Source of the DNA: an uncultured Flaviramulus sp.
Lineage (GTDB): Bacteria > Bacteroidota > Bacteroidia > Flavobacteriales > Flavobacteriaceae
Direction of reading: 5' to 3'
Assembly: GCA_947501105.1 (NCBI GenBank)
Contig: CANMUP010000001.1
Coordinates: 806,001 to 870,000, forward strand
DNA: 64,000 nt
The translations under genes and the position numbers were made by a program. Under the pieces are notes generated by a model, which searched no databases, was not told the DNA's origin, and saw nothing but the letters and a program-made list of their open reading frames with translations. Shown here piece by piece: positions 1-64,000 of this stretch; within the stretch, counting starts at the first letter, position 1, and each line of letters opens with the position of its first letter.

Positions 1-1087
1 TTTTAAGTTTTACAGATACAGTATCATCATAAGTTATAAAAATACTATCAGTTGCACTAAATAAATATGGTGCTTTCGCAACTGAATCCCAATGTCTTTT
101 ATAATTATTGTTGCTTTCGTATTTTTTTCTAATATCTCTATAAGCGTCTGTTGCAAACGCTCCTTTATTAGCTTGATATAATCCTTCATTTGTTGAAGAT
201 ACTCCTTTCCAAGCTTTGCCATAAAAAGCGGCCCCAATTACAATTTGCTTAGGGTTTACACCTTGAGAAATACAATAATCAACAATCATTTCAGCTGAAC
301 CTGGCTCATATTCAACATTATGCTCGGCACTCCTTTTAGTCATTTCTTCATAAAAACCAGAAACCAGCGAATCTTTTAAATGCTCGTTTTTAATCCAGCC
401 TAAAGGTGTATGATGTCCAGTAAATGGTGAGTTTCCACTTATCTGATCATAAGTCATAATATTCATATAATCTACATACTTCATAACCTCTGTAGTTTCT
501 ATATTTTTATAATAAGGTTTCCAGCCAGCAGATGCAAAGGTTAGGGTTTGTTTTCTATCTAAAGTGTTTAAAGCTTGTCGAAGTTCTTTCATTAAAAAGG
601 TGAAACTCTGCTTATCTTCTGGTTTTGCTTTAGTATTAGCAGCTGGAATACAAGGATATTCCCAATCTATATCCAAGCCATCTAATTCATATTCTTTAAT
701 AAATTTAACCACACTTTTTACAAATTTCTTTCTGTTTTCGGGAGAAAAAGACATATCCGAAAACCCTTTAGAACCCCAACCGCCACAAGCAATCATAAAC
801 TTAAGATCTGGATGGTTTTTTCTTTGTTCTACCAATTGTTTAAGTTTCTTATCATGCGCTGCATTATTAAATTTCATTTCATTATCAATAACCTTAGTAA
901 ATGAATATATAATATGTGTTAATTGGTTTAATGGAAGCGTTTCTGGTTTATAATCTTCTTCAGGTACATAATAAGCCATAACAGCAATAGTATTCTCTTT
1001 TTGGGTGGTAGGTTTTTTGCAACTAAAACTATTTATAGTAATAGCAAAAATGATAATCAGCAAGGAGTAATTTTTTAAATATGCCAT
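1..1087 (-). CDS. GH18 chitinase-like lipoprotein, partial (C-terminus outside window)
   Basis: An open frame of 362 codons runs off the left window edge; the start ATG is at 1087. The N-terminus is a lipoprotein signal peptide ending in NSFSC, so the enzyme is probably anchored in an outer or inner membrane leaflet. The glycoside hydrolase family 18 signature DGLDIDWEYP is present near 659-688, with the catalytic Glu of the DxxDxDxE motif intact, and the barrel motif FMIACGGWG precedes it. A later MTYDQ-type segment also fits GH18. The family hydrolyses chitin or related beta-1,4-GlcNAc glycans by substrate-assisted catalysis; endo-GlcNAcases of the same family cannot be ruled out. It may be the last gene read in a minus-strand group with the two genes to its right, but a terminator hairpin separates the next pair. 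Confidence 0.9.
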   Translation of the reverse strand, partial: MAYLKNYSLLIIIFAITINSFSCKKPTTQKENTIAVMAYYVPEEDYKPETLPLNQLTHIIYSFTKVIDNEMKFNNAAHDKKLKQLVEQRKNHPDLKFMIACGGWGSKGFSDMSFSPENRKKFVKSVVKFIKEYELDGLDIDWEYPCIPAANTKAKPEDKQSFTFLMKELRQALNTLDRKQTLTFASAGWKPYYKNIETTEVMKYVDYMNIMTYDQISGNSPFTGHHTPLGWIKNEHLKDSLVSGFYEEMTKRSAEHNVEYEPGSAEMIVDYCISQGVNPKQIVIGAAFYGKAWKGVSSTNEGLYQANKGAFATDAYRDIRKKYESNNNYKRHWDSVAKAPYLFSATDSIFITYDDTVSVKLK

Positions 1088-1109
1088 TTTGAATTTTTTA
1101 TTAGTTGAT

Positions 1110-2009
1110 TTATTCTGTTTTATAGTCTATTAATTTTATAGGACCTTCAAGGAGGCTTCTTACTATTTGTAGTGTTCCATCTTCTTTAGTGGCTATTTGC
1201 CATTTTATAAGTGATATTTCGCCTTTTTCAATTTCAATGCCAGTTATACTTCGAGGGTGTACACAACTCCCATCGTTAAAAAAAGCAATATCTCCAGGTT
1301 CAGGAAAACGTGGTCTATGCGTATGTCCAACAATAGTTAGCAAATTATTGTTTTCTGAAATCCATTTTTTTATTCTACGCTCAACTTTTATAAGTTCTTT
1401 GTAGTTTTTTGCAGGACTTGTTGGATCTGCAATACCCATAACATTTAAGGGTTTCCAAAGAACGCGAACCATAAACCGGCTCCACTTCCAAAACAGATAA
1501 TTCCACCAATCGGCTTGGTGCCCATGGGTTAAAAATAATTCTTGACCAGTTAAGCAATGCTTTAAAACTATAGCTTCGTGGTACTTTATATCTTTAAACA
1601 GCTCAACATCTTCTCCCGTTTTAGCATCAAAATAAGTTGATAAATGTTTCTTTACATAATCAGAGTTTCTATAAACCATATCGTGGTTTCCCCATATCAT
1701 ATGTAACTTATCGGCCTTATGAAACAATTTCATAAGCATATACACGTTTTTGTGAGCGTTTAATATGGAGGTAAATGATAGATTTTCCCATAGCTCATCA
1801 CCGTCACCAATCTCGCAATATTGAAAACCTTCAGCATAATAATGCTTTAGGGCATGGAAGTAAATATTTCTATTATTGGCAAAATCGTCAGCAAAACTAT
1901 TGTCACCACGATGGCAGTCGCTAAAAAGGATAAACTTACTATCATCATCAAAATCAATGACATTCGCATTTTTATAAGCGTAATCTAATCTCTTTTTAGC
2001 TGAAAACAT
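1110..2009 (-). CDS. Calcineurin-like metallophosphoesterase
   Basis: Cytosolic protein of about 299 residues with the ordered metal-binding motifs of the calcineurin-like phosphoesterase fold: SDCHRG near residue 30, GDGDE, GNHD, THGHQ and GHTH. These coordinate a dinuclear metal centre, and the family hydrolyses phosphomono- or diesters. It somewhat recalls LpxH (UDP-diacylglucosamine pyrophosphatase), but the motif spacing is generic and the substrate cannot be named. The ATG at 2009 is preferred over the in-frame TTG at 2027, because the TTG lies against the T-tract of a terminator hairpin (2031-2051). The gene lies 22 bases upstream of the GH18 gene on the same strand. Confidence 0.8.
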   Translation of the reverse strand: MFSAKKRLDYAYKNANVIDFDDDSKFILFSDCHRGDNSFADDFANNRNIYFHALKHYYAEGFQYCEIGDGDELWENLSFTSILNAHKNVYMLMKLFHKADKLHMIWGNHDMVYRNSDYVKKHLSTYFDAKTGEDVELFKDIKYHEAIVLKHCLTGQELFLTHGHQADWWNYLFWKWSRFMVRVLWKPLNVMGIADPTSPAKNYKELIKVERRIKKWISENNNLLTIVGHTHRPRFPEPGDIAFFNDGSCVHPRSITGIEIEKGEISLIKWQIATKEDGTLQIVRSLLEGPIKLIDYKTE

Positions 2010-2030
2010 AGGAGTAAATGTAAACAAAAA

Positions 2031-2051
2031 AGCGTTTCAAATAGAAACGCT
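2031..2051 (-). terminator. Rho-independent terminator after SGNH hydrolase gene
   Basis: AGCGTTTC (2031-2038) and GAAACGCT (2044-2051) form a perfect 8-bp stem with a 5-base loop. On the minus strand a run of six T follows. It sits directly between the stop of the SGNH gene (2055) and the start of the phosphoesterase gene. Confidence 0.8.
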
Positions 2052-2054
2052 GTA

Positions 2055-2780
2055 TTAATTTTTAAGTTTGTCTAAGGCAATTGGTAATAATCGTTCAACA
2101 AATTTTGAGTAAGCAAGTTTTGAAGGGTGAAGACCATCTGAAGCTACTAGGTTACTATCCTGCAAACCTTTTCTAGTTATATCTGTAATGTTTACATAAG
2201 TTAGGTTATTTGTGCCACAATAGTTTTTAGCAAAATCATTATACCTATCAATGTCTTTTGAAACATTTTGATTCCCATTACCAAATGGTGTATAGGCATA
2301 GTCTGGAATAGAAATAATTATAATGTCTTTTTTATTTCCTTTTGCACATTCGATGGCTTTATTTGTAAGTTGAACGAATTCCTTTTTGTAAACATTAAAA
2401 GATTTACCTTGATATTGATTGTTAACACCAATAAGTAAGGTGACTAAATCATAATCTTTTGATGGTTTTTCGGTATCTATCGCGGTTAGTAAGTTTGAGG
2501 TTGTCCATCCTGTTCTGGCTATAATTTTCAATAGGAATTCTTTACTAGATTCAAATTCTAGTTTTAAATTATCTTTTAACTGCTCTGGAAAGCGACAAGA
2601 TTGACAAACACTTTCTCCTATGGTGTAGCTATCACCCAAAGCTAATATTTTATATGTGTTTTGGTTTTCAGAAACTGTTTTATTTGGTTGAGTTTCTTCT
2701 TGATTAAAAGCAGATTTTTCAATAGAGCAACTTAAATTTATTGTGGTATAAATTACTATTAAATAAACAATCTTTTTCAT
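2055..2780 (-). CDS. SGNH/GDSL-family hydrolase lipoprotein
   Basis: A 241-residue protein with a signal peptide ending in the lipobox NLSC, hence an envelope lipoprotein. SGNH-hydrolase blocks are visible: block I GDSYTIG with the nucleophile Ser51, block III in LLIGVNNQYQG, and block V SDGLHPS with Asp215 and His218 of the triad. The family covers esterases, acyl-hydrolases and carbohydrate acetylesterases; the substrate is not readable from sequence. A carbohydrate esterase role would suit the neighbouring chitinase, but that is inference. It is transcribed alone or with little read-through, being bracketed by two hairpins (2031-2051 and 2812-2854). Confidence 0.85.
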   Translation of the reverse strand: MKKIVYLIVIYTTINLSCSIEKSAFNQEETQPNKTVSENQNTYKILALGDSYTIGESVCQSCRFPEQLKDNLKLEFESSKEFLLKIIARTGWTTSNLLTAIDTEKPSKDYDLVTLLIGVNNQYQGKSFNVYKKEFVQLTNKAIECAKGNKKDIIIISIPDYAYTPFGNGNQNVSKDIDRYNDFAKNYCGTNNLTYVNITDITRKGLQDSNLVASDGLHPSKLAYSKFVERLLPIALDKLKN

Positions 2781-2811
2781 TTCAACTTTTTACATAAATA
2801 TAAGGATTTAT

Positions 2812-2854
2812 AAAACAAAAAATGCTCCTTGATTTTAGGAGCATTTTTTGTTTT
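2812..2854. terminator. Strong bidirectional terminator-like hairpin
   Basis: An 18-bp perfect inverted repeat (2812-2829 and 2837-2854) has a 7-base loop. It carries A-rich and T-rich flanks, so it has a T-tract on either strand. It lies between the acyl-CoA dehydrogenase stop (2873) and the SGNH gene start (2780) and most likely ends the dehydrogenase transcript. Confidence 0.85.
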
Positions 2855-2872
2855 ATATTATAGTTAAAGGTT

Positions 2873-4051
2873 TTACTTAAAGGCATTTAAACCAGTAACG
2901 TCTAAACCAGTAATTAATAAATGAATATCGTGAGTCCCCTCATAAGTAATAACGCTTTCTAAATTCATAGAATGACGCATAATAGAGTATTCCCCAGTAA
3001 TTCCCATACCTCCTAACATTTGTCTTGCTTCACGAGCAATATTTATTGCCATATCTACATTGTTACGCTTAGCCATAGATATTTGTGCCGATGTTGCTTT
3101 ATCATCATTACGTAAAACACCAAGTCTCCAAGTCAAAAGTTGCGCCTTAGTAATTTCGGTAATCATTTCAGCTAATTTCTTTTGTTGTAGTTGGAACTGC
3201 CCAATTGGTTTTCCAAATTGCATACGTTCTTTACTATAGCGCAAGGCAGTGTCATAACAATCCATGGCTGCTCCAATAGCACCCCAAGCAATACCGTAAC
3301 GTGCAGAATCTAAACAACCGAGCGGAGCTCCTAACCCAGATTTATTAGGCAATAAATTTTCTTTAGGCACTTTAACATTGTCAAAAATTAGCTCGCCAGT
3401 AGCACTTGCTCGAAGCGACCATTTATTATGAGTCTCAGGCGTAGAAAATCCTTCCATTCCACGCTCAACAATAAGTCCATGAATTCTACCTTCTTCATTT
3501 TTAGCCCAAACTACTGCAACTTGTGCAAAAGGAGCGTTACTAATCCACATTTTAGCTCCATTTAAAAGGTAATGGTCACCCATATCTTTGTAGTTGGTAA
3601 CCATACCACTTGGATTACTACCGTGGTCAGGCTCTGTTAATCCAAAACATCCAATCCATTCTCCACTAGCTAGTTTTGGCAAGTACTTTTGGCGCTGCTC
3701 TTCGTTACCATATTTCCATATTGGATACATAACTAAAGATGACTGCACTGAGGCGGTACTTCGTACACCAGAATCACCACGTTCAATTTCTTGCATAATC
3801 AAGCCATAAGAAATTTGGTCTAATCCAGCGCCTCCATATTCCTCAGGAATATAAGGGCCAAAAGCACCAATTTCAGCTAATCCATTTACTATCTGAGTTG
3901 GAAATTCTGCTTTTTGCGCATACTCTTCAATTATAGGAGACACGTCACGTTTCACCCATTCTCTGGCGGCATCGCGAACTAATTTATGCTCATCTGTTAG
4001 TAATTCATCTAAATTATAATAATCAGGAGCTTCGAATAAATCAGGTTTCAT
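2873..4051 (-). CDS. gcdH: Acyl-CoA dehydrogenase, glutaryl-CoA dehydrogenase type
   Basis: A 392-residue cytosolic flavoprotein of normal family length with the three-part acyl-CoA dehydrogenase architecture: N-terminal helices, a central beta domain with GLTEPDHGSNP, and C-terminal helices. The C-terminal TYEGTHDIH places the catalytic base at Glu371, the position and context typical of glutaryl-CoA dehydrogenase (human Glu370). That enzyme oxidises and decarboxylates glutaryl-CoA to crotonyl-CoA in lysine/tryptophan breakdown, passing electrons through FAD to ETF. Substrate specificity is inferred from these motifs. The gene is read alone, divergent from the PSD1 unit across 394 bases. Confidence 0.85.
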   Translation of the reverse strand: MKPDLFEAPDYYNLDELLTDEHKLVRDAAREWVKRDVSPIIEEYAQKAEFPTQIVNGLAEIGAFGPYIPEEYGGAGLDQISYGLIMQEIERGDSGVRSTASVQSSLVMYPIWKYGNEEQRQKYLPKLASGEWIGCFGLTEPDHGSNPSGMVTNYKDMGDHYLLNGAKMWISNAPFAQVAVVWAKNEEGRIHGLIVERGMEGFSTPETHNKWSLRASATGELIFDNVKVPKENLLPNKSGLGAPLGCLDSARYGIAWGAIGAAMDCYDTALRYSKERMQFGKPIGQFQLQQKKLAEMITEITKAQLLTWRLGVLRNDDKATSAQISMAKRNNVDMAINIAREARQMLGGMGITGEYSIMRHSMNLESVITYEGTHDIHLLITGLDVTGLNAFK

Positions 4052-4445
4052 TCAGTTGATATTTTTAAAATTGTGTTATTGAGAAATTATTGACCCTTTT
4101 TTTATTAAAAAAGTAATAATTGGTCAAATTTAATTAAATCAGTTGAGAAAATTTAAGATATAAATCATTATTTAAGAGATAGAAATATTCTTGGGTTTGA
4201 TGAAATATTATGAGTCCATAATTATTGTTTAATTTTTTTCATTGATTAAAATCAAACAATAATATTGATTTGTGTGATTATATTTGGTATTAACTGATTA
4301 TTAGTAAATTATGATTTGTTTCGGTTTGCGTTTCAATAAAAGTTTTGAAACTTGAATAGGGGAGAGATTATGAAAATTGCGTATAATTAATAACAGCTAT
4401 TCTTCAATGAGTGTTTTATAGTTAGAAATTTAATGTCCTTTTAAC
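4052..4445. promoter_or_regulatory. Divergent intergenic region with a long inverted repeat
   Basis: This 394-base AT-rich region separates the divergent gcdH-like gene and PSD1 unit. It holds a perfect 10-bp inverted repeat, ATTATTGTTT (4221-4230) and AAACAATAAT (4254-4263), extendable to 13 bp with one mismatch around a 17-base centre. Just right of it is TATATTTG (4279-4286), a match to the Bacteroidota -7 element TAnnTTTG on the plus strand, though no TTG sits at the usual distance. The repeat could be an operator for the PSD1 unit. No small gene is convincing here. Confidence 0.45.
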
Positions 4446-7148
4446 ATGATAAATATGCATAATTGCAAATACATAAGATTTTATTTTTTAATATTTTTTG
4501 TTTTTACATCATGCAAAGAAGAAAGGATAGATTTCAATGCTCAAGTTCGTCCTATCCTCAATAAGAATTGTATTAGCTGTCATGGAGGTGTAAAACAATC
4601 TGGTGGGTTCGGATTAGTTTTTAGAGAAAATGCATTGGGTGAAACTGCAAATGGTAACATTGGAATTTTTCCAGGCCAACCAAAAAAAAGCGAAATGATT
4701 TCCAGAATTACTCACAAAAACCTGGAAATGAGAATGCCTCTTGAAAGAGAGCCTTTAAGTGAAGATGAAATAAAAACACTAACCAAATGGATAGAACAAG
4801 GGGCCGAATGGGAAGAACATTGGGCTTATTTAGAACCCGAAAAACCTGAAATACCGAATTTAGAATCAGATTGGGGTTATAACGAGGTAGACGTTTTTAC
4901 ATATAAAAAGATGGAAGAACATAACCTTTTGCCAAATATAGAAGCAGACTCTCATGATTTGGTAAGGCGTGTGTATCTTGATCTAATTGGTTTACCTCCA
5001 ACGACAAATCAAATAGAAGAATTTATAAAAGATACATCTGAAAAAAGATATGAAAAACTAGTTGATTCCCTTTTAGAATCTCCTAAATTTGGTGAGCATT
5101 GGGCTAGCATGTGGCTAGACTTAGCTAGATATGCAGATTCTAAAGGGTATGAAGCTGACAGAGGCAGGGAAATATGGAAATACAGAGATTGGGTAATTAA
5201 GGCTTTAAATGAAGATATGCCATTTGATCAATTCACTATAGAGCAATTAGCAGGAGATTTACTTCCCAACCCTACAAAAGAGCAATTAATTGCAACGGCC
5301 TTTCATAGAAATACACTAAATAATGGAGAAGGAGGCACAGATAATGAAGAGTATAGAATATCTGCTGTTATAGATCGTGTAAATACTACTTGGGAAATAT
5401 GGCAATCTACTACGATGAGTTGTGTGCAATGTCATAGCCATCCCTACGATCCTATCAAGCATGAAGAATATTATACCTCTTTTGCTTTTTTTAATAACAC
5501 TTCAGATTGGGATGTGCCAACAGAATACCCAGTATACAGAGAGTTTGATAGTATTAATCAAGCCGAACTAGAGGATGTTAAAAAATGGATTTCTAATGTT
5601 TCTTCTGAAACTGAAACTAATAAATGGGAGCATTTTATTCATATTCAAGAACCTAAAATAAGACCAGAAGATTTTAGTGAAACTCAAAACACAACGCATT
5701 ATAATAGGTCTAATCAAGATTATATGATGGTTAGTAATGATGCCTATATCAAATTAAAAGGTGTTTCGCTAAATAATATAGACAGAATATATTTAAACTA
5801 TAATCAAGGCAAAAAATTAAAAGGAAGAATATTAGTAAAAACCGATAGTATCAATGGTCCAATAATAGGTAAATTGGACTTACATAAAACACATGGGTTT
5901 AATAATGTGCCAATAAAAATTGAAACAGAATCTAAATTTGCAGATTTATATTTTCAATTTAAAAGCAATTCGAAGGACTATAAGTGTTTTATTGATGGAT
6001 TCTTAATAGGTAAAAAATTACCTTCTGAAGAAAACGAAGAGTATGCAAGTATTTATAATAAAATAGATGCCTTATTAAATATGCACCCAAAATATACGAC
6101 ACCAATAATGGTAGAAAAATCTACGGACTTTAGCCGTGTAACTAGAGTTTTTGATAGAGGTAATTGGTTGGTAAAAACTGATACAGTAACAGCATCAATT
6201 CCTAAGTTATTTAATTCAAAAGAGAAGCAATTCAATAACAGATTAGATTTTGCAAAATGGTTGGTAAGTGAAGATAATTATTTAACAGGAAGAGTTATTG
6301 CAAATAGATTTTGGGCAAAAATATTTGGAAAAGGAATTGTGATGACTTCAGAGGATTTTGGAACCTTAGGAGATAGGCCAACACACCCAGAGTTGTTAGA
6401 TTGGCTGGCACTTAGTTTTTCAAAAGAATGGAATTGGAGCATCAAAAAACTATTGAAGACCATTGTGTTATCAGATACGTATAAGCAAAGTTCTGTAGTT
6501 ACAAAAGAGGCAAAAAGTAAAGATGCTCATAATCAATGGCTGGCAAGAAGCCCAAGAGTTCGTTTGTCTGCGGAACAAATAAGAGACCAAGCTTTAGTGG
6601 TATCTGGTTTATTAAGCGATAAAATGTATGGACCTAGTGTGATGCCACATCAACCAGATGGTGTTTGGACTGTGGTTTATAATAATGACAAATGGGAAAC
6701 TAGTGAAGGTGAAGATGCTTACCGCCGAGGGCTTTACACCTATTTAAGAAGATCTAGCCCTTATCCGTCGTTTATAAGTTTTGATGCATCGGAAAGAGAG
6801 ACTTGTTTGTCACGAAGAATTAATACAAATACACCACTTCAAGCATTAATAACTTTAAATGACCCTGTGTATTTTGAAGCGGCTATAAATTTAGCACAAC
6901 AAGTTGATAAAACTGAAGGAGGAAAAAAAGAAAAAGTAGATTTTGCGTATAGAAAAGTAATGGGCAAAAACATTAGTACAGAAAAGTCTGAGATATTATA
7001 TAATTTACTTAATGAAACAGAAGCTTACTACTTAAAACATGAAGACGAAGCATTTCAACTAGTAAAATCAGAGGATTTGGAATTAGCATCACTTACCGTT
7101 ATGGTAAATACTTTAATGAATATGGATGAATTTCTTGTAAAAAATTAA
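4446..7148 (+). CDS. PSD1-type lipoprotein: cytochrome c domain, DUF1549, DUF1553
   Basis: A 900-residue envelope protein. The signal peptide ends in a lipobox (Cys23). A planctomycete-type cytochrome c domain follows, with the haem motif CISCH at 42-46. Then comes a DUF1549 segment (about 130-350) containing a second possible haem site, CVQCHSHPYD. An insert near 420-530 looks like a beta-sandwich carbohydrate-binding module, with strands such as RIYLNYNQGKKLKGRILVKT and ending CFIDGFLIG. The C-terminal DUF1553 lies at about 610-890. These families are abundant in Planctomycetota and some Bacteroidota; no enzyme activity is firmly assigned. It starts a four-gene plus-strand unit, 10 bases ahead of the DUF1501 gene. 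A second in-frame ATG at 4455 could also be the start. Confidence 0.85.
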   Translation: MINMHNCKYIRFYFLIFFVFTSCKEERIDFNAQVRPILNKNCISCHGGVKQSGGFGLVFRENALGETANGNIGIFPGQPKKSEMISRITHKNLEMRMPLEREPLSEDEIKTLTKWIEQGAEWEEHWAYLEPEKPEIPNLESDWGYNEVDVFTYKKMEEHNLLPNIEADSHDLVRRVYLDLIGLPPTTNQIEEFIKDTSEKRYEKLVDSLLESPKFGEHWASMWLDLARYADSKGYEADRGREIWKYRDWVIKALNEDMPFDQFTIEQLAGDLLPNPTKEQLIATAFHRNTLNNGEGGTDNEEYRISAVIDRVNTTWEIWQSTTMSCVQCHSHPYDPIKHEEYYTSFAFFNNTSDWDVPTEYPVYREFDSINQAELEDVKKWISNVSSETETNKWEHFIHIQEPKIRPEDFSETQNTTHYNRSNQDYMMVSNDAYIKLKGVSLNNIDRIYLNYNQGKKLKGRILVKTDSINGPIIGKLDLHKTHGFNNVPIKIETESKFADLYFQFKSNSKDYKCFIDGFLIGKKLPSEENEEYASIYNKIDALLNMHPKYTTPIMVEKSTDFSRVTRVFDRGNWLVKTDTVTASIPKLFNSKEKQFNNRLDFAKWLVSEDNYLTGRVIANRFWAKIFGKGIVMTSEDFGTLGDRPTHPELLDWLALSFSKEWNWSIKKLLKTIVLSDTYKQSSVVTKEAKSKDAHNQWLARSPRVRLSAEQIRDQALVVSGLLSDKMYGPSVMPHQPDGVWTVVYNNDKWETSEGEDAYRRGLYTYLRRSSPYPSFISFDASERETCLSRRINTNTPLQALITLNDPVYFEAAINLAQQVDKTEGGKKEKVDFAYRKVMGKNISTEKSEILYNLLNETEAYYLKHEDEAFQLVKSEDLELASLTVMVNTLMNMDEFLVKN

Positions 7149-7158
7149 ACTAGTACAA

Positions 7159-8625
7159 ATGGATTTGTATAACGAAGCGCAGAAAAGAAAATTAGAATTT
7201 ACAACAAGAAGGCATTTTCTTAAACAATGCACTACAGGTTTAGGTGGTATTGCATTATCATCGTTAATAGGGCCTCAAAATGTATTTGGAGGTAATATAA
7301 ACAATAGTATGGATCCCGGTGCTTTGCCACATTTTTTACCTAAAGCAAAACGAGTTATTTATTTGCATATGGCTGGAGCGCCTTCTCAATTAGAACTGTT
7401 TGATTGCAAACCAGCTTTAAAAAAATTACATGATTTAGATTGCCCACAATCGTTATTAGAAGGGAAACGATTCGCATTTATACAAGGCACACCTAAAATG
7501 TTAGGGCCTCAATTTGATTTTAAGCAATATGGTCAGTCAGGAACATATATTTCAGATGCTTTACCTCATTTTAGTAGTATTGTAGATGAGGTAGCTGTTG
7601 TGAAATCAATGCATACAGACGAATTTAACCATGCTCCAGCCCAATTATTATTACAAACAGGAAGTGCTCGATCAGGAAGACCAAGCATGGGAGCGTGGGT
7701 AACTTACGGGTTGGGGTCAGAAAATGAAAACTTACCAGGATATATGGTTTTGGTTTCAGGTGGAAAAAACCCTAGTGCAGGTAAAAATGCATGGGGTAGT
7801 GGGTTTTTGCCGTCAGAATATCAAGGTGTGCAATGTCGTAATTCGGGTGATCCCATTTTATATGTGTCTAACCCTAATGGGATGAGTAGGGATATTCGTA
7901 AAAAATCATTAAAAGCTATAAACGAAATTAACGAAAGCCAGCATAAGGAGTTTAACGATGATGAAACTTTATCACGTATTTCTCAATATGAAATGGCGTT
8001 TAAAATGCAAATCTCAGTTCCAGATGTCATGGATGTTTCTAAAGAACCTGACTACATTAGAGATATGTATGGTGCAAAGCAAGGAGAAGCTTCTTTTGCT
8101 AACAATTGCTTATTAGCACGTCGATTGGTTGAACAAGGCGTACGATTTGTGCAATTATATCATTGGGGATGGGATATGCACGGAGATAGTAAAGCAAACT
8201 CTTTAAATGAAGGATTGAAAACAAAATGTGAAGAAGTAGACCAATCGATGACGGCCTTAGTTAAAGATTTAAAACAAAGAGGACTTTTAGATGATACATT
8301 GATTGTTTGGGGAGGCGAGTTTGGACGTACGCCTATGCGCGAAAATAGAGGAGGTATTATAATGCCATATTATGGGAGAGACCATCATACTGAAGCTTAT
8401 ACCATTTGGATGGCTGGAGGCGGCATAAAAGGTGGAATATCTTATGGAGAGACTGATGAAATTGGGTATTATGGCATTAAAGACAAAGTACATATTCATG
8501 ATTTACAGGCCACAATATTAAATCAGTTAGGAATAAATCATGAAAAATTTACGTATAATTTTCAAGGTAGAGACTTTAGGCTTACCGATGTACACGGTAG
8601 AGTAATTAAAGATTTACTGCTGTAA
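7159..8625 (+). CDS. DUF1501 protein (alkaline phosphatase/sulfatase-like superfamily)
   Basis: A 488-residue protein with an N-terminal RRHFLKQCTTGLGG segment that reads as a Tat-type export signal. The body shows typical DUF1501 blocks: HMAGAPSQLELFD, VKSMHTDEFNH, LYHWGWDMHGD, WGGEFGRTP and RDHHTEAYTIWMAGGG. DUF1501 belongs to the alkaline-phosphatase-like fold group that includes sulfatases. The conserved His/Asp residues suggest a metal site, but the reaction is unknown. DUF1501 genes usually pair with DUF1549/DUF1553 genes, exactly as here (10-base gap). It is probably a periplasmic partner of the PSD1 protein. Confidence 0.88.
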   Translation: MDLYNEAQKRKLEFTTRRHFLKQCTTGLGGIALSSLIGPQNVFGGNINNSMDPGALPHFLPKAKRVIYLHMAGAPSQLELFDCKPALKKLHDLDCPQSLLEGKRFAFIQGTPKMLGPQFDFKQYGQSGTYISDALPHFSSIVDEVAVVKSMHTDEFNHAPAQLLLQTGSARSGRPSMGAWVTYGLGSENENLPGYMVLVSGGKNPSAGKNAWGSGFLPSEYQGVQCRNSGDPILYVSNPNGMSRDIRKKSLKAINEINESQHKEFNDDETLSRISQYEMAFKMQISVPDVMDVSKEPDYIRDMYGAKQGEASFANNCLLARRLVEQGVRFVQLYHWGWDMHGDSKANSLNEGLKTKCEEVDQSMTALVKDLKQRGLLDDTLIVWGGEFGRTPMRENRGGIIMPYYGRDHHTEAYTIWMAGGGIKGGISYGETDEIGYYGIKDKVHIHDLQATILNQLGINHEKFTYNFQGRDFRLTDVHGRVIKDLLL

Positions 8626-8641
8626 ATTAAAATATAGATAC

Positions 8642-9550
8642 ATGAAACAAACCAGACGTCAATTTTTAACAACAGCAGGAGCTGCCAGTGCAGGGTTGCT
8701 TTTAACCAGTATGGATGCACCACTAAAAGTTACTCCCAAAAAAGGTTTTGCCCTTAAAATTTATGCTACACGCTGGGGTTTTAAAGGCACTATGGAGGCG
8801 TTTTGTAAACAAGTAAAAGCAGAAGGATATGATGGGATTGAAGATTGGTTTCCTAATAATATAGCAGACGAAGAAATATTATATGAAGCTTTAGATAAGC
8901 ATAAGTTAAGTTATGGTGCTTTGGTAGGGAGTAGCGGTAAAAATTTCGCAGAACACAAGAAAAGTTACACTGAAAATTTGCTTAGGGCATTATCCAGAAA
9001 GCCAGATTTTATAAACTGTCATGCTGGAAAAGATTTTTTTTCATTTGAAGAAAATAAACTACTTATAGATTTTGCTATTCAGCAATCAAAAACCTCTGGT
9101 ATACCAATATATCAAGAAACTCATAGAGGACGGATATTATTTGCACCCCATGTTTGCAGTCGTTTTATAGATGCGTTTTCAGAGTTGAAGTTAACCTTAG
9201 ATATTTCACATTGGTGTGCTGTAGCAGAAAGCTTATTGGTCGATCAAAAAGAAACTGTAGCAAAAGCACTAAAACGTACATCACACATCCATTCGCGAAT
9301 TGGTCACGAAGAAAGTGCTCAGGTTAGTGAGCCAAGAGCACCCGAATGGAAAAATGCTGTTGATGCACATTATGCATGGTGGGATACTATTGTGAATCAG
9401 AAGAAAGAAAACGGAGAAGTTCTTACCATGACAACGGAATTTGGACCAGCTAATTATATGTGGACTATGCCATATACTAGGCAACCGTTGGCAAATCAAT
9501 GGGCTATTAATGTACATATGATGCATGAATGGAGAAAAAGATATTTATAA
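8642..9550 (+). CDS. Tat-exported TIM-barrel sugar isomerase/epimerase-like protein
   Basis: A 302-residue protein beginning with a twin-arginine signal (TRRQFLTTAGAASAG), so the folded protein is likely sent to the periplasm. The rest fits the xylose isomerase-like TIM barrel. Putative metal ligands sit in the expected order: YDGIEDW, YQETHRGR, LDISHWC, HSRIGHEE and TTEFGP. Proteins of this type include sugar epimerases and enzymes acting on 3-keto-sugars; the latter would suit a periplasmic partner of redox-active cytochrome proteins, but that is inference. It is the third gene of the PSD1/DUF1501 unit, 16 bases after DUF1501. Confidence 0.85.
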   Translation: MKQTRRQFLTTAGAASAGLLLTSMDAPLKVTPKKGFALKIYATRWGFKGTMEAFCKQVKAEGYDGIEDWFPNNIADEEILYEALDKHKLSYGALVGSSGKNFAEHKKSYTENLLRALSRKPDFINCHAGKDFFSFEENKLLIDFAIQQSKTSGIPIYQETHRGRILFAPHVCSRFIDAFSELKLTLDISHWCAVAESLLVDQKETVAKALKRTSHIHSRIGHEESAQVSEPRAPEWKNAVDAHYAWWDTIVNQKKENGEVLTMTTEFGPANYMWTMPYTRQPLANQWAINVHMMHEWRKRYL

Positions 9551-9577
9551 TTAATTCTTTATGATAGAAGACCGCAT

Positions 9578-10954
9578 ATGGTAATATTTCTGGAAACCAA
9601 CATATATCAGTTTTTTGGCAGATTCCATGCCTTGATAGTACATTTGCCTATTGGATTTATAATTTTAGCTGTAATTTTTGAGTGCCTTGCTTGGAAAAAA
9701 AAGGTAGACTTAAAATTAGCAATATCATATGCCCTTTTAATAGGAGCATTATTTGGGGTAATTGCTGTTGTTTTAGGTCTTATGTTAGCCTCTGATGGCG
9801 GTTATAATATAGATACCTTAAATCTTCATAAGTGGACTGGAATATCTACAACTATAGTGGCATTTCTTTTGTTTTTCCTTAGTAAAAAGAAAGAGACTAT
9901 ACTTTGGGCTAAAAAGATATACCCAGTAATGATGGCTTTGGTTATAATCCTATTATCAATTGCCGGTCATTACGGTGGAAACTTAACACATGGTTCAAAC
10001 TACTTATTTGAGCATGCACCAGCTTCAATTAGAGCTATGGCAGGAATAAAACCAGCTAGAGAAAGAATAACAACTTTAGACTCAGCATTGGTTTATGAAG
10101 ATGTAATCCATATTATTTTTGAAAAGAAATGTAATGTATGTCATAATAATGATAAAGCTAAAGGAGACTTGTTGTTGGTCGATTCAGAAAGTATATTAAA
10201 AGGCGGAGAGAACGGTAAGGTAGTAATCGCAGGAAATGCATCTAAAAGTGAATTATATAGACGCATTACTTTAGATCCAAATCATAAAGAGTTTATGCCT
10301 ACTGAAGGTAGAACACCACTTACAAACGAAGAGACATTATTAATTAAATGGTGGATTGATGAAGGGCTTAGTTTTGATAAAAAAATTGTAGAGCTTAATA
10401 TTACAGACAGAATTAAAGGTTATTTGCAAGATGTGGGTATTGGATTAAAAAGAACATTTATAGGAAGCCTGAATTTGCCACAAGTAGATGAAAATATTTT
10501 AGATTCAATTAGAGCAGAAGGATTTAAAATTAAAACAATTACAAATAAAAGCACGTTATTAGAAGTTAATTATTCAGCGTATAATAAAAACCCATTAAAC
10601 CAAGATAAGATGAATGTTTTGTTAAGCGCAAAAGAAAACATTACTTGGGTGGATTTTTCCAGAGTACCTATACAGGAAAACCTGATTTCTACAATAGGAC
10701 AATTAGAAAACCTTACAGAGCTTAGAGCTAATAATTCTAAACTCACAGATAAAGGCGTAAAACAATTAACGCAATTAAAGCATTTAGAATATTTAAATGT
10801 TTACGGAAACCCAATTAGTGATATTAGCGTTGAAAGTTTTCAAAAGCTATCAAAATTAAAAAAACTATACCTTTGGAAAACAAATATTTCGGAACAAGGA
10901 ATATTGAAAATTAAAGATTCTTTACCTCAAATAAACATTATTACTGGAGAGTAA
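9578..10954 (+). CDS. DUF2231-like membrane protein fused to cytochrome c and LRR domains
   Basis: A 458-residue protein with a three-part layout. Residues about 5-150 hold four hydrophobic helices and the FHALIVHLPIGF motif typical of DUF2231-like membrane domains. Residues about 170-270 hold a planctomycete-type cytochrome c domain with CNVCH at 185-189. The C-terminus (about 350-455) shows short leucine-rich repeats such as LTELRANNSKL, LEYLNVYGNPI and LKKLYLWKTNI. It probably sits in the inner membrane with the haem and LRR parts in the periplasm. It closes the PSD1 unit and may pass electrons to the membrane; this role is inferred from domains only. Confidence 0.8.
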   Translation: MVIFLETNIYQFFGRFHALIVHLPIGFIILAVIFECLAWKKKVDLKLAISYALLIGALFGVIAVVLGLMLASDGGYNIDTLNLHKWTGISTTIVAFLLFFLSKKKETILWAKKIYPVMMALVIILLSIAGHYGGNLTHGSNYLFEHAPASIRAMAGIKPARERITTLDSALVYEDVIHIIFEKKCNVCHNNDKAKGDLLLVDSESILKGGENGKVVIAGNASKSELYRRITLDPNHKEFMPTEGRTPLTNEETLLIKWWIDEGLSFDKKIVELNITDRIKGYLQDVGIGLKRTFIGSLNLPQVDENILDSIRAEGFKIKTITNKSTLLEVNYSAYNKNPLNQDKMNVLLSAKENITWVDFSRVPIQENLISTIGQLENLTELRANNSKLTDKGVKQLTQLKHLEYLNVYGNPISDISVESFQKLSKLKKLYLWKTNISEQGILKIKDSLPQINIITGE

Positions 10955-10968
10955 TGCTTTATTAGAAA

Positions 10969-11685
10969 TTACATTTTTAAGTAGAAATCTTTAGTAAGGC
11001 TTATATAATCTTGAGTGTATTGATGCCTTTCTGTTTCAATAATCAACGCTTCAGTTTTTATATCGCTTTCGCGGAATGAAAACTCTATTAGACTTCGCTT
11101 AATTTCTGAGGTTGGATGCCCTTTAACGTGTAATATTCTGTTTGGGAATAAACCGAATTCTGAAGCTAATTTAATAAATGAAGCCTCTTCTTTAAAAGGA
11201 ATAATGATAGAAAATATTCCATTTTCAGAAAGTAATTTTGAGACGCTTTCAATCAAATGATTAAATGGCATTGCGTCTTGAAAGCGAGCTAAATCACGCT
11301 GATTATTTTCGGTTTTATAATCTTCTGAATAAAAAGGAGGATTAGAAATAATAAGGTCGTATTTATCTTCTATTTCTTCTGCAAATTCCTCAAGCGATGC
11401 ATGATAACAAAACAATCTATCTCCCCATGGAGATTGCTCAAAATTATCTACACATTGTTCATATGCATTATCATCAATTTCAACAGCATCAATAAGTTCA
11501 GCATGACTGCGTTGAGCTAACATAAGTGCGATAACACCTGTTCCTGCACCAATATCTAGTATAGAAAAAGGGTTGCCTTTTAATGAAACCCAAGCCCCTA
11601 GCAAAACACTATCTGTGCCAATTTTCATGGCGCATTGGTCTTGATGTACTTCAAACTCTTTAAAAACAAATGGCTTTTTTTGCAC
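10969..11685 (-). CDS. tRNA1(Val) (adenine(37)-N6)-methyltransferase, TrmN6/YfiC-like
   Basis: A 238-residue class I SAM-dependent methyltransferase. The SAM-binding motif ILDIGAGTGVIALMLAQR lies near residues 42-60. The catalytic SNPPFY motif (an N6-adenine NPPF/Y type) follows near residue 114. Length and the early GTDSVLLGAW segment match the YfiC/TrmN6 family, which methylates A37 of tRNA-Val in E. coli. It is cytosolic, lies 2 bases after rimM on the same strand, and ends convergently against the LRR-cytochrome gene, with only 14 bases between the stops. Confidence 0.85.
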   Translation of the reverse strand: MQKKPFVFKEFEVHQDQCAMKIGTDSVLLGAWVSLKGNPFSILDIGAGTGVIALMLAQRSHAELIDAVEIDDNAYEQCVDNFEQSPWGDRLFCYHASLEEFAEEIEDKYDLIISNPPFYSEDYKTENNQRDLARFQDAMPFNHLIESVSKLLSENGIFSIIIPFKEEASFIKLASEFGLFPNRILHVKGHPTSEIKRSLIEFSFRESDIKTEALIIETERHQYTQDYISLTKDFYLKM

Positions 11686-11687
11686 TG

Positions 11688-12218
11688 CTATTCTTCTAAA
11701 TATAAATCAATCAATCCTTCTGGAGTTTCAACCAAAATAGTTTTATTTTCTCGATCCACTTTTAAAATAAATTCATCATTCATAGGTATTAAAATTTCAA
11801 TACCATCTTTATCAATTTCAAAAAGAGATTGCGCTGTAGAGTCATTAATACTTTTTAATATTCCAACTTCACCGAAGTTTTTATCTTCAACAGTAAACCC
11901 AATAACTTCATGAAAATAAAACTTATCGCCTTCAAGTTTAGGAAGTAAATTTAATGGTAAATATAAATGACTTTTCATAATAGCATCAGCATCGGCTTCA
12001 GTGTCTACATCTTCAAATTTAATACGTAGCAATTCAGACTTATGTAGTTGCGAGCTTTCAACAAAAAAGGGTACTAGGTTATTTCGCAATTCTAAAAAAA
12101 TAGCATCTAAGTGTTCATAAATATCTGGCTGATCGGTATCTAATTTTGCTAAAACCTCACCTTTAAAACTGTATTTTTTTACAATTTTTCCTAAATAAAA
12201 ACAATCTTCTTTTTTCAT
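11688..12218 (-). CDS. rimM: Ribosome maturation factor RimM
   Basis: A 176-residue protein with the RimM layout: an N-terminal beta-barrel starting CFYLGKIVKKYSFKGEVLAK, and a C-terminal PRC-barrel domain (FYFHEVIGFTVEDKNFGEVG, then ILIPMNDEFILKVD). RimM binds S19 and helps mature the 30S head. Its position after rpsP (S16) is the common bacterial arrangement. Here a 180-base spacer with a terminator and a REP-like repeat separates the two genes, so rimM and the methyltransferase may have their own promoter. Confidence 0.93.
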   Translation of the reverse strand: MKKEDCFYLGKIVKKYSFKGEVLAKLDTDQPDIYEHLDAIFLELRNNLVPFFVESSQLHKSELLRIKFEDVDTEADADAIMKSHLYLPLNLLPKLEGDKFYFHEVIGFTVEDKNFGEVGILKSINDSTAQSLFEIDKDGIEILIPMNDEFILKVDRENKTILVETPEGLIDLYLEE

Positions 12219-12235
12219 GACAAATGATTTTTTTT

Positions 12236-12316
12236 GTCATCCTGAACTTGTTTCAGGATCTTTTTATGCGTTGATAATTATGAGATCCCGATTTTCATCG
12301 GGATTTGTTCAATGAC
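12236..12316. repeat. REP-like compound palindrome between rpsP and rimM
   Basis: About 81 bases are bounded by GTCAT (12236) and AATGAC (12311-12316). They contain two internal hairpins: CCTGAA-cttg-TTTCAGG (12241-12257) and ATCCCGAT-tttc-ATCGGGAT (12284-12303). This outer GTCAT/ATGAC plus inner palindromes layout is like intergenic repeats common in Bacteroidota genomes, and like the repeats at 18642-18754. It lies just upstream of the rimM start. Confidence 0.65.
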
Positions 12317-12349
12317 GTATTTTGTAAACCAAAATACTATTTCACAAAA

Positions 12350-12376
12350 AAACTCCGATAGTAGCTATCGGAGTTT
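12350..12376 (-). terminator. Terminator after rpsP
   Basis: A perfect 12-bp stem (12350-12361 with 12365-12376) and 3-base loop carries ACTCCGATAG on the left arm. On the minus strand a T-rich stretch follows. It lies 23 bases beyond the rpsP stop. Confidence 0.85.
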
Positions 12377-12398
12377 AAAAGTATAAAAATAAATGTTT

Positions 12399-12917
12399 TT
12401 ATTCTTCTTCGTTTGAAGCTTCAGCCTCAACAGCAGGAGCAGCTTCTTCAGCTACTTCTTCTTCAACAACAGGAGCAGCCGCAGCTATTCTTGCTTCATT
12501 AACAGCTTTTTCAGCAGCTAACGCATCAGCTTTAGCTTTAGCTTCTGCTTCAGATAAACCGTCAGCTTTAGCTTGTACTTTGCTTGTTTTTTCTTCTAAC
12601 CAAGCAGTAAATTTTGCTTCTGCTTGCTCTTCAGTTAAAGCTCCTTTTCTTACACCACCTACAAGATGATTTTTAAGTAAAGCACCTTTATAAGATAATA
12701 AGTTTTTAGCTGTATCAGTTGGTTGTGCACCATTCTGTAGCCATTTTACAGCGCCATCAACGTCTAATTCAACAGTTGCTGGGTTTGTGTTTGGATTGTA
12801 AGCACCTAACTTTTCTAAGTATTTACCATCTCTTTTTGAACGTGCATCTGCTGCAACTATCCAATAGTAAGGTTTCCCTTTTTTACCGTGTCTTTGTAAT
12901 CTAATTTTTACTGGCAT
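12399..12917 (-). CDS. rpsP: 30S ribosomal protein S16, long form
   Basis: Residues 1-80 are a clear S16 core (MPVKIRLQRHGKKGKPYYWI, then DARSKRDGKYLEKLGAYNP). The protein runs to 172 residues instead of the usual 80-90. The extra C-terminal half is rich in Ala, Glu and Lys, ending in an acidic EEVAEEAAPAVEAEASNEEE-like tail. Such tails are usual in Flavobacteriia and are probably disordered. S16 binds 16S rRNA in the 30S body. A good promoter (12965-12993), a leader hairpin upstream and a terminator downstream suggest a largely monocistronic message. Confidence 0.95.
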   Translation of the reverse strand: MPVKIRLQRHGKKGKPYYWIVAADARSKRDGKYLEKLGAYNPNTNPATVELDVDGAVKWLQNGAQPTDTAKNLLSYKGALLKNHLVGGVRKGALTEEQAEAKFTAWLEEKTSKVQAKADGLSEAEAKAKADALAAEKAVNEARIAAAAPVVEEEVAEEAAPAVEAEASNEEE

Positions 12918-12932
12918 AATAATTAATTATTT

Positions 12933-12947
12933 GAGGTTCTCGACCTC
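12933..12947 (-). promoter_or_regulatory. Hairpin in the rpsP leader
   Basis: GAGGT (12933-12937) and ACCTC (12943-12947) form a 5-bp GC-rich stem with a 5-base loop in the short 5' untranslated region of rpsP. It is 15 bases ahead of the start codon, where it might affect initiation. Confidence 0.35.
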
Positions 12948-12964
12948 GGTTATTAATGAGGGCG

Positions 12965-12993
12965 CAAAGATACTATATTTTTTTAATTATCAA
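12965..12993 (-). promoter_or_regulatory. rpsP promoter (Bacteroidota consensus)
   Basis: On the minus strand, TTG (12991-12993), an 18-base spacer and TATCTTTG (12965-12972) match the Bacteroidota primary-sigma consensus TTG-N19-TAnnTTTG. The rpsP ATG is at 12917, giving a leader of about 40 bases. Confidence 0.8.
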
Positions 12994-13002
12994 TGTTTTA
13001 TA

Positions 13003-14067
13003 TTAGAATAATAAACACACTGGAGATGGTAGTTCTACCGAATGTAAAAAGGCAAGAGTTCCGCTAACATCATCAATTTTAAAAACAGAAATATTGTGGC
13101 TTTTTTGATTGGCTACCAATAAGAATTTACCTGTGGAATCTATTGTGAAATTCCGAGGCCAATCTCCGTGAACACTTATGTTTTGAATTTTATCAAGTTT
13201 GCCTGTAGTAGCATCTCTCTTAAAAACAACAATAGAGTTTTCTCCACGGTTAGAGCCGTACAAAAACTGCTCATCACTAGATAAATGAATATCTGCACAG
13301 AAACTTTTTTCTTTAAAATCATCAGCAAGCGTTGAAATGTTTTCTATAAACTCAAATCCGTTTTCTGTTTTTTTAGCAGAAGTAATTGTATTTGAGTACT
13401 CGTTTATTATATAAATAAATTGTCCATCTTTAGTTAAAGAGAAATGACGAGGGCCTGCATTCTGTGGCATTTTCACAATCGAAGAATCTGCCAATTTATA
13501 ATTGGTGTCATTTAATTTGTATTGATAAACAGCATTAAGTCCTAAATCTGAAGCATACAAATCATCTTTAAAAAATTGAGCCGAATGCGCATGTGAAACA
13601 AGGCTATCTGTTTTATGGTCTATTACCTGAAAAGCTTCTGATAAAGCACCATTAGTTTTTATATCATATAATGAGAAATTGCCACCAGTATAATTAGAAA
13701 CTACAGCTTTATCTCCTTGTTTGTTGATTGCAACATGACACGGATGTGCTCCATCAGTTTTAGCTTTATTTATAAAAGTTAAGGTTTTGTCATCTTCAAC
13801 TTTAAATGCAGATACAGCGCCTTCCTCATTTTCATTAACAGCATAAATATGTTTTTTATCTGGTGAATATGTTATAAAAGATGGGTTTTCTGAGGTAGCA
13901 GCTAGTTGCTTTTGACTTAACTCACCAGTTTCTGTATTGAATTGAAATTGATAAACACCTTCACTATCTCCATTGGTATAAGTACCAACATATAAAGTTG
14001 AGGTTTTTGGGTTTGAACAATTTAATAAACAAACAGAAAAAAGAAATAAGCACATTTTGAATTTCAT
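13003..14067 (-). CDS. Lactonase-family beta-propeller lipoprotein (6-phosphogluconolactonase-like)
   Basis: A 354-residue protein with a signal peptide ending in LLNC, so a lipoprotein. The rest shows repeated propeller blades of the lactonase (YbhE/Pgl) family: YVGTYTNGDSEGVYQF, PSFITYSPDKKHIYAVNE, PCHVAINKQGDKAVVSNY and GPRHFSLTKDGQFIYIINE. Cytosolic members hydrolyse 6-phosphogluconolactone. This copy is exported, so it more likely acts on another lactone or has a different role. It is monocistronic, with its stop next to the rpsP promoter and its start divergent from dnaE. Confidence 0.85.
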   Translation of the reverse strand: MKFKMCLFLFSVCLLNCSNPKTSTLYVGTYTNGDSEGVYQFQFNTETGELSQKQLAATSENPSFITYSPDKKHIYAVNENEEGAVSAFKVEDDKTLTFINKAKTDGAHPCHVAINKQGDKAVVSNYTGGNFSLYDIKTNGALSEAFQVIDHKTDSLVSHAHSAQFFKDDLYASDLGLNAVYQYKLNDTNYKLADSSIVKMPQNAGPRHFSLTKDGQFIYIINEYSNTITSAKKTENGFEFIENISTLADDFKEKSFCADIHLSSDEQFLYGSNRGENSIVVFKRDATTGKLDKIQNISVHGDWPRNFTIDSTGKFLLVANQKSHNISVFKIDDVSGTLAFLHSVELPSPVCLLF

Positions 14068-14236
14068 GAGAAAGTTTTTAAACCCCTAAAATAGAATAAT
14101 TTTATTGAATATTAATCACAAAACTTGTTTACAACTGTTTATAACTTCACTTTAACAAACTCATTTTTATATGTATTTTTATAAGCTCATTATTTGCGAC
14201 TCTACAAATAACCGCATCAACAAATAAATAAGAAGA

Positions 14237-17200
14237 ATGTACTTAATTTTCGATACAGAAACTACTGGATTACCAAAACGTTGGGATGCACCAATTACCG
14301 ATACTGATAATTGGCCAAGGTGTATACAAATTGCGTGGCAATTGCACGATGCTATGGGAAATTGTATTGATAGTCAAGACTATTTAGTACAACCAGAAGG
14401 TTTTAATATCCCTTATGATGCAGAAAAAATTCATGGAATTTCTACCGAACTAGCACAAGAACAAGGAGTGCCTTTAGCTGAGGTTTTAGAAAAATTTAAT
14501 GAGGCATTAAGTAAAACCAAATTTGTAGTTGGGCAAAACGTAAAGTTCGATTTGAACATTATGGGTGCCGAATTTGTGAGAGGTGATGTTGCGAACCAAT
14601 TACAAGAATTACCAGTTTTAGATACTTGTACAGAACATACGGCTAGTTTATGTCAAATTCCTGGAGGGCGCTATGGTAAATTTAAATTACCAACGTTAAC
14701 AGAACTTCACGAGTTTTTATTCAACAAGCCTTTTGCCGAAGCGCATAATGCTACTGCTGATGTTGAGGCGACTACACGTTGTTTTTTAGAATTAATCCGT
14801 TTAGGAGAATATACAAAAGAACAACTTGATGTTGAGCCTGATTTTTTTCAAAAATTTAAAGAAGCTAACCCGCAAACTATTCAACTTATAGGGTTAAAGC
14901 ACATCAATTTAAAAAAAGAAAGTGCTAAGATTAATGAGCGATTACAAAAGGCTCAAACCATTGATATTTCTTCTGAAGAAATCAAACAAAATGTGTCAGA
15001 TTTAGCTGATGTTGATTTTGTTCACTTGCATAATCACTCACAGTTTTCAGTTTTACAATCTACTATGAGTGTGTCTGATATTGTTTCGGCAGCAGCCGAA
15101 TACAATATGCCAGCAGTGGCATTAACAGATCACGCAAATATGATGGGAGCTTTTCATTTTGTAAATGCTGTTAATAAACACAATAAAGGTGTTAAAGCAA
15201 AAATTAAATCTGCAGAAGAAACAGGAGAAGTTGTTACAGATAAAGAAATAAAACCGATTATTGGTTGCGAGTTTTTTGTGTGCGAAAACCATTTAGATAA
15301 AACAAGAAAAGATAATGGTTACCAAATTGTTTTATTAGCTAAAAATAAAAACGGATATCATAATCTAGCAAAATTGTCATCACATGCTTTTGTTGATGGG
15401 TTTTATTATTTACCTCGAATTGATAAAAAATTAATCCAACAATATAAAGAAGATTTAATAGTACTGACTGGAAATTTATATGGAGAAGTTCCAAGCAAGG
15501 TTTTAAATATTGGTGAAAATCAGGCAGAAGAAGCTTTGCTTTGGTGGAAGAATGAGTTTGGAAGTGATTTGTATGTTGAATTAATGCGTCATAACCAAGA
15601 AGATGAAAATAGAGTTAATCCTACTTTAATACAATTAGCAAAAAAGCATGATGTTAAGTTAGTAGCGTCTAATAATACGTATTACCAAAAGCAAGAAGAT
15701 GCTAATGCACACGATATTTTACTCTGTGTAAAAGACGGCGAAAAGCAAGCTACGCCAATAGGACGAGGTCGAGGATATCGTTACGGATTACCAAATCAAG
15801 AGTATTATTTTAAGTCAACAGATAATATGAAAAAGTTGTTTCAGGATGTACCTGAAGCTATTTTAAATGTAAAAGAGGTTATTGATAAAGTAGAAGCTTA
15901 TCAATTAGCTCGAGATGTATTATTGCCAGCTTTCGATATTCCAGATGAGTTTAAACATGAAGAAGATTTAGATGATGGAGGTAAGCGAGGTGAAAATGCT
16001 TATTTAAAACATTTGGTTTATGAAGGTGCAAAAAAGCGTTATGGTGAAGCACTTACTGAGGAGGTTAAAGAACGTTTAGATTTTGAGTTAAGTGTTATTG
16101 AAAATACTGGTTATCCTGGGTATTTTTTAATTGTTGAAGATTTTATTCGAGAGGCTCGAAATATGAATGTGTCAGTTGGTCCTGGTCGTGGTTCGGCTGC
16201 CGGATCTGTAGCAGCATATTGTCTTTGGATTACAAATATAGATCCACTTAAATACGATTTGCTTTTTGAGCGTTTTTTAAATCCAGATCGTATTAGTATG
16301 CCAGATATTGATATTGATTTTGATGATGAGGGCAGAAGTCGCGTGATGGATTATGTGATTGAAAAATATGGAAGCAATCAGGTAGCACAAATTATTACCT
16401 ATGGTACAATGGCAGCCAAATCTTCTATTCGAGATACCGCTCGAGTGCTTGATTTACCATTGTTTGATGCTGATAGAATTGCCAAATTAATTCCTACAAT
16501 GTCTAAACTCGGAAAGATTTTTGGGTTAGATGAAAAAGAATTAAGCAAAAAATTTAGAGCTGAAGATTTAGAAAAAGTAAATCAGCTTTTAAATATTTCT
16601 GAAGGAGATGATTTAGAAGCAGAAACAGTAAATTTAGCTAGAACACTAGAAGGCTCTGTTCGTAATACTGGTATTCATGCCTGTGGTGTTATTATCACAC
16701 CAGACGATATTACCAAATTCGTTCCCGTTTCTGTAGCAAAAGATTCTGATTTGTATGTTACGCAGTTTGACAACTCAGTAGTGGAAGATGCAGGATTATT
16801 GAAAATGGATTTCTTGGGATTAAAGACACTAACTTTAATTAAAGACACCGTAAAAATTGTTAAAGCAAAACATGATATTTTACTCGACCCTGATAATTTT
16901 CCCTTAGATGATGAAAAGACTTATGAGCTTTTTCAAAAAGGAGAAACAGTTGGTGTTTTCCAATATGAATCTCCTGGAATGCAAAAACATTTAAAAGATT
17001 TAAAACCCACCGTTTTTGAAGATTTAATAGCAATGAATGCATTGTATCGTCCTGGACCAATGGAATATATTCCAAGTTTTGTACGTAGAAAACATGGTGA
17101 TGAAGATATTGAGTATGATTTACCGGCGATGGAAGAATACCTAAAGGAAACTTACGGTATTACAGTCTATCAAGAGCAAGTCATGCTATTGTCTCAAAAG

Positions 17201-18625
17201 CTGGCAGATTTCACCAAAGGTGAAGCCGATGTATTGCGTAAGGCGATGGGGAAAAAGCAGATTGCAGTACTTGATAAAATGAAACCTAAATTTGTTGAGC
17301 AAGCAAGTGCTAATGGTCATGATGCTAAAGTATTAGAAAAAGTTTGGAAAGATTGGGAAGCTTTTGCAAGTTATGCTTTTAATAAATCTCACTCTACATG
17401 TTATGCTTGGATAGCTTATCAAACAGCCTATTTAAAAGCGCATTATCCTGCTGAATATATGGCAGCGGTTTTGTCTAATAATATGAACGATATTAAATCG
17501 GTAACCTTCTTTATGGAAGAGTGTAAACGCATGAAATTAGATGTTTTAGGACCCGATGTAAACGAATCCTTTTACAAGTTTTCAGTAAACAAAGATTATG
17601 CGGTGCGCTTTGGTATGGGAGCGATAAAAGGGGTTGGTCATGGTGCTGTTATGACCATTGTAGAGAATAGAAAAAAAGATGGACATTATAAATCGATTTT
17701 CGATTTTGCAAAGCGAATAGATTTACGAGCCGCTAATAAAAAGGCATTTGAAAATTTAGCTTTAGCTGGTGGTTTTGATGGTTTGGCTGATACACACAGA
17801 GCACAATATTTTCATGATGATGGCGATGGGATTACTTTTTTAGAAAAAGCAATAAAGTATGCACACAAACATCAAGAAAATGAAAATTCAGCACAGGTAA
17901 GTTTGTTTGGAGAAGCTAGTGATGTTCAGATTGCCGAACCAGAAGTACCGCCTTGTGAAGAGTGGGGAACTATGGAAAAATTGAGTAAGGAACGTGAAGT
18001 TGTTGGGGTTTATATTTCTGGGCATCCGCTAGATGATTTTAAAACCGAAATGAAAACCTTTTGTAATGCAGCATTGGCAATGTTTAATGGTTTAGAGCCT
18101 TATGTAAATAGAGAACTCGTTTTTGGAGGCGTAGTAACCGATGTACAGCACCGCGTAAGTAAGCAAGGGAAAGGTTGGGCATTATTTACGGTTGAAGATT
18201 ATACCGATAGTTTTGAGTTCAGAATTTTTGGCGAAGAATATTTGAAGTTTCGCCACTTTTTAATGAAGAATAACTTTGTATTTGTGAAAACTTTTGTCCG
18301 GGACGGATGGGTTAATAAAGATACAGGTAAGAAAAGTGATCCGCGATTGCAGTTTAATAATTTTCAATTGTTGCACGATGTGATGGAAAATTATGCAAAA
18401 AAATTATCGATTCAAGTAGATATAAAAGATTTAGACGAACAAAAAATAATGGCATTAAAAGAATTATTAAATATGCATCCAGGAAACCAAATGCTTAATT
18501 TTTTAGTGTATGATACTAAAGAGAAAATAAAATTATCAATGCCAAGTAGAAAGCAAAAGGTAAAAGTGTCTCAAGAGCTTTTAGACGAATTGGAATTGCA
18601 AGAAGTTAGGTTTAAGTTGAATTGA
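14237..18625 (+). CDS. dnaE: DNA polymerase III alpha subunit with fused proofreading exonuclease
   Basis: A 1462-residue replicative polymerase. Residues 1-190 form a DnaQ-like 3'-5' exonuclease: FDTETTGLP carries the DxE motif (Asp6, Glu8) and AHNATADVEATTR the later His/Asp. A PHP domain follows (FVHLHNHSQFSVLQ near 260). The polymerase core includes GPGRGSAAGSVAAYCLW and the catalytic PDIDIDFDDEGR near 690. Finger and beta-clamp regions and an OB domain (VFGGVVTDVQHRV near 1300) come last. Proofreading is thus in cis, unlike the separate epsilon subunit of E. coli. The gene stands alone between the lactonase gene and REP-like repeats. Confidence 0.96.
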   Translation: MYLIFDTETTGLPKRWDAPITDTDNWPRCIQIAWQLHDAMGNCIDSQDYLVQPEGFNIPYDAEKIHGISTELAQEQGVPLAEVLEKFNEALSKTKFVVGQNVKFDLNIMGAEFVRGDVANQLQELPVLDTCTEHTASLCQIPGGRYGKFKLPTLTELHEFLFNKPFAEAHNATADVEATTRCFLELIRLGEYTKEQLDVEPDFFQKFKEANPQTIQLIGLKHINLKKESAKINERLQKAQTIDISSEEIKQNVSDLADVDFVHLHNHSQFSVLQSTMSVSDIVSAAAEYNMPAVALTDHANMMGAFHFVNAVNKHNKGVKAKIKSAEETGEVVTDKEIKPIIGCEFFVCENHLDKTRKDNGYQIVLLAKNKNGYHNLAKLSSHAFVDGFYYLPRIDKKLIQQYKEDLIVLTGNLYGEVPSKVLNIGENQAEEALLWWKNEFGSDLYVELMRHNQEDENRVNPTLIQLAKKHDVKLVASNNTYYQKQEDANAHDILLCVKDGEKQATPIGRGRGYRYGLPNQEYYFKSTDNMKKLFQDVPEAILNVKEVIDKVEAYQLARDVLLPAFDIPDEFKHEEDLDDGGKRGENAYLKHLVYEGAKKRYGEALTEEVKERLDFELSVIENTGYPGYFLIVEDFIREARNMNVSVGPGRGSAAGSVAAYCLWITNIDPLKYDLLFERFLNPDRISMPDIDIDFDDEGRSRVMDYVIEKYGSNQVAQIITYGTMAAKSSIRDTARVLDLPLFDADRIAKLIPTMSKLGKIFGLDEKELSKKFRAEDLEKVNQLLNISEGDDLEAETVNLARTLEGSVRNTGIHACGVIITPDDITKFVPVSVAKDSDLYVTQFDNSVVEDAGLLKMDFLGLKTLTLIKDTVKIVKAKHDILLDPDNFPLDDEKTYELFQKGETVGVFQYESPGMQKHLKDLKPTVFEDLIAMNALYRPGPMEYIPSFVRRKHGDEDIEYDLPAMEEYLKETYGITVYQEQVMLLSQKLADFTKGEADVLRKAMGKKQIAVLDKMKPKFVEQASANGHDAKVLEKVWKDWEAFASYAFNKSHSTCYAWIAYQTAYLKAHYPAEYMAAVLSNNMNDIKSVTFFMEECKRMKLDVLGPDVNESFYKFSVNKDYAVRFGMGAIKGVGHGAVMTIVENRKKDGHYKSIFDFAKRIDLRAANKKAFENLALAGGFDGLADTHRAQYFHDDGDGITFLEKAIKYAHKHQENENSAQVSLFGEASDVQIAEPEVPPCEEWGTMEKLSKEREVVGVYISGHPLDDFKTEMKTFCNAALAMFNGLEPYVNRELVFGGVVTDVQHRVSKQGKGWALFTVEDYTDSFEFRIFGEEYLKFRHFLMKNNFVFVKTFVRDGWVNKDTGKKSDPRLQFNNFQLLHDVMENYAKKLSIQVDIKDLDEQKIMALKELLNMHPGNQMLNFLVYDTKEKIKLSMPSRKQKVKVSQELLDELELQEVRFKLN

Positions 18626-18641
18626 TATTAATTAATGTTTC

Positions 18642-18754
18642 CGTCATTCTGAGCTTTTTCATTAGAAAAAAAGCGTAAGAATCTGTTTGTCGATTACTTT
18701 GAGTTTTGAGTTTCCAATCAACAGATTGTTACGTCGTGCCTCCTCACAATGACG
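18642..18754. repeat. REP-like palindromic element downstream of dnaE
   Basis: The element has outer arms CGTCATT (18642-18648) and AATGACG (18748-18754) and inner arms AATCTGTT (18680-18687) and AACAGATT (18720-18727). Its right half (18720-18754, 35 bases) recurs at 19091-19125 with one mismatch. The layout matches a widespread Bacteroidota intergenic repeat type, bounded by CGTCATT/AATGACG. Confidence 0.75.
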
Positions 18755-18779
18755 TTTTATTGATTGCCTTAATCTTTTT

Positions 18780-19079
18780 ATGAAACAATCTCACGTTTAT
18801 ATCATAACTAATAAAAACAATACTGTTTTGTATACAGGAGTTACTAGTGATTTAGTTAAGCGCATATATCAGCATAAGTCAAAAACCTATAAAGGTTTTG
18901 CTTCGAAATACAATTGTGAAAAGTTAGTTTATTTTGAAGGTTTTGATTCAATTGAAGAAGCTATCTTGAGAGAAAAACAAATCAAGAAATATAAAAGGAT
19001 TAAAAAACTAGCTTTAATAAATAAAGAGAATTCAGAATGGAAAGATTTGTCTGATGGTTGGCTATTTTACTTTGATTGA
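18780..19079 (+). CDS. Single-domain GIY-YIG nuclease
   Basis: A 99-residue protein made of one GIY-YIG domain: HVYIITN and LYTGVTSDLVKRIYQHK supply the GIY, YIG and Arg motifs, and AILREKQIKKYKR supplies the metal-binding Glu. Family members cut DNA; this small UPF0213-like class has no settled cellular role. The gene starts 25 bases after one REP-like repeat and ends 11 bases before a second copy of the repeat's right half, so it is enclosed by repeats. No other gene shares its transcript. Confidence 0.88.
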   Translation: MKQSHVYIITNKNNTVLYTGVTSDLVKRIYQHKSKTYKGFASKYNCEKLVYFEGFDSIEEAILREKQIKKYKRIKKLALINKENSEWKDLSDGWLFYFD

Positions 19080-19090
19080 CTTAAACGTTA

Positions 19091-19125
19091 AACAGATTGT
19101 TACGTCGTGACTCCTCACAATGACG
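19091..19125. repeat. Second copy of the REP-like half repeat
   Basis: These 35 bases match 18720-18754 at 34 positions and in the same orientation, running from AACAGATT to AATGACG. With the first copy they flank the GIY-YIG gene as direct repeats. Confidence 0.85.
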
Positions 19126-19133
19126 ATTTTGTA

Positions 19134-19739
19134 TTAAACTTTTTCCTCAAACTCAACACAGTCAATACGGATTTCAGAATTTTGTAATTCTTTTTCTAAT
19201 AAATTGCAGAAGTGTTGATTACCATTTTTTTGATAAAATTTGCAGCCATAACAAGTGCGCTGAACCGTTAAAACACCTATTTGATTTAATTTGTAAATGA
19301 GTTTACTAAGCGTATTAAAAGTAGACTCTAAACTTTCATTATCAATGGCATTTAATTGTTTTTTTAATGGTTGCGCAAAATTTTCGGTTTCAGAAACTAT
19401 AGTTTTACCTGTATCTGATAATTGTATCGCATAGCTTCTACTATCTGATGAAGAAAACACTTTTTTAATTAATTCTTTTTTATCTAAAACCTTAACTGCA
19501 TCGCTTATTGTGGGTTTAGTAATATTGAATTCTTTAGCAAGATGACTCACATTGCAAAATTCAAGCTTATGATATTTTATAAAAATGAGTATTTGAATTT
19601 GAATAGGGCTTAAGCCTAACAGTTTAGCCTTTTCCCAAAGCAAGACCTTAAATGCTTCAGAAATACGTTCTAACCCAGCTACAATTTTGCTGGAAATATC
19701 AATTTCTTGATGATTGGGATTAAAAATACTATCACTCAT
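19134..19739 (-). CDS. MarR-family regulator with C-terminal four-cysteine module
   Basis: A 201-residue protein, longer than typical MarR (about 140-150). Residues about 30-145 form the winged helix: LGLSPIQIQILIFI, then LAKEFNITKPTISDAVKVLDKKEL as recognition region, then the wing SSDSRSYAIQLSDTG. The added C-terminus holds Cys163, Cys166, Cys178 and Cys194 (CYGC, HFC, IDC), a pattern able to bind an Fe-S cluster or zinc; this is inference. A dyad matching two others upstream of the neighbouring same-strand genes overlaps its own promoter, so it probably represses itself and the cluster to its right. Confidence 0.85.
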   Translation of the reverse strand: MSDSIFNPNHQEIDISSKIVAGLERISEAFKVLLWEKAKLLGLSPIQIQILIFIKYHKLEFCNVSHLAKEFNITKPTISDAVKVLDKKELIKKVFSSSDSRSYAIQLSDTGKTIVSETENFAQPLKKQLNAIDNESLESTFNTLSKLIYKLNQIGVLTVQRTCYGCKFYQKNGNQHFCNLLEKELQNSEIRIDCVEFEEKV

Positions 19740-19747
19740 AAATAAAA

Positions 19748-19771
19748 GCCTGCCGAATGGTATCGACAGGC
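19748..19771 (-). terminator. Terminator of the DUF2024 operon, overlapping the marR start region
   Basis: On the minus strand GCCTGTCGA and TCGGCAGGC pair over 9 bp with one G-U wobble and a 6-base loop, followed by TTTTATTT. The plus strand would have a C-A mismatch, so it favours minus-strand termination. The T-tract runs straight into the marR ATG at 19739. Confidence 0.8.
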
Positions 19772-19790
19772 AAAGTTAGTAATCCTAATT
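19771..19790 (-). promoter_or_regulatory. marR promoter -7 element with overlapping MarR-type dyad
   Basis: On the minus strand TAACTTTG (19771-19778) fits TAnnTTTG. Directly upstream and overlapping it is TTAGGA-T-TACTAA, one mismatch from a perfect dyad TTAGGA-N-TCCTAA. A bound repressor would block this promoter. Transcription would begin inside the left arm of the terminator hairpin, so the marR message would not form that hairpin. Confidence 0.7.
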
Positions 19791-19793
19791 AAA

Positions 19794-20057
19794 TTAGTCA
19801 CAATTTTCCATTTCAATAATTGAAAACCCTTTACTTTTAATATCATTTATGATAGCATCAGTAGCTTGTTCAATATGACAAAACTTACAAATTTTGGACG
19901 ATATGCTTTCTGTTTTAAAGGTTTTACTATTTAAATATGCTGTACCAAAATTCAAAATGACTTGTTCATCATTTAGCTTATTTGGAACTAAAATATCGAA
20001 ATGCATTAGTTTTCCATCTTCTCTTTTTACGTATGTATCCCAAACTGAAACTTTCAT
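19794..20057 (-). CDS. DUF2024-family protein
   Basis: A small 87-residue protein beginning MKVSVWDTYVKREDGKLMHF, the typical DUF2024 opening, with a C-terminal ICKFCHIEQAT segment containing a CxxC pair and a final Cys. No signal peptide, so cytosolic. Function of the family is unknown; the Cys pair is compatible with metal or redox chemistry. It starts 2 bases after the lipoprotein gene stop, so the two are co-transcribed, and it ends just before a terminator. Confidence 0.85.
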   Translation of the reverse strand: MKVSVWDTYVKREDGKLMHFDILVPNKLNDEQVILNFGTAYLNSKTFKTESISSKICKFCHIEQATDAIINDIKSKGFSIIEMENCD

Positions 20058-20059
20058 AA

Positions 20060-20779
20060 TTATTGCTTTACTTTATAAGGTAATGATAAATCGCCACTTG
20101 CAACGGTAAAAACCTCATAAACCCCGAGCATTGGAAGGTTTTCTTTACTCGTGTTAACTTTCATAAAAGCTGTTACAGCATCAAAATTAAAATCGGTTTT
20201 ATGATTTATCCTATAATCTGGAATAATTACTTTAATCGAGTTAGCTTTTGTAATTACGGGGTAACCAGGAGAATCCATATACATAGGCATTCCTGGGTTT
20301 GTAGGCGGTAAAACTATAGATTTGTCGTCTTTATTAAACTGTTTTACCGAAAGCCCTCCTTTTACGCGTTTATCTTCAACTAAAACTACCCAGTGCGGAT
20401 GCCAAATTACGCCATCATTATCGTAGATGGAATCTGAATTTTCATCCCAAAGCGGTGTATCATCAAAATCTGGATGCGAAGTTAGTGCAAGCGCGAGAAT
20501 ACCTTCGGTTTGATTGAAACCTACGTCAGTTGGCTTTAAACTTGTAGGGAATACGTAGCCTAAAACGGGAGCTCCATCTAATTGGCCTGCTTTTTTTGGG
20601 GTTGTTTCACCTGCGTTACCTTTTACTGCGATCTCCCAAACTGTAATTCCTAAATTTGAATCATGGGTGACCTTGGTGGTTGTAATTGAAAAATTATCGT
20701 TTTGATATTCATTGCTTTGACTTTTACAGCTTACTGTGGAAAGAAATAGGGTTACTATAAATAATACTATTGATTTCAT
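20060..20779 (-). CDS. Secreted lipoprotein of unknown function
   Basis: A 239-residue protein with a signal peptide ending in STVSC (lipobox). I do not recognise the family. The mature part is rich in beta-prone segments and holds LALALTSHPDFDDTPLWDEN, then VIWHPHWVVLVED, whose His/Asp/Trp residues might bind metal. It is the first gene of a two-gene unit with the DUF2024 gene and has its own MarR-type dyad in the 51-base upstream gap. Confidence 0.6.
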   Translation of the reverse strand: MKSIVLFIVTLFLSTVSCKSQSNEYQNDNFSITTTKVTHDSNLGITVWEIAVKGNAGETTPKKAGQLDGAPVLGYVFPTSLKPTDVGFNQTEGILALALTSHPDFDDTPLWDENSDSIYDNDGVIWHPHWVVLVEDKRVKGGLSVKQFNKDDKSIVLPPTNPGMPMYMDSPGYPVITKANSIKVIIPDYRINHKTDFNFDAVTAFMKVNTSKENLPMLGVYEVFTVASGDLSLPYKVKQ

Positions 20780-20797
20780 AATATGATATATTTTATA

Positions 20798-20814
20798 AAT
20801 TAGGATTCCTAACT
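20798..20814 (-). promoter_or_regulatory. MarR-type operator before the lipoprotein-DUF2024 unit
   Basis: AATTAGGATTCCTAACT contains the perfect dyad TTAGGA-T-TCCTAA. It sits 20 bases ahead of the lipoprotein start at 20779. The same dyad recurs in front of marR and of the thioredoxin-like gene. Only a weak -7 candidate (TAATTTAT on the minus strand) is adjacent. Confidence 0.7.
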
Positions 20815-20830
20815 AATTGTGATAAAAAAA

Positions 20831-21064
20831 TTACCCTTTTACAGCTTCCATCGAAGCTCCAAAATTAATATGTAGCACATTTCCGTTTGGTGTTACTAAA
20901 GCCGGAACTGATTTTACACCAGCATTTTCTGCTTCGGTAATTCTTGAATTGTCTTCTCCAAAGTGCACAATGTCTACGTTGTCTTTCCCTATTAATTCAA
21001 TAATGTCGTGCTCTGCACTAATACATACAGGGCACCCTGCATGATAAAAAATTGATTTACTCAT
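20831..21064 (-). CDS. Small thioredoxin/glutaredoxin-like protein with CPVC motif
   Basis: A 77-residue thioredoxin-fold protein: a first strand FYHAGCPVCISAE with the CPVC redox pair at Cys11 and Cys14, a cis-Pro in KSVPALV, and a final strand NVLHINFG. Length suits a glutaredoxin-like or NrdH-type protein. No signal peptide, so cytosolic. It has its own promoter (TATATTTG) with a MarR-type dyad. It probably takes part in thiol redox chemistry; the partner is not known. Confidence 0.85.
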   Translation of the reverse strand: MSKSIFYHAGCPVCISAEHDIIELIGKDNVDIVHFGEDNSRITEAENAGVKSVPALVTPNGNVLHINFGASMEAVKG

Positions 21065-21092
21065 AATGTTATGTTTTAAATTAATTATGGTA

Positions 21093-21118
21093 CAAATATA
21101 GTAAGGAATCCTAACTAA
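21093..21118 (-). promoter_or_regulatory. Promoter and MarR-type operator of the CPVC thioredoxin-like gene
   Basis: On the minus strand TATATTTG (21093-21100) is a perfect TAnnTTTG element. Directly upstream, AGTTAGGATTCCTTACT holds the dyad TTAGGA-T-TCCTTA (one mismatch). The dyad fills the space just upstream of the -7 element, where a bound repressor would exclude polymerase. The start codon is at 21064. Confidence 0.75.
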
Positions 21119-21169
21119 ATAAAATATTTTATTAAATTTTTTAAATGAACTATTAAAATTGACAACTGT

Positions 21170-21583
21170 TTAGGTTAAAAACGCCCTTAGTTTTTGGGTT
21201 ATAAACATATCCCATGTTGAGGAACAAACCTCAAAACAATGCAGCTGAGGTGTTAAACCAATCTGATTGAAATTAAGAATAGTTTTGGTTTCTTTTTCTT
21301 CTATTTGCCAATGTAACACATGCCCAATCCATTCTTTATTAAAATCGGGTTCGCCACCAATACATTTCCAAACCAACTCTTTGTTTGGAGTGTATTCAAG
21401 AATTTTAAATGTCCACCAATATTCATTTTCAAAAGTAATAGTAAATTGGCCGCCAGTTTTAAATTGAAAGTTACTTTTTTTTCCCCACCAATTATGAATG
21501 CCGTCATTTAAAGCATAAAAAACTTGTTTAGGGCTTGAAGAAAATTCAATTTGATGAGAGTAGTTTGTTATTGAATCAATCAT
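21170..21583 (-). CDS. SRPBCC (START/Bet v1-like) domain protein, second copy
   Basis: A 137-residue cytosolic protein of the AHSA1-type SRPBCC fold: IEFSSSPKQVFYALNDGIHNWW at the start, GGQFTITFENEYWWTFKILEY, and a Trp-rich C-terminal helix region (CSSTWDMFITQKLRAFL). The fold makes a hydrophobic pocket; the ligand is unknown. It follows the ArsR gene with no gap (stop and start abut) in a three-gene unit. Confidence 0.82.
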   Translation of the reverse strand: MIDSITNYSHQIEFSSSPKQVFYALNDGIHNWWGKKSNFQFKTGGQFTITFENEYWWTFKILEYTPNKELVWKCIGGEPDFNKEWIGHVLHWQIEEKETKTILNFNQIGLTPQLHCFEVCSSTWDMFITQKLRAFLT

Positions 21584-21910
21584 TTAGCTGTTTTTTGTGT
21601 TTAAGAAATCTTCTAAATTCTGAAGTTTATCATCCCAGAATTGTTCGTAAAACTTAATCCATTTATTAACTTCTTTAAGAGGTTTTGCATTGGCATTACA
21701 AAAACGTTCTCTTCCTTGTGTGTTAATATAAACCAAACCAGCCTCTTCTAAAGTTTTTATATGTTTAGTTACACCTTGCCTTGTGATATCAAATTGATTG
21801 GATATTTGAGTGATAGACAATGCTGAAGTTGCAATCACTAAGGCGTGAAAAATATCACGCCTTGTTGGATCTGCAATGGCTTTAAATAGTTTTGTTATTT
21901 TATCCTGCAT
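21584..21910 (-). CDS. ArsR-family winged-helix repressor
   Basis: A 108-residue regulator: LFKAIADPTRRDIFHALV, then ALSITQISNQFDITRQGVTKHIKTLEEAGLV as the helix-turn-helix and wing. It lacks the ELCVCD-type metal site, so it is probably not a metal sensor. ArsR genes paired with SRPBCC genes are common; here it lies between two, overlapping the first by 11 bases. Two CGCAAC/GTTGCG dyads upstream of the operon are good candidates for its binding sites. Confidence 0.88.
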   Translation of the reverse strand: MQDKITKLFKAIADPTRRDIFHALVIATSALSITQISNQFDITRQGVTKHIKTLEEAGLVYINTQGRERFCNANAKPLKEVNKWIKFYEQFWDDKLQNLEDFLNTKNS

Positions 21911-22331
21911 TAACTTCTTGTTTTAAATAGCTTGTTAAACCAGAAATGCAATTATCCCATCCGCCGTTAAAGCTTTCAAACATGGCAACTGCAGTTTCTC
22001 CTGCATAGTTAGAAATATCTGAATGTTCTAAAGATAATTTAGTGCCGTTACTTGTTGTTTCTAATTCCCATTTAACAGTGGTTTCAACTTTAGTATCGGC
22101 AACTATCCAAGTGTATATAAGCACATACGGGCTCGCATTTTTAACCTCACCACTTATTACTGTACAGCCTTTTTCGTTTGGAGGAGACGTAAATGTATAC
22201 TTATAACCCTTTTCTGCTTTAAAATCTGCTGGGATAAACCAGGTAGAAATTTCTTCGGCTTTTGTAATAGCATTCCAAACCACATCTATAGCATGATTTA
22301 AAACGGCCTCTTTTTTAATAACATCATTCAT
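21900..22331 (-). CDS. SRPBCC (AHSA1-like) domain protein, first copy
   Basis: A 143-residue cytosolic protein of the SRPBCC fold with typical opening VLNHAIDVVWNAITKAEEISTWF, central VISGEVKNASPYVLIYTW, and a C-terminal helix ending FNGGWDNCISGLTSYL. It leads a three-gene minus-strand unit with ArsR and a second SRPBCC protein. Ligand and role are unknown; pairs of this kind are usually autoregulated by the ArsR member. Confidence 0.85.
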   Translation of the reverse strand: MNDVIKKEAVLNHAIDVVWNAITKAEEISTWFIPADFKAEKGYKYTFTSPPNEKGCTVISGEVKNASPYVLIYTWIVADTKVETTVKWELETTSNGTKLSLEHSDISNYAGETAVAMFESFNGGWDNCISGLTSYLKQEVNAG

Positions 22332-22353
22332 AATTATTTGTTTTTTAATTAAT

Positions 22354-22415
22354 ATGCAACTTCGCGGTTGCTAAACTAGAATAAATATTTTAAATACGCA
22401 ACTTTTTGGTTGCGT
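22354..22415 (-). promoter_or_regulatory. Operon promoter with two ArsR-type dyads
   Basis: Two dyads share the arms GCAAC/GTTGC: GCAAC-ttcgcg-GTTGC (22356-22371) and CGCAAC-tttttg-GTTGCG (22397-22414). On the minus strand, a TTG within the distal dyad and TAGTTTAG (22370-22377, 7 of 8 to TAnnTTTG) next to the proximal dyad are separated by 20 bases. Each dyad therefore touches a promoter element, the usual layout for a repressor of this family. Confidence 0.65.
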
Positions 22416-22661
22416 AAAGTTAATTTGAATTGAAATGTGGGTTCGCGCAAAGGATAGTAGTGGCATCCTTTTTTGCCATTAAAAGCAAAAAAGATATAAC
22501 GAATAGCCTGACATTTTTATTAAAATGATGCGCCCAAATGCAAAAATAACCTAAGACAATAAGGATATAAGTAAAACAAATAGTTTGGTTGTAAGCTATA
22601 GAAAATATTTTGACTAAGTTTGTAAATAAATATAAAGTAAAACAGATTAAAATATAAAATT
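22416..22661. other. Intergenic region upstream of trxA
   Basis: Together with the dyads to the left, the gap between the SRPBCC operon and trxA is 330 bases. It holds a 9-bp inverted repeat CTTTTTTGC/GCAAAAAAG (22468-22493) of unclear role. On the plus strand TAAGTTTG (22615-22622) matches TAnnTTTG and is the likely trxA -7 element, with a TTG 23 bases upstream, farther than usual. Nothing else was recognised. Confidence 0.5.
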
Positions 22662-22979
22662 ATGGCATTAGAAATAACAGATGCAACGTTTGAAGAAACG
22701 GTATTAAAAAGTGACAAACCAGTATTGGTTGATTTTTGGGCAGCTTGGTGTGGACCATGTAGAATGGTTGGACCAATTATTGAAGAAATTAGTGGTGAAT
22801 ACGATGGTAAAGCTGTTGTAGGGAAAGTAGATGTTGATGCAAACCAAGAGTTTGCTGCTAAATACGGAGTACGTAACATTCCTACTGTTTTGGTTTTTCA
22901 AAACGGAGAAGTTGTTGGTAGACAAGTTGGTGTAGCACCTAAGAATGCTTATACTGAAGCTATCGATGCACTTTTATAG
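22662..22979 (+). CDS. trxA: Thioredoxin
   Basis: A 105-residue classical thioredoxin: VLVDFWAAWCGPC with the redox-active Cys30 and Cys33, cis-Pro in RNIPTVLVF, and the final helix AYTEAIDALL. It is cytosolic, reduces protein disulfides and is itself recycled by thioredoxin reductase. Length matches the family. It has its own promoter candidate and is 78 bases ahead of the clpP-like gene. Confidence 0.95.
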   Translation: MALEITDATFEETVLKSDKPVLVDFWAAWCGPCRMVGPIIEEISGEYDGKAVVGKVDVDANQEFAAKYGVRNIPTVLVFQNGEVVGRQVGVAPKNAYTEAIDALL

Positions 22980-23057
22980 TAGATAATTAAAAAGAAAAAT
23001 GAAAAGGTTTGCCATTTATGGTGAACCTTTTTTTATTTTAGATGCAAAATAATTATT

Positions 23058-23600
23058 ATGAGTGAAAATAAAGTTCAAAACGCTATTGATAGCAAATTAA
23101 TTGAAGAACGTAAAGTGTTTTTATGGGGACAAGTTGATGATGATTCTGCAAAGCATGTTGTTGATAGATTATTGTATTTAGATGCCTTGTCTAGCAAAAC
23201 TATACATTTATACGTTAATAGCCCTGGAGGTTATGTAACTTCTGGATTTGCTATTTATGATTGTATGAAATCTATTAAAAGCCCTGTATCTACAATTTGT
23301 ACTGGATTTGCGGCTTCAATGGGATCAATTATACTATCGGCTGGAGAAAAAGGAAAACGATTTATACAACCACATGCTCGTGTTATGATACACCAACCAA
23401 GTGGTGGTGCTCGTGGGCAAGCAAGTGATATTGAAATTACTGCAAAGGAAATTGTGTTAACTAAAGAATTAAGTGCACAAATATTAGCTGATAATTGTGG
23501 ACAAACTTTTGATAAAATAATGAAAGATTTTAATCGCGACCATTGGATGGGTGCAGACGAATCTGTTGCTTATGGTATTGTTGATGCTGTTTTAAAATAA
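23058..23600 (+). CDS. ClpP-family serine protease, short form
   Basis: A 180-residue ClpP-fold protease. The triad is visible: Ser87 in GFAASMGS, His112 in RVMIHQPSGG, and Asp161 in NRDHWM. It lacks the longer N-terminal part of standard ClpP (about 200-220 residues), starting directly before the first strand. It is probably a second ClpP paralogue besides the main clpP next to clpX, which is not in this window. No ATPase gene is adjacent. It lies 15 bases ahead of the DUF58 gene and is likely co-transcribed. Confidence 0.88.
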   Translation: MSENKVQNAIDSKLIEERKVFLWGQVDDDSAKHVVDRLLYLDALSSKTIHLYVNSPGGYVTSGFAIYDCMKSIKSPVSTICTGFAASMGSIILSAGEKGKRFIQPHARVMIHQPSGGARGQASDIEITAKEIVLTKELSAQILADNCGQTFDKIMKDFNRDHWMGADESVAYGIVDAVLK

Positions 23601-23615
23601 GGATATTTAATAGCC

Positions 23616-24545
23616 ATGAATTTACAGCACGAACTTAATAAAGCAAGTGGTTTTAAAAACCTAGAGTTACTTGCTAAACAGGTTGTGGAGGGTTTTATTG
23701 CAGGAATGCATAAAAGTCCGTTTCATGGGTTCTCGGCAGAATTTGCTGAACATAAAATATATAATCAAGGAGAAAGTACACGACATATAGATTGGAAACT
23801 GTTTGCTAAAACAGATAAACTTTATACTAAGCGTTATGATGATGAAACCAATTTGCGCTGTCATATTATTGTAGATAATAGTAGTTCGATGCATTATCCT
23901 GAAATGGATGATTTTTCAATTGATAATCTAAATAAAATAGGATTTTCGGCACTGGCTTCGGCTTCGTTAATGCATATGCTTAAAAAACAACGTGATGCGG
24001 TAGGTTTAAGTATTTATAGTGATGATTACGATTTTTATGCTCCAGAAAAAGGTAGTGAACGCCATCATCAAATGTTATTAAATAAACTTAGTGATGCTGT
24101 TGTTTCTAAATCTATAAATAAGACTACCGAAACTTATAAATATTTGCACCAAATAGCAGAAAAGATTCATAGAAGATCGATGATCTTTCTGTTTACAGAT
24201 ATGTTTCAGACCTTAGAAGATCAAACTAAACTTTTTGAAGCTTTACGCCATTTAAAGTATAATAAGCATGAAGTTATTTTATTTCATGTATTAGATAAAA
24301 ACAAAGAATTAAAATTTGATTTTGATAATAAGCCTAAACGCTTTATTGATGTAGAAACTGGTGAGTATATTAATTTGTATGCAGATTCTATTAAAGAAAA
24401 CTATAGTGAAGCTGTAAGTAATTATTTTGATGCACTACGATTAAAATGCGCCCAATACAAGATTAAATATGTTGAGGCAGATATTAATAAAATTTTTAAT
24501 AACATCCTCACAACATACATGATAGAACGTCAAAAGTTTATTTAG
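23616..24545 (+). CDS. DUF58 / von Willebrand A-like protein
   Basis: A 309-residue cytosolic protein of the DUF58 family: an early GFSAEFAEHKIYNQGESTRHIDWK segment, then a vWA-like metal-site motif IIVDNSSSMHYP (DxSxS, near residue 90). DUF58 proteins usually work with a MoxR AAA+ ATPase in chaperone-like complexes that mature envelope or metal-bearing proteins. No moxR gene is beside it here, so its partner must be elsewhere. It follows the short clpP-like gene by 15 bases. Confidence 0.85.
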   Translation: MNLQHELNKASGFKNLELLAKQVVEGFIAGMHKSPFHGFSAEFAEHKIYNQGESTRHIDWKLFAKTDKLYTKRYDDETNLRCHIIVDNSSSMHYPEMDDFSIDNLNKIGFSALASASLMHMLKKQRDAVGLSIYSDDYDFYAPEKGSERHHQMLLNKLSDAVVSKSINKTTETYKYLHQIAEKIHRRSMIFLFTDMFQTLEDQTKLFEALRHLKYNKHEVILFHVLDKNKELKFDFDNKPKRFIDVETGEYINLYADSIKENYSEAVSNYFDALRLKCAQYKIKYVEADINKIFNNILTTYMIERQKFI

Positions 24546-24578
24546 TAAAAATATTCTTTAAAAAACTCAAAAAAAGAT

Positions 24579-24608
24579 TTGAGATATAAAAAAAGGCGTG
24601 TATATTTG
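24579..24608 (+). promoter_or_regulatory. tRNA-Asp promoter (Bacteroidota consensus)
   Basis: TTG (24579-24581), a 19-base spacer and TATATTTG (24601-24608) give a perfect match to the Bacteroidota promoter consensus, 18 bases before the mature tRNA start. Confidence 0.85.
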
Positions 24609-24626
24609 CAACCGCAATAATGCAAC

Positions 24627-24700
24627 GGTCTGGTAGTTCAGTTGGTTAGAATGTCGCCCTGTCACGGCGAAGGTCGCGGGTTCGAGTCCCGTCCAGACCG
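24627..24700 (+). tRNA. tRNA-Asp (GTC)
   Basis: 74 bases fold into a cloverleaf. The acceptor stem is GGTCTGG (24627-24633) with CCAGACC (24693-24699). The anticodon arm is TCGCC-CTGTCAC-GGCGA with GTC at 24661-24663. The T arm contains GGTTCGAGTCC and the discriminator base is G. The CCA end is not encoded. A consensus promoter precedes and a terminator follows. Confidence 0.97.
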
Positions 24701-24712
24701 CAAGTATTGCTA

Positions 24713-24740
24713 AAAGCTCTAAGAGATTAGGGCTTTTTTT
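24713..24740 (+). terminator. tRNA-Asp terminator
   Basis: AAAGCTCTAA (24713-24722) and TTAGGGCTTT (24727-24736) pair over 10 bp with one G-U wobble and a GAGA loop, followed by a T-run to 24740. Confidence 0.88.
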
Positions 24741-24764
24741 GGCAATTAAAAGAAGTTGTGTTGT

Positions 24765-24866
24765 TCCTAGAGAAATCTAGGACGTAGTTATACCAAAGTT
24801 AGTTTGGTATTCCAATGAGAAGCTTTCCTTTTTTCTTTATTGAAGATTGGGATGCTTTTTTGTTTT
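24765..24866 (+). ncRNA. Candidate small structured RNA (three stem-loops)
   Basis: Between the tRNA terminator and the DUF1508 gene lie three consecutive hairpins. The first is a perfect 7-bp stem TCCTAGA with a GAAA tetraloop (24765-24782). The second is an 8-bp stem ATACCAAA/TTTGGTAT (24790-24810). The third is the hairpin of the 55-bp repeat (from about 24820), ending in a T-run at 24861. Compact stems closed by a terminator suggest a short RNA, but no consensus promoter was found right in front, so it could be processed from the tRNA transcript or be non-functional. Confidence 0.35.
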
Positions 24867-24869
24867 AGG
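24815..24869 (+). repeat. 55-bp direct repeat, left copy (terminator-like)
   Basis: Identical over 55 bases to 25317-25371. It contains AAGCTTTCC and GGGATGCTT, which pair with one mismatch, followed by a T-run, so it looks like a terminator. A diverged relative with the same layout lies at 32362-32400. Confidence 0.9.
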
Positions 24870-24953
24870 ACGTATTATATTCTTCTTTTACATGTGACTT
24901 TTCACTCTTTATAGTGTCTCATGCCTAAACTTAAATATTAAACCCTAATCAAG

Positions 24954-25283
24954 ATGGCAAAATTTGAAATTTACAAAAACAAAAGAGGAGAGTTTAGATT
25001 TAGATTAAAAGCATCTAATGGACAGAACATTCTTGCTAGCGAAGGTTACTCAGCTAAATCTGGTTGTAATAATGGTATAGAATCAGTTAGAAAAAACGCA
25101 GCAGATGATTCTAAATTTGAGAGACTTACCACTTCAAACGGTAAGCCGTATTTTAATTTAAAAGCATCTAATGGGCAGATTATTGGTACTAGTGAGATGT
25201 ATTCTTTTATAAGTGCTATGGAAAATGGAATAAACTCTGTTAAAACTAATGCCCCTAAAGCAACGGTTGAAGATTTATCTTAG
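24954..25283 (+). CDS. DUF1508 (YegP-like) protein
   Basis: A 109-residue cytosolic protein made of two tandem DUF1508 units: FRFRLKASNGQNILASEGY (first half) and PYFNLKASNGQIIGTSEMY (second half), each followed by a GIxSVxxNA helix. The family is linked by annotation to stress or general housekeeping but its biochemical role is not established. The gene lies between two identical 55-bp repeats, the right copy acting as its terminator. Confidence 0.88.
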   Translation: MAKFEIYKNKRGEFRFRLKASNGQNILASEGYSAKSGCNNGIESVRKNAADDSKFERLTTSNGKPYFNLKASNGQIIGTSEMYSFISAMENGINSVKTNAPKATVEDLS

Positions 25284-25316
25284 ATAACTAGTCTAATTGC
25301 TCATAATTATATAATG

Positions 25317-25371
25317 ATGAGAAGCTTTCCTTTTTTCTTTATTGAAGATTGGGATGCTTTTTTGTTTTAGG
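25317..25371 (+). repeat. 55-bp direct repeat, right copy (terminator of the DUF1508 gene)
   Basis: Identical to 24815-24869, placed 33 bases after the DUF1508 stop. The stem-loop with T-run makes it a likely terminator. It ends a few bases before the sigma-factor promoter. Confidence 0.88.
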
Positions 25372-25376
25372 GTGTA

Positions 25377-25403
25377 TTGAATAAAATATTTTAATTAAAT
25401 TTG
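25377..25403 (+). promoter_or_regulatory. Candidate promoter of the ECF sigma gene
   Basis: TTG (25377-25379), a 16-base spacer and TAAATTTG (25396-25403) resemble the Bacteroidota consensus with a short spacer; it is 22 bases ahead of the sigma start codon. Confidence 0.5.
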
Positions 25404-25425
25404 TTTGTGCCCGAATGAAAATTAA

Positions 25426-26007
25426 ATGATGAGTTTTAATAAAATTAAAGATCAAAAATTAATTGAGCGTCTTAAACAAGGAGATGAAAGTGCCTTAAAA
25501 TTAATTTATGATTTATATTGGGAGCAATTATTTATTTATTCATTTAGTCTTCTAAAAAAACGTGAAGCATCTGAAGATATTATCCAAGAAGTTTTTATTA
25601 AAATTTGGGAAAAGAGGGATAGCTTACAAATCAGAACTACATTAAAAGGCTATCTTTTTACTTGCGTATTACATAGAGTCTATGATTCTTTTAGAAAGAA
25701 TAAGAATGTTTTTAGCGACGCTATTTTTGAAAAGTTTGACAAAAAAATTCAAAGCTCTAATCCAGAGTCAAAGCTAATCTATAAAGAGTTAGAGGCTCAA
25801 ATAAATACCGCAGTTAATTTATTGCCTGAAAAATGCAAAAAGGTATTTGTATTAAGTAGAGAAGACCAATTAAGCCATAAAGAAATTTCAAAACAGTTAA
25901 ATATTTCTACAAAATCTGTTGAAGCATATATTACAAAAGCTTTAAAAATATTAAGACCTACTCTGGCTAATATTTCTAATATTATAATTCTTTTTAATCT
26001 AATATAG
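25426..26007 (+). CDS. ECF RNA polymerase sigma factor (FecI type)
   Basis: A 193-residue ECF sigma factor. Region 2 is at about 15-95 (LIYDLYWEQLFIYSFSLLKK, then EDIIQEVFIKIWEKR); region 4 at about 130-180 (LPEKCKKVFVLSREDQLSHKEISKQLNISTKSVEAY as helix-turn-helix). It directs RNA polymerase to target promoters and is held inactive by the adjacent FecR protein. Together with FecR and the STN-bearing SusC it forms a cell-surface signalling set. The start may be the first or second of two adjacent ATGs (25426 or 25429). Confidence 0.92.
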   Translation: MMSFNKIKDQKLIERLKQGDESALKLIYDLYWEQLFIYSFSLLKKREASEDIIQEVFIKIWEKRDSLQIRTTLKGYLFTCVLHRVYDSFRKNKNVFSDAIFEKFDKKIQSSNPESKLIYKELEAQINTAVNLLPEKCKKVFVLSREDQLSHKEISKQLNISTKSVEAYITKALKILRPTLANISNIIILFNLI

Positions 26008-26108
26008 AATCATTTTTTTTACTTCAAAACAATGCTCTAAATAAAAAAACACTTTTTTTATTAGGGATGTAAACGCTTTTTACGTCTTTAAAGTAAAGCG
26101 TCTCAATT

Positions 26109-27263
26109 ATGAGTTTAAAAGATAAAGAGTATTTATTAAAATTAATTAAAAAACTCCATGAAGGAAAAGCTTCCGATGAAGAGGTAAAGTTTTTGTCTAA
26201 TTTTTTTGTGAATCAGAAAAATAGCAAAGAATGGCCAATCGATATTGAATTTAAAGAGATTGTTAAAGAAGATGTTTTTAGCAAAGTTCAAGAACAGATA
26301 AAGAAGAACCGTATTGAAGATAATAAGGTTATACCATTATATAAAAGAAACATTTTTAAATATGCTGCCGCCGCATTAATAGTAGCTTTAGTTTCGATTT
26401 ACGGATTAACAAATAAACCAAAACCTCAAGTTGAAGAAGTACAAATAGTAAAAACTAAAATAGAGGTAGGGACAGACAAAGCTACACTAACATTGGAGGA
26501 TGGGTCTAACATCGTTCTAGAAAAAGGACAAAACTACTCTGCAAAAAACCTCACAAGTACAGGAGACAAATTAATTTATAAAAACAAAAAGGCTCCAAAG
26601 CCAGAAATAGCTTATAATTATTTAACAATACCTAGAGGAGGGCAATTTTTCTTGCAATTATCTGATGGCACAAAAGTATGGTTGAATTCAGAATCTCAAC
26701 TTAAATATCCAGTTAGTTTCTTAGAAGGTGAAAAAAGAATGGTTGAACTAATTTATGGAGAGGCTTATTTTGAAGTTTCACCTAGTACTAAAAATAATGG
26801 AACAAAGTTTATAGTTAAAAATCGAATACAAGAATTAGAAGTTTTAGGAACTAAGTTTAATATAAAAGCGTATCAAGACGAAGCAATTATATATACCACA
26901 TTGGTTGAAGGAAAAGTAAATGTAAAGAACGATTTAACAAATGTTCTTTTGCAACCTAACGAGCAGTCAAGAATTAGTGCTGTAAATGAAGATATTGAAG
27001 TGTCGCAAGTTGATGTATATAATGCAACATCTTGGGTAAATGGAGTTTTTAGTTTTGAGGGTACTTCGCTAAAAGAAATTATGAAGGTATTATCCAGATG
27101 GTATGATCTTGATGCTGTTTTTTTAGATAAAGAAGTAGAGGAAATTAAATTTATAGGGGTATTAAGTAAAAATCAAAACATTGAAGATATTTTAAACACA
27201 ATTAAAGATTTAGGGTTTATTAATTCATACAAAATAAATGATAAGAAAATAATATTAAGATAA
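26109..27263 (+). CDS. FecR-family anti-sigma factor
   Basis: A 384-residue inner-membrane protein. The N-terminal cytosolic part (1-80) binds the sigma factor. One membrane helix follows (IFKYAAAALIVALVSIYGLT near 85). The periplasmic FecR domain has typical strands YLTIPRGGQFFLQLSDGTKVW, GEAYFEVSP and VLGTKFNIKAY, and a C-terminal DUF4974-type segment (FEGTSLKEIMKVLSRWYDLD). It senses the SusC STN domain and controls the sigma factor encoded 101 bases upstream. Confidence 0.93.
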   Translation: MSLKDKEYLLKLIKKLHEGKASDEEVKFLSNFFVNQKNSKEWPIDIEFKEIVKEDVFSKVQEQIKKNRIEDNKVIPLYKRNIFKYAAAALIVALVSIYGLTNKPKPQVEEVQIVKTKIEVGTDKATLTLEDGSNIVLEKGQNYSAKNLTSTGDKLIYKNKKAPKPEIAYNYLTIPRGGQFFLQLSDGTKVWLNSESQLKYPVSFLEGEKRMVELIYGEAYFEVSPSTKNNGTKFIVKNRIQELEVLGTKFNIKAYQDEAIIYTTLVEGKVNVKNDLTNVLLQPNEQSRISAVNEDIEVSQVDVYNATSWVNGVFSFEGTSLKEIMKVLSRWYDLDAVFLDKEVEEIKFIGVLSKNQNIEDILNTIKDLGFINSYKINDKKIILR

Positions 27264-27271
27264 AAAAGAGA

Positions 27272-27304
27272 ACGAAGTAGACATTTAGCGGTATCCAACT
27301 TCGT
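27272..27304 (+). terminator. Hairpin between fecR and susC (first locus)
   Basis: ACGAAGT (27272-27278) and ACTTCGT (27298-27304) make a 7-bp stem with a 19-base loop 8 bases after the fecR stop. A similar hairpin lies right after fecR in the second locus (46917-46946). It may lower read-through from regulator genes into susC. Confidence 0.45.
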
Positions 27305-27363
27305 CCCTTTAAAGTTTGTAATAATCAATTAATTAATGTTAACCAATTAAAACATGTAAATTT

Positions 27364-30300
27364 ATGAAAATTAAACTAACTATGGTCTTTTTCCTGTTCA
27401 GAAAAAGACTTTTAACCATCATTATGAGAACTTTTATATTCTTGTTATGTTCATTAACTTTCGGGTTCTCTCCAATTGATATTTTTTCCCAGAACACTCA
27501 GATTGAGATAAAAAAGGACCAAACCTTATCTGTTGATGAAGTATTCAAAATCATTAAAAAACAAACTGACTATAGGTTTATTTATCAGGAAGATATGTTT
27601 AAACATTTCCCGAAAATATCTGTAAATAAGGGAAGTATTCAAGCAAATAAATTATTAGACAAAAGCCTTAAATATGGTGATTTCCTCTTTTCAATTGCAT
27701 CAAATAACACAATTATAATTAAAAAGAAGTTAGAGCCTATAAACACAGGGGTACAAAAAAATGTTATCAAAGGAGTTGTTTCAGACGGAACGCTTCCACT
27801 TCCTGGAGCAAGTATTATAATTAAAGGAACTCAAACAGGAACCCAAACAGATTTTGATGGGAATTATTCTATTGAGGCCAGCACAGGTGATGTCCTTGTA
27901 TTTAGTTATGTAGGAATGACTACTCAAGAAATACAAGTAGGTACATCAAATGTAATTAATGTTGAAATGGCAGCCGATACTTCTCTTGACGAAGTTTTAG
28001 TTGTTGCATATGGTACCGCTAAAAAAGCAGACTTTACAGGGTCTGCAACACAACTAAATAGCGAAACGCTTTCAAAAATAACCGTAGCTAATGTTTCTGC
28101 AGCTATTGAGGGTTCTTCAGCAGGTGTTTCAGTTACAGCAGCTGGCGGACAACCAGGTCAAGGACAAGCAGTCCGTATAAGAGGTTTTGGTTCTTTTAGT
28201 GCGAGTAGTGCTCCTTTATATGTTGTAGATGGTATTCCGTTTTATGGGTCAATAAACTCAATTAACCCTTCAGATATAGAGAGTCTTACCATTTTAAAAG
28301 ACGCGGCGTCTACATCGCTTTACGGAAATAAGGCTGCAAATGGAGTAATTATGATTACCACTAAAAGAGGTAAGAACAAAAAAGGGCAATTTACTTTAAA
28401 TGCATCAACTAGTATTGTTGATCGTGCTATAGATGAGTATGACCGATTAGGTTCTGATGCATATTATGAAGTTATGTGGGAGTCCATGCGAAACAGTCAA
28501 GCTATTCCGGGAGTCGATTCAGCCACAGATGTTACTGCAGCCAATGCTTTTGCTTCATCTAACATTATTACAGAATTATTAAATAACCCTTATAATGTAG
28601 CTGATGACCAAATTGTTGGAGTTGATGGAAAAATTAACCCAAATGCAAGATTATTATATAGCGATGTAGATTGGGTTGATGCTATTACTACAGTAGGTAT
28701 ACGACATAATTATGATATTAATTATCAAGGAGGTACAGATAATAGTGATTTTTATGTATCGCTAGGGTATTTAGATGAAGAAGGGTATATTCTAAAATCT
28801 GATTTCGAAAGATTTTCAGGACGTATTAATGCGAACTTTCAAGCTAATGATTGGTTAAAAACAGGGTTGAATATAGCCGTTACTACTTCTAAAGGAAACC
28901 AAGCCCAAACAGGAAGCACTCAAGATAATTCGTTTGTAAACCCAATTCGTTTTACTAGAGGAGTTGCTCCTATTTATCCTATTTATCAACATGATGCTTC
29001 TGGAAATTTTATTTTGGATGATAATGGAAATCGTCTTTATGAATTAGATGATAATAGACCTAGTGGAGCCAGTGGAGGAAGACATATTCTTGCAGAAATA
29101 GATTATAATGAAGATATAGATGAGATTACATCTGTAAGTGGGAAAACATATTTTGATATTAATTTAACTCAAGATTTAATGCTAACGGTTAACGCCAGTT
29201 GGAATCAAAGGCATTGGTATACCACAGATTTTGAAAACAAGCTAGTTGGTGATGGGGCTCCAGGAGGTAGAGCTTTAAGAAGGTATAATAGAAGAACTAC
29301 TTTAGGGTTTAACCAGCTTTTAAATTATACCAAATCATTTGGTGATCATAACTTTAAATTATTAGCAGCGCACGAATCTTTACAATTAAAAGTAAATAAT
29401 TTCACAGGTACAAGAACACAGTTAATAGCTGATGGTAATACGGAATTAATAAACTTTGTTACTACTACTAATTTAGAATCTACTACAGATTTACTTAGAG
29501 ACGAGAGTTATTTTGGGCGTTTTAATTACGATTACGATGGGAAATATTTCTTAAGTGCATCTTATAGAACAGATGGTACTTCAAAGTTTGCATCAGATGT
29601 TCGATGGGGTGAATTCTGGTCTTTAGGAGTAGCTTGGAGGTTAGAAAGAGAATCTTTTATTGAAAATATTGAAGCTATAAACTTATTAAAATTTAGGGCC
29701 TCTTATGGAGAATTGGGAAACAACTCAGGAATTGGTTGGTATGCTTACCAAGGATTGTATGATTTAGACTTTAATAACCAGTCCGAATCAGGATTTTTAC
29801 AAGCTTCACTTGAAGCACCTTTACTTGAGTGGGAAGCCAGTGAGAGTTATGATGTTGCTTTAGAGTTTGGGTTATGGAATAGATTAAACGGAACGATTGA
29901 GTATTATAATCGTGAATCTGCTAATTTACTTTTTGATGTGCCATTACCGCTTTCAAGCGGAAGCGAAGATGTCCCAAGAAATATAGGTACTTTATTTAAT
30001 AGAGGCATTGAAGTAAGTTTAGATTATGATGTTATAAAAAACGATAATTTTAGTTGGAATTTTGGCATAAATGCAACAACTATAAAAAATGAGTTTACAA
30101 AATTACCACAAGACGAAATTATAAATGGCTCGAAAAAACTAATGGTTGGTCGTTCAATTTATGATTACTGGTTAAAGGATTGGTATGGAGTTGATCCTGC
30201 AGACGGAGCAGCATTGTATACAGCAAATCAAGATGCTATTAATGCTAATGGATCAGACATAAGAGTTATTGACGGAAACACCTTAACAACAAATCAAGCA

Positions 30301-30816
30301 AATGCTGAATTTCATTATGCAGGTACAGCAATTCCAGATTTAATAGGCGCAATAAATAATTCGTTTAGATATAAAAACTTTAATTTAAGTTTCTTACTTA
30401 CTTACCAAATAGGAGGCGAAAGTATAGATTATAATTATCAAAGCATTATGAGTTCTGGAGGGTACGGAACTTCTAAAAGTGTTGACATTTTAAACCGCTG
30501 GCAACAACCAGGAGACATAACAGATGTGCCTAGATTAGATGCCTCACAAACCACTAATTTTAATGCCAGATCTGATAGATGGTTAGTTGATAGTTCTTTT
30601 TTCAATATGAAACGTATTAATTTCTCATATGATTTACCTTCAAACTTTATAAGTTCAATGGGAATAAATACAGCAAAACTCTATTTAAGTGCGGAGAATG
30701 TATTTTCTATTAATGCAAGAAAAGGTTTAAATATACAGCAAAACTTTAGTGGAACAACATCAAATGTTTACACACCATCAAGAATAGTTTCTTTAGGATT
30801 AAATGTTAAATTTTAA
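27364..30816 (+). CDS. SusC/RagA-family TonB-dependent outer-membrane transporter with STN domain
   Basis: An 1150-residue outer-membrane protein. After the signal peptide comes an STN signalling domain (about 48-125), then a carboxypeptidase-regulatory-like domain (about 135-210, KGVVSDGTLPLPGASIIIKG), a plug (VRIRGFGSFSASSAPLYVVDG, and ILKDAASTSLYGNKAANGVI), and a beta-barrel ending in the aromatic LNVKF. It imports a ligand bound by the SusD partner, powered by TonB. The STN domain links transport to the upstream FecR/sigma pair. An alternative start at 27424 gives a more ordinary signal peptide. Substrate unknown. Confidence 0.94.
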   Translation: MKIKLTMVFFLFRKRLLTIIMRTFIFLLCSLTFGFSPIDIFSQNTQIEIKKDQTLSVDEVFKIIKKQTDYRFIYQEDMFKHFPKISVNKGSIQANKLLDKSLKYGDFLFSIASNNTIIIKKKLEPINTGVQKNVIKGVVSDGTLPLPGASIIIKGTQTGTQTDFDGNYSIEASTGDVLVFSYVGMTTQEIQVGTSNVINVEMAADTSLDEVLVVAYGTAKKADFTGSATQLNSETLSKITVANVSAAIEGSSAGVSVTAAGGQPGQGQAVRIRGFGSFSASSAPLYVVDGIPFYGSINSINPSDIESLTILKDAASTSLYGNKAANGVIMITTKRGKNKKGQFTLNASTSIVDRAIDEYDRLGSDAYYEVMWESMRNSQAIPGVDSATDVTAANAFASSNIITELLNNPYNVADDQIVGVDGKINPNARLLYSDVDWVDAITTVGIRHNYDINYQGGTDNSDFYVSLGYLDEEGYILKSDFERFSGRINANFQANDWLKTGLNIAVTTSKGNQAQTGSTQDNSFVNPIRFTRGVAPIYPIYQHDASGNFILDDNGNRLYELDDNRPSGASGGRHILAEIDYNEDIDEITSVSGKTYFDINLTQDLMLTVNASWNQRHWYTTDFENKLVGDGAPGGRALRRYNRRTTLGFNQLLNYTKSFGDHNFKLLAAHESLQLKVNNFTGTRTQLIADGNTELINFVTTTNLESTTDLLRDESYFGRFNYDYDGKYFLSASYRTDGTSKFASDVRWGEFWSLGVAWRLERESFIENIEAINLLKFRASYGELGNNSGIGWYAYQGLYDLDFNNQSESGFLQASLEAPLLEWEASESYDVALEFGLWNRLNGTIEYYNRESANLLFDVPLPLSSGSEDVPRNIGTLFNRGIEVSLDYDVIKNDNFSWNFGINATTIKNEFTKLPQDEIINGSKKLMVGRSIYDYWLKDWYGVDPADGAALYTANQDAINANGSDIRVIDGNTLTTNQANAEFHYAGTAIPDLIGAINNSFRYKNFNLSFLLTYQIGGESIDYNYQSIMSSGGYGTSKSVDILNRWQQPGDITDVPRLDASQTTNFNARSDRWLVDSSFFNMKRINFSYDLPSNFISSMGINTAKLYLSAENVFSINARKGLNIQQNFSGTTSNVYTPSRIVSLGLNVKF

Positions 30817-30826
30817 AAAAAAAGCA

Positions 30827-32314
30827 ATGAAAAAAATAATAATTTCTTTTATCGGAATTTTGGCTGTTTCCTTTTGTTTTACAGCTTGTGAAAAAGATTA
30901 CTTAGACACATTTCCTACAGACCAAGTATCATCTGCAGCGGCAGTTTTAACTACAGATAATGCTTTAACAGCATTAAACGGAATACATAGAGCTTTGTAT
31001 ATAAGATACGGAAGTCAAGGTAGAGGAGGAATAGGACCTTTTAATATGCATATTGATGAAGCTGGAGAAGACCATGTATTTAATAGAAGTAATTGGACGC
31101 ATTCTTATAGGTGGAGACCAAATTCTGAACCAGATAACGTATATAATACAGCTAATTGGGGAATGTTCTATCAATGGATGGCAAATGCCAATGTATTAAT
31201 TAATGGTGTTGATAATGCAACTGGAGATCAAATAGATAAAGATGGGATAAAAGGACAAGCATTAGTTTATAGAGCCTTTTGCCATTTTCATTTAGTTCGA
31301 TTATGGGGAAATAGATATGAAGCAGGTGGAGGAAATTCACAGTTAGGAGTTCCTATTAAAACGGATAATTCTATTGATCCCATTGCAAGAAACACAGTTG
31401 AGGAAGTCTATACCCAAATAAATAAAGATTTGGATGATGCCATCGTTTTATTAAATGGTTATGTTAGAAATAACAAATCTCATTTTAATGTAAATGTGGC
31501 TAAAGGGTTAAAAGCAAGAGTGGCACTAACACAAGGGAATTGGACATTAGCAGCGCAATTAGCTACTGAAGCTAGAGAAGGATTTCCTTTAATGGATGAG
31601 GCAACATATGCTAATGGTTTTCGGGTATTTTCTGAAAACAATAGCGAGTTTATGTGGGCAAGCCAAATCGTTGAAGATCAGTCAGAAGGTTTTGGGAATT
31701 ATGGAGCTTTTATTTCAAGAAACTTTAGTTCATCAGCCATAAGAGGTAATCCTAGGTCAATAAGTAATTTATTATACGATATGATTTCTACTACAGATGT
31801 GCGTAAAACATTATGGGACCCAACAGGAGATCATTTAAACTTACCTCCAGGAGTTTCATTGTTATCTAGCCATAAAAGGTTTCCTTATACTAATCAAAAA
31901 TTTATAGCTGTAAGCAATAGTGATAGTCGTGTAGATGTCCCTTTAATGCGTGCTGCAGAGATGTATTTAATTGAGGCAGAGGCTTTGGCTAGAAACAATC
32001 AAGATGGTTTAGCTGCTCAAGCATTGTATGATATGGTCATTACCAGAGACAATGCTTATACCTTATCAACCAATACAGGACAAGCTTTAATTGATGAAAT
32101 TATGGTACAACGTCGTGTAGAATTATGGGGAGAAGGTTTTAGATGGTATGATTTAAAACGATTAAACTTACCGTTAGATAGAACAGGGTCAAATCAAAGT
32201 TCAACATACACTAATGGAATTATGCAAGTTCCTGTAGGTGATAATAGATGGACATGGCCAATACCTCAAGACGAAATTGATGCTAACCCATTAATTGAGC
32301 AAAACCCAATATAG
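30827..32314 (+). CDS. SusD/RagB-family surface lipoprotein
   Basis: A 495-residue lipoprotein with lipobox FTAC, followed by the SusD helical-repeat fold: ALNGIHRALYIRYG, LVYRAFCHFHLVRLWG, and the C-terminal RRVELWGEGFRWYDLKRLN and WPIPQDEIDANP. It caps the SusC barrel and binds the glycan or other nutrient. The start ATG at 30827 is preferred over an upstream in-frame ATG at 30803, which overlaps the susC stop and would put charged residues before the signal peptide. Confidence 0.93.
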   Translation: MKKIIISFIGILAVSFCFTACEKDYLDTFPTDQVSSAAAVLTTDNALTALNGIHRALYIRYGSQGRGGIGPFNMHIDEAGEDHVFNRSNWTHSYRWRPNSEPDNVYNTANWGMFYQWMANANVLINGVDNATGDQIDKDGIKGQALVYRAFCHFHLVRLWGNRYEAGGGNSQLGVPIKTDNSIDPIARNTVEEVYTQINKDLDDAIVLLNGYVRNNKSHFNVNVAKGLKARVALTQGNWTLAAQLATEAREGFPLMDEATYANGFRVFSENNSEFMWASQIVEDQSEGFGNYGAFISRNFSSSAIRGNPRSISNLLYDMISTTDVRKTLWDPTGDHLNLPPGVSLLSSHKRFPYTNQKFIAVSNSDSRVDVPLMRAAEMYLIEAEALARNNQDGLAAQALYDMVITRDNAYTLSTNTGQALIDEIMVQRRVELWGEGFRWYDLKRLNLPLDRTGSNQSSTYTNGIMQVPVGDNRWTWPIPQDEIDANPLIEQNPI

Positions 32315-32361
32315 AGAATTATATTTGAGTTAGTCCATAGCTTAATCAGTTAAGCCGATAG

Positions 32362-32400
32362 AAAGCTTCCCTTTTTTATAGAAAATTGGGAGGCTTTTTT
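32362..32400 (+). terminator. Terminator after the first susD
   Basis: AAAGCTTCCC (32362-32371) and GGGAGGCTTT (32388-32397) pair over 10 bp with one G-U wobble and are followed by T. The design is the same as the hairpin in the 55-bp repeats at 24815 and 25317. Confidence 0.85.
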
Positions 32401-32511
32401 GCTTTGCGGCAATTTAGTTAGCTACATTTTGCTCTTTTTAATTATTTAAATAACGTGACTTTATTTAATATGTGGTGTCTTAACAATGTTGAACAAGTAA
32501 ATTTATCAATT

Positions 32512-32730
32512 ATGAAAAAAATAAATGGTTTAATTATTTTGCTGTTATTAATAGCCTTTAGCTGTGGCGATAAAAAAGAAGAAAAAGAAAGTACTTCAGT
32601 AAAACTTGAAGAACTACATGTAGAACAAGAAATAAAAGTGTTAGAAGCAGTAACTGAAGAAATAAAAAAAACAGAAGCCAGTATTGAAGAATCCATAAAG
32701 AAGTTGGATGAAATGTTTAATGAATTATAA
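32512..32730 (+). CDS. Small lipoprotein with coiled-coil body
   Basis: A 72-residue protein starting MKKINGLIILLLLIAFSC, a clear lipoprotein signal, followed by a short highly charged helix (EELHVEQEIKVLEAVTEEI, then SIEESIKKLDEMF) that looks like a coiled coil. An upstream in-frame ATG (32455) would add 19 residues before the signal and is rejected. I recognise no family. It lies 11 bases ahead of the Lys/Glu-rich secreted protein gene, so the two are likely co-transcribed. Confidence 0.65.
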   Translation: MKKINGLIILLLLIAFSCGDKKEEKESTSVKLEELHVEQEIKVLEAVTEEIKKTEASIEESIKKLDEMFNEL

Positions 32731-32741
32731 ACTTAAAAATC

Positions 32742-33323
32742 ATGAAGAAATCATTTAAAATTATAGCCACTCTTATGTTATTATTGGGTTTAGTTACTCA
32801 AAATAGTTTTGCGCAAAAGCCAGAAAAAGCAGCAAAAAAGGATAAAACTGAAAAACAAATTAAAAAAACAGAAGAGAGAGTTAAAGAAGAAAAAAAAATA
32901 AAGAACAATAAGAAGGATAAAGCTGAAAAGGAGTTAAAGAGAAAGGAAAAAGAGCTAAAGGATAAAAAGGAGGAACTTGAGAACAAAGGAAATTCTTATG
33001 GCAAGAATAAAGAAGGACTTGAAGGAAAAGATTTCGGTCAAGAACGTGCAAAACAGGCTAAATTAAATAAAAAGCAAAAAGTTAAGGAATTAAAGCGTTC
33101 TGTTGAAAAAGGAGAATCTAAGGCAAATAGCACAAGAGAACGAGTAAAGAAAGTAAAAGAAGACTTAAAGCGCCAGAAGAAAGAAGGGAAGTTGACAGAA
33201 GAAGAGTATGAGGAAAAGGTTGAGAAATTAAAGTCTATTGAAAAAGAAGTTGATGCTTTAGAAGAAAAAGTTAAAAAAGGAAGGAAGTTAGGTAAAGAAT
33301 CAGAAAAAGAATCAGAAAAATAG
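32742..33323 (+). CDS. Lys/Glu-rich secreted coiled-coil protein
   Basis: A 193-residue protein with a signal peptide cleaved after NSFAQ. The rest is almost wholly Lys, Glu, Arg and Asp in heptad-like runs (KELKRKEKELKDKKEELENK and similar), with a break near YGKNKEGLEGKDFGQERAKQ. It is probably a long periplasmic coiled coil. No enzyme motif is seen. It may partner with the small lipoprotein just upstream. Confidence 0.65.
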   Translation: MKKSFKIIATLMLLLGLVTQNSFAQKPEKAAKKDKTEKQIKKTEERVKEEKKIKNNKKDKAEKELKRKEKELKDKKEELENKGNSYGKNKEGLEGKDFGQERAKQAKLNKKQKVKELKRSVEKGESKANSTRERVKKVKEDLKRQKKEGKLTEEEYEEKVEKLKSIEKEVDALEEKVKKGRKLGKESEKESEK

Positions 33324-33438
33324 ATATACTAATTATAAAGAGGGTTGTATATTGTGTATTTCATCGAAAAACACAGTAATATATTGTTATAGTTTATAGT
33401 TGCTGTTACTTTTGTAAATATCTGAAAAAAAAGAAGTT

Positions 33439-34269
33439 ATGAGTTTTAAATATTTGAAATCCTTTTTTGGAATTGGCGCGGTCTTAATGTTATTAATGTT
33501 TAATTGTAATAGTGATAATAGTAACAAAAATGATACTGCTAGGATTCAATTAAAATTAGTTGATGAACCAGGAGATTATTTAGAAGTTAATATTGAAATT
33601 ATAGACATACAATATAAATCATCAGATGATGAGGAAAGTTGGGTGAGTTTTACGCCTGATGGAGGATATCCTATTAATGTTGATATCACTGAACTTATAG
33701 CTGGAAATAGTTTGTTATTAACAGATGAAGTTGTACCTGTTGGAATTTTAAAACAGGTAAGATTGGTTTTAAGTGATAATAGCACATTAAAAATTGAAGG
33801 TGAAGATGATTTAATTCCTTTAGACACTCCTAGTGCTCAACAATCTGGTTTAAAGCTCAATTTAAATGAGGAATTAGAAGCTGGATTTGTGTATTCATTT
33901 ATTTTAGACTGGAATGTTCAAAAATCTATTGTTAAAGCAGGTAATTCAGGAAAATATATTTTAAAACCTGTTATTAAAGTTAATGTGGAAGTTAATTCTG
34001 GTTCTATAAGTGGAAAGGTAGTTGAAATTATTGAAGAAGTTGAAACACCAGTTGGAAATCAGGTTGTAGAAGTATATACTACTGATGATGTATTGGTTAA
34101 AGATACTTTAACAGATGAGAATGGAGATTTTGTAATACAAGGTCTTGAACAAGGGACTTATATTCTTAAAATTACTAAAGGAGGTTATTTAGGCTATGCT
34201 TCAAGTGAAATAATTGTTGAAGTAGGTAATATTGAAGTTTTAGAAAATATTATATTGGAATTAGAGTAA
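33439..34269 (+). CDS. DUF4382 lipoprotein with C-terminal carboxypeptidase-regulatory-like domain
   Basis: A 276-residue lipoprotein (lipobox near MFNC). Residues about 35-185 fit DUF4382: ARIQLKLVDEPGDYLEVNIEI, a central LKQVRLVLSDNSTL, and GLKLNLNEELEAGFVYSFILD. Residues about 190-276 are a beta-sandwich of the carboxypeptidase-regulatory type (VYTTDDVLVKDTLTDENGDF, then GLEQGTYILKITKGGYLGY). Both are surface or periplasmic binding folds; function unknown. It has its own promoter region (33324-33438) and a terminator downstream. Confidence 0.82.
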   Translation: MSFKYLKSFFGIGAVLMLLMFNCNSDNSNKNDTARIQLKLVDEPGDYLEVNIEIIDIQYKSSDDEESWVSFTPDGGYPINVDITELIAGNSLLLTDEVVPVGILKQVRLVLSDNSTLKIEGEDDLIPLDTPSAQQSGLKLNLNEELEAGFVYSFILDWNVQKSIVKAGNSGKYILKPVIKVNVEVNSGSISGKVVEIIEEVETPVGNQVVEVYTTDDVLVKDTLTDENGDFVIQGLEQGTYILKITKGGYLGYASSEIIVEVGNIEVLENIILELE

Positions 34270-34292
34270 CTAACAAAAATGAAATAAAATTA

Positions 34293-34322
34293 AAAAACCC
34301 ACTCTAATAGAATGGGTTTTTT
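34293..34322. terminator. Terminator after the DUF4382 gene
   Basis: AACCCACTCT and AGAATGGGTT pair around a short loop, followed by a T-run on the plus strand. One pair is mismatched on this strand. The same arms recur in the terminator after the next gene. Confidence 0.65.
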
Positions 34323-34451
34323 ATGAGTTCATTTATTATTTGTAGTATTAAACGTTCTTTTTTAAATAAAATAATGTATTTCAACGAAAATATTTAGCCA
34401 ATAATCTATTGTAAGCTATATTTGGTTTATTAACCTACTTAAATAAATGTT

Positions 34452-35060
34452 ATGAAGAATATAGCTAAAGTTACTCTATTAAGCTTAGGGTTCTTATTTT
34501 TTGGATGTAATGTAGAGGTTTTAGAACAATCTGAGAACCAAATATTAGCAGAGAAAAAATCACTTAAAAAGAATAAAGATTTTGATGTTGTAGAAATTAA
34601 TAGTTTAGCTGATAATACTTCAGATGAGCATTGTTATACAGTTAATTTAATTGCTGGCCAACATCATGAAATCGGAACAGTAACTATAGATGTTGAAGGA
34701 GATATTTTAACAGTAACTTATACAACAAATGGTGATTGGGTTTTAGGTGCCACACATTTACATATTACCAATTGTGAAGAAGATGGTTTCCCAACTACAG
34801 GAGCAAATAATCCAAAAATTGGTCATTTTGATTATGCAAGTGAACATGAAGATGGAGCAACTCAAGTTATTTATACAATAGATATAGGTGAAATTACAGA
34901 AGTATTATGTTTTGCAGCACATGCAGAAGTTAATGGTCCATCTGAAGAAACAGCTTGGGCAGAAGGTGAAGATTTTGGAGGTAATAGTTGGGCAATGTAT
35001 TTTGAAGCTGATTTGACAGATTGTGATGATGATGATGATGGAGGAACACCTGCTTTTTAA
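34452..35060 (+). CDS. Lipoprotein of unknown function
   Basis: A 202-residue protein with lipoprotein signal LGFLFFGC. The body is beta-rich and contains His/Cys-bearing segments: DEHCYTVNLIAGQHHEIGTV, THLHITNCEED and VLCFAAHAEV, and ends with an acidic DDDDDGG tail. I do not recognise the family. It is flanked by its own upstream gap and a downstream terminator, so it is probably monocistronic. Confidence 0.6.
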   Translation: MKNIAKVTLLSLGFLFFGCNVEVLEQSENQILAEKKSLKKNKDFDVVEINSLADNTSDEHCYTVNLIAGQHHEIGTVTIDVEGDILTVTYTTNGDWVLGATHLHITNCEEDGFPTTGANNPKIGHFDYASEHEDGATQVIYTIDIGEITEVLCFAAHAEVNGPSEETAWAEGEDFGGNSWAMYFEADLTDCDDDDDGGTPAF

Positions 35061-35089
35061 TATAAGTTTCTAAAAGTTTAATATAATTA

Positions 35090-35124
35090 TAAACCCATTC
35101 TTTATTAGAGTGGGTTTTTTATTA
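35090..35124 (+). terminator. Terminator after the unknown lipoprotein gene
   Basis: AAACCCATTCT and AGAGTGGGTTT pair across a short TTATT loop (one wobble) with a T-run, about 30 bases beyond the stop at 35060. Confidence 0.8.
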
Positions 35125-35170
35125 AGTTAAGTTGTCAACTTTTTTAATCAAAATTAAAAGGGTTTAAAAA

Positions 35171-35350
35171 TTAAAAACTCTCTGAATTTCTATTCCTATA
35201 TATAGCACTAGCAATCCTTTCAAGTGTTAGTGAAGTAACATTTTGACGTCTATTTTCAGTAGCAAAAAGATTGGATTTTCACATTTTGATTTCAGCACAT
35301 ACGTCTAACTGGCTTAATTTATGCTGACGCCTTAATCTAGCATTAAATAC
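35171..35350 (-). pseudogene. Decayed XRE-type helix-turn-helix gene fragment
   Basis: A minus-strand frame of 60 codons translates to an XRE-like sequence: ARLRRQHKLSQLDVCAEIKM, one internal TGA stop, then KSNLFATENRRQNVTSLTLE and RIASAIYRN. The order LSQ-x-x-V-x-x-E-I, then the recognition-helix-like part, then the ENRRQNVTSLTLERIA segment matches lambda-repressor-type regulators. No start codon lies in front (a stop precedes). It is a relic beyond the 3' end of the GH101 gene. Outside it, the 304-base gap holds only the terminator at 35090-35124. Confidence 0.65.
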
Positions 35351-35364
35351 TTATTTCCAAAACC

Positions 35365-38310
35365 TTATTTAAGCTCTATTATTTCAATATCATCAATTAT
35401 AAAGTCCGATTCGTTTTTATTGTTTTTTATAAAACCAAACCATGAATTCCCAGAAGCAGCACCAGTAAACGTGACCACATATTTTTGTGTTTCAAATTGA
35501 GGACTAATAATATGTTCTGTTAATATTTCGGTATTATCTCCTATAACAAAAGAATAATCTTTTGCTTCTGCTTGATAATTAAAAGAAACTTTATATTTTT
35601 TGTTTGCTTCAAAACGCACATTTTGAGGGATGGTTTGCACAACTAACCCTTCTACATTTTCATGTATTTTTAGCGACCATTTTCCATTTATAACATCATC
35701 TATTTTTTTATTATTCCATCCTTTTTGAGTAAATGGTGAATGAAGTTCTGCCAAATGGATTCTAGGATCATTCGCACCGCCTGCAGGACCTTTTACAAAT
35801 GGATAAATACCAGATGGAACATGCTCAAAATCTTCTTTAAAATAAAGGCTATCTGGCTTAGTGGTTAGTTGAATCTGTTTCACACGAATGTTATCAAAAA
35901 CAACAGCACTATCTCCTTTTTCTGCTTTTAAATATAACTCAACATCTTCATGATATTTTTTTACATCAAAATGTACATACATACGTTGCATTTTTGAGCC
36001 ATGTTTACTATCGGCAGCTATAAAGTTTTCCCACAGTGAATTTTTAGCATAATTAAAATCATTTCCACGTTCATGTTTAACACCTAAAATTGCTTTTCTG
36101 TTTTTTGAATTAACATATACTGAAGCATAATAATGTCCTTTAGGTAATCGTTTTAAAGTTTGACTCAACGTAGCTTCATTCCCTCCTTCAATGTTTAGTT
36201 CGTATTGACCATTTTTATTTCTTTTAACTTTGGCATTATCTCCTTTCACAGTCCAGTTTGTTAAATCACCACTATTAAAAGCATTGTTTTTTACTAAAGC
36301 TCTTTCGCTCCAGGTTACGTCTTCATTTTTTTGTTTCTTTTTATATATAACATATGGGGTTTTCGCATTCGCGGAAAGAGTTACAGCGCTATTTTTCACC
36401 TTAATTTCTTTTTCGTTAATCCTTCCTAAATCTGATAATTCATAAAAGTAAACCGAGGTAATATTATGCCATGAATTTGGTAATTGCCATGTGGTTTCAC
36501 CATTATTTGAATTCCAGTGATATAATTTTTCTTCAGATTTAGGGCTCCAAGGTAGGAGATAAGTGTTTTTATTATAAATAGTTTTACCATCTTTAGTAAT
36601 GGTTCTGTAACCCAAAGTTTCTGAAACAATAACATTATTTTTTAAAGTAACGGATTGATCTTCCCATTTTAAAATTGGAAAATGCTGCAAATATTTGGTT
36701 GGTAAATTAACATCGAATGTAATATCAATGCAATCATCAAAATTAATTCTACCTTGCCAACCTTCAAAATCTACCATTTCTGCGCCGCCAAGTAAAGGAT
36801 GTTTTGCGATCCACGTATCTTTTTGGTGGTTTCTTATAAATCTAACAATCTTACTATTATAGCCTTTAATACTTGTGCCACCATATTTATAATCTACTGC
36901 CCAATGATTCCACACAGCATCGTATTCATGATCTTGTGGGAACTCTGTTGTATAATACAACCCTAGTGAATGAATTTCACGCCCTAGTTCTCTACTATCC
37001 CAACTACCTTTGGCATACCAGACATCTACATATAAAAAGTCTAATTCAGGTACTTGGTCTTTAAGAGATTTTAATCGCCTTAACCTGTTTCCAGAAACCC
37101 CATCATAGCGTTTATCCATATAATAAGATTGGTCTAACCAATTCCACCCTCGCTTGGTTTTATCTATTAAAGTTTCATTAAATGCATTCGCCTCAGGGTA
37201 TGATTCCGTGCCATTAACATGTACGCCAATTGATGCATTATATTTTTTGGCAGCATTACATAATATATTCATCTCCTCAGTACCTCCCTGTCTGTGACCA
37301 ATATCTCCGTAATCTGGATGTTTGGAGTCATGACCTTCAGACCCATATCCTTTTAAAATAACATACTGACCCAAACCATCAGTGTTTAAGTAAACGCGTT
37401 TGGTTTCTTCTAATGATTTAGTAAACGGATTAGTAGCTTGACTACTAAAATTCATGGGAATACGCTGTACCACCATATTTGGAATTTTTTCTGAACCTAC
37501 AGGTGTATTTAAAATATCCCTGTAAGCAATAGCCCCATCTTGCCAATCAATTTTTGAATCGTTATTAACATCATTAGTAATCACAATTTTTACTTCTGGC
37601 AATGGACTAGGTATTGTTGCTTGATTTGCTCGATAAATCCAAGAACCACTCCAAATACTAGTTTTTATTGTACTACCTTGTTTTACAGTTTGTTTTTTAA
37701 TACGATTCTTATCTGTTCTTTCTTCAACGGCATTAGTCCATAAGGCAGCGGCTAATTTATTGTTGTTTATTATGGTATATAGATAGCCTTTTGCAACACT
37801 ATCAATGGGAGTTTTTCTTGTTAGTTTTTGAAATGTATCACCATTACCTTTAATGGCAGTATACATTTTAGAACCAGAAAATTGAGCGTCTTTTTCGCTA
37901 CTTTTTATACTTAATAAGTTATGGTTAGGAATTTCAATAGTGTGTAGTTTGAACGTTCCCTTTTCGGTTACATTATCAAATTTTAGAATAACGGTATTTT
38001 TTACAACTTTAATATGTAAATCGATTTTTAAGTCGATTTCATCAATATTTAAGGCAAAATAAATAGCATCACTTTTAACTTCTGATTTTACTTTAGGAAT
38101 AAACTCTTTGTCGTTTAATTTAATAGTGTTTAAAGTGTTTTCATTGCCTAAAAGATTAGCGTTATTAGCTTTCCATTTATATCCAATAATTCTTGGAAAA
38201 CCCTTGTCAATTGAAACACTTAAGTAATCAGAGTTTAATGTAGCAACATCTTGAGCAGTTGTATAAAATGATATAAAACAGCTAAGAATTAATAGGTATA
38301 AAGGTTTCAT
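35365..38310 (-). CDS. GH101 endo-alpha-N-acetylgalactosaminidase
   Basis: A 981-residue secreted enzyme (signal peptide ending FYTTAQ). The catalytic barrel matches family GH101 closely: GYGSEGHDSKHPDYGDIGHR, VHVNGTESYPEA, RGWNWLDQ, FLYVDVW with the nucleophile Asp429, TTEFP with the acid/base Glu456, VWNHWAVDYKYGG, IVRFIRNHQKDTW and MVDFEGWQGR. An N-terminal galactose-mutarotase-like domain precedes, and two C-terminal beta-sandwich carbohydrate-binding-like regions follow (about 685-825 and 830-980). Known GH101 enzymes release core-1 disaccharide (Gal-beta-1,3-GalNAc) from Ser/Thr O-glycans of mucins. The gene starts 8 bases after the VCBS gene stop, so it is co-transcribed with it. Substrate in this organism is inferred. 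Confidence 0.94.
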   Translation of the reverse strand: MKPLYLLILSCFISFYTTAQDVATLNSDYLSVSIDKGFPRIIGYKWKANNANLLGNENTLNTIKLNDKEFIPKVKSEVKSDAIYFALNIDEIDLKIDLHIKVVKNTVILKFDNVTEKGTFKLHTIEIPNHNLLSIKSSEKDAQFSGSKMYTAIKGNGDTFQKLTRKTPIDSVAKGYLYTIINNNKLAAALWTNAVEERTDKNRIKKQTVKQGSTIKTSIWSGSWIYRANQATIPSPLPEVKIVITNDVNNDSKIDWQDGAIAYRDILNTPVGSEKIPNMVVQRIPMNFSSQATNPFTKSLEETKRVYLNTDGLGQYVILKGYGSEGHDSKHPDYGDIGHRQGGTEEMNILCNAAKKYNASIGVHVNGTESYPEANAFNETLIDKTKRGWNWLDQSYYMDKRYDGVSGNRLRRLKSLKDQVPELDFLYVDVWYAKGSWDSRELGREIHSLGLYYTTEFPQDHEYDAVWNHWAVDYKYGGTSIKGYNSKIVRFIRNHQKDTWIAKHPLLGGAEMVDFEGWQGRINFDDCIDITFDVNLPTKYLQHFPILKWEDQSVTLKNNVIVSETLGYRTITKDGKTIYNKNTYLLPWSPKSEEKLYHWNSNNGETTWQLPNSWHNITSVYFYELSDLGRINEKEIKVKNSAVTLSANAKTPYVIYKKKQKNEDVTWSERALVKNNAFNSGDLTNWTVKGDNAKVKRNKNGQYELNIEGGNEATLSQTLKRLPKGHYYASVYVNSKNRKAILGVKHERGNDFNYAKNSLWENFIAADSKHGSKMQRMYVHFDVKKYHEDVELYLKAEKGDSAVVFDNIRVKQIQLTTKPDSLYFKEDFEHVPSGIYPFVKGPAGGANDPRIHLAELHSPFTQKGWNNKKIDDVINGKWSLKIHENVEGLVVQTIPQNVRFEANKKYKVSFNYQAEAKDYSFVIGDNTEILTEHIISPQFETQKYVVTFTGAASGNSWFGFIKNNKNESDFIIDDIEIIELK

Positions 38311-38317
38311 TAGTTTT

Positions 38318-41300
38318 TTATTTTTTGGTATTGATTTTTAGCAACGATAAAGTATCGTCATTTCTAGCAATTAATATAGATTTAGCGCCACCTACTGTTA
38401 TGAAAGCAGCATCTTTTACATCACCATTTGCCCATAAATTAGCTTTAGCATTTGAAACAAACTCAAATTGATTAACGTTATTACCTTTAAGTAAAAAGCC
38501 ATAGTTGGCATCATTTCTTGGAGTTTCGACTTCTGATCCGTAAAGGTTCCCTAATAGTAAAATGTCTTTAATAGAATCTTTATTAAAATCGTCAATTAAA
38601 ATTTTGTTTACAGAAGATAATTGTACTCTATTTTCAAAAGCATCAAATTCAAACTTTCCATTTTTATTTTTTAATATAGCCGATGCAAAATAAGTAGCTT
38701 TATAAGAAATGCCTTCGGAGAGTTTTTCGCCATATATATCTTTTATATCAGCTGATCCAAAATCGTTATAAGTTTTAAACTTCTCTTTAATAAAAGGCAT
38801 TTGTTGAGATGAACATTGTCTTCCCCTTACAGGATATACTTTATTTTCTTGACTATAACCTAAAACAATATCATCAGTATTATTACCATCAAAATCGTTT
38901 AAGTATAAATAGAATGGATTATCAAAACTTACTTTGTACTTATAATTTAACCCTAAGTTACCTGCAATAATATCAAGATCGTTATCATTGTCAATATCGT
39001 TTACTTCAATCGAACTCCACCAACCAATATGTTCAGACAAGCCATATTCAGCAGATTGATTACTAAAAACTCCAGAATCATTAATAAACAATTCTATAGG
39101 TCCCCACTCGTTCGCTATAAGTAAATCAGGGTCTCCATCTTGATCTATATCTGCCCAAGTTGAGGCAGTAATCATGGTATGTTCTACTAGCTCTGGAATT
39201 GATTTTTGAGTAGCATCTTTAAAACTTATTGTGCCACCTTTTGAAGTGTTTTCCAATAAGTAGCTGTTAACAGGACGACCGTAAAACCCAGGCTTTATTC
39301 TGCCACCAATAAACAAATCAATATCACCATCGTTATCAAAATCAGAAGGAGAAACACGTAATCCACTAGAGGTTATGCTAGGTATTGCTGAAGTATTTTT
39401 AATAAAATGACCTTCGCCTTTATTTTCGTAAAAACGATCTAAATAGTAGCTGTCATTTGGCTTTAATTCTGTGCCTCCACTAATAACATATAAGTCTTTA
39501 TCACCATCGTTGTCGGCATCAAAAAAAATAGCTCCAACATCTTCATGTTTCTTATCTGAGGCAAATGCACTAGTGTTTTTGTTAAAAGTACCAGAAGAGG
39601 TTTGAATATACAATGCGCTTTTTTGATTTTTTGCACCACCAATAAAAAAATCGTCAAGACCATCATTATTAACATCGGCAACAGCTAGTGCAGGACCAAG
39701 TTGAGACATTCTGTGAGGCAGGAGTACTTCTTTTTCAAAATCATTAAAATTATTTTCTTCATGTTTGAAATTTATTCCTGATTGATCAGTAATATCTGTA
39801 AACAGACCTTCAGAGGTTTTTACTAGTTTAGTTTCTAAAGCATTTTCGTCTTCATATGAAACAGTAATAGCTTGATTTGGTTTTATATTTCTAACAATAT
39901 GGTAGGTGTTATCATTCCAGGTCACTTTTAAGCTATCAATTATATCGTCTTGTTTTACACCAAAATGAATAGCATCTGCCATGGCAGATTGAAACCCGCG
40001 TGTAAAATGATTTTCTATAGTTTGTTGGGTAGACTTTGAATATAATTCAATACGCGTTCCTAAAGCATTAAGGTTTTGTTTAGTTCCTTTTACTTTTACC
40101 TTTAAGTAGTTGTTTAAAGTTGCATTGTTTTTGTAAATAAACGATAGGCCCGAGGAATTGTTAACTACAACATCAATAGCTCCATCGTTATTAAAATCTG
40201 CATAAGCAGCTCCATTTGAATTTGTGGTATTTTGCTTTATACCAAGTTTTTTAAATGTTAAATCGCCATTATTTACGTAAAAATAATTTTTCTTTTTTCG
40301 AGATGGCATTTTCGATAAAATATCACTAATGTAGCTTTTGGGTTCAACGCTTTGGTTTTTAATAACTTCAGCCTGTTTTTCTTTTCGATAATTAACAAAG
40401 TCATTGTTTCTGAAATCACCTTTTATTCCGTTTGAAATAAAGAGATCTTTATGCCCATCATTATTCATATCAAAAAATAGAGGTGCCCAACTCCAATCGG
40501 TACTTGAAACTCCAGATATTTGGGCAATATCTGAAAACATAGGCGTGTTAGTTTCTTTATTTACTCCATTATTTAGTTGTAATGTGTTATACATGTATTG
40601 ATGATGTAAACCAAGGCTAGAATTTTTATAAAATTTTTCTGGAGCCATTCCGCTCATACTTGTTTTTTGAGAAAAATTATCTTCAGCCATCATATCTACT
40701 GCCATAATATCTAAAAGGCCGTCATTGTTTATATCGGCAATATCATTACCCATAGAAAAGTTTGAGATGTGCTTAAAGGCTTCTAAAGACGTTTCTTTAA
40801 ACGTACCATTTTGGTTGTTGATATATAAGAAGTCCTTTTCAGAAAAGTCATTACCTACGTACACATCAGGCCAGCCATCATTATTTAAATCTGCTACTGC
40901 TACACCAAGCCCATAACCAATCATATTGTTAATTATTTGAGCGTCGTCTGTAACATCGATAAACTTCCCATTGTTATTTTTGTAAAGACGGTTTCCTCTA
41001 TGGTCAGATTTTTGAGTGATAAGATTTTTTAAATTGTTTTCATCATAAGTATCTATGCCATGATTTAATAAAAACATATCTAAATCACCATCTTTGTCAT
41101 AATCAAAAAAAGTAGCTTGAGTTGTGAAATCTGGTATATCTAAGCCATATTGCTGAGCTTGGTCTTCGAATTTTGGTTTACCATCGCTGTCAATACCTAA
41201 ATTTACTAACAGCTCATTTCTTCGTTTATTAGGATCTTTAAGCTTGCCAGATTTGCAATAATAAATATCCATTAAGCCATCATTATTAATATCCACTAAA

Positions 41301-41683
41301 GTAACGCCTGTACCAAAGCCATAACCACCCCCAGCATTGGCTAATGAGGTAATGTCGTTAAATCGCATGGCTCCAATGTTTAGATAAAGTTTGTTAGAGG
41401 TAGTACTGTTTACAAAATAGATGTCAATTAAGTCATCATTATTAAAATCTGCTACAGCTACGCCCCCTCCATTATAATAGTATTCGTAGTACAACCCATT
41501 ATTGCTTAAGTTTTCTTTAAGCTCATTTATAAAGAAAATACCTGTTTTTTCAGGGGGTAGAACCGTAAAAAGATTTTCTAGTTCTTCAACTACAGGTTGT
41601 GTTTGCTTTATTTTAGTGGCGTTATCTTTTTTACAAGCATATACCATTAAGAAAATCAATAAATAAAATGTGATTCTTTTCAT
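38318..41683 (-). CDS. VCBS/FG-GAP repeat lipoprotein with ASPIC/UnbV domain (first copy)
   Basis: An 1121-residue lipoprotein (lipobox MVYAC). Many calcium-binding propeller repeats of the type DFNNDDLIDIYFVN and DINNDGLMDIYYCK fill two halves. Near the middle an ASPIC/UnbV-like segment is visible (LKVKVKGTKQNLNALGTRIELY). A C-terminal propeller and a GRQCSSQQMPFIKEKF motif follow. Such proteins often sit beside SusC/SusD pairs in marine Bacteroidota and may act as surface glycan-binding or assembly proteins. Its 1102-residue paralogue is at 51672. It forms a two-gene unit with GH101. Confidence 0.88.
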   Translation of the reverse strand: MKRITFYLLIFLMVYACKKDNATKIKQTQPVVEELENLFTVLPPEKTGIFFINELKENLSNNGLYYEYYYNGGGVAVADFNNDDLIDIYFVNSTTSNKLYLNIGAMRFNDITSLANAGGGYGFGTGVTLVDINNDGLMDIYYCKSGKLKDPNKRRNELLVNLGIDSDGKPKFEDQAQQYGLDIPDFTTQATFFDYDKDGDLDMFLLNHGIDTYDENNLKNLITQKSDHRGNRLYKNNNGKFIDVTDDAQIINNMIGYGLGVAVADLNNDGWPDVYVGNDFSEKDFLYINNQNGTFKETSLEAFKHISNFSMGNDIADINNDGLLDIMAVDMMAEDNFSQKTSMSGMAPEKFYKNSSLGLHHQYMYNTLQLNNGVNKETNTPMFSDIAQISGVSSTDWSWAPLFFDMNNDGHKDLFISNGIKGDFRNNDFVNYRKEKQAEVIKNQSVEPKSYISDILSKMPSRKKKNYFYVNNGDLTFKKLGIKQNTTNSNGAAYADFNNDGAIDVVVNNSSGLSFIYKNNATLNNYLKVKVKGTKQNLNALGTRIELYSKSTQQTIENHFTRGFQSAMADAIHFGVKQDDIIDSLKVTWNDNTYHIVRNIKPNQAITVSYEDENALETKLVKTSEGLFTDITDQSGINFKHEENNFNDFEKEVLLPHRMSQLGPALAVADVNNDGLDDFFIGGAKNQKSALYIQTSSGTFNKNTSAFASDKKHEDVGAIFFDADNDGDKDLYVISGGTELKPNDSYYLDRFYENKGEGHFIKNTSAIPSITSSGLRVSPSDFDNDGDIDLFIGGRIKPGFYGRPVNSYLLENTSKGGTISFKDATQKSIPELVEHTMITASTWADIDQDGDPDLLIANEWGPIELFINDSGVFSNQSAEYGLSEHIGWWSSIEVNDIDNDNDLDIIAGNLGLNYKYKVSFDNPFYLYLNDFDGNNTDDIVLGYSQENKVYPVRGRQCSSQQMPFIKEKFKTYNDFGSADIKDIYGEKLSEGISYKATYFASAILKNKNGKFEFDAFENRVQLSSVNKILIDDFNKDSIKDILLLGNLYGSEVETPRNDANYGFLLKGNNVNQFEFVSNAKANLWANGDVKDAAFITVGGAKSILIARNDDTLSLLKINTKK

Positions 41684-41767
41684 GCGCTTATATTATTTGT
41701 TTTTGTATTAACACCTAAATATTTTTTAAGATACTATTTCGTCTCTTAAAATTTTATTTAAAAAATA

Positions 41768-41798
41768 AAACCCATTTTAAAACTAAAAATGGGTTTTA
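41768..41798 (-). terminator. Terminator after the second susD
   Basis: A perfect 12-bp stem AAAACCCATTTT (41768-41779) with AAAATGGGTTTT (41787-41798) and a 7-base loop. It separates the susD operon end from the VCBS-GH101 unit, which therefore needs its own promoter. Confidence 0.85.
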
Positions 41799-41838
41799 TA
41801 ACAACTAAACTAACTCAAACTATTTTATAAGGGAACTA

Positions 41839-43407
41839 TTAATACCCTGAATTTTGAGTTAAATTTGAATTTTTATCAACTTCCCCTTGTGGAATTGGGA
41901 ATTTTAAATTCGCGTTATTCCAGGTTCTGGTTTCCCAAATCTCTTTTCCATCATCTATTAGATCACCATTTGCATCCATGTCTACTCTATAAATAGTCAA
42001 AACTTCTGTATTGCCAGCTATACCCCAGCGCCTTATGTCCCAAAAACGATGTTCTTCGAAAGCGAGTTCAATTCTACGTTCTCGCCTTACTCTTGTTCTT
42101 AGTTCTGACTGACTGCCTACCACTATAGGCGGCATATTAGCTCTGTTTCTTACTGAGTTTATAGCATCCACTGCTAAACCTAAATCTGTGTCAGATTCAA
42201 TTAAAGCTTCTGCATAGTTTAAATACACTTCTGCCAATCTTAAATGTATCCAGTGTTGTGTACTGCCATCTCCATGGTTTCTGTCTTCTTGAATCATTTT
42301 TCTTAAGCCATATCCAGTTCTTGTAAAATCTCCACTGGTTGCAATACCTGCAAATCCTCCAGGTCTAAACTCCCAAGTTAAACCTTTCCATTGTGAGCCG
42401 TCATATAGGATTGATGCATCAAACCTTGGGTCTCTTCCTGAGTATGGGTTATTAGAATCGTAACCTGAACCAGCTTCTTCTGGTAATAAACCAGTGGCTT
42501 GCATTTCATATTGATCCACTAAGTTTTGTGTGGGCCCTGTTCCTCCCCAACCACTTACTGAAGCTGTAGATTTTGGGGTGTTAAATAAATTTGCCCAATG
42601 TGTTTTATCAGGATCGCTAAATTGAGTGTCGAAAATAACTTCTGAAGCACCGTCTGTAACAAAAACACTTTCATAATCACTATCAAGTGTTCTCGATGTA
42701 TTATCTAATACTTGTTTAGATGCTGTTGCAGATTCAGTATACTTACCTTCATACATTAACATACGCCCCTTTAATGCCATGGCAGCATCCCAGGAACCTC
42801 TTGTTGATGAAGCACTGGTTGCATTGGCAAATAAATCTGCTGAAGTATCCAATTCGGATACAATAAAGTTTAATGTTTCATCACTGGTATTCCTTGCTAC
42901 CAATAAATCATCCGTTAACTCTTGAGGAACAGTTATAATTGGAACACCTCCATAAGTTTTTAAAAGTAAGGCGTAAAAATAGCCTCTTAAAAAGTGAGCT
43001 TCCCCTTTTAGTCTGTTTTTTACAGGGTCTGTACCTTCAAGTTGATCATAATTTTGAATAAAATTATTTAATCGCCTTATTTGAAAGTAAGCATTACCCC
43101 ATAACCCATTAAAGGCAGAGTTGTTTGAGGTTATGTTAGCCGTATTAAACTGAGTGTTTGATGCTGGCCATGTGTATGAGTTCTCTCCATCATCAGTAGC
43201 TGCATCAAGCATATACCAACCTCTGTTAAAACCATGAGGAACACTGTTGTAAACTGCATTTAAAAATGTTTCTGCAAAAGCAGGATCTGTAAAGACTACT
43301 TCGGAAGAAATAGCACCTTGAGGATCGAATTCGATAGAATCACTAGTACATGAGAATTGTAATATAGCAAATGATCCTATAAAAAATAATAGCTTTATAT
43401 TTTTCAT
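41839..43407 (-). CDS. SusD/RagB-family surface lipoprotein (second pair)
   Basis: A 522-residue lipoprotein (lipobox QFSC) with SusD-fold features: AFAETFLNAVYNSV, LKGEAHFLRGYFYALLLKTYGGVP, and the C-terminal RRERRIELAFEEHRFWDIRRWG and FPIPQGEVDKNSNL. It binds glycans and closes over the SusC barrel. The start ATG at 43407 is chosen because it begins directly at the signal peptide MKNIKLLFFIG; an ATG at 43437 overlaps the susC stop. Confidence 0.93.
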   Translation of the reverse strand: MKNIKLLFFIGSFAILQFSCTSDSIEFDPQGAISSEVVFTDPAFAETFLNAVYNSVPHGFNRGWYMLDAATDDGENSYTWPASNTQFNTANITSNNSAFNGLWGNAYFQIRRLNNFIQNYDQLEGTDPVKNRLKGEAHFLRGYFYALLLKTYGGVPIITVPQELTDDLLVARNTSDETLNFIVSELDTSADLFANATSASSTRGSWDAAMALKGRMLMYEGKYTESATASKQVLDNTSRTLDSDYESVFVTDGASEVIFDTQFSDPDKTHWANLFNTPKSTASVSGWGGTGPTQNLVDQYEMQATGLLPEEAGSGYDSNNPYSGRDPRFDASILYDGSQWKGLTWEFRPGGFAGIATSGDFTRTGYGLRKMIQEDRNHGDGSTQHWIHLRLAEVYLNYAEALIESDTDLGLAVDAINSVRNRANMPPIVVGSQSELRTRVRRERRIELAFEEHRFWDIRRWGIAGNTEVLTIYRVDMDANGDLIDDGKEIWETRTWNNANLKFPIPQGEVDKNSNLTQNSGY

Positions 43408-43417
43408 AATAATTTTT

Positions 43418-46400
43418 TTAGAATTGTAGATTAACACCTAAGTTATACACCCTTTGTTGAGGGTAAAACCAGCCTCTTGTTTGAGGGTTTTCAGGATCCA
43501 AATGCTTGATTTTTGACCAAGTAACTAAATTTCTTCCATTAAGGTAGACACGTAATTTGTTAATGCCAATTTTGTTTAAAACTTTTTCAGGCAAAGAATA
43601 CCCAATTTCTATATTTTTAAAGCGAATATAGTCTCCTGGTACTATCCAATATGACGAAGTACGTTCGTTTACTGCATTATTTATTAAAGTCAATCTAGGG
43701 TAACTAGCGTTAGTATTTATAACATTGCCATCTGTACCAATTTGAGCCCTATCTAAATGCCTGTCAAAAACTTTTCCGCCGTTAAAAAATGCCCAAGCGG
43801 CTTCATTAGCTAAATACATATCGAAGTTTGCAGCACCTTGGAAAAGTGCAGAAAAGTCAAACTGCTTATAGCTAAACCCAAGATTTAAACCAAAAGTAAC
43901 CTCTGGTATAGTATTATTCCCAATAAATGTTCTGTCGTCATTATCCACTTTACCATCACCAGTAATATCTGCATACCTAATATCACCAGGTTGTGGATTT
44001 TGAGTTTGATATACGCCATCTGGAGCACTAGCATTTAAATCGTCAATTTCCTGCTGAGTTAAAAACAAACCTTCTGCAATAAACCCGATACGATTTTGTC
44101 CTGGAATTTGTATTTGTCTGCCGGTAAGTTTCCTTAAAGGGTCAACATCTTCAGCTTCAGCGACATCTACAATTTCATTTCTTGCATATCCGAAATTAAA
44201 ATTAGTAAAGAAGTTAAAATCTTTTACGTTTCCTCTGTAGTTTAAAACTACCTCAAAACCTCTATTATCTATAATACCAATATTTTCAAAAGGCAATGAG
44301 GCTCCAAAAGTGCTAGGTACTTGTAATGCTCTTGTTGTTAAAATATCACTAGTTCTTTTGTAAAAAACATCAGTTTCAATAGTTAATGCGTTTTTCCATA
44401 AGCCTAAGTCTAAACCAAAGTTATAAGTTTTTGCCTTTTCCCAGGTTGTGGCTGGATCTGGTAAACCACTACTAGCTATAGTTTGGGCTACACTGGCATT
44501 GTCTATAAAAGGTCCGCCAAAGCCAAAAAATTCAAGATACCTAAAAGCGCCAATACCAGAATCATTTCCTAATTCTCCATACGAGGCTCTAAGTTTTAAG
44601 TTGCTTATAATACTAGATTCTTTCAAGAAATTTTCTTGTGAAGCTCTCCATGCTAAAGAGAATGATGGGAAGAACCCAAATCTTGAGTCTTTACTAAATT
44701 TATAAGAGCCATCATATCTTCCGTTAAATTCAAACAAGTATTTATCATCGTATGCATAAGTGAATCTACCTGCATAACCTAATATTCCAGTCTCAGAAGT
44801 ACCATTCGAATTACTTCTTGTCTCAGCGTCACCAGCAATAAAGAAATCAACTGCAGTACCTAATATATTACTTATACCTGCATTCAAACTATTATTTTCA
44901 GTTACTGTTCTTGAGTAAATCACTTTAGCTCCAAAATCATGCTTATCGATAGTTTTGTTATACCCTAAAATGGCTTCGGTAACTAATTTATAACCTTGGC
45001 TTTGGCTTTCTGAAAGACTTGCTGTTTCACCACGGTCGTTAGGAGTGCTTAATGCAAAGGTGCCATCGGTAGCGTTGAATGTTGTAAATGTTCGAGGAAC
45101 AGAAAATGATTTGTTTCTGAAAGTAGCTCTATCATAAGCTACTTGGGTTGTTAAATTTAACCCTTCAAGAAAAGGAAAATCAATTCTTAATGCAATTTTA
45201 GATTGGAAATCGAAATTACGAGTATCTGAATATCCAACATTAATTTCTGGTTGTAATGCAAATATTGAATAACCACCATTAGAGTATTGATTTACTTCTG
45301 TTGGAGGTGTTCTCATAATTCTAGAAAACAGAGTTCCTGCACCAATTCCTGGGCGATTTCTAGTTTCAAAATTCCCACTAAAATCGGTAGAAAGATTTAT
45401 GTTTTCATTTATTTTAATATCTAAGTTAGATCTGAAATTAAAGCGATCAAAATTGTTATTATCATATAGTGCATCTTGGTATAAGTATCCTAAAGATGTA
45501 AAATATTTGATGCTGTTATTTTCACTGCTTCCACTAGATGAGATATCAATAGATTGCATGGGTGCACTAGAATCTAATAGTTCGTTTATCCAATCTGTAT
45601 TAGGGTGTGTGTCTGGGCTAGACCCATCTCTAAATTTTTGTAAATCATCATCTGTATATGCAGGAGCAACACCATCATTGGCATTAGCTTCGTTTAATAG
45701 TGTAGCATAATCGTATGAATCTAAAAAATCTGGTAATCTAGTTGGTTGTTGTATGCCCGAGTATACATTAACGTTAAAAGTGTTTTTTCCTTTACCTCTT
45801 TTTGTGGTAATTAAAACAACTCCATTAGCAGCTCGCATACCATAAATAGCTGAGGCAGCAGCATCTTTTAATACACTAATGCTCTCAATATCGTTTGCAT
45901 TGATGTTGTTAAGAGCCCTTGGAATACCATCAACTAAAATTAATGGAGCATTCGAGCCTAATGTACTTATTCCTCGAATGTTTATGGATGAACTACCACT
46001 ACCAGGTTCGCCAGAACTTTGTATAGTTACTACACCAGCTAATCTTCCTGACAATGCACTACTAACACTTGCCGTACTGTTTTTTACAATATCGTCAGAC
46101 TTTATTGTAGCAATAGAACCCGTTAAGTTTACCTTTTTTTGAGTTCCATAACCAATGATAACAACCTCGTCTAATTCAGAAGTGTTTTCCTGCAATGTTA
46201 TGTTTAATATGTTTTGTTTGTTCACTGCTACTTCTTGTGTAGAGTATCCTACATACGAAAACACCAAAACATCATTTGAGTTTTCTACGCTAATAGAATA
46301 ATTTCCATCAAAGTCTGTTGAAGTTCCTTTAGCTGTCCCTTTTATTAATACAGTAACTCCTGGTAATGGATCTCCTTTAGGGTCAACAACTTTACCACTA

Positions 46401-46864
46401 ACACTGGTTTGGAGTACAGACTTAATATATTCTGTAACCATTTTGGGCGTTAGCGATGATGTAATTGTAGTGTTTTTTTCTCTAAGGATATTTTGAATCC
46501 TTAATTTTAATTCAGGTCTGTCTTTAGGGAACAATATTATTTGATTTCTCATAAAGCTATAATCTATGTTTGTGTTGTTAAACAATAGACTTAAAGCTTC
46601 ATCAATTTCAATATTTTCAACTGCTAAAGACTTTTTTAAATCAACATTTACAATACTGGAATTGTAGAAAAAGCTAAAATTACTTTTTTGTTCAATTTCA
46701 GTAAGAATTTTTTTGATTTTTACATTTTCTGCATTTAATGTAATGTTTTGCGAATAGGCATCACTTGCAAAAATTTTTGTAAGTGATATGCAAAGTAAAA
46801 CTAAATAAATTTTCATAATCCGAAGAATAGGGATTTTTGAAAAAAAGTGTTGCTTTTTTTTCAT
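43418..46864 (-). CDS. SusC/RagA-family TonB-dependent transporter with STN domain (second pair)
   Basis: An 1148-residue outer-membrane transporter. Its layout is a signal peptide, STN domain (about 43-112, ILTEIEQKSNFSFFYNSS), regulatory-like domain (about 155-230, GKVVDPKGDPLPGVTVLIKG), plug (INIRGISTLGSNAPLILVDG; AASAIYGMRAANGVVLITT) and a barrel ending LGVNLQF. The STN domain couples it to the FecR/sigma pair encoded just upstream. The likely true signal peptide starts at MKIYLVLLC (codon 17), so the start may be downstream of 46864. It probably imports glycans freed by the GH101 or related enzymes; this is inferred from position. Confidence 0.94.
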   Translation of the reverse strand: MKKKQHFFSKIPILRIMKIYLVLLCISLTKIFASDAYSQNITLNAENVKIKKILTEIEQKSNFSFFYNSSIVNVDLKKSLAVENIEIDEALSLLFNNTNIDYSFMRNQIILFPKDRPELKLRIQNILREKNTTITSSLTPKMVTEYIKSVLQTSVSGKVVDPKGDPLPGVTVLIKGTAKGTSTDFDGNYSISVENSNDVLVFSYVGYSTQEVAVNKQNILNITLQENTSELDEVVIIGYGTQKKVNLTGSIATIKSDDIVKNSTASVSSALSGRLAGVVTIQSSGEPGSGSSSINIRGISTLGSNAPLILVDGIPRALNNINANDIESISVLKDAAASAIYGMRAANGVVLITTKRGKGKNTFNVNVYSGIQQPTRLPDFLDSYDYATLLNEANANDGVAPAYTDDDLQKFRDGSSPDTHPNTDWINELLDSSAPMQSIDISSSGSSENNSIKYFTSLGYLYQDALYDNNNFDRFNFRSNLDIKINENINLSTDFSGNFETRNRPGIGAGTLFSRIMRTPPTEVNQYSNGGYSIFALQPEINVGYSDTRNFDFQSKIALRIDFPFLEGLNLTTQVAYDRATFRNKSFSVPRTFTTFNATDGTFALSTPNDRGETASLSESQSQGYKLVTEAILGYNKTIDKHDFGAKVIYSRTVTENNSLNAGISNILGTAVDFFIAGDAETRSNSNGTSETGILGYAGRFTYAYDDKYLFEFNGRYDGSYKFSKDSRFGFFPSFSLAWRASQENFLKESSIISNLKLRASYGELGNDSGIGAFRYLEFFGFGGPFIDNASVAQTIASSGLPDPATTWEKAKTYNFGLDLGLWKNALTIETDVFYKRTSDILTTRALQVPSTFGASLPFENIGIIDNRGFEVVLNYRGNVKDFNFFTNFNFGYARNEIVDVAEAEDVDPLRKLTGRQIQIPGQNRIGFIAEGLFLTQQEIDDLNASAPDGVYQTQNPQPGDIRYADITGDGKVDNDDRTFIGNNTIPEVTFGLNLGFSYKQFDFSALFQGAANFDMYLANEAAWAFFNGGKVFDRHLDRAQIGTDGNVINTNASYPRLTLINNAVNERTSSYWIVPGDYIRFKNIEIGYSLPEKVLNKIGINKLRVYLNGRNLVTWSKIKHLDPENPQTRGWFYPQQRVYNLGVNLQF

Positions 46865-46916
46865 ACTTTTGTTTGGTTTTAATTATTTAATACTAGATGT
46901 GCTAAATGATTAGCTT

Positions 46917-46946
46917 AAAGGGTAAGTGGTGCAACACTTACCCTTT
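46917..46946 (-). terminator. Hairpin between fecR and susC (second locus)
   Basis: AAAGGGTAAGTG (46917-46928) and CACTTACCCTTT (46935-46946) form a perfect 12-bp stem with a 6-base loop, directly after the fecR stop codon and overlapping its first base. On the minus strand only a few T follow. It may reduce read-through from the regulator pair into susC. Confidence 0.6.
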
Positions 46947-47893
46947 TATTGTTCAATGTTTAATCTTATAATATTATTTTTTTGTATTGAATAGGTAATT
47001 GGTGACGATATTTCAAATAACTCTAATATTTGATTTATATTTAAGTTATTAAATTCGCCTTTGTATTTGTAATCAAGTATTTTACTTGATGACACATCAA
47101 ATTTCAAATCATACATTCTTTCAAGGTCTTTAATAACATCGCGCATTGGAGTTTCATTATAGATTAACCTTCCTTCTTTCCATGATGTGAAATTTTCAGT
47201 TTTAACATGCTCTACTATCATTTTATCTTCGCTCTTTAAGTAGGTGGCTTTTTGTGATGGTGATAATTCTACAATAGTATTTTTACGCTCTTCAATTACT
47301 TTTACTTTTCCTGTAACTAAAGTCGTTTCCATTTTTCTATCCTCGGGATAGGATTTAACGTTGAAAGAGGTTCCTAGTACTTTTATTTTTAAACCTTCAT
47401 TAGTAGTAACTATAAAAGGTTTTTGCTCATTCTTTGTAACATCAAAAAAGGCTTCCCCTTTAATAACTACTTCTCTGGTATTGCCTGTAAAATGCTTAGG
47501 ATAAGATAAAGCACTATTTGAGTTTAAAGTTATTTTTGTGCTATCTTCAAGAATAATTACTTTTTTCTCAGCTTTTTGTGTTGTTACTAAAACTAATGAG
47601 GTATTGTTTAGGTCGCTATTTGTAAAGTCGTTTTTGTTTAATAACTGCCATGTTAATGCAGATGAAGAAAGAATTACTAATATAATAGCAGCATATTTAT
47701 AAACTCTTTTTTTAATTGTATACCTAGAAGATGATTTACTTGTTTTTCTTAAGTTTTTTGCTACCTCTTTGGCTTTAAGTATTTCGTATTGTTTCCTTTT
47801 TTTGGGATTATTAAGTAACCAATCAACAACTTCCTTTTCTTTTTCTGAAGAGAGTTGCCCTTTAATTAATTTTAATATTTCTTTATTGTTCAT
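46946..47893 (-). CDS. FecR-family anti-sigma factor (second locus)
   Basis: A 315-residue inner-membrane protein: a cytosolic N-terminal region (1-65), one membrane helix (YAAIILVILSSSALTW near 70), a periplasmic FecR domain (VIILEDSTKITLNSNSAL, VVIKGEAFFDVTK, KVLGTSFNVKSYPED) and a C-terminal STN-contact segment (RDVIKDLERMYDLKFDVSS). It controls the ECF sigma factor encoded upstream. Confidence 0.93.
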   Translation of the reverse strand: MNNKEILKLIKGQLSSEKEKEVVDWLLNNPKKRKQYEILKAKEVAKNLRKTSKSSSRYTIKKRVYKYAAIILVILSSSALTWQLLNKNDFTNSDLNNTSLVLVTTQKAEKKVIILEDSTKITLNSNSALSYPKHFTGNTREVVIKGEAFFDVTKNEQKPFIVTTNEGLKIKVLGTSFNVKSYPEDRKMETTLVTGKVKVIEERKNTIVELSPSQKATYLKSEDKMIVEHVKTENFTSWKEGRLIYNETPMRDVIKDLERMYDLKFDVSSSKILDYKYKGEFNNLNINQILELFEISSPITYSIQKNNIIRLNIEQ

Positions 47894-47962
47894 GTAGATA
47901 ACCTTACTACAATATAATACGGTAAAAAGTAAGTGTATCCCCTAGTGTGTTTTTAAAAAATA

Positions 47963-48454
47963 TTATAAAAAAGGTAAGTAATCTTTCAAAGACTTTCTTA
48001 AGTGCTTGATTGCCTTTGTTATATGATTTTCTATGGTCTTTGTAGATATGTCAAGTTCTGATGAAATTTCCTTGTGTTTTTTGCCTTCAAACCTGCTTTT
48101 AATAAAAACTAAACGACACTTTTCTGGAAGTAACTTTATATTTTCATTAATTAAATCAATAAGTTCATTCTCAATTATTGTTGAGGCTGTATTATTTGTT
48201 AAAGCGTGAAAATTTAATAAGTTTTTTTGTTGTAGTGAATTTGTTTCTAAAGCTAAGGCGTGTCTTTTACTTCTTAAAAAATCAAGGCAAGTGTTTCTTG
48301 TAATTCTAAATAAATAACCTGTAATATTTTTATTTACATCTATTTGGTCGATGTTATTCCAAATTTTTATAAAAACATCTTGTAACACTTCTTCAGCATC
48401 TTCATTGGTAGGTACATATTGTTGAACAATTTGTAGCAACAAGGAATAATGCAT
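47963..48454 (-). CDS. ECF RNA polymerase sigma factor (second locus), start uncertain
   Basis: The ATG-initiated frame gives 163 residues: region 2 (YVPTNEDAEEVLQDVFIKIW, then TGYLFRITRNTCLDFLRSK) and region 4 (LPEKCRLVFIKSRFEGKKHK, ISSELDISTKTIENHI). It lacks the first helix of region 2. The frame stays open 34 more codons to 48556 and there encodes SKKDLFDLLYNMHYSLLLQI, which fits that missing helix, but no ATG, GTG or TTG is present. The real start may be a rare ATT (for example 48532) or the start codon may be damaged or mis-sequenced. The product acts with the FecR 69 bases downstream. Confidence 0.85.
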   Translation of the reverse strand: MHYSLLLQIVQQYVPTNEDAEEVLQDVFIKIWNNIDQIDVNKNITGYLFRITRNTCLDFLRSKRHALALETNSLQQKNLLNFHALTNNTASTIIENELIDLINENIKLLPEKCRLVFIKSRFEGKKHKEISSELDISTKTIENHITKAIKHLRKSLKDYLPFL

Positions 48455-48692
48455 ATTGTATAGTAAATCAAATAAATCTTTTTTACTAGTTTTATTTAGA
48501 GGAATAGTTTTTTCTAGTAGTTTTTTGATAATGCTATTAATTAATTTTAGCGCAATTTAAAAAATATCTGAATATTTGGTAATGTTTAATGTTTTTTTTT
48601 AGAGATACTAATGCTTAGTAACGGTTTTGTTGTAATATGTTTAATACAAGTTTTTTTTGTTAGCAAACTATTCTGACTTTTTTAGATAAAAA

Positions 48693-49790
48693 CTAAACTT
48701 TAATAAAAACCTTTTTCTTATACATAATATATCCTAGAAACAAATAAAAGAGAACTACTGTTAAAGCATAAAGTAAGGAAGATAATTTGTCTGCTAAAAA
48801 AGGTTGCACAAATATGTTATTATATAACCAGGAGTGGATACTTTCTTGTTCGTTAACTTTTGTTAAGTAAAATGATTTAGAAATAAAACTAGATAAAAAA
48901 TAAATAGTAATAGCATTGGAGCCCACATACTTAAAAACGGTGCCAAATTTCCAATGTAATACATCGGTTAAATAATAGATAGTAGCTAGAATTAAAGTTG
49001 CCCATCCGCTAGTTACCAATACAAAACTACTGCTCCAAATTGCCTTATTGATTGGAAACCAAATGCTGAAAATATAACCACTAACTAATAAAGATATAGC
49101 AATTATTAGTAAATAAGTTAGCTTATTAATGTTTTCTTTTGATAAGACACAGCCTACTAAAACACCTGAAATGCTGGTTACAATAGCTGGCAACGTACTT
49201 AAAATGCCTTCAGGGTCATAATCTGCTTTCCACATGTGTTTTCCTAAAACTTTAAGGTCAATATGATTTGCCCAATTGTTAGAAGCTCTATCAAAAGTTG
49301 GTAAAGTTCCATCTGGCAAAGGAACAAAGCCTAAAAACAACCAATAACCAATTAAGATTGATAACCCTATTGCTAGTAGTGTCTTCCAATTATAGTTTAG
49401 AAATAATATTGCAGAAATTAAAAACACTATACCAATTCTTTGTAAAACACCAGGAAATCTTAAGACTTCTAAATCTTTTATAAACGGGAGATAAGGTAGA
49501 AATAAAGCTAAGAATAGCCCAAGGCCAATAAGTTTTAGACTACGAATAATAATTTTTTTATAAGTAATCCAATTCTTTGGTTTGTTTTTGTAAGCAAACG
49601 AAATTGAAATCCCCACTATAAATAAGAAAAAAGGGAATATTAAATCCGTTGGTGTTAATCCATGCCAATTAGCATGAAGCAATGGAGGATAAGCATGGGC
49701 CCAAGTGCCTGGGGTATTAACTAAAATCATTGCAACAATGGTAAATCCTCTAAGAATATCAACAGATTCAATTCGTGGCTTTAAACTCAT
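48693..49790 (-). CDS. HGSNAT/NagX-type membrane acyltransferase (DUF5009/DUF1624-like)
   Basis: A 365-residue inner-membrane protein with about ten hydrophobic helices. The start RIESVDILRGFTIVAMILVN, then HANWHGLTPTDLIFPFFLFIVG (His in the WHG motif), marks the family of human lysosomal heparan-alpha-glucosaminide N-acetyltransferase and bacterial NagX. The human enzyme moves acetyl groups across a membrane onto glucosamine. In a PUL this would suit re-acetylation of amino sugars in the periplasm; that is inference. It is monocistronic, next to the second ECF sigma gene and the LytTR/LytS pair. Confidence 0.88.
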   Translation of the reverse strand: MSLKPRIESVDILRGFTIVAMILVNTPGTWAHAYPPLLHANWHGLTPTDLIFPFFLFIVGISISFAYKNKPKNWITYKKIIIRSLKLIGLGLFLALFLPYLPFIKDLEVLRFPGVLQRIGIVFLISAILFLNYNWKTLLAIGLSILIGYWLFLGFVPLPDGTLPTFDRASNNWANHIDLKVLGKHMWKADYDPEGILSTLPAIVTSISGVLVGCVLSKENINKLTYLLIIAISLLVSGYIFSIWFPINKAIWSSSFVLVTSGWATLILATIYYLTDVLHWKFGTVFKYVGSNAITIYFLSSFISKSFYLTKVNEQESIHSWLYNNIFVQPFLADKLSSLLYALTVVLFYLFLGYIMYKKKVFIKV

Positions 49791-49840
49791 TTTATAAATT
49801 TTTTAGTGTTGATTAAAAAAGGAACGTTCTCTACTATACG

Positions 49841-50566
49841 TTAGCTATCTTTATCTTCTTTAATATTGAATATGCGTTCTTTGGTTTGCTTTAAATAGTT
49901 TCGTCCAATAGGAATTCTTCTACCAGCAATTTCTATGGAATTGCCTTCTAAAGCTACAATTTTATTTATTGAAATATTATAGGAACGATGTACGCGTATA
50001 AAGTTTGATTGTGGTAACTCTTCAGAAATTGCAGTAAGCGATTTGTGCACTACATAATCGCCTAATGTTGTGGCTATTTTAATATAGTCTTTTAAGCTTT
50101 CAATAAACAAAATATCGTTAAGATTAACCTTAATTAATTTTTTGTCGACTTTTAAAAAAATATGAGGCTCATGATTTAATTTAGAATCTCCAGAAGAACT
50201 ATTATTGGTGTGTATTTGTTGATAAACTTTATTAATTGTTTTTAAAAAACGATTAAAAGGGATAGGTTTTACTAGATAATCTAAAACATCTAGCTCAAAG
50301 CTTTTAACGGCATATTCTCTATATGCAGTTGTAATAATTACTAAAGGTTTAGGATTAAGGTTTTCTATAACTTCAAAGCCACTCATTTGTGGCATATTAA
50401 TATCAAGAAAAAGAATATCAATCTTTTCTTGTTGTAAAATAGCAAAAGCTTTTAAAGGATCATTAAAGGTCTCGAGAATTTCAATATTATCGAAGTTTTT
50501 TAAATGATCTTCTATAACACTAATAGCTAGTGGTTCATCATCAATAATAATACATTTAATCTTCAT
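49841..50566 (-). CDS. LytTR-family response regulator
   Basis: A 241-residue cytosolic regulator: a receiver domain with the phospho-acceptor Asp55 in LFLDINMPQMSG and the switch region TTAYREYAVKSFELDVLDYL, then a C-terminal LytTR DNA-binding domain (LNDILFIESLKDYIKIATTLG, FIRVHRSYNISINKI). Its start overlaps the sensor kinase stop by one base, so the two are translationally coupled. Confidence 0.93.
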   Translation of the reverse strand: MKIKCIIIDDEPLAISVIEDHLKNFDNIEILETFNDPLKAFAILQQEKIDILFLDINMPQMSGFEVIENLNPKPLVIITTAYREYAVKSFELDVLDYLVKPIPFNRFLKTINKVYQQIHTNNSSSGDSKLNHEPHIFLKVDKKLIKVNLNDILFIESLKDYIKIATTLGDYVVHKSLTAISEELPQSNFIRVHRSYNISINKIVALEGNSIEIAGRRIPIGRNYLKQTKERIFNIKEDKDS

Positions 50567-51621
50567 TAAACAGGTATTTTTAAAAATAAATTATAGATAT
50601 CTCCTTTTACTTTAGTTTCAAGAATAAAATCATTTGAAAACAGTAATTGTAACCTTCTTTTTGCATTTGCTATACCTATGCCATGATTTTCTTCTACATA
50701 GTTTTTAGGGTTAAAATTATTTGCAACATTAAATTCTAAATAATGATTGTTTAAAGTGTTGAAACTCATATTAACTTGAACTTTTTCATTTCCATTAAGC
50801 CCATGTTTAAAGCAGTTTTCTACAAACGAAAGAAATAATAATGGCGGAACTTGAAGACCATCAATCTCTCCTGTAATATCCATATCAAACTCAATACGAT
50901 CTTTAAATCGCATTCTTTCAATATCTATAAAGTTATTTATATGATTTATTTCTTGCAACAAATTTGCTTTAGAACTTACAACTTCATACAAAACATATTG
51001 CATAATATCTGATAATTTTAACACCAATCTTGGAGCATTATCTGATTTTTTTAATGTTAATGCATATAAATTATTTAAAGTATTAAAAAAGAAATGAGGT
51101 TGTATTTGTGTTCTTAAATATTTAAGTTCAGTACTCATTTGGAGTTTAGCTAAATCTTCATTTCTTCTTTTTTCAATGGTCCAATCAACCAGTAATTTTA
51201 TTGCTGTAACAAAAGTAACTGCGTAAAGCTCACCTAAAGCAACCACTATAAAGTGATTAATGTCTAAAAACTTTACAGGCCTACCAAGTTCGGGTGATAA
51301 GGTTTTAGAAACAAGAAAATAAATTAATCCAGTTCTAACTATGTAAACCAGAACCAGTATTATCATAATTGAGCCTATATATTTCCAGTATTTCTTTCTT
51401 AAAATAAACTTTGGAATTAAATAATAGACATTAAAATATACGATAATAATGTGTATTGGAAACTCAACTAAATTTGATTTTAATGAATACATGTAATCAC
51501 TAAAATAACTTCCCCACCTTACAACATTAAACGTAAAATAGCTAAGCCAAAATAAGACATGATATCTTAGCGCAATAGTTTGCCTTATTTTGTTATTAAA
51601 AATTGAGAAGGTTTTTTTCAT
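50566..51621 (-). CDS. LytS-type sensor histidine kinase
   Basis: A 351-residue kinase with four hydrophobic helices in residues 20-150, then the His_kinase domain with phospho-acceptor His176 in TQIQPHFFFNTLNNLYAL. The ATP-binding part has FVENCFKHGLN and HGIGIANAKRRLQLLF. The sensing part is only membrane helices with short loops, so the signal is likely a membrane-linked cue. It pairs with the LytTR regulator downstream; the targets are probably nearby PUL genes. Confidence 0.92.
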   Translation of the reverse strand: MKKTFSIFNNKIRQTIALRYHVLFWLSYFTFNVVRWGSYFSDYMYSLKSNLVEFPIHIIIVYFNVYYLIPKFILRKKYWKYIGSIMIILVLVYIVRTGLIYFLVSKTLSPELGRPVKFLDINHFIVVALGELYAVTFVTAIKLLVDWTIEKRRNEDLAKLQMSTELKYLRTQIQPHFFFNTLNNLYALTLKKSDNAPRLVLKLSDIMQYVLYEVVSSKANLLQEINHINNFIDIERMRFKDRIEFDMDITGEIDGLQVPPLLFLSFVENCFKHGLNGNEKVQVNMSFNTLNNHYLEFNVANNFNPKNYVEENHGIGIANAKRRLQLLFSNDFILETKVKGDIYNLFLKIPV

Positions 51622-51671
51622 TGTGGTGTAAACCTTTTATATTACAAAAGGCAATATAGTATTTTGTTAAC

Positions 51672-54600
51672 TTACTTGTTTTGTGTACTAAACAAATTAA
51701 CTCTATCATCGTTATTTGTGATTAGTAATATAGTATCGTTTTTTTTGTTTATTGTAATGATATCTTTTGAGTTTCCTAGATTTATAAAGCCTGTTTCATT
51801 CATGTTTAATACTTTAAATGTCTTGTCTTTATAAGATAAAACACTGCCTAAAGAAGCATCATAACGAACAGTTTCAACTTCAGCATTATAATGGTTGCCA
51901 ATGGCTATAATTTCTTTGTTTTTGTCATTATCAATATTTACAAACTCAAAATCCATAATAGGCGCTATTTGTAACATTTTTGGAAGGTTTTTAATTTCAA
52001 AACTGCCATTCCCATCATTTTCTAAAAACACACTATTTAGCATGTGTGCTTTAAGGTGTAGTGCTTTAGATAAAGCTTCTTTACCATAAATATCTTCAAG
52101 TGTGGCTTCTGCAAATTCGCTAAACGTTGGGAACTTATCCTTAATAAAAGGCATTTGCTGTGAAGAACATTCTCTTCCTCTGGAAGGTACTAAAGAACCT
52201 TTGTAATTGGAAGTTAAAACAATATCGTAGGTTCCAGAATTGTCAAAATCATCACAAAACACATGAAAAGGCTTTTTAGCACTAGCTTTATACTTTGTGT
52301 TTAATCCTAAATTACCAACAAAATAATCCATATCTCCATCATTGTCAACATCCATACTTTCAATGCTAAACCAGAGTCCTTCGGTATTTTTAAGCGTTTC
52401 GTTTTTTACCGCTTTAAGGATACCATTATCATTTTCGAATATGGTTATTGGCATCCATTCTCCAACAACAATTAAGTCCATATCATTATCATTGTCGTAA
52501 TCTGAGAATATAGCATCTGTAACTAAACCAATATTTTTAATTGAAGGAGCTATGGTTTCGGTTCTATTATAAAATTTACCGTTTTCGTTTATTAATATGA
52601 AGGATTCGGGTGCGTAGGGATATTTGTTTGGAATAATTCGACCTCCAACAAATAAATCTAAATCACCATCATTATCAATATCTGAAGCTTTTATGGATTG
52701 CCCACTAGAATTAATTTTTGGAAGTATATTTTCTCCTTTGCTAAAATTGCCTTTACCATCATTTAGATAAATTCTATCTTGATAAAAACTACTGTTTTCT
52801 TCAAATTCTGCACCGCCACTAACAATGTAAAGATCATCATCATCGTCATTATCAATATCTAAAAACAGTACTCCTAAATCTTCATATTGTTTATCATCTT
52901 GCCAAGTTTTTGTGTTTTGTTTGATGAAATTTCCATTTTTATTTTGAATATATAATTCTCCACTTTGGTCTTTGGCTCCACCAATAAAAAAGTCTTCTAA
53001 ACCATCTCCATTTATATCAGATTTATCTATAAAAGGACCATTGGTTGATTGACTGTGTGGTAATAATATTTGTTTTTTGTAGTCATCAAATTCATTTTCA
53101 TTATGCTTATAAACGATTCCTTGTTGAGTAGGATTATTTCTTTTTAAAAGTGTTCTAGAATTCTCCTGATTTTTATTTTCTAGTTGAATAGCGTTTTCTT
53201 GATTTAAAGAAATTATTTGGTTTGCTTCAATGTTAGTAAGCTTAGTATATTTTTGATTAGGCCACTCAATTAAAATCTCATTTATAATTGTGGCATCCCC
53301 TACGCCAAAATTAACTACATTTTGTACCGAGGAGATAAAACCTCTACTAGTATATAATTCTTGATATTGTTTTGTGTTATTTACGGTTAGGGTAATTTTC
53401 GAACCAATAGCAAATTTGTTTTTATTACCACCATTTAATTTAATTTGAATAAAGTTATTGGTGTCATTATTTTGATAGAGTAGTGGAGTGTCGTTAATGT
53501 TATTTATAACCAAATCTAAATCACCATCATTATCAAAATCAGCATAAGCAGAACCGTTTGATTGGGTTTTTTCAGTTAACCCCCATGCTTTAGCACTTTT
53601 GGTGAAATTTAAGTTGCCTTCGTTTTTAAATCCATAATTGCTAAGTTTTGTAGAGGGTTGTAAAGCTGTTATTTCTTTATAGCTAGGTTGTTTTTTTTCT
53701 GAGAATCGTCTATTTAATTCGGTTCTAAAATCTTGGTTAGCCATATCTTTTAGAATACCATTTGTAACAAAAATATCTTTAAGGCCATCGTTATCAAAAT
53801 CGGCAATTAAAGGTGCCCAACTCCAGTCAGTCTTAGCTAAACCACTAATTTGTGCCATTTCGCTATACCTTCCATTTCCTCTATTTAATTGTAAAGTGTT
53901 TACCATGTACTGATGATGGTACTTGTTTTTAACTAAACCATTGAAATTTTCAGTGCTCATTGTAGCCATGTTTTGTTTGCTCCGTACATGATCTTCTGAT
54001 GCCATTTCTAGTACGAATAAGTCTGGAAGTAAATCATTATTTAAATCGGCATAATCAGACCCCATACTACTAAAAGAAATGTGCTTTATTCTATCTAAAA
54101 TCTCATTTGTAAATGTGCCATTTTTGTTATTTATATAAAGCATGTCTGGAGTTAAAAAATCATTACATACATAAACATCTGGCCATCCATCATTATTGAA
54201 ATCGCCAATTGAAGCGCTTAAGCCCCAGGTTTTATTAACCATACCTGCTGGGTGAGTAATTTCAGTAAAATAAGTGCCATCATTTCTATATAATATATCT
54301 GAACTGAATCTTGAATACTCTCTTTCTATACGCATATCAAGTGTGCCACTGTTTTCAAAATCTGGTCTATGGCTTACCAAATACATATCTAAATCACCAT
54401 CTTTATCAAAATCAAAAAAATATGATTGTGTACTAAAGCCCGGATTATTAATTTTCCATTCTTTGGCTTTATCTATAAACGTGTTATTTTTTTGATTGAT
54501 AAATAGTTTGTTTTCTCTTGATGAATTAGCGTTACGACTTCCTGATTTACAGATATAAATATCTAACCATCCATCATTATTAATATCGACCACAGAAACC

Positions 54601-54980
54601 CCTGTAGACCATCCGTTAGCATCTCCTAATCCAGATGTTTCAGTAATATCTTTAAATTTAAAATCACCTTCGTTTAAATAGAGTTTATTTGAATTTTGAT
54701 TGGCAACAAAAAACACATCTACTAAGTCATCATTATTAAAATCGGCTGTGGCCACACCACCACCATTATAAATGTTTCCAAAATTCAGAAAATTTAAATC
54801 TGAAGTTTCTTCTACGTTATTCTGAAAAGTAAAAGCTGTTTTTTTATTTGAAATTAAAGTAAATAGTGTAGAGGCATTAGAAGACTTGTTTTTTATTGTT
54901 TTTAGGGTATTGTATGATTTATTTTGATTGCAATTAACAAGAACAAAACCTAGGATGATATAGATAATAATTTTTTTCAA
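51672..54980 (-). CDS. VCBS/FG-GAP repeat lipoprotein with ASPIC/UnbV domain (second copy)
   Basis: A 1102-residue paralogue of the protein at 38318: the same repeat type (DFNNDDLVDVFFVANQN, DINNDGWLDIYICKSG), an ASPIC/UnbV-like middle (IQIKLNGGNKNKFAIGSKITL), and the same late motif GRECSSQQMPFIKDKF. I place the start at TTG 54980, which begins directly with LKKIIIYIILGFVLVNC, a lipoprotein signal. The first ATG of the frame (55034) lies in the loop of the terminator hairpin of the upstream operon and would precede the signal with 18 unrelated residues. It lies between a SusC/SusD pair and the LytS kinase gene. Confidence 0.82.
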   Translation of the reverse strand: MKKIIIYIILGFVLVNCNQNKSYNTLKTIKNKSSNASTLFTLISNKKTAFTFQNNVEETSDLNFLNFGNIYNGGGVATADFNNDDLVDVFFVANQNSNKLYLNEGDFKFKDITETSGLGDANGWSTGVSVVDINNDGWLDIYICKSGSRNANSSRENKLFINQKNNTFIDKAKEWKINNPGFSTQSYFFDFDKDGDLDMYLVSHRPDFENSGTLDMRIEREYSRFSSDILYRNDGTYFTEITHPAGMVNKTWGLSASIGDFNNDGWPDVYVCNDFLTPDMLYINNKNGTFTNEILDRIKHISFSSMGSDYADLNNDLLPDLFVLEMASEDHVRSKQNMATMSTENFNGLVKNKYHHQYMVNTLQLNRGNGRYSEMAQISGLAKTDWSWAPLIADFDNDGLKDIFVTNGILKDMANQDFRTELNRRFSEKKQPSYKEITALQPSTKLSNYGFKNEGNLNFTKSAKAWGLTEKTQSNGSAYADFDNDGDLDLVINNINDTPLLYQNNDTNNFIQIKLNGGNKNKFAIGSKITLTVNNTKQYQELYTSRGFISSVQNVVNFGVGDATIINEILIEWPNQKYTKLTNIEANQIISLNQENAIQLENKNQENSRTLLKRNNPTQQGIVYKHNENEFDDYKKQILLPHSQSTNGPFIDKSDINGDGLEDFFIGGAKDQSGELYIQNKNGNFIKQNTKTWQDDKQYEDLGVLFLDIDNDDDDDLYIVSGGAEFEENSSFYQDRIYLNDGKGNFSKGENILPKINSSGQSIKASDIDNDGDLDLFVGGRIIPNKYPYAPESFILINENGKFYNRTETIAPSIKNIGLVTDAIFSDYDNDNDMDLIVVGEWMPITIFENDNGILKAVKNETLKNTEGLWFSIESMDVDNDGDMDYFVGNLGLNTKYKASAKKPFHVFCDDFDNSGTYDIVLTSNYKGSLVPSRGRECSSQQMPFIKDKFPTFSEFAEATLEDIYGKEALSKALHLKAHMLNSVFLENDGNGSFEIKNLPKMLQIAPIMDFEFVNIDNDKNKEIIAIGNHYNAEVETVRYDASLGSVLSYKDKTFKVLNMNETGFINLGNSKDIITINKKNDTILLITNNDDRVNLFSTQNK

Positions 54981-55018
54981 AATAGCACTTTTTGTAATGA
55001 ATGATAAATATAAAAATA

Positions 55019-55051
55019 AATAAGGGAGAATCATATAGATTCTCCCTTATT
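55019..55051 (-). terminator. Terminator after the third susD
   Basis: A perfect 14-bp inverted repeat, AATAAGGGAGAATC (55019-55032) with GATTCTCCCTTATT (55038-55051), loop ATATA. On the minus strand a T-rich tract follows. Confidence 0.85.
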
Positions 55052-55090
55052 ACAATTATAAAATATTATTTATAATAGTATAATATTGGC

Positions 55091-57004
55091 CTAATTTTGC
55101 TTAGCCCACCATAATGGTGTATGTACAGTATCTGGTCCTCCTAATAAATCTACAGCTTGAGCATGTCCAGCTGGGATATTATTTTCAAATGATGAAGGAT
55201 ATTTTATACGTTGCCCATGGAAATTTACTTGGTTTGTCATTACATTTCCAGGAGTTAATTGTGGTAAATCTGGAAGTGGATTTTCAACCGCAGGATTTTC
55301 AAAGAATGGTAAACCTAATCTTCTATGATCATTCCATATTTCAAGTGGTAACCACGAATTTGATGCTATAAACTTTTGCGTAATAATTTTATTCAGAAGG
55401 TCGTTTCTAACAGTACCTCCTTCGTAAATTGTATTTACTGGAAAAGTATACTCTACTGTTCCAGCTGCAGCCGTATAGCCGTCAATATAATCCATAGTTA
55501 CACTTGCTGGAGGTTCTGTTGTATGACTCCAGCTTACTGATGTTCCAGCATTATTGTATTCTTCAGAAGCTATATAAGTAGCTAAATGATCTGAAGTACC
55601 ATAATATGCAAAACTCTCTGCAATTCCAGTTTCGTAAGCAACTTGCCCACTTATAGGAGTGTTCCAACCTCTTGCAGCACCTTCAGCTATTAAGAAATGT
55701 GTTTCCCAAGATGGGAAAAATACACGCTCAGTAAACTTCCCTCCGCCTCTAAAATCAAGCCCCAAACGTGGGTAAGATCCTGATGAACGTAATTGGTTCT
55801 TGGCTCCAACATCACCCCAGTCACCAGCGGCAAATGCATTATAGGTATAGGCGCAATCTAAAGTCATTAAAACATCTCCAGCATCATCTAATAAATTTCT
55901 TTCAGATTGTGTATGACCATTACCCCAAGTTGGGAAATTACTATAATTTGAATCGTCAAGGTTTCCAGGAATTGGGAATGTTTTATAAGCTCTAGGATCG
56001 ATTGTGTTTGGTAAACCATCAAACCAGAACCCTTTAGCTGGATCATTAGTAAGTTGTGTAAAGTGATCATCAAACTTTAATCCCATGTAATTTGCAGGTT
56101 TAATGTTAATTTGATCTTCAACTGGTAATTGGTCAACAGATGTTACACTTCCTAATCCTACAACTAAATTTCTATAAGCTGCAGTCATATAATGACTGTT
56201 CCATTGTCTAGACTGTACATTTGTATAGTTATTCCAGCCACCACCTTCAGTGATTCTCATATCATCGTCAGATGTAGCAATGATTTGTCCGCTATTAGCA
56301 GCTTCTTCAAAATGTTGTTGAGCAACAGCAGGAGCAACTTCTGATAAACGCATCGCTAAACGCATTCTCATAGAGTTTCCATACTTTTTCCATTTTGCAT
56401 AATCATATCCAAAAGCTGGATCTAAATCTGAATCTGGTTTAAATGTGTTGGTCTCATCTATTTTACTAACGGCGTCTTTTAATTCGGCTAGCATAAACAT
56501 GTAAACATCTTCTACGCTATTATAGTCAGGATTTTCGCCTTGGAATCCATTTATAGGAATTGGACCAAAACCATCTGACATTTCACTCATAATATAGACT
56601 CTCCAAATTCTTGCAATTTGTAATATATTCTCAGTATATTCCTTAACATTTCCTGTAGCAATTTTTTCTTCTGCTACTGTAACAGCAGTTGTAATGTTAA
56701 GCAACCATTTAGAGATATATCCGTTAAAATAGTCGTTTGTCCATCCATCATTAGAACGTCCTTGAGATAGAACTCCTAATCTAGAGGTTCTTGAAGCATC
56801 TTTCCAATATAATACAAATACACGTTCAGCAATATGTGGATTTTGCTGTGCTGCTTGAATAGAATTGTTAATGAAAAATTCTACTTCTACTTGCTCTGCT
56901 GTCGCAGCCAAGGGATCTTTATTAATTTCTTCAAAATCACTACAAGAAAAAATCAATAGAGTGGCACAAAATAGTGCCAGTGTTTTACTTAATACTTTTT
57001 TCAT
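55091..57004 (-). CDS. SusD-like lipoprotein, SusD/RagB-like 2 type (third pair)
   Basis: A 637-residue lipoprotein (lipobox IFSC) starting the mature part with DFEEINKDPLAATAEQ, the opening of the longer SusD-like_2 branch. Further landmarks are ILQIARIWRVYIMSEMSDGFGPIP, YDYAKWKKYGNSMRMRLAMRLS and a C-terminal ITQKFIASNSWLPLEIWND. It is the partner of the SusC encoded 12 bases upstream. This branch binds varied nutrients, often proteins or peptides as well as glycans, so substrate is open. Confidence 0.9.
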   Translation of the reverse strand: MKKVLSKTLALFCATLLIFSCSDFEEINKDPLAATAEQVEVEFFINNSIQAAQQNPHIAERVFVLYWKDASRTSRLGVLSQGRSNDGWTNDYFNGYISKWLLNITTAVTVAEEKIATGNVKEYTENILQIARIWRVYIMSEMSDGFGPIPINGFQGENPDYNSVEDVYMFMLAELKDAVSKIDETNTFKPDSDLDPAFGYDYAKWKKYGNSMRMRLAMRLSEVAPAVAQQHFEEAANSGQIIATSDDDMRITEGGGWNNYTNVQSRQWNSHYMTAAYRNLVVGLGSVTSVDQLPVEDQINIKPANYMGLKFDDHFTQLTNDPAKGFWFDGLPNTIDPRAYKTFPIPGNLDDSNYSNFPTWGNGHTQSERNLLDDAGDVLMTLDCAYTYNAFAAGDWGDVGAKNQLRSSGSYPRLGLDFRGGGKFTERVFFPSWETHFLIAEGAARGWNTPISGQVAYETGIAESFAYYGTSDHLATYIASEEYNNAGTSVSWSHTTEPPASVTMDYIDGYTAAAGTVEYTFPVNTIYEGGTVRNDLLNKIITQKFIASNSWLPLEIWNDHRRLGLPFFENPAVENPLPDLPQLTPGNVMTNQVNFHGQRIKYPSSFENNIPAGHAQAVDLLGGPDTVHTPLWWAKQN

Positions 57005-57016
57005 AATTTTTCTTTT

Positions 57017-60000
57017 TTAAAATTTAGCTGCTATATTTAAAAATACAGTTCTCGTCGTTGGTGGTGCCAAGTTTTCAAAACCAGTAGCATTAGATCGTGT
57101 AGCATTTACTGCTTCTGGATCTACGCCATTTAAATGTTCTGTAATCAACCATACATTGTTGGCTGATACTCCAACAGATAACCCTTGAAAAGGTGTTCTA
57201 TCTATAAATGCTTTATCAAAAGTATAGGTTAAATTTACATTTCTTAACCTCACGTGTGTTGCATCATATACATTTGCCTCATTAATACCTAAGTTTCCAG
57301 AACGGCCAGTAATAGCTGCCCAGTAATTTTGAGGTGTGGCTCCAGTTGTGTTTTCACTTAAATTCCCAGCGCCGTCATCTACAACACCGTTAAAAACAAT
57401 GTCAGCTCTTTCTCCGTTAAGTGCTGTAACAGCAGCTAAACCAGATCTTTGTAAGGCGTGATTAGTTCCAGAGAAAATCTCACCTCCAATGCTAGCATTA
57501 AATAGGAAGCTGAAAGAAAAGTTTTTATACGTAAACATATTAGTAATGCCTAATAATGCATCAGGTTGCTGAGAACCTAAAACATGTTTGTCTGTTGAAG
57601 CTAGTGGTAATCCATCAGCATCAACTAAAATTCTTCCAAAAAATTGGCTTGATTCATCTTCAACTCTTCTAAACCTAGAACCAACTATTACACCATAATC
57701 TCCACCAACATCAGCTCTAATATTAAAGTTGTCAAACCCACCTAAGCTATATTCCGTAACATCGTCAGCTAACTCTTCAATGGTATTATCGTTTGTCGAG
57801 TAATTAACGTCCATATCCCAAGATAGTCCATCAGGATTATCTAAGATTTTTGTTTTTAAAGTTAATTCTATACCAGTATTTTGAATATCACCAGCATTTA
57901 TCAACTTAGAGTTAAATCCGCTAAAAGGGTCTAAAGGAAGATTTATTATTTGATTTGTTGCATTTTGCTTATACCAAGTAAGATCTAATCCTATTCTATT
58001 GTTTAAAAAACGTGCTTCTAAACCAACCTCAACAGATTTAATCAACTCATTTACAATGTCAGGGTTTCTTAATACGCTGTTTGTGCCAGCAGTTGTATTT
58101 CCATTAGAATCATTACCTATAGTAAATGCGTTATATAATGAAAAAGGATTTAAATCATTACCTACTTCGGCATACGATCCTCTTATCTTACCAAAAGTAA
58201 ACCAACTTGGTAAGTCACCACCATTTTTTGTTATCATATCAGAAATAACAAGAGATGTATTTATAGATGAGTAGAAAAATGATCTATTAGCCTCACTTAA
58301 TGCCGATGACCAATCATTACGACCAGTTATATCAACAAATAGATATCCATCATAGTTGATTTGTAAAAGACCATACGCTGAGTTTATTTTTTTGTTGCTA
58401 AACCCTTGTGAAACACTTGCAGGATTAACTCCATTATTTAAACTAAATAAATTAGGAACAAGTAATTCTCCTGAATTACTACTTATGCTACTTCTCTCAG
58501 TAGACATTAAGTTCCCTCCTAAAGTAATAGACCCTCCTATTTTTCCAAAAATATTGTCTTTAGCAGCTGCTATTAAAGCACTATAGTTTTGCTCAATAAA
58601 AGTGTTTTTCCCTAAACCATAAGAAGACGTACTTGAAGTACCAGCAAATACTTTAGATTCAGTATTTGTGGTATATAAATCTGCTCCTCCTCTAATTTCT
58701 GCACTTAACCAATCATTAAATTGATGTTTTAAAGTTGCGTTCATTATAAAACGATCTCTTGAATCAGAGCTTAAACGTCTTTGATTAGCCCAGTAAGGGT
58801 TGATTTGATTAGAATTTGGGTCAAACCATATTTGATTTCCAAACTCATCTACTCCAGCAGAATATTGCTCAATATCACGCGATCTCGGAAAATTTATTAT
58901 GGTTTGGTACTGACTTAATGCTCCAAAACCAGTTCTTGGTCTATTATTAGCAACTGTTCTGTTGTACTGTACTTTTGTATCAGCAGTCCATTTCTTATCT
59001 TTTCCAAATTTAGATACTCCTCTTGCGGTTAAATTTAAACGCTCTAATGTAGCAGAAGGCGAAATACCTTCATCATCTAAATAATTAGCAGAAGCATAAA
59101 AAGAACCAGAATCCGTTGAGTTTTGCAAAGAGATACTGTGGGTTTGACTAAACCCATTTTTGTAATAGTTCCCTATATTATCATAAGCTTTATCAAAAAC
59201 AACTGACCCTTGTTCAGGTCCTGTCTCTGTTTGCCCTGCAATTGCTGGTCCCCAACTAGATTGAGAATATTCATCATAAGCACCTACTGAACCTTGTCCA
59301 AAACTACTTTGTAAATCTGGAACAGAAAAAATACTTTGAAAACCAGTGGTTACTGAGTATGAAATGCCTAATCCTTTACTTGATTTACCTGTTTTAGTAG
59401 TAATTAAAATAACCCCATTACCTGCACGCGAACCATATAATGCAGCTGCAGAAGCACCTTTTAAAACAGATAAGGATTCAATATCATCTGGGTTTATATC
59501 AGCTAAACCATTACCTAAATCGGCAGTTGGACTCCAGAAACCTTCACCAGAAGATCCTGTAAAGTTATCTAACGGTGTTCCATCAACCACAATTAATGGT
59601 TGGTTGTCACCAGTTAATGAGCTGTATCCTCTTAATACTATTTTAGATGATCCTGCTGGACCATTACTTCCTTTAATAACCTGTAAACCTGTTATCTTAC
59701 CAGATAAGGCATTAACCATATTAGGCTCTCTAGCTTCAGATATTGAAGTACCTTTAATTTCTTGAACAGAATATCCTAAAGATTTACGTTCTCTTTTAAT
59801 ACCTAAGGCAGTTACAACAACTTCTTCTAATTGACTAGCATCTTCTACAAGGGCTATATTAATAGTTGATTGGTTGTTAACAGCTATTTCCTGATTAGTA
59901 TAACCAATATAAGATATAACTAAAGTGGCAGTTGAGCTAGAAACTGTAATGCTATAATTACCGTCGAAATCTGTTGACACACCGTTAGTAGTGCCTTTTT

Positions 60001-60136
60001 CAATAACATTAGCACCTCCTAAAGGTATACCTGTGTTACTGTCTGTAATAGTTCCTGTTATAGTGCTTTGGGCTTGCAGACTCTGCATACTGACCAAGCA
60101 AAACACAAACATTAGTTTTAGTAATTTTTGAATCAT
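57017..60136 (-). CDS. SusC/RagA-family TonB-dependent transporter without STN domain (third pair)
   Basis: A 1039-residue outer-membrane transporter: signal peptide (SMQSLQAQ), regulatory-like domain (about 24-100, GTITDSNTGIPLGGANVIEKG), plug (IVLRGYSSLTGDNQPLIVVDG; ASAAALYGSRAGNGVILITT) and a barrel ending FLNIAAKF. It lacks the STN domain of the other two SusC proteins, so it is unlikely to signal to a FecR/sigma pair. Its regulation probably comes from another system, perhaps the LytS/LytTR pair or the LacI regulator. Confidence 0.94.
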   Translation of the reverse strand: MIQKLLKLMFVFCLVSMQSLQAQSTITGTITDSNTGIPLGGANVIEKGTTNGVSTDFDGNYSITVSSSTATLVISYIGYTNQEIAVNNQSTINIALVEDASQLEEVVVTALGIKRERKSLGYSVQEIKGTSISEAREPNMVNALSGKITGLQVIKGSNGPAGSSKIVLRGYSSLTGDNQPLIVVDGTPLDNFTGSSGEGFWSPTADLGNGLADINPDDIESLSVLKGASAAALYGSRAGNGVILITTKTGKSSKGLGISYSVTTGFQSIFSVPDLQSSFGQGSVGAYDEYSQSSWGPAIAGQTETGPEQGSVVFDKAYDNIGNYYKNGFSQTHSISLQNSTDSGSFYASANYLDDEGISPSATLERLNLTARGVSKFGKDKKWTADTKVQYNRTVANNRPRTGFGALSQYQTIINFPRSRDIEQYSAGVDEFGNQIWFDPNSNQINPYWANQRRLSSDSRDRFIMNATLKHQFNDWLSAEIRGGADLYTTNTESKVFAGTSSTSSYGLGKNTFIEQNYSALIAAAKDNIFGKIGGSITLGGNLMSTERSSISSNSGELLVPNLFSLNNGVNPASVSQGFSNKKINSAYGLLQINYDGYLFVDITGRNDWSSALSEANRSFFYSSINTSLVISDMITKNGGDLPSWFTFGKIRGSYAEVGNDLNPFSLYNAFTIGNDSNGNTTAGTNSVLRNPDIVNELIKSVEVGLEARFLNNRIGLDLTWYKQNATNQIINLPLDPFSGFNSKLINAGDIQNTGIELTLKTKILDNPDGLSWDMDVNYSTNDNTIEELADDVTEYSLGGFDNFNIRADVGGDYGVIVGSRFRRVEDESSQFFGRILVDADGLPLASTDKHVLGSQQPDALLGITNMFTYKNFSFSFLFNASIGGEIFSGTNHALQRSGLAAVTALNGERADIVFNGVVDDGAGNLSENTTGATPQNYWAAITGRSGNLGINEANVYDATHVRLRNVNLTYTFDKAFIDRTPFQGLSVGVSANNVWLITEHLNGVDPEAVNATRSNATGFENLAPPTTRTVFLNIAAKF

Positions 60137-60940
60137 AATTTTTTTGAATTAGTTTTTAATTTTGATTGTTTCAAGATTTATTCTTGAGAGTTTAATTTAG
60201 TTTAGTTTTTTTTTTTTGTCATTTATTTATAGTTTAAGTTAATTTATTGGTTTTTAAATATGTTAAATCTTATAAAGCATAAAGAATATGCAAAATATCT
60301 AATTATAGGTTTGATATAAAAAATAATATATATACAACACGTTTTTAATGACAAACAACTATTAATTGGCGATTAATGGTGTTGACGAAATTTTAGAAAA
60401 AAAACGTATTAACAATAGCAATTGTTTAATAATAGATGAGGTACAATACTCTAAATATAAAAATTTATGCTGTAAAAACAAAATACATCAATACAAAGCT
60501 TTAATATTTAATTGTGAAATTAAATTGTTTTTTTGATTGTTTTTTGTCTAAAACTAAATGCAAAAAAGTATTTCTTAAGTATGATTTTTAATAAAAAAAT
60601 GAAGTAAAAATTTATCAAGATTTTACCAAGAAAACATATTTTTAGTTAAAACAAATCACTTATCCACAATATATTGTCGTCTGTCTTTAAAACAATGCTG
60701 TTTGTATATTTTATTTAAAAATGTAAGTATTTTGATAGTATATTGCTTACAAATAAAGCGGTTAATGCACTAACTTTTTACCGCAAACTATTACTAAAAG
60801 AGTGAATTTATAATACTTTTTTTCATTCTTTATTAAGTGTTTGTTTTTTAAATTAAAGTTTTTTGAGTAGTTAGAAAAGCAAGCGAAGACTCTAAGTTTT
60901 CGCTTGCTTTGTCAAAAAACAGTTCTAATCAATTTTAAAA
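60137..60940. promoter_or_regulatory. Long divergent control region between susC and nagB-like gene
   Basis: These 804 AT-rich bases separate the leftward susC/susD pair and the rightward nagB-like gene. Items seen are a small dyad TCAAGA-tttat-TCTTGA (60171-60187) close to the susC start; a 14-base near-palindrome GTTAATGCACTAAC (60761-60774) of LacI-operator style; and a perfect 12-bp hairpin AAAGCAAGCGAA/TTCGCTTGCTTT (60876-60910) ending 30 bases before the nagB-like ATG. A single DnaA-box match TTATCCACA (60660-60668) is probably chance. No gene is convincing here. Confidence 0.5.
60876..60910 (+). promoter_or_regulatory. Hairpin in the leader of the nagB-like gene
   Basis: AAAGCAAGCGAA (60876-60887) pairs perfectly with TTCGCTTGCTTT (60899-60910) across an 11-base loop. 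No T-run follows on the plus strand, so it is not a clear terminator for that strand. It may be a leader structure controlling expression, or a terminator for minus-strand transcripts. Confidence 0.5.
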
Positions 60941-62866
60941 ATGGAAGTAGATATTGCCAACAATAGCATTTCTTATAAAAAACCAGGAAAATTTGAAGAC
61001 ACACGTTTTGAAAAAATCCATAATGTTATTTTTGAATCTTCACATAAAGCCTCAGTATTAGTTGCTCAAGAAATAGCAAATTTAATACGAGAAAAAAGTG
61101 CGTTAAATCAATTTTGTGTATTAGGGTTAGCTACTGGGTCTTCACCAATAAAAGTTTACGAAGAACTGGTAAGAATGCATATTCAAGAAGGACTAAGTTT
61201 TGCAAATGTTATTACTTTTAATTTGGATGAGTATTTACCAATGGATAGAAATAATATTCAAAGTTATTTTTACTTCATGCATGAGCACCTTTTTAATCAT
61301 ATTGACATTTTGCCAGAAAACATTAATATTCCAGATGGTAAAATAAGTGCTGAAGATTTATATCAATATTGTATAGATTATGAAATGAAAATTAAAACCC
61401 TAGGAGGTTTAGATTTTCAACTTTTAGGAATAGGTAGAACAGGTCATATAGGTTTTAACGAACCAGGATCCCATTTTAATTCTGGTACTAGAGGTATAAC
61501 ATTAGATCATATAACACGTATAGATGCTGCACCTGCATTTCTTGGTATTGATAATGTCCCTAGAAAGGCTATTACTATGGGAATTGGCACTGTAATAAGC
61601 GCTAAAAGAATAGTGCTTTTAGGTTGGGGAATTAGCAAAGCAAAAATTCTTAAAAAAACAATAGAAGGCAAGATTACATCTCAAGTTCCAGCTACTTATT
61701 TGCAAGAACATAATAATACAACTTTTGTATTAGATAGTGATGCCTCATCAGAATTAACTAGAGTAAAAACGCCATGGTTGGTAACGTCTTGTGTTTGGAC
61801 AGAGACTTTAAAACTTAAAGCTGTTGTATGGCTAAGCGAGTTAACAGATAAGCCTTTTTTAAAGTTAACTGATAAAGATTACAATGATAATGGGATGTCT
61901 AGTCTTTTAACTGAAGATGGTACTGCTTACAATTTAAATATTAAAATGTTTAATAAGTTGCAGCATACAATTACTGGATGGCCAGGTGGAAAACCATATG
62001 CTGACGATACAAATAGGCCAGAAAGAGCAACTCCAGAAAAAAAGAGAATTATTATTTTTAGTCCACATCCAGATGATGATATGATTTCTATGGGTGGTAC
62101 TTTAGACAGATTAGTAGAACAAGGACATGATGTGCATGTAGCTTACCAAACTTCTGGAAATATTGCAGTTTCAGATGAAGAAGCCTTAAAGTTTGCTGAA
62201 ATATCTAAATTATTAAATGCGGATTCTGTTGAGCCTGAAAATATTATAAGCTTTTTAAAAAATAAAACTGAAAATAATATTGATTCCATTGAAGTTAGAA
62301 AACTAAAAGGATTAATAAGACGAAGTGAGTCTCTTGCAGCTACTAGGTATTTAGGTGTTGACGATTCTAAAGTTCATTTTCTTGATTTGCCTTTTTACGA
62401 AACAGGGACTGTTAAGAAAAATAATCTTTCAGATGATGACATAGATATTATGTGTAGCTTAATAGAGCATGTAAAACCACATCAAATATATGCTGCAGGC
62501 GATTTAGCAGACCCACATGGAACTCACAAAATGTGTTTAGATAGTTTGTTTTTAGCATTAAAAAAAATAAAGCACAACAGTTATATGAATGATTGTTGGG
62601 TGTGGTTGTATCGTGGTGCATGGCACGAATGGGAGCCTTATCAAATTGAAATGGCTGTACCTATGAGCCCGGATCAAGTACTTAAAAAGCGCCATGCTAT
62701 TTTTTATCATCAATCTCAAAAAGATGGGGTTATGTTTCAAGGAGACGACTCTAGGGAATTTTGGGTGCGTGTTGAAGACAGAAATAGATTGACAGCAAAA
62801 AAATATAATGATTTAGGATTAGCAGATTATGCAGCTATTGAAGCTTTTAAACGCTACCACTTTTAA
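60941..62866 (+). CDS. NagB-like deaminase fused to a PIG-L (LmbE-type) deacetylase-like domain
   Basis: A 641-residue cytosolic fusion. Residues about 20-290 are a glucosamine-6-phosphate deaminase-like domain: LGLATGSSPIKVYEEL, FNLDEYLP (Asp96, equal to E. coli Asp72) and GIGRTGHIGFNEP (His169, Glu174). E. coli NagB has Asp141 where Thr167 stands here. Residues about 370-620 are a PIG-L/LmbE zinc domain: FSPHPDDDMISMGG (376-380 HPDDD) and DPHGTHKMCLDS. The PIG-L fold deacetylates N-acetylglucosamine-type groups, so the fusion could deacetylate and then deaminate an amino sugar. Activity is inferred. It is read with the small lipoprotein gene 12 bases downstream. Confidence 0.88.
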   Translation: MEVDIANNSISYKKPGKFEDTRFEKIHNVIFESSHKASVLVAQEIANLIREKSALNQFCVLGLATGSSPIKVYEELVRMHIQEGLSFANVITFNLDEYLPMDRNNIQSYFYFMHEHLFNHIDILPENINIPDGKISAEDLYQYCIDYEMKIKTLGGLDFQLLGIGRTGHIGFNEPGSHFNSGTRGITLDHITRIDAAPAFLGIDNVPRKAITMGIGTVISAKRIVLLGWGISKAKILKKTIEGKITSQVPATYLQEHNNTTFVLDSDASSELTRVKTPWLVTSCVWTETLKLKAVVWLSELTDKPFLKLTDKDYNDNGMSSLLTEDGTAYNLNIKMFNKLQHTITGWPGGKPYADDTNRPERATPEKKRIIIFSPHPDDDMISMGGTLDRLVEQGHDVHVAYQTSGNIAVSDEEALKFAEISKLLNADSVEPENIISFLKNKTENNIDSIEVRKLKGLIRRSESLAATRYLGVDDSKVHFLDLPFYETGTVKKNNLSDDDIDIMCSLIEHVKPHQIYAAGDLADPHGTHKMCLDSLFLALKKIKHNSYMNDCWVWLYRGAWHEWEPYQIEMAVPMSPDQVLKKRHAIFYHQSQKDGVMFQGDDSREFWVRVEDRNRLTAKKYNDLGLADYAAIEAFKRYHF

Positions 62867-62878
62867 TTAGTTGCATAA

Positions 62879-63325
62879 ATGAGAAAAACAGAAAAATTAA
62901 TTTTAGGCATTATTTTAATTTTAACAGCATATAGTTGCTCAAATAAAAAAAATCTTAATTCAAACAATACTATAGAAGGCACATGGAAAATGGTATATGC
63001 AGAAATTAATGAAAATGATTCCTTAAAAATAAAAGATTTAAGCCATACTAGTTTTATAAAAATTATTAACGACAACCATTTTGCTTTTTTTAATCAAGAA
63101 AATAATAGTACGAATAATTTTTATGGAGGCGGAGGCAGATATACTTTAAATGGAAGCGACTATGTAGAAGTCTTGAATTACACGAGTGTTGAGGCAATAA
63201 AAAATCATGAGTTCCCATTTACAATTTTGATAAAAGGAGATACTTTAATTCAAACAGGGTTAGAGGAAGTTAAAGAAGCTGGAATAAAAAGAGAAATACT
63301 TGAAAAATATATAAGAATCAAATAA
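62879..63325 (+). CDS. Small lipocalin-like lipoprotein
   Basis: A 148-residue protein with lipoprotein signal ILILTAYSC, then IEGTWKMVYAE (the GxW-type opening of lipocalin-like folds), alternating strands (HFAFFNQ, GGGGRYTLNG, DYVEVLNYTS, PFTILIKGDTLIQTG) and a final ILEKYIRIK. It resembles short secreted lipocalin-like proteins common near PULs in Bacteroidota; the ligand is unknown. It is the second gene of the nagB-like unit. Confidence 0.7.
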   Translation: MRKTEKLILGIILILTAYSCSNKKNLNSNNTIEGTWKMVYAEINENDSLKIKDLSHTSFIKIINDNHFAFFNQENNSTNNFYGGGGRYTLNGSDYVEVLNYTSVEAIKNHEFPFTILIKGDTLIQTGLEEVKEAGIKREILEKYIRIK

Positions 63326-63390
63326 TTGCTATACTGTTTAAAACCTATGTATATAGAAATTAGTCAAAAAATTATACTTAGTTTATAATT

Positions 63391-63451
63391 AATAGCTACG
63401 TTATGATCTCAATTATTTTAATAATAAGAGCTCGTAATGTAGCTATTTTTT
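63391..63451 (+). terminator. Terminator after the lipocalin-like gene
   Basis: AATAGCTAC (63391-63399) and GTAGCTATT (63439-63447) pair perfectly across a long loop that contains more partial pairing, followed by a T-run to 63451. Confidence 0.75.
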
Positions 63452-63576
63452 ATGCTTACTATTCAAATTATTAACTCATTCTTTTTGTTTCTAGTTTCAA
63501 CAAATTCAAAGACAGCACATATTACATTATGTAATTTTGTAAATTGCATTTTTATAAAACAAACTTATAATATAGA

Positions 63577-64000
63577 ATGGTTACTTTAAAACAATTAGCA
63601 AAAGAGTTAAATGTTTCAATATCTACAGTCTCTAAAGCTTTAAATAATAGTGAGGAAATTGGAGAAGAAACAGTTAAGCGTGTTAAAGAACTAGCCGATT
63701 TATATAACTACAAACCAAATAAGGTAGCCTTAAGCTTAAAGCAAAACAGAACAAATACTATTGGAGTAATTATTCCCGATATTTTAAATCACTTTTTAGC
63801 AAAGGTTTTATTTGGAATTGAACGCGAAGCTACACAACATGGATATAATATAATTACTTGTATATCTAACGAATCTTTAGATAAAGAAAAGGAAAGCTTA
63901 CAATTATTAGCAAATGGAAGTGTAGATGGCTTTATTTTATGCGTTTCAGAAGAAACACAAATTAAAAATGAAATAGAACACTTTAAAAGAACAATTAAAC
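63577..64000 (+). CDS. LacI-family transcription regulator, partial (C-terminus outside window)
   Basis: An open frame from ATG 63577 to the window edge gives 141 residues. The N-terminus is a LacI-type helix-turn-helix: MVTLKQLAKELNVSISTVSK, followed by ALNNSEEIGEET and hinge YKPNKVALSLK. The sugar-binding domain begins (TNTIGVIIPDILNHFLAKVL). LacI members usually repress nearby sugar-use genes and are released by a phosphorylated or free sugar. Given the neighbours, a target upstream of the nagB-like gene is likely. The rest of the gene is not visible. Confidence 0.93.
   Translation, partial: MVTLKQLAKELNVSISTVSKALNNSEEIGEETVKRVKELADLYNYKPNKVALSLKQNRTNTIGVIIPDILNHFLAKVLFGIEREATQHGYNIITCISNESLDKEKESLQLLANGSVDGFILCVSEETQIKNEIEHFKRTIK

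Follow-up and report, generated by a model that had tools for sequence, protein, structure and literature searches.

A predicted MarR-type regulon with a Cys4-tailed regulator and a conserved TAGGAnTCCTA operator, possibly answering nitric oxide, in a flavobacterium and its relatives

Most of what is known of nitric oxide (NO) sensing comes from Rrf2, CRP/FNR-type and NorR proteins and from ArnR. A described system resembling the present locus is that of ArnR of Corynebacterium, which is reported to be an NO-responsive repressor of narKGHJI and hmp with a MarR/ArsR-like winged helix-turn-helix and a C-terminal Cys-bound [4Fe-4S] centre having three conserved Cys, and to lose its DNA binding upon NO (PMC12343034). 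According to the same report, ArnR homologues occur almost only in Actinobacteria and the C-terminal part is without homology (PMC12343034). Because the published ArnR works in this way, an NO-repressor mechanism of the kind considered below is not new in principle (PMC12343034). The likeness lies in the MarR/ArsR-like winged helix joined to a C-terminal cysteine sensor part and in ArnR's repression of an NO-detoxifying globin gene, whereas the three conserved Cys, against four here, and the other effector set make the difference, the two being compared by their descriptions. NsrR and other Rrf2 NO sensors are likewise reported to repress NO-defence genes (PMC12343034), and Rrf2 genes adjoin some relatives' loci, but these sensors form a separate protein family: the window regulator passes the MarR_2 cut-off, while against the Rrf2 domain PF02082 it reaches 16.5 bits, under the cut-off of 30. 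CioR of Chromobacterium violaceum, described as a MarR-type repressor of an NO-protective gene set that represses cytochrome bd (PMC11837568), shares the link of a MarR-type repressor to NO protection; since that source gives it as GbsR-type, it was dropped as a relative.

OhrR and other thiol-based MarR sensors, and BmoR, have the MarR fold, autoregulation and thiol/redox targets in common with the present system, whereas here the Cys4 lies in an added C-terminal tail and the targets are neither Ohr nor BmoR's pyridine nucleotide-disulfide oxidoreductase. The SlyA/MepR group is alike in the fold of the regulator's first 145 residues. The SlyA operator, TTAGCAAGCTAA, likewise has TTAG...CTAA ends, but the core GGAnTCC here differs, as does the Cys4 tail, which lies outside the structural match. 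In the open-licence literature no description was found of a Cys4-tailed MarR family, of the operator strings or of the PDB code 2K8S.

The locus and the family of its regulator

The window, that is, the whole stretch of 64,000 nucleotides analysed, contains on its minus strand the following genes, in the order CPVC, secreted protein/lipoprotein, DUF2024, MarR, with dyads before genes 1, 2 and 4.

20831..21064, minus strand: CPVC thioredoxin-like protein, ORF of 77 aa, operon gene 1
20060..20779, minus strand: secreted protein/lipoprotein, ORF of 239 aa, without family or fold match
19794..20057, minus strand: DUF2024 protein, 87 aa, with a CKFCH motif and a C-terminal Cys
19134..19739, minus strand: MarR-type regulator of 201 aa, its Cys4 tail (C163, C166, C178, C194) at the C-terminus

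The Cys pairs that the initial annotation had read in the targets (CPVC, CKFC) and the four Cys of the regulator are all present in the ORF translations. The CPVC protein clearly matches PDB 2k8s (E 1.3e-23, phmmer); its scores lie under the cut-offs for the thioredoxin-like families Thioredoxin_3 / MTH895-ArsE (PF13192, 16.8 against 24.8; TIGR00412, 16.7 against 62), and a Novosphingobium relative clears PF13192 at 27.6. Across 12 aligned proteins, C11, C14, FYHAG and SVPALV are unchanged. The DUF2024 protein belongs to PF09630 (E 4.4e-30, 103.8 bits, cut-off 27) and matches PDB 2hfq at E 1.1e-16. For the secreted protein, the top Pfam match, at E 0.03, is under the cut-off, no PDB sequence match was obtained to E 1, and a structure model (pLDDT 82.7) gave a top Foldseek PDB match of E 0.078, none being useful. 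Its earlier label of lipoprotein suits the look of the window protein and does not carry over to all orthologues, L022 and L053 having no cysteine at that place in the 19-row alignment, judged by eye.

The regulator clears the MarR cut-offs (PF12802, E 1.3e-11, 44.9 bits against 27; PF01047, 28.7 against 24.6), and about 145 residues of its fold model (mean pLDDT 71.9) are matched by MarR structures, with E values down to 3.5e-7 (Foldseek). These structural matches span the MarR domain only and leave out the Cys4 tail, which has a low-confidence fold and gave no noteworthy Pfam or PDB relative. The four tail Cys are invariant in 13 of 13 aligned rows, and again in all 17 rows of an alignment of the window protein with 16 plasmid homologues. 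Against the OhrR equivalog NF052638 the regulator scores 21.5, with a cut-off of 200, and its first Cys is C62, so that an N-terminal reactive Cys is absent. The zinc-dependent AdcR is its top NCBIfam match, at 34.3 bits far under the cut-off of 175. The NCBIfam model named ArnR, NF041016, which we take to be an archaeal protein, gives 22 against 400. Among the MarR proteins we class the regulator as a Cys4-tailed kind, outside ArnR, NsrR, OhrR and AdcR.

The operator dyads and their pairing with the regulator

The initial annotation had placed one dyad, TTAGGA-N-TCCTAA, before marR, the lipoprotein–DUF2024 unit and the CPVC gene, and this is borne out with 1, 0 and 1 mismatches, the 13-bp cores lying at 19776-19788 (1 mismatch), 20800-20812 (0) and 21102-21114 (1). 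The predicted operators in the 17-bp form and the promoter elements beside them are as follows.

21100..21116, minus strand: predicted operator O1, AGTTAGGATTCCTTACT, 17-bp form before the CPVC gene
21093..21100, minus strand: CPVC promoter -7 element TATATTTG, having one base in common with O1
20798..20814, minus strand: predicted operator O2, AGTTAGGAATCCTAATT, beginning 17 bp past the last base of the CPVC stop
19774..19790, minus strand: predicted operator O3, AATTAGGATTACTAACT, 17-bp form before marR
19771..19778, minus strand: marR promoter -7 element TAACTTTG, overlapping O3

As had also been read from the window, the dyad meets TAnnTTTG, which we take to be the Bacteroidota -7 element, at two of the sites (CPVC and marR); the middle site has none. 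The palindrome over the -7 element of the regulator's own gene and of the CPVC gene is conserved, and it is from this overlap of dyad and -7 element that we infer binding at the dyad and repression.

It should be noted that the loose pattern in the window was rejected as evidence in itself: at up to two mismatches the 13-bp core occurs 6 times against 4.8 expected, and 38 of 100 shuffles reach 6, which is not above chance. What carries the argument is the longer form, together with conservation. At up to one mismatch the core occurs at 16 places in the 4.19-Mb genome, 3 of them inside 1.35 kb. The genome scan that the initial annotation had proposed, made with the 17-bp AGTTAGGANTCCTNACT at up to two mismatches, returns 4 places: three belong to the operon, and the fourth falls within a coding sequence; the remaining perfect 13-bp match in this genome is also within coding sequence.

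The marR neighbourhood was compared in relatives by searching named genomes with the CPVC protein, and the best 80 of 585 loci were taken, nearly all from Bacteroidota, with one labelled as an Acidobacteria MAG and one labelled 'bacterium'. The regulator is near the CPVC gene in 72 of these best 80 loci. Because a position weight matrix (PWM) was trained on the same loci, the main count uses the core as first read from the window, at up to two mismatches and in loci with the full 150 bp upstream; the PWM underlies the O2-position, O1–O2 spacing and O2-hairpin counts given below. By the main count, the 150 bp ahead of the CPVC start contain the core in 75 of 79 loci among the best 80 (63 of 79 at up to one mismatch), and in the same best 80 it lies within 150 bp upstream of the secreted protein in 16/17, of DUF2024 in 22/46 and of marR in 33/72, compared with 34 matches over the remaining 714 kb of these loci, a rate of 0.007 per 150 bp. 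Of the four CPVC loci lacking the core, three also have no nearby regulator, and the fourth (L110) has one. An ORF with the spaced Cys pattern is found in 69 of the 72 marR loci, the exceptions being L080, which ends within the gene, and L061 and L103, with ORFs of 119 and 122 aa, shorter than the accepted length. In addition, a near-symmetric 17-mer lies over TAnnTTTG in 78 of 99 CPVC loci, mostly in one register.

The genome of the window was compared with those of 59 relatives. Of the 60, 13 carry a close regulator homologue (E below 1e-40), and the 17-bp dyad at up to one mismatch occurs in 12 of these 13, the window's own genome included, versus 4 of the 47 without the regulator. In the latter four genomes three of the dyads fall within coding sequence, while that of G006 lies off the listed ORFs, with no adjoining TAnnTTTG. 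Among the genomes examined, promoter sites occur only where the regulator is present. The CPVC gene adjoins marR in 12 of the 13 regulator-bearing genomes. The exception as to the dyad, G028, has a regulator 43% identical, and its CPVC, secreted-protein and marR sites are all changed, to AGTTAGTTAAACTTACT, AGTTAGTTTAACTAATT and AGTTAGGTCAACTAATT. Moreover, G038 has one perfect extra site before an unlinked second set of CPVC, secreted-protein and DUF2024 genes, and G080 has a site before an unlinked pair of CxxC-protein and DUF2024 genes. At class level, the dyad with the -7 element at up to two mismatches is found in 33 of 395 genomes, against 5 for the reversed pattern, and the regulator in 34 of 295. 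The link between regulator and dyad is strongly supported at the level of sequence. The same grade applies to the reading of the locus as a compact MarR regulon, in which the site is conserved and tied to the regulator, an unlinked second operon carries it and the operators of G028 are changed.

A plasmid search with the window regulator gave 60 records, 22-48% identical, of which 17 regions were examined and 16 homologues aligned; L293, annotated as a shortened gene, was excluded from the Cys alignment. The same four C-terminal Cys are found in regulators from Deinococcota, Cyanobacteriota and Pseudomonadota. The core at up to two mismatches occurs somewhere in 13 of the 17 plasmid regions, compared with 0 to 0.85 per region in mononucleotide shuffles, and is absent at this threshold from the other four (L280, L289, L290, L293). 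TAGGAnTCCTA is exact in 9 of the 15 plasmid regions outside Bacteroidota. Perfect cores stand before the P460 gene in two of three Thermus regions and also occur in Nostoc (two places) and Spirosoma; in Agarilytica (L285) the core is weak and sits behind the protoglobin gene, and in Hymenobacter (L281) the cores have two mismatches. The two Paraburkholderia homologues lack the dyad and have no NO genes near them, which counts against the NO reading proposed below.

Hairpins at the operators

A second layer may lie in hairpins that accompany the sites. In the window one such element lies ahead of the marR start, past the -7 element of that gene.

19748..19771, minus strand: terminator-like hairpin

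Since 1 was found against 1.2 expected in shuffles, the window hairpin is not significant by itself. In flavobacteria such as that of the window, a separate terminator-like hairpin lies directly past the marR -7 element in 33 of 45 scored leaders, with a mean dG of -12.7 and a mean z of -4.3 for these 33, which were picked for possessing the hairpin; the mean z for the 39 folded leaders is -3.6, the z-scores being from mononucleotide shuffles. The 45 are the distinct leaders with a matching -7 element within 60 bp from 117 marR loci; the other 72 loci, which lacked a match, had a longer leader or were duplicates, went unscored, and six short leaders were excluded from folding. In our reading, the upstream transcript is predicted to end at the leader hairpin, and marR, driven by a repressed promoter of its own, to start within this hairpin or immediately ahead of it. 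A short hairpin, GGCAATANTGCC, behind the -7 element gave 48 matches in 18 genomes, 15 of which are CPVC operon leaders by position; the remaining 33 compare with 18 for the reversed pattern.

The position of O2 bears on another explanation, that the dyad is an RNA hairpin or another factor's site that happens to accompany these genes and is not the regulator's operator. Consistent with this, the O2-type site begins 14-20 bp past the CPVC stop in 58 of 79 loci (from the best 80 of 585), whichever of three genes comes next, and in 22 of 58 distinct sequences it is the tip of a longer, terminator-like hairpin in which 6 or more of the 8 outer pairs form. The mean outer stem pairing of all 58 distinct sequences is 0.60, versus 0.37-0.49 for slid stems, and most positions show several pair types; tested by column shuffles, however, only five or six of the eight outer positions are distinct from the background, 3/31 and 8/26 not being among them. 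The -7 element comes after the O2-type site in 27 of 59 sites. Yet O1 is upstream of the start and over the -7 element, with its sequence kept rather than covarying, and sites and regulator co-occur, unlinked copies included, with the sites of G028 all changed, so that we give this explanation very little weight.

A DNA loop between O1 and O2 was also considered and rejected, as the O1–O2 spacing is not phased with the helix (coherence 0.02, where 1000 re-paired sets average 0.10).

Nitric-oxide-linked neighbours and the proposed mechanism

By Pfam and NCBIfam, the clusters in Bacteroidota include Bac_globin (group III by our reading), RIC (TIGR03652, over its cut-off), hemerythrin and Rrf2, and other clusters include protoglobin and cytochrome P460. 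Globins, P460 and kindred neighbour proteins bind or remove NO; globins serve O2 chemistry too. A truncated globin gene is directly before marR in the same direction in 9 loci (L065, L073, L078, L099, L114, L136, L142, L147, L154), and in 8 it is behind DUF2024. The dyad is directly before the protoglobin gene in L141, L149, L151 and L227, before the cytochrome P460 gene in L146, before the annotated P460 genes in the two Thermus regions L277 and L286 and, judged by eye, before a P460-like gene in L231. The Hymenobacter region has hmpA, Rrf2, a haem protein, protoglobin, DUF2024 and MOSC, and in the Thermus region P460 is clustered with nitrite reductase and a cbb3-type oxidase-like subunit, which we take for NorB. 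A P460–MarR pair is also borne by the plasmid of Thermus thermophilus HB27 (NC_005838.1). Elsewhere the neighbours include NnrS (Defluviimonas), protoglobin (Agarilytica) and, in Nostoc, thioredoxin, thiol peroxidase, MOSC and globin. As a side point, L073 and L142 look like one genome.

In numbers, a trHb3, protoglobin or P460 gene is found in 11 of 30 class-level marR loci (about 3.6 kb each) and in 9 of the best 80 of 585 CPVC loci, compared with none in 40 control windows of 20 kb from 12 regulator-bearing genomes, placed at even steps and not drawn at random; some of the globin and P460 matches are built in, because the query proteins came from the same loci. Because they overlap (L073/L142 and L093/L145 have identical upstream letters), the class-level marR and CPVC locus sets are not independent. 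RIC occurs in 4 of the best 80 of 585 CPVC loci and in none of the 40 control windows. Two results speak against an NO link: the window genome gave no protoglobin or truncated globin match, and for six NO-related genes scanned none is present, within the stretch examined, in 69 of the best 80 of 585 CPVC loci. The co-occurrence of RIC with the regulator over the 60 genomes (9/13 with it, 18/47 without) is weak and was set aside as a test of NO function.

The initial annotation had supposed a thiol or metal stress, which is supported in part. The CxxC partners and the Cys4 tail agree with this, while the relatives' globins, P460, RIC, NnrS, flavohaemoglobin and Rrf2 fit NO better, and the company of haem, Fe-S repair and NO genes in these sequences suggests nitric oxide or reactive nitrogen. 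Consider the case of the same repressor with a general thiol oxidant, an electrophile or reactive sulfur as the signal, where the tail would form disulfides or persulfides and the CPVC and DUF2024 proteins would repair thiols. A CxxC thioredoxin-like protein is indeed the commonest partner; thiol peroxidase, redoxin or TlpA adjoin the Nostoc, Sphingopyxis, Shinella, Defluviimonas, Tistrella, Rhizobium and Novosphingobium homologues; and BmoR, a MarR-type protein, is reported to affect the thiol/disulfide balance in Bacteroides fragilis (PMC6158253). However, a thiol signal leaves the protoglobin, truncated globin, P460, RIC and NnrS neighbours unexplained, and the pattern C-x2-C...C...C, all invariant across phyla, looks like ligands and not like one sensing and one resolving thiol. 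We thus regard a thiol signal as rather unlikely. A still smaller likelihood is given to the tail being a structural or sensing metal site with zinc or copper excess, Fe-S status or oxygen limitation, and not NO itself, as the signal. The Cys4 pattern and the place of AdcR as top NCBIfam match speak for it, as does the respiratory/denitrification cluster in which the Thermus homologue lies, but among the neighbours identified in the clusters and plasmid regions examined there is no recurring metal transporter or chaperone, feoAB about 10 kb off in Thermus excepted.

We propose, as somewhat the more probable reading, a MarR-type repressor that answers nitric oxide or reactive nitrogen by a Cys4 sensor tail. 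In this model, the MarR-type protein would be a local, autoregulated repressor, the dimer of which binds AGTTAGGAnTCCTAACT, covering the -7 elements of the CPVC and marR promoters, and would also sit on the third site, past the CPVC gene. The C-terminal Cys4 tail would bind a metal or an Fe-S cluster, or else supply a set of reactive thiols, and NO or a related species (e.g. hydroxylamine) would destroy or modify the Cys4 centre, upon which the repressor is released. The release would then let the cell produce three effectors for thiol/nitrogen-oxide defence, namely DUF2024, the secreted protein and the CPVC protein, the last perhaps being a denitrosylase or a general disulfide reductase, and relatives would bring NO-binding haem proteins into the same regulon. 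Operon conservation, operator identity, the regulator–operator pairing, the four invariant Cys and the presence of haem/NO genes in some relatives are strongly supported from sequence; the cofactor, the NO signal and the biochemical roles of the three effectors are what we infer in addition.

Put more widely, and more tentatively, the system may be an undescribed family of NO repressors, in at least four phyla, in which a MarR dimer, extended by a Cys4 sensor tail (Fe-S or metal) without relatives in Pfam or PDB, controls, by a near-invariant TAGGAnTCCTA, NO-binding haem proteins and three uncharacterised effectors, and in part of which the operator and the -7 element lie inside a terminator stem; taken whole, we hold this to be possible and somewhat short of probable.

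If the model is true, bacteria as far apart as Thermus, Nostoc and marine flavobacteria would have kept a MarR-type NO sensor along with its operator. TAGGAnTCCTA would then be a simple sequence handle on nitrosative-stress genes in many little-studied bacteria, and a working context would be given for DUF2024, for the CPVC protein, a relative of which is solved as 2k8s, and for the family-less secreted protein.

Hairpins and repeats around the promoter elements

In the leader of marR, that is, the stretch between its -7 element (TAnnTTTG) and its start, the following feature is present, positioned exactly between the two:

19748-19771, minus strand, terminator-like hairpin

Among the marR leaders of the relatives that were scored, 33 of 45 have a stem at the same place, with the letters differing from those of the window hairpin. 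Just past the stop of the gene for CPVC, the thioredoxin-like protein, a terminator-like hairpin stem incorporates the operator, the TTAGGA-N-TCCTAA-type dyad, in 22 of 58 distinct sequences (L056, L067, L113, L123 and other homologous loci), with the -7 element often being also part of this stem. It is also seen that in CPVC leaders (e.g. those of L065, L091, L134 and L187) the -7 element is followed at a small distance by a short inverted repeat that reads GGCAATAATGCC or GACAATAATGTC; this repeat is not present in the window's own CPVC leader. In 18 genomes, 33 further matches to it were found, versus 18 for the reversed pattern.

Neighbouring genes and further dyads

Just 3' of marR, YggS-like genes (22 of 110 loci) and AAA ATPase genes (16 of 110) occur repeatedly, the loci including L056-L060, L063 and L066-L068, and at L066 the dyad lies upstream of the AAA gene. 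A dyad together with a -7 element is also present at position 2001 of L224 (G385:C1:3986166-3990166), upstream of a gene judged by eye to be MOSC-like, and in Hymenobacter, Nostoc, Shinella and Novosphingobium the genes annotated next to the regulator include MOSC genes. Only in close relatives is the operon adjoined by the following group:

21170-22331, ArsR-type regulator flanked by two AHSA1 proteins

Secreted protein and DUF2024

The secreted protein (20060-20779) has the strongly conserved stretches HPDFDD, WHPHW and MPMYMDSPG; for this protein the Pfam search gave no family above the cut-off and the fold search gave no match; a metal or haem site is possible. DUF2024 (19794-20057) and its orthologues carry CxxCH, and the orthologues of L091, L135 and L146 have an apparent signal peptide, as judged by eye. 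Therefore, in the orthologues with both features a c-type haem could be attached at CxxCH.
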